A model generated the notes under the pieces. That model saw nothing but the letters and a program-made list of their open reading frames with translations. It did no database searches and was not told where the DNA came from. From assembly GCA_026984415.1 (NCBI GenBank), contig JALSSE010000445.1, forward strand, positions 1 through 6,683: a DNA stretch of 6,683 bases. The letters run 5' to 3'. The position numbers were made by a program, and so were the translations under genes. This stretch comes from Hydrogenothermaceae bacterium (lineage in GTDB: Bacteria; Aquificota; Aquificae; Hydrogenothermales; Hydrogenothermaceae). Shown here piece by piece: positions 1-6,683 of this stretch (its first letter is position 1; every line of letters begins with the position of its first letter).

Positions 1-305
1 TGGAAACAAGAGAAAGTTTTAGATGGAGAGGAATAGGAGATATTCCTTATTCAGCCTTAAAACTCAAAGACGAATATTCAGAGCTTGATGCAGAAAAGGT
101 TTTTGCTGATATACTACCAAATGAACCTATTGACGACCATAAATTGTGTATATGCGGAGATATCTTAAAAGGAGTAGCAAAACCTTTTGAGTGTAAAGTA
201 TTTGGAACTGCCTGCACCCCCCAAAATCCTCTTGGCTCATGTATGGTTTCCTCAGAGGGAGCATGTGCAGCATATTATAAGTATGGAAAATTAGAGTTAG
301 TTTAA
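1..305 (+). CDS. hypD: HypD, hydrogenase maturation protein (C-terminal part)
   Basis: The frame is open from the first full codon at base 3 to TAA at 303-305 and gives the last 100 residues. HypD is the iron-sulfur scaffold that, with HypC, holds the iron while HypE-derived cyanide and CO are attached for the [NiFe]-hydrogenase centre in the cytoplasm. The fragment has the family's typical tail: FRWRGIGDIPYSALKL near the start, then a cysteine-rich block with cysteines at fragment residues 49, 51, 64, 71, 80 and 88, including the stretches LCICGDILKG and GTACTPQNPLGSC. In the family, part of this block binds the [4Fe-4S] cluster. The hypE gene 1.3 kb downstream on the same strand supports the call. 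The start lies before the window. Only 4 nt separate its stop from the next gene, so that gene is probably on the same transcript. Confidence 0.95.
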   Translation, partial: ETRESFRWRGIGDIPYSALKLKDEYSELDAEKVFADILPNEPIDDHKLCICGDILKGVAKPFECKVFGTACTPQNPLGSCMVSSEGACAAYYKYGKLELV

Positions 306-309
306 AGGT

Positions 310-681
310 ATGATTAAGGAACCACAGATAAAAAAGTATTCTAAAGAAGACTATATAAACATGATTGGAAAAGAGATAGAAAAAGTGGTTGGAGATAACT
401 GCCTTATTATATTTTTTGGCTCTATTCTCTCTGATAAATTCGGCCGAACGTCAGATATAGATGTTGCCCTGTACTGCAAAGAAAAACTGTCAGACAAAAA
501 ATTTTTGGAAATTATAAACAATTTAGATAATCTTCCCATACTGAGGGAGATTGATATTGTAGATATAAAAAGGTTAAAAAATACTAAACTGCTAAAAAAT
601 ATATTAAAGGGAAGAGTATGGAAAAATATTCCAGAGCTTTTGAGAGATTTAGAAAGTCATATAAAAAATTTAGAGAAATAA
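310..681 (+). CDS. mntA: MNT-domain nucleotidyltransferase, MntA-type antitoxin
   Basis: This 123-residue protein is a minimal nucleotidyltransferase. The catalytic signature GSX10DXD is intact: G37-S38, then D49 and D51 in GRTSDIDVAL. A likely third metal-binding aspartate is D82 in REIDIVDI. In studied MNT/HEPN pairs, this enzyme adds AMP to the HEPN toxin and so silences it. The next gene is the HEPN partner, overlapping by 64 nt in another frame, which supports that role. The ATG at 310 follows the hypD stop by 4 nt. The only Shine-Dalgarno-like bases, AAAGG at 304-308, are almost adjacent to the ATG, so initiation may be weak or coupled to hypD. An in-frame ATG at 361 (residue 18) is a possible later start that keeps the motif. 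Composition is AT-rich: one sampled 60-base line had 14 G+C, against 22-25 in sampled hypE lines. Confidence 0.87.
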   Translation: MIKEPQIKKYSKEDYINMIGKEIEKVVGDNCLIIFFGSILSDKFGRTSDIDVALYCKEKLSDKKFLEIINNLDNLPILREIDIVDIKRLKNTKLLKNILKGRVWKNIPELLRDLESHIKNLEK

Positions 682-1031
682 TAGAAAATCCCCTTTTTCC
701 AGAGATTTTTAAAGAAGAGTTTATTATTGAGATAACAACAAAGAGATTTGAATATACTTATAAATCTATGTGGAAAACAGTAAAAGAGTTTTTGAGATTA
801 AGAGGCATTGAGTGCAATTCCCCCAAATCCTGTTTTAGAGAGCTGTTAAAAGAAGGAATAATTCCTGAAGATTTTGAAGAAACTCTTGCTAATATGGTCT
901 TTTTGAGAAATACATTAGTTCATGTTTACGATGAAAAACAGGCAAAAGAAATTTATGAAAAACTTAAATCAAAAAGTATATTGAAAACATTTGAAACAGT
1001 TATTAATTCTTTAGAAAGTGAGAAACCTTAA
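618..1031 (+). CDS. hepT: HEPN-type toxin, HI0074/HepT-like (nucleotidyltransferase substrate-binding family)
   Basis: This is a 137-residue, mainly helical protein. The block RFEYTYKSMWKTVKEFL (residues 43-59) and the following SPKSCFRELLKEGII (68-82) match the HI0074-like nucleotidyltransferase substrate-binding family, which has a HEPN fold. The RNase motif is seen as R97-N-T-L-V-H102-V-Y104, that is RX4HXY. In the characterised HepT/MntA pair, the Arg and His are needed for RNA cleavage and the Tyr is the AMPylated residue, so both the toxic and the silencing positions are present. The ATG at 618 has a good Shine-Dalgarno, AAGGGA at 607-612, 5 nt upstream. It lies inside the MNT gene, giving a 64-nt overlap. 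The N-terminal helix before residue 43 is normal for the family, so the overlap looks genuine. Toxicity is inferred, not shown. Confidence 0.85.
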   Translation: MEKYSRAFERFRKSYKKFREIIENPLFPEIFKEEFIIEITTKRFEYTYKSMWKTVKEFLRLRGIECNSPKSCFRELLKEGIIPEDFEETLANMVFLRNTLVHVYDEKQAKEIYEKLKSKSILKTFETVINSLESEKP

Positions 1032-1041
1032 GGAGTAAAAA

Positions 1042-1209
1042 ATGGGAAAGATAATCATTGAGTTAGAAGAAGACATAAATATGAAAATTAAAGCAAAAAC
1101 CCTGCAGGAAGCCATTAAGAAAATACAGGAAAAAGAAAAAAAACTGTCAGCAGTTAAGCTTAAAACTAAAAATTTTAAATTTGATAGGGAAGAAGCTGAA
1201 AAAAGATGA
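1042..1209 (+). CDS. vapB: Small VapB-like antitoxin (55 residues)
   Basis: A short gene starts at ATG 1042 and stops at TGA 1207-1209. It encodes 55 residues beginning MGKIIIELEED and ending FDREEAEKR. A strong Shine-Dalgarno, AAGGAGT at 1030-1036, sits 5 nt upstream. The stop overlaps the ATG of the following PIN toxin gene as ATGA (1206-1209), the classic antitoxin-toxin junction. The protein is charged and lysine-rich. It starts with a short strand-like segment and ends in a helical tail that could wrap around the toxin. I do not see a clear AbrB, RHH or PHD motif, so the DNA-binding class is unknown. The antitoxin call rests on size, position and coupling to the toxin. It is easily missed because of its length. 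Confidence 0.8.
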   Translation: MGKIIIELEEDINMKIKAKTLQEAIKKIQEKEKKLSAVKLKTKNFKFDREEAEKR

Positions 1210-1613
1210 AAAAAGTTTTTATAGATACAAATGTTTTAATTTATGCTTACTCAGAAGATGAGCCTAATAAAAGCAAATTAGCAAACAAGATAATTTTTTC
1301 CAATAAATCTATAATATCTACACAAGTTATAAACGAGCTTTCTAATATTCTGTACAAAAAATTTAATCTAACTGCACCTCTAATATTAAAACTCATAGAT
1401 GAATTAGAAGAAAACCTTGAAATTGTAAATTTCAGCATAAACACAATAAAATTAGCCCATAATATAAAAGAAAAGTATAAATACAGCTATTACGACAGCT
1501 TAATCATTGCTGCAGCTTTGGAAAATAATTGTTTAATTTTATATTCAGAAGACATGCAACATAATCAGACAATAGAAAACCAGTTAAAAATCATAAATCC
1601 ATTTAAAAAATGA
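1206..1613 (+). CDS. vapC: PIN-domain ribonuclease toxin, VapC family
   Basis: This 135-residue protein is a single PIN domain, the normal length for VapC. The acidic metal-binding residues are at their usual places: D7 in FIDTNVLIYAY, E44 in STQVINELSNIL, D97 in YSYYDSLIIAAAL, and D116 (with E115) in LYSEDMQHNQ. All four expected sites are filled, so the nuclease looks intact. VapC toxins cleave tRNA or rRNA and are held inactive by their VapB. The start ATG overlaps the antitoxin stop by 4 nt, and no close Shine-Dalgarno is seen, so translation probably depends on coupling to vapB. The TGA stop at 1611-1613 is part of the hypE ribosome-binding region. The gene is very AT-rich; two sampled 60-base lines had 13 and 17 G+C. 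Confidence 0.93.
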   Translation: MKKVFIDTNVLIYAYSEDEPNKSKLANKIIFSNKSIISTQVINELSNILYKKFNLTAPLILKLIDELEENLEIVNFSINTIKLAHNIKEKYKYSYYDSLIIAAALENNCLILYSEDMQHNQTIENQLKIINPFKK

Positions 1614-1618
1614 GGTGG
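1612..1618 (+). promoter_or_regulatory. hypE ribosome-binding site overlapping the vapC stop
   Basis: GAGGTGG here includes the last two bases of the vapC stop codon TGA and places its core GAGGT 4 nt before ATG 1621. This decides the hypE start in favour of 1621 over the in-frame GTG at 1615, which would lie inside the site and has no Shine-Dalgarno of its own. The arrangement suggests that ribosomes finishing vapC help start hypE. Confidence 0.7.
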
Positions 1619-1620
1619 CC

Positions 1621-2616
1621 ATGAAACAGATACTCTTATCCCACGGTGGTGGTGGAGAAGAAACACAAAAACTGATAAAAGAGCTGTTCTTTAAGCATTT
1701 TTCCAATCCTATCTTAGAAAAAATGGAAGATGCAGCTGTTTTTGAAACAAACTCTAAACTTGCCTTTACAACAGATAGTTTTACAGTTTCACCAATATTT
1801 TTTAAAGGTGGAGACATTGGAAAGCTTGCCATTGCCGGAACAGTTAACGACCTTTCGATGATGGGAGCAAAGCCTAAATATCTGAGCTGTTCATTTATCA
1901 TAGAGGAAGGACTACCATTTGAAGATTTAGAAAGGATAGTCAGTTCAATGGCAAAAGAGATGAAAAAATCTGGCGTCCAGATAGTTACAGGAGATACCAA
2001 AGTAGTCCCAAAAGGCTCAGCAGACAGGATTTTTATAAACACAACAGGAATAGGAGAGATTATTTACGAGGGAATTTCAGCCCACAACATACAGGAAGGA
2101 GATGTAATAATCACCTCTGGAACGATAGGAGACCACGGAGCCTGCATAATGGCACAAAGGGAAGGAATAGAGCTTGAAGGTATAACATCAGACTGTGAAA
2201 CTCTCTGGCCGTTAGTGGAAACACTGATAAAAGAAAAAATAACAATAAAAGCAATGAGAGACCCTACAAGAGGAGGACTGTCAGCAGTTTTAAACGAATG
2301 GGCAGAGCAGTCAAATATCGGAATAGAAGTAGAAGAGGAAAACATACCAGTAAAAGATGAAGTTCAGGGACTTTGTGAACTTTTAGGACTTGAGCCCTAC
2401 ACCCTCGCAAACGAGGGAAAACTGATAATAGCTGTTCCACAAGAAGAGGCAGAAAAAATACTGTCTGTTATGAAAAACCATCCTTTAGGAAAAGATGCTC
2501 AGATTATAGGAAAAGCAGTGTCTGATTACACAGGAAAAGTAATCCTAAAATCCCCATACGGCTCAAAAAGAGTAATGGAACCACCAGCAGGAGAGCTCCT
2601 GCCAAGGATATGTTAA
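1621..2616 (+). CDS. hypE: HypE, carbamoyl dehydratase of [NiFe]-hydrogenase maturation
   Basis: This is a complete 331-residue HypE, the usual family length. HypE takes the carbamoyl group delivered by HypF onto its C-terminal cysteine and dehydrates it with ATP to a thiocyanate, which supplies the cyanide ligands through HypC-HypD. Visible signatures are the N-terminal SHGGGG (residues 7-12), FTTDSFTVSP (49-58), GTVNDLSMMGAKP (73-85), VTGDTKVVPKG (122-132) and DPTRGGL (214-220), all typical of the AIRS/PurM-like ATP-binding fold. It ends in PPAGELLPRIC, with the essential terminal Cys331 present. It probably once followed hypD directly; four TA genes now separate them. Sampled lines had 22-25 G+C per 60 bases, higher than the TA genes before it. 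A GTG at 1615 would add only two residues. Confidence 0.97.
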   Translation: MKQILLSHGGGGEETQKLIKELFFKHFSNPILEKMEDAAVFETNSKLAFTTDSFTVSPIFFKGGDIGKLAIAGTVNDLSMMGAKPKYLSCSFIIEEGLPFEDLERIVSSMAKEMKKSGVQIVTGDTKVVPKGSADRIFINTTGIGEIIYEGISAHNIQEGDVIITSGTIGDHGACIMAQREGIELEGITSDCETLWPLVETLIKEKITIKAMRDPTRGGLSAVLNEWAEQSNIGIEVEEENIPVKDEVQGLCELLGLEPYTLANEGKLIIAVPQEEAEKILSVMKNHPLGKDAQIIGKAVSDYTGKVILKSPYGSKRVMEPPAGELLPRIC

Positions 2617-2622
2617 GGTAAA

Positions 2623-2659
2623 TTGACAAATCCTAATAAAGTATTACATTTACTATAGT
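2623..2659 (+). promoter_or_regulatory. Likely promoter of the vapBC-helicase operon
   Basis: A perfect -35 consensus TTGACA lies at 2623-2628, just after the hypE stop. The spacing to a -10 box is not ideal for a single reading. TACATT at 2645-2650 gives a 16-nt spacer with 4 of 6 matches. TATAGT at 2654-2659 has 5 of 6 matches but a 25-nt spacer. Either box falls inside the inverted repeat described separately. This is the only gap of this size between plus-strand genes in the window, so a promoter is expected here. Confidence 0.55.
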
Positions 2660-2668
2660 GTAATACTT
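2639..2668 (+). promoter_or_regulatory. Perfect inverted repeat, probable VapB operator
   Basis: The arms AAGTATTACA (2639-2648) and TGTAATACTT (2659-2668) are exact reverse complements, separated by the 10-nt centre TTTACTATAG. It sits 17 nt before the start of an AbrB-fold antitoxin gene and covers both candidate -10 boxes. VapB antitoxins of this class commonly repress their own promoter by binding such palindromes as dimers, so an autoregulatory operator is the best reading. It could instead act as a weak hairpin behind hypE, but the stem is AT-rich and is followed by CTTACATG and not a T-run, so a terminator is less likely. Confidence 0.7.
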
Positions 2669-2685
2669 CTTACATGAGGTAAGAT

Positions 2686-2925
2686 ATGTACATAACAAAG
2701 ATGACAAAAAAAGGACAGATAACTATTCCTGCCAAATACAGAAAAAAATTGAATGTAGAATACTTCTCTGTAGAAATGAAAGACAACCAGCTTATCATAA
2801 AACCTGTTAAACCCTTGGCAGGAAGTTTAAAAAAATATGCTAAAAAGAGCAAGAATATAGAAAAAATAATAAAAGAAGAAAAAAATAGTTTTGTAGAGGC
2901 TTTAGTTGAAAAGCATAGTAGCTGA
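2686..2925 (+). CDS. vapB: AbrB/MazE-fold antitoxin, VapB family
   Basis: This 79-residue protein has an N-terminal swapped-hairpin AbrB DNA-binding domain (about residues 1-43). The hallmark is TKKGQITIPAKYRKKL at 7-22, followed by the strand NQLIIKPV. The remaining lysine/glutamate-rich tail is the probable toxin-wrapping part. The ATG at 2686 has the Shine-Dalgarno GAGGT at 2676-2680, 5 nt upstream. The gene lies directly behind a palindromic operator, fitting autoregulation, and overlaps the following PIN toxin gene by 20 nt. It is unrelated in sequence to the 55-residue antitoxin at 1042, so this is a separate module and not a duplicate. Confidence 0.92.
   Translation: MYITKMTKKGQITIPAKYRKKLNVEYFSVEMKDNQLIIKPVKPLAGSLKKYAKKSKNIEKIIKEEKNSFVEALVEKHSS
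2896..2899 (+). promoter_or_regulatory. Ribosome-binding site inside vapB that sets the vapC TTG start
   Basis: GAGG lies 6 nt before TTG 2906, within the antitoxin coding sequence. The codon just upstream in the toxin frame is TAG (2903-2905), so no earlier start is possible. No ATG follows before the conserved PIN N-terminus. TTG at 2906 is therefore the only reasonable start. Confidence 0.65.
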
Positions 2926-3295
2926 TGCAAATGTCATTTTAAGATATCTACTTGCAGATAATGATAATTTTTTTGAAAAATCCAAAAATCTTTTTGACAA
3001 AGCCCTAAATGGAGAGGTTGATATTTTTATTAAAGAAATTGTTATAGCCGAAGTAGTTTATGTATTAGAAAGAGTTTACAAAGTTCAAAGGGAAAAAATC
3101 TCCGAAACATTAGAAAACTTAATATCCTTGAAAGGAATTAAAGCTGAAAATAGAGATTACCTGTTAAAAGCATTTAAAATATACAAAAGCAAAAAATTAG
3201 ACTTTGTTGATTGTGTATTGTGTTCCATGGCTGAGGATTACAAAATAGAAACTTTTGATAAAGAACTAAACAGATGCATTGACAAAAATGACTGA
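2906..3295 (+). CDS. vapC: PIN-domain ribonuclease toxin, VapC family (TTG start)
   Basis: This 129-residue PIN protein starts at TTG. Its acidic sites are D7 in IVADANVILRYLL, E49 in IVIAEVVYVLERVYKV, D102 in KLDFVDCVL (with D99 close by) and D118 in ETFDKEL. The usual Thr after the first Asp is Ala (DAN); this is common in this VapC subgroup, and Asn9 is kept, so the site looks intact. It differs clearly from the PIN protein at 1206. The gene overlaps vapB by 20 nt. Its TGA (3293-3295) overlaps the following helicase ATG at 3288 by 8 nt, tying toxin and helicase into one operon. The rare start codon probably keeps toxin below antitoxin in amount. Confidence 0.92.
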   Translation: MKSIVADANVILRYLLADNDNFFEKSKNLFDKALNGEVDIFIKEIVIAEVVYVLERVYKVQREKISETLENLISLKGIKAENRDYLLKAFKIYKSKKLDFVDCVLCSMAEDYKIETFDKELNRCIDKND

Positions 3296-6200
3296 TAGAA
3301 CATTTTTTACAAACGAAGAAGGTCAAAGCCTTTTAGACAGATTTAAAGACCTGATAGATAGTGACACAAAAGCCTTTGATGTTTTAGTAGGATACTTTAA
3401 TATCTCAGGTTTTCATCTCCTTTCAGATGTTTTAGAAAATGTGGAAAATATAAGAATATTAGTTGGAATGGGAATTGATAGAAAAACTGCTGAAGCTGTA
3501 AATCAGCTAAATTTAGAGTTTGACAAGCCAAAGCTTATAAAAGAAAAAACAGAAGAAAAAATAATAGATGAGTTAAACAACTCGCAGGACAGCTATGATG
3601 TAGAAAAAGGAATAAAAAAATTTATAAAATGGCTCAAAGAAGGGAAAATCCAGATAAAAGCATACCCAGAGCCACTTCACGCAAAGGTTTACATTCTTTC
3701 TTTTGACAGCAAGAGGGACGCTGGAAGAGTTATAACAGGTTCTTCAAACTTTACACAGGCAGGCCTAAAAGGAAATTTAGAGTTTAATGTGGAACTAAAA
3801 AACTATTCTGATTATCAGTTTGCATTAGAAAAATTTAATCAGCTCTGGGAAAAAGCAGTAGATATAAACGAAAAAGTTATTGAAACTGTAAGCAATAAAA
3901 CATGGATTTCAGAGAACATAACCCCTTATATGCTCTATCTTAAGTTTCTATACGAATACTTCAAAGAAGAGTTAGACGACGATAAAAAACATGACTTTTT
4001 CAGACTTCCCTATAACTTTATAGAGCTTCAATATCAAAAAGATGCAGTTGTAGACGCAGAAAAAAAATTAAAAAGGTATGGTGGTGTCATAATAGCTGAT
4101 GTTGTTGGGCTTGGAAAAACATTTATATCAGCCCTTCTTATGAAAAAATTAGGGGGAAAGAATTTAGTTATTACACCGCCAAAACTTGTAGATAACTGGA
4201 AATCTGTTCTTTTTGATTTTGGAGTCCCAGCAGAAGTTGTATCTTCTGGTATTTTAAATTACGAAAGTTCAGACTACAAAAGACTTTTAGATATGGATTT
4301 TGATTATATTTATGTTGATGAAGCCCACCAGTTTAGAAATGAAGATACCCAGAGATACGATGCTTTAAAGAATCTGTGTGTTGGTAAAAAAGTTGTGTTA
4401 ATTACAGCTACACCTTATAACAATAAACCTTTAGACATTTTATCTTTGCTCAAACTGTTCCAAAATCCACGGAACAGCGATTTTATAAATCCAAAGGTTA
4501 AAAATTTAGAAGAGTATTTCAAAAAACTTGATAAAAAAATAAGAGATGCAAGGGAAAAGCCTAATTATAAAGAAGTTGTCAGAGAAGTTGCAGATGATAT
4601 AAGGGAAAACGTTTTAAAATACATTATTATAAGAAGGACAAGAAAAGAAATTCAGGAGTTTTATAGGGAGGATTTGGAGAAAAATCATCTTTCATTCCCA
4701 AAGGTCAACTCCCCAAAGCCTATATTTTACCAGTTAGACGAAGATTTGGAAAAACTGTTTGACGAAACAGTGGAGATAATTACAAAAAAACTAACCTATG
4801 CCAGATATAAACCACTTTTATATAAAAAAGGCAGTATAGAGAGTTTTATTGAAGAATCACAGCAAAACCTTGCAGGTTTTATGAAAGCAATTCTTATAAA
4901 AAGATTAGAAAGCAGTTTTGAAGCCTTTAAAAACACATTAAACAATATAATCACAGGTTATCAGCTTTTTATTGATTTTTACGATGAAGGATACATATAT
5001 TTCAGTAAAAAACATTTCCACAAAATTAAAGAATATATAGAAAAAGAAGATTTTGAAGCAGTAGAGAAACTTATAGAAGAAGGAAAAGCTGAAAAGATAC
5101 CAGCTTCCCAGTTTAAAAAATCACTAAAAAAAGATTTAGACAATGATTTAGAGATATTGAAGGAATTAAAGCAGAAATGGGATTTAATAAAATACGACCC
5201 AAAGATAGAAAAACTCCAGGAGCTACTAAAAAATCTAAAAGGTAAAACAATCCTGTTCACAGAAGCAGAAAAAACGGCAGATTATCTATATGAAAATCTA
5301 AAAGATACCTTTAGAGTCTTTAAATTTACAGGAAATTCATCAAGGGCAGACATAGAAACAGTCAGGAACAATTTTGATGCAAATGTTAAAGAAGAAAATC
5401 AAGAAAATGATTACGACATATTAATAACAACCGATGTTCTATCAGAAGGGGTTAACCTACATAGAAGCAACAAAGTTATAAACTACGATATACCGTGGAA
5501 CCCTGTAAGACTTATCCAGAGGATAGGAAGGGTCAATAGAGTAGGAACAAAGTTTGATGAAATTTTTATTTACAACTTCTTCCCGACACATAAGGCAGAA
5601 AGTGAGATAGAGCTAAAAAAAATTGCGGAGATGAAAATGCACGCAATCATCCAGATGCTTGGTTCAGATGCAAAATTCTTAACAGAAGAGGAAGAGATAA
5701 ATTCCCATCAACTATTTGAGATGGTAAATTCTGCACAGCTTTTAGAAGGAGAAGAGAAAACAGGAGAAGAATTAAAATATCTGCAGGAAATCAGGAAAAT
5801 AAGAGATACAGACCCACAGCTTTTAGATGAAATTAAAAAAATCCCAAAAAAATCACGGGTGGCAAGGAAAAAGCAAAACAACACAAGATTTATAACTTTT
5901 ATAAAAAAGGAAGACCTGAAAAAAATATTTTTTATAGATGATGCAGAAGTTGTTCAGGAACTACCATTTGAAAAAGCAGTAAAAATATTTAAAGCAAAGC
6001 AGGAAGAAAAACCTTCAAAAATTCCACCACAGTTTTATGATTATCTTAATCTTTCAAAAGAAGAGTTTGAAAATGTTAGAGAGATAAGAACTTCTCCGAA
6101 AGGGACGGAAAAGGAGTTAATTATGCTTATCAATCAATTAAGAAGTTCTCGACCAACAGCATGGAAATCAGAAGAGATACAGTTCTTTAAAGAAGTAGTG

Positions 6201-6407
6201 GAAATATTAAAAAACGGGCAACTTCCTAAATACAGAATGAAACTAATAAAAAAATCCATAGAAATAGAAATCAAAAAAAGAAGATATAAAGAAGCCTTTG
6301 AAAATTTAAAACAGCTTATTCCTGAAAGCTACATAAGTCAGATAAAACAAAAAAGAGAAAAGCGATACTCTCCAACAGAAATTATACTTTCGGAAATATT
6401 TGTTTAA
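3288..6407 (+). CDS. PLD-family nuclease domain fused to SNF2-type helicase, putative defence protein
   Basis: A protein of about 1039 residues. An N-terminal PLD-type phosphodiesterase domain (roughly 5-190) carries H131-x-K133 (LHAKVYIL) and GSSNFTQAG (151-159), with N154 and E165. The helicase core has motif I GLGKT (274-278), Ia VITPPKLVDNW, motif II DEAH (344-347), motif III ITATP (372-376), motif IV ILFTEAEKTADYL, motif V ITTDVLSEGVNL and motif VI QRIGRVNR (744-751), all apparently intact. About 270 charged, helical residues separate the two RecA lobes, and about 270 more follow the core. Such fusions are often found in restriction-like or defence loci; the DNA target and role here are inferred. 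ATG 3288 overlaps vapC by 8 nt and has no clear Shine-Dalgarno, so coupling is likely. An in-frame TTG at 3279 would add three residues. No methyltransferase lies in the same operon. Confidence 0.9.
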   Translation: MTDRTFFTNEEGQSLLDRFKDLIDSDTKAFDVLVGYFNISGFHLLSDVLENVENIRILVGMGIDRKTAEAVNQLNLEFDKPKLIKEKTEEKIIDELNNSQDSYDVEKGIKKFIKWLKEGKIQIKAYPEPLHAKVYILSFDSKRDAGRVITGSSNFTQAGLKGNLEFNVELKNYSDYQFALEKFNQLWEKAVDINEKVIETVSNKTWISENITPYMLYLKFLYEYFKEELDDDKKHDFFRLPYNFIELQYQKDAVVDAEKKLKRYGGVIIADVVGLGKTFISALLMKKLGGKNLVITPPKLVDNWKSVLFDFGVPAEVVSSGILNYESSDYKRLLDMDFDYIYVDEAHQFRNEDTQRYDALKNLCVGKKVVLITATPYNNKPLDILSLLKLFQNPRNSDFINPKVKNLEEYFKKLDKKIRDAREKPNYKEVVREVADDIRENVLKYIIIRRTRKEIQEFYREDLEKNHLSFPKVNSPKPIFYQLDEDLEKLFDETVEIITKKLTYARYKPLLYKKGSIESFIEESQQNLAGFMKAILIKRLESSFEAFKNTLNNIITGYQLFIDFYDEGYIYFSKKHFHKIKEYIEKEDFEAVEKLIEEGKAEKIPASQFKKSLKKDLDNDLEILKELKQKWDLIKYDPKIEKLQELLKNLKGKTILFTEAEKTADYLYENLKDTFRVFKFTGNSSRADIETVRNNFDANVKEENQENDYDILITTDVLSEGVNLHRSNKVINYDIPWNPVRLIQRIGRVNRVGTKFDEIFIYNFFPTHKAESEIELKKIAEMKMHAIIQMLGSDAKFLTEEEEINSHQLFEMVNSAQLLEGEEKTGEELKYLQEIRKIRDTDPQLLDEIKKIPKKSRVARKKQNNTRFITFIKKEDLKKIFFIDDAEVVQELPFEKAVKIFKAKQEEKPSKIPPQFYDYLNLSKEEFENVREIRTSPKGTEKELIMLINQLRSSRPTAWKSEEIQFFKEVVEILKNGQLPKYRMKLIKKSIEIEIKKRRYKEAFENLKQLIPESYISQIKQKREKRYSPTEIILSEIFV

Positions 6408-6430
6408 GATTGCTCTACAAGCAATTTTTT
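6406..6430 (+). terminator. Rho-independent terminator after the helicase gene
   Basis: ATTGCT (6409-6414) and AGCAAT (6420-6425) form a perfect 6-bp stem with the 5-nt loop CTACA, followed by a run of six T (6425-6430). A G-U pair and two A-U pairs can extend the stem to 6406-6428. It begins at the helicase stop codon and closes the vapB-vapC-helicase operon. Read on the minus strand, the hairpin lacks a following T-run, so it seems to serve the plus strand only. Confidence 0.82.
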
Positions 6431-6465
6431 CATCTTTCTACTTGGATTATGGTATGCCTGCCATC

Positions 6466-6683
6466 TCAATGATAATCTACAGTGGCAACATCATAGATAT
6501 CACCACTTTCAAATCTAAAAATAATCATGTATTGGTCATTTATTCTTATACTGTAATATCCTTTTAAATCTCCTTTAAGAGCTTCAAGTTTATTAGCTGG
6601 GGGAATTTTCAAATCCTCTAATGAATTAGCCCTTCTTAACATCTCCAGTTTTTTACAGCCCTTTTCCATGAAACTTTTAATCA
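6466..6683 (-). CDS. higB: HigB/RelE-family toxin, short form, N-terminus at window edge
   Basis: The conserved core is clear: LRRANSLEDLKIPPANKLEAL, then KGDLKGYYSIRINDQY, and the C-terminus DVATVDYH. HigB toxins are ribosome-dependent mRNA interferases. The frame stays open to the window end, and the residues before Met 6669 read I-K-S-F, the usual family start after Met. The last two bases, read on the minus strand, are TG, so the true ATG probably begins one base outside the window. That gives about 72 residues against roughly 90 for the family; about 20 residues between IKSF and KKLEML are missing. The common NDQYR/NDQWR arginine is Met here (NDQYMIIF). No antitoxin gene follows at the usual downstream place. 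The protein may be inactive or an unusual short variant. Confidence 0.8.
   Translation of the reverse strand, partial: IKSFMEKGCKKLEMLRRANSLEDLKIPPANKLEALKGDLKGYYSIRINDQYMIIFRFESGDIYDVATVDYH

Follow-up and report, generated by a model that had tools for sequence, protein, structure and literature searches.

HelA, a probable restriction subunit preceded by an apparently hitchhiking vapBC toxin-antitoxin module

The HelA helicase and its described relatives

In Mokosh type II, a PLD domain is fused to an SF1-type helicase. In the Type-2 BREX-related (BR) systems, as presented in PMC12839542, an HKD nuclease is found N-terminal on a Swi2/Snf2 helicase and is accompanied by an N6-methyltransferase; BR loci also encode an ATPase with DUF499, a methyltransferase of the DUF1156 type and, for Type-2, DUF3780. 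SauUSI is a type IV enzyme that is encoded by a single gene and recognises a methylated target (PMC7913695).

The DNA analysed here, referred to as the window, is a stretch of 6,683 nt that ends 276 bases 3' of a helicase gene encoding a protein of 1039 aa, HelA (3288-6407, plus strand, ATG start). The initial annotation described a PLD nuclease joined to a complete, restriction-like SNF2 helicase core, and this description stands. Pfam matches are PLDc_2 (E 2e-11), SNF2-rel_dom (E 3e-11) and Helicase_C (E 8.5e-21), the best PADLOC match is C3a139 HKD+Snf2 (E 1e-46, 158 bits), and the invariant PLD residues and helicase motifs are present in an alignment with relatives, with H130 in the PLD domain and K276 in the Walker motif (counted from residue 2 of the ORF). 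A predicted model and fold match also back this identity, with SauUSI (PDB 7clg) among the best structural matches. The domains and motifs of HelA are intact. The three closest full-length homologues have 63-74% identity and are all on short contigs, and the relatives found in plasmid (586) and phage (28) records are all below 60% identity.

HelA shares its PLD/Swi2-Snf2 domain pair with the PADLOC C3a139 'HKD+Snf2' cassette, which includes a type IIG-like methyltransferase, but here vapBC lies 5' and the partner is absent from the window. With SauUSI it has in common the PLD nuclease and the ATP-driven translocase. As in Type-2 BR, a Swi2/Snf2 helicase carries HKD at its N-terminus, whereas the methyltransferases scanned in HelA relatives are of the Eco57I type: seven proteins 3' of the helicase gave six Eco57I matches and none to DUF1156. 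Neither DUF499 nor DUF3780 appears in three family lists, each limited to its 25 commonest entries, which cover 53 intervening ORFs, 112 upstream ORFs and 12 long neighbouring ORFs (these last chosen by eye, two methyltransferase-like ones among them). DISARM DrmD is an SNF2-type helicase related in its ATPase core, but HelA scores only 149 and 78 bits with the DrmD models, both below the cut-offs of 610 and 950, and no drmA, drmB or DISARM methyltransferase is present in the window. The NCBIfam model phospholipD_antiphage (NF042964) is also below its cut-off (172 bits versus 1100). An SF1 or Mokosh-type helicase was ruled out, the helicase being of the SF2 Swi2/Snf2 type. The distinction that had been drawn from both DISARM and Mokosh type II is upheld.

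The vapB2C2 module and its surroundings

Directly 5' of HelA are two further plus-strand genes. vapB2 (2686-2925) encodes an AbrB/MazE-type antitoxin (PF04014, E 4e-7; TIGR01439, 37.3 bits, above the cut-off of 28.3), and vapC2 (2906-3295, TTG start) encodes a PIN toxin (PF01850, E 4e-14). VapC2 retains D7, D18, E49, D99, D102 and D118, positions at which at least 98% of 122 aligned PIN proteins have an acidic residue. The three genes had been reported as a co-directional unit with overlaps of 20 nt and 8 nt, and both overlaps were found, between vapB2 and vapC2 (2906-2925) and between vapC2 and the helicase gene (3288-3295). The PIN toxin, the AbrB/MazE-type antitoxin 5' of it, the gene overlap and the operator-like palindrome are all shared with VapBC type II systems; the difference is that a restriction-like helicase forms the third gene of the unit. 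Because the start of the helicase gene falls within vapC2 and no separate ribosome-binding site is evident for it, VapBC may control the helicase, and such control may be incidental.

The palindrome lies in the gap 5' of vapB2, as an inverted repeat at 2639-2668 with 10-bp arms and a 10-nt spacer. A 10-bp arm was reached in 14 of 2000 dinucleotide shuffles of this gap. The arms came from a separate script; a repeat search with a minimum length of 12 returned nothing around the operator. The core GTATTAC-N12-GTAATAC (N14 in genome G094) is present in six of seven vapB2 loci, counting the window, with two of these six identical across the palindrome, and is absent from G072. It is retained with vapBC also where no helicase follows, and is therefore most simply a TA operator, so that the repeat is likely to be the VapBC operator. 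The initial annotation saw this gap as a promoter region, of which the palindrome holds. A promoter-like site (TTGACA-16-TACATT, 2623-2650, plus strand) is also present and ranks first among the window's 23 such sites, but their number is at chance level (24.9 expected). Similarly, the intrinsic terminator proposed for the end of the unit can be seen as a hairpin (6409-6425) and T run (together 6409-6431, plus strand), but it is weak, having only two G-C pairs, and is not among the sites of the window's terminator prediction list. Judged by its sequence, vapB2C2 belongs to the type II toxin-antitoxin modules and carries an operator of its own; it is located at the hypE/HelA junction, just as further operon junctions in these genomes hold other TA modules.

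The genes to the left are all on the plus strand. They are the C-terminal part of hypD (3-305; PF01924, E 1.5e-38), whose 5' end is beyond the window; an antitoxin-like MNT nucleotidyltransferase gene (310-681; PF18765, E 7e-13), missing from the corresponding place in G081; a gene for a HEPN/NTase-substrate-binding protein (618-1031; PF08780, E 1e-17; PF01934, E 4e-10); a vapB1-like gene for a small antitoxin of 55 aa (1042-1209), for which the family search gave no TA family match and of which a 96% identical ORF lies 5' of vapC1 in G081; vapC1 (1206-1613; PF01850, E 2e-15), encoding a PIN toxin between hypD and hypE; and hypE (1621-2616; TIGR02124, 496.5 bits versus a cut-off of 251.6). Junctions of the hyp operon next to vapB2C2 are likewise occupied by PIN toxins.

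On the right, the minus strand has what is likely left of a higA antitoxin gene's 3' end (6425-6463; 77% over 39 bp to the higA end in locus L176), a match with an E of 0.11 alone, which is collinear with and adjoins the match to higB. The higB-type toxin gene (6466-6681, minus strand; PF05015, E 6e-19) is open at the window edge, and in alignments with relatives the 5' portion has fallen out of frame. HigB was dismissed as a working TA partner, since the gene looks decayed. It is worth adding that the gene order of G068 would end a minus-strand methyltransferase about 1.7 kb beyond higB.

Methyltransferases and toxin-antitoxin genes in related loci

The helicase unit had been presented as self-contained and free of any self-marking gene, a view to be given up if homologues had a linked methyltransferase, and they do. 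An Eco57I-type (type IIG-like) methyltransferase lies one to four genes 3' of the helicase and on the same strand in every one of the 53 loci whose flank reaches 3 kb, starting at most 2.1 kb past it. With at least 1.5 kb of flank it is found in 61 of 62 loci, and with at least 0.8 kb in 85 of 88; it is on the helicase's strand in 89 of 89 relatives. The partner in relative L030 matches a type IIG model (REase_MTase_IIG PDLC03596) with 788 bits. Because of the consistent pairing in the 53 loci, HelA most likely represents the restriction half of a modification-linked cassette that is widespread. There is no methyltransferase inside the window, where just the 276 bases lie 3' of the helicase, and viral contigs gave no match to a 33-base probe taken close to the right end. 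The partner of this HelA is expected either to the right of the window or at another place in the genome. Unlike the same-strand methyltransferase of the relatives, a minus-strand higB comes after HelA here; if the gene order of G068 holds, the next methyltransferase would be on the other strand and could belong to another cassette, HelA then being displaced or orphaned.

Recurrence of vapBC upstream of helicase homologues in unrelated genomes had been named as support for a system; little of it was seen in the loci surveyed. Of 110 loci in the relatives' upstream tally, 59 contributed a total of 111 co-directional ORFs, none longer than 500 aa and all chained within 300 bases; the remaining 51 have no such ORFs, 12 longer ORFs were dropped, and the helicase on contig C3 of G068 is outside the 110. 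Two of the 112 upstream ORFs scanned matched PIN, one being the window's own, which leaves 1 of 111 for the relatives. A VapC2-type PIN profile, which leans to the VapC2 subfamily, found a PIN ORF in one of the 110 helicase loci, on the opposite strand and 3.3 kb away. The 53 ORFs between helicase and methyltransferase include ParE (3), RHH_3 (3), and HigB, TumE, NTP_transf and HepT-like (1 each). Among the papers listed in literature searches, none was seen to describe vapBC together with this helicase.

In Persephonella-like genomes, related vapBC pairs flank helicase genes, or what remains of them, on one side or the other. On G068 C3, vapB2 and a shortened vapC2 are directly 5' of a divergent helicase of the HelA family, which also has a methyltransferase 3' of it, and vapBC, UPF0175-DUF3368, MNT and HigBA are interleaved around the two. 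G094 has an RHH-PIN pair 5' of another PLD-domain protein, and a decayed copy in which a junction with the identical overlap is still readable by eye. Related vapBC also sits behind a HelA remnant in G068 and G087, and in G087 and G068 C125 only end fragments of helicase and methyltransferase are left beside an intact vapBC. Five of the seven closest vapB2 loci (window, G094, G068 C3, G068 C125 and G087) adjoin HelA-type genes or remnants by simple count, so that a functional link may exist. Linked vapBC is rare in the loci surveyed, and gene order varies within the sole group showing it. Across these loci, the helicase cassette does not include VapBC as a conserved component, and the comparison suggests that the pair is one of many TA modules lodging between genes in this group, not a dedicated defence part.

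Function of the locus

We consider it probable that the locus holds the HelA restriction subunit of a cassette completed by a type IIG-like methyltransferase, with vapB2C2 as a locus-keeping TA module at the junction. HelA would be a DNA translocase powered by ATP, with a PLD nuclease at its N-terminus, in a two-part modification-linked defence cassette. The Eco57I-type adenine methyltransferase would recognise and mark the target, and its complex would recruit HelA to unmarked sites, where HelA would translocate on the DNA and cut by means of its PLD domain; without the partner HelA would be harmless. By position, vapB2C2 probably places HelA on a shared transcript and links HelA translation to that of vapC2. 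The main effect of vapB2C2 may be to keep its own neighbourhood, by toxin released on loss of the locus, as opposed to a dedicated regulatory or back-up role, a reading drawn from the patterns of deletion in a small number of genomes, some of them related.

The earlier proposal, in which vapBC and helicase form a self-contained defence unit, with VapBC controlling the helicase through the operator or serving as a back-up toxin, draws on the overlapping genes, the single palindrome, the helicase's lack of an evident ribosome-binding site, the same junction in the decayed G094 copy, and the arrangements 5' of the G068 C3 helicase and of the other PLD-domain protein in G094. It is nevertheless unlikely, given the methyltransferase 3' in every relative with enough flank and in G068 C3 too, the single PIN match among the relatives' upstream ORFs, the vapBC pairs behind HelA remnants, and the palindrome that persists where no helicase follows. 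We regard as equally improbable that VapC2 acts as a guard in the manner of PrrC beside EcoprrI, inactive while the cassette works and released upon its inhibition or removal by phage. TA-type ORFs do occur between helicase and methyltransferase and around them in G068 C3, and there are precedents in PrrC (PMC2610378) and in back-up RNases of BREX loci (PMC12839542), but the identity and position of the TA genes differ between loci, the hyp operon carries the same kind of TA, and in G087 and G068 C125 vapBC survives intact next to cassette genes that have decayed. That HelA alone is a modification-dependent nuclease (type IV, SauUSI-like) needing no methyltransferase would fit the structural match to SauUSI and the lack of a methyltransferase in the window; with relatives regularly pairing a HelA-type helicase with one, it is the least probable of these explanations, if only slightly. 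The best reading of the sequences is of a restriction subunit with a hitchhiking TA module, which is possibly locus-stabilising and may now set HelA expression. A new self-contained TA-helicase defence system was a tempting claim, which this reading corrects: the helicase is from a family that is very common and modification-linked, and many TA modules besides this one stand at operon junctions in the group.

More tentatively, and with considerable doubt on our part, TA modules between restriction-cassette genes in Persephonella-like bacteria might act as locus-specific locks, with flanking nuclease and methyltransferase decaying separately and the operator setting the expression of the cassette for as long as it is whole. 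The TA could then not be lost without harm to the cell, so that flanking genes would shrink by internal deletions with their ends kept, while the TA, or at least the antitoxin, would stay. That TA modules hold restriction cassettes in place is a long-debated idea. If the lock reading is true, deletion scars in a natural system would make TA addiction to a defence locus legible, and the decayed loci would allow that idea to be tested directly on genomes.

A probable methyltransferase partner of the helicase

On the plus strand, the window contains in order the end of hypD, an MNT-HEPN pair, vapB1-vapC1, hypE, vapB2 (2686-2925), vapC2 (2906-3295) and HelA (3288-6407), a 1039-residue PLD and Swi2/Snf2 protein; a higB-type gene occupies the right end on the minus strand. 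The coordinates, the gene overlaps of 20 and 8 nt and the palindrome (2639-2668) of the initial annotation are correct. Promoter-like sites are as a class not above chance (23 found, 24.9 expected), and the terminator hairpin after the helicase is weak. The window probably derives from a Persephonella-like bacterium, since the named homologues of the helicase and VapC2 (P0002, P0123) belong to Persephonella sp.

The sample of helicase loci comprised 80 from species genomes and 30 from the phylum of the Aquificaceae genome G001, L081 coinciding with L077. A profile made from six proteins downstream of helicase relatives was used to search for methyltransferases. One lay one to four genes downstream of the helicase in every locus with a flank of 3 kb or more (53 of 53), in 61/62 with a 1.5 kb flank and in 85/88 with 0.8 kb, always on the helicase strand (89 of the 89 loci where it was found). 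Of seven downstream proteins scanned in relatives, six are Eco57I-type, and a TaqI_C specificity domain is present in four of these; the seventh, a short piece, gave no match. PADLOC labels the partner as type IIG-like (788 bits, L030). Because such a methyltransferase is regularly downstream in relatives, HelA is most likely the restriction component of a cassette linked to modification. The lack of a self-marking gene, pointed out in the initial annotation, would then be explained by the window ending 276 bases past the stop codon.

Toxin-antitoxin genes at helicase and hyp junctions

Upstream of the helicases, 59 of the 110 loci supplied 111 co-directional ORFs, which were scanned together with VapC2 of the window; only 2 of these 112 matched PIN, one being VapC2 itself. 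Between helicase and methyltransferase there are 53 ORFs (38 loci), with Schlafen AlbA_2 (8), Bro-N (5) and Fic (4) among their families, and with toxin-antitoxin (TA) types represented by ParE and RHH_3 (3 each) and by HigB, TumE, NTP_transf and HepT-like (1 each). On this sequence evidence, TA genes are recurrent guests of helicase cassettes, without any fixed kind. Small gene pairs lie there in L089, L093 and L094, with a ParE-like gene in the first two and RHH also in L093; the ORF sizes in L094 match the other two.

As a control, small co-directional ORFs in the hypD-hypE interval, or no more than 1.5 kb past hypE, were collected at 21 hyp loci. Of 46 found, 41 were scanned and 16 matched PIN, others matching RHH, VAPB and Phd antitoxins or MNT and HEPN parts; six are true HypA. 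Tight TA junctions are thus a habit of these genomes, and alone no proof of functional pairing. Hyp operons studded with TA modules are seen in the window (310-1613) and in L158, L129, L160, L162, L163, L168, L173, L176 and L180. The junction after hypE may be a favoured site of defence genes, because in G096 (L178) a different helicase (1117 residues, 27% identity over partial length) immediately follows hypE.

Gene order in close relatives and at the right end

G081, whose hypE is 94% identical to that of the window, shares the order hypD-vapB1-vapC1-hypE. At the equivalent place it lacks everything beyond 2628 and also the MNT-HEPN stretch (window 312-1027), a pair that by this comparison is inserted in the window (about 700 bases); it gave no helicase match at 1e-40 and no VapC2 match at 1e-5. 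The two-gene pair replacing vapB2C2-HelA is read as a candidate RHH-PIN pair. In G094 there are the operator, a shortened vapB2 and the terminal pieces of vapC2 and HelA (identified in part by eye). After these, close to the contig end, comes an RHH-PIN pair (L145, 2986-3900), immediately 5' of where another PLD protein begins. G065 keeps vapB2 and has lost the middle of vapC2, with no helicase in the 18 kb read.

Contig C3 of G068 carries both ends of a HelA-type gene, the operator, vapB2, a shortened vapC2, a divergent PLD-SNF2 helicase (36%), UPF0175-DUF3368, an Eco57I methyltransferase, an HD protein, MNT and higBA, facing hypE; here (L176, 1440-11872) a restriction cassette is interleaved with TA parts (vapBC, UPF0175-DUF3368, MNT, HigBA). 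G087 C7 and G068 C125, similar loci taken as one event, have HelA end pieces, intact vapB2C2, methyltransferase end pieces and a 659-residue ORF, an OLD-family nuclease in G087. The vapBC pair therefore precedes HelA in the window and G094 but follows HelA remnants in G068 and G087, and in G068 C3 it precedes the divergent helicase. The palindrome core is present at 6 of 7 vapB2 loci, independent of which gene comes next. Helicase and methyltransferase genes of L211, L212, L176 and L145, and likewise vapC2 of L145 and L214, retain their ends with the middle missing, and these end-piece genes adjoin a TA module that is wholly or partly intact.

At the right end (6425-6681, minus strand) is a decayed-looking higBA pair, in which just the end of higA survives. 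The 5' part of higB is out of frame relative to G068 and G103. The 39 bases adjoining higB are collinear with the G068 higA end and match it at 77% (E 0.11 if taken alone), so that higA seems to be no more than a remnant. Relative to hypE, higB has the same place and direction as higBA in G068, where the methyltransferase is found on the higB strand, about 1.7 kb further on. By that order a methyltransferase, possibly of another cassette, would be expected on the minus strand right of the window. From the loci of HelA relatives, one would instead be expected on the plus strand, no more than about 2.1 kb from the helicase. The window ends before either.

Proposed roles of HelA and vapB2C2

Published accounts describe Type-2 BREX-related systems in which HKD and Swi2/Snf2 helicases occur alongside DUF499, a DUF1156 methyltransferase and DUF3780, as well as PIN and HEPN RNases acting as back-up in BREX loci (PMC12839542), HKD and SF2 helicases in PbeABCD (PMC10853773), and restriction operons with HEPN toxins (PMC3710099); SauUSI is treated in PMC7913695, and CreTA is reported as a TA guard of CRISPR-Cas (PMC10097628, PMC9458426). 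A dedicated VapBC-helicase defence unit would fit the overlapping genes of the window, and with a single further PIN match upstream of related helicases it is unlikely. As restriction half of its cassette, HelA would probably form a complex with its methyltransferase, translocating along and cutting unmarked DNA, as family and anatomy suggest. The vapB2C2 pair could plausibly repress its own operator and, by position, set the expression and translation of HelA; more doubtfully, it may keep the locus in place.
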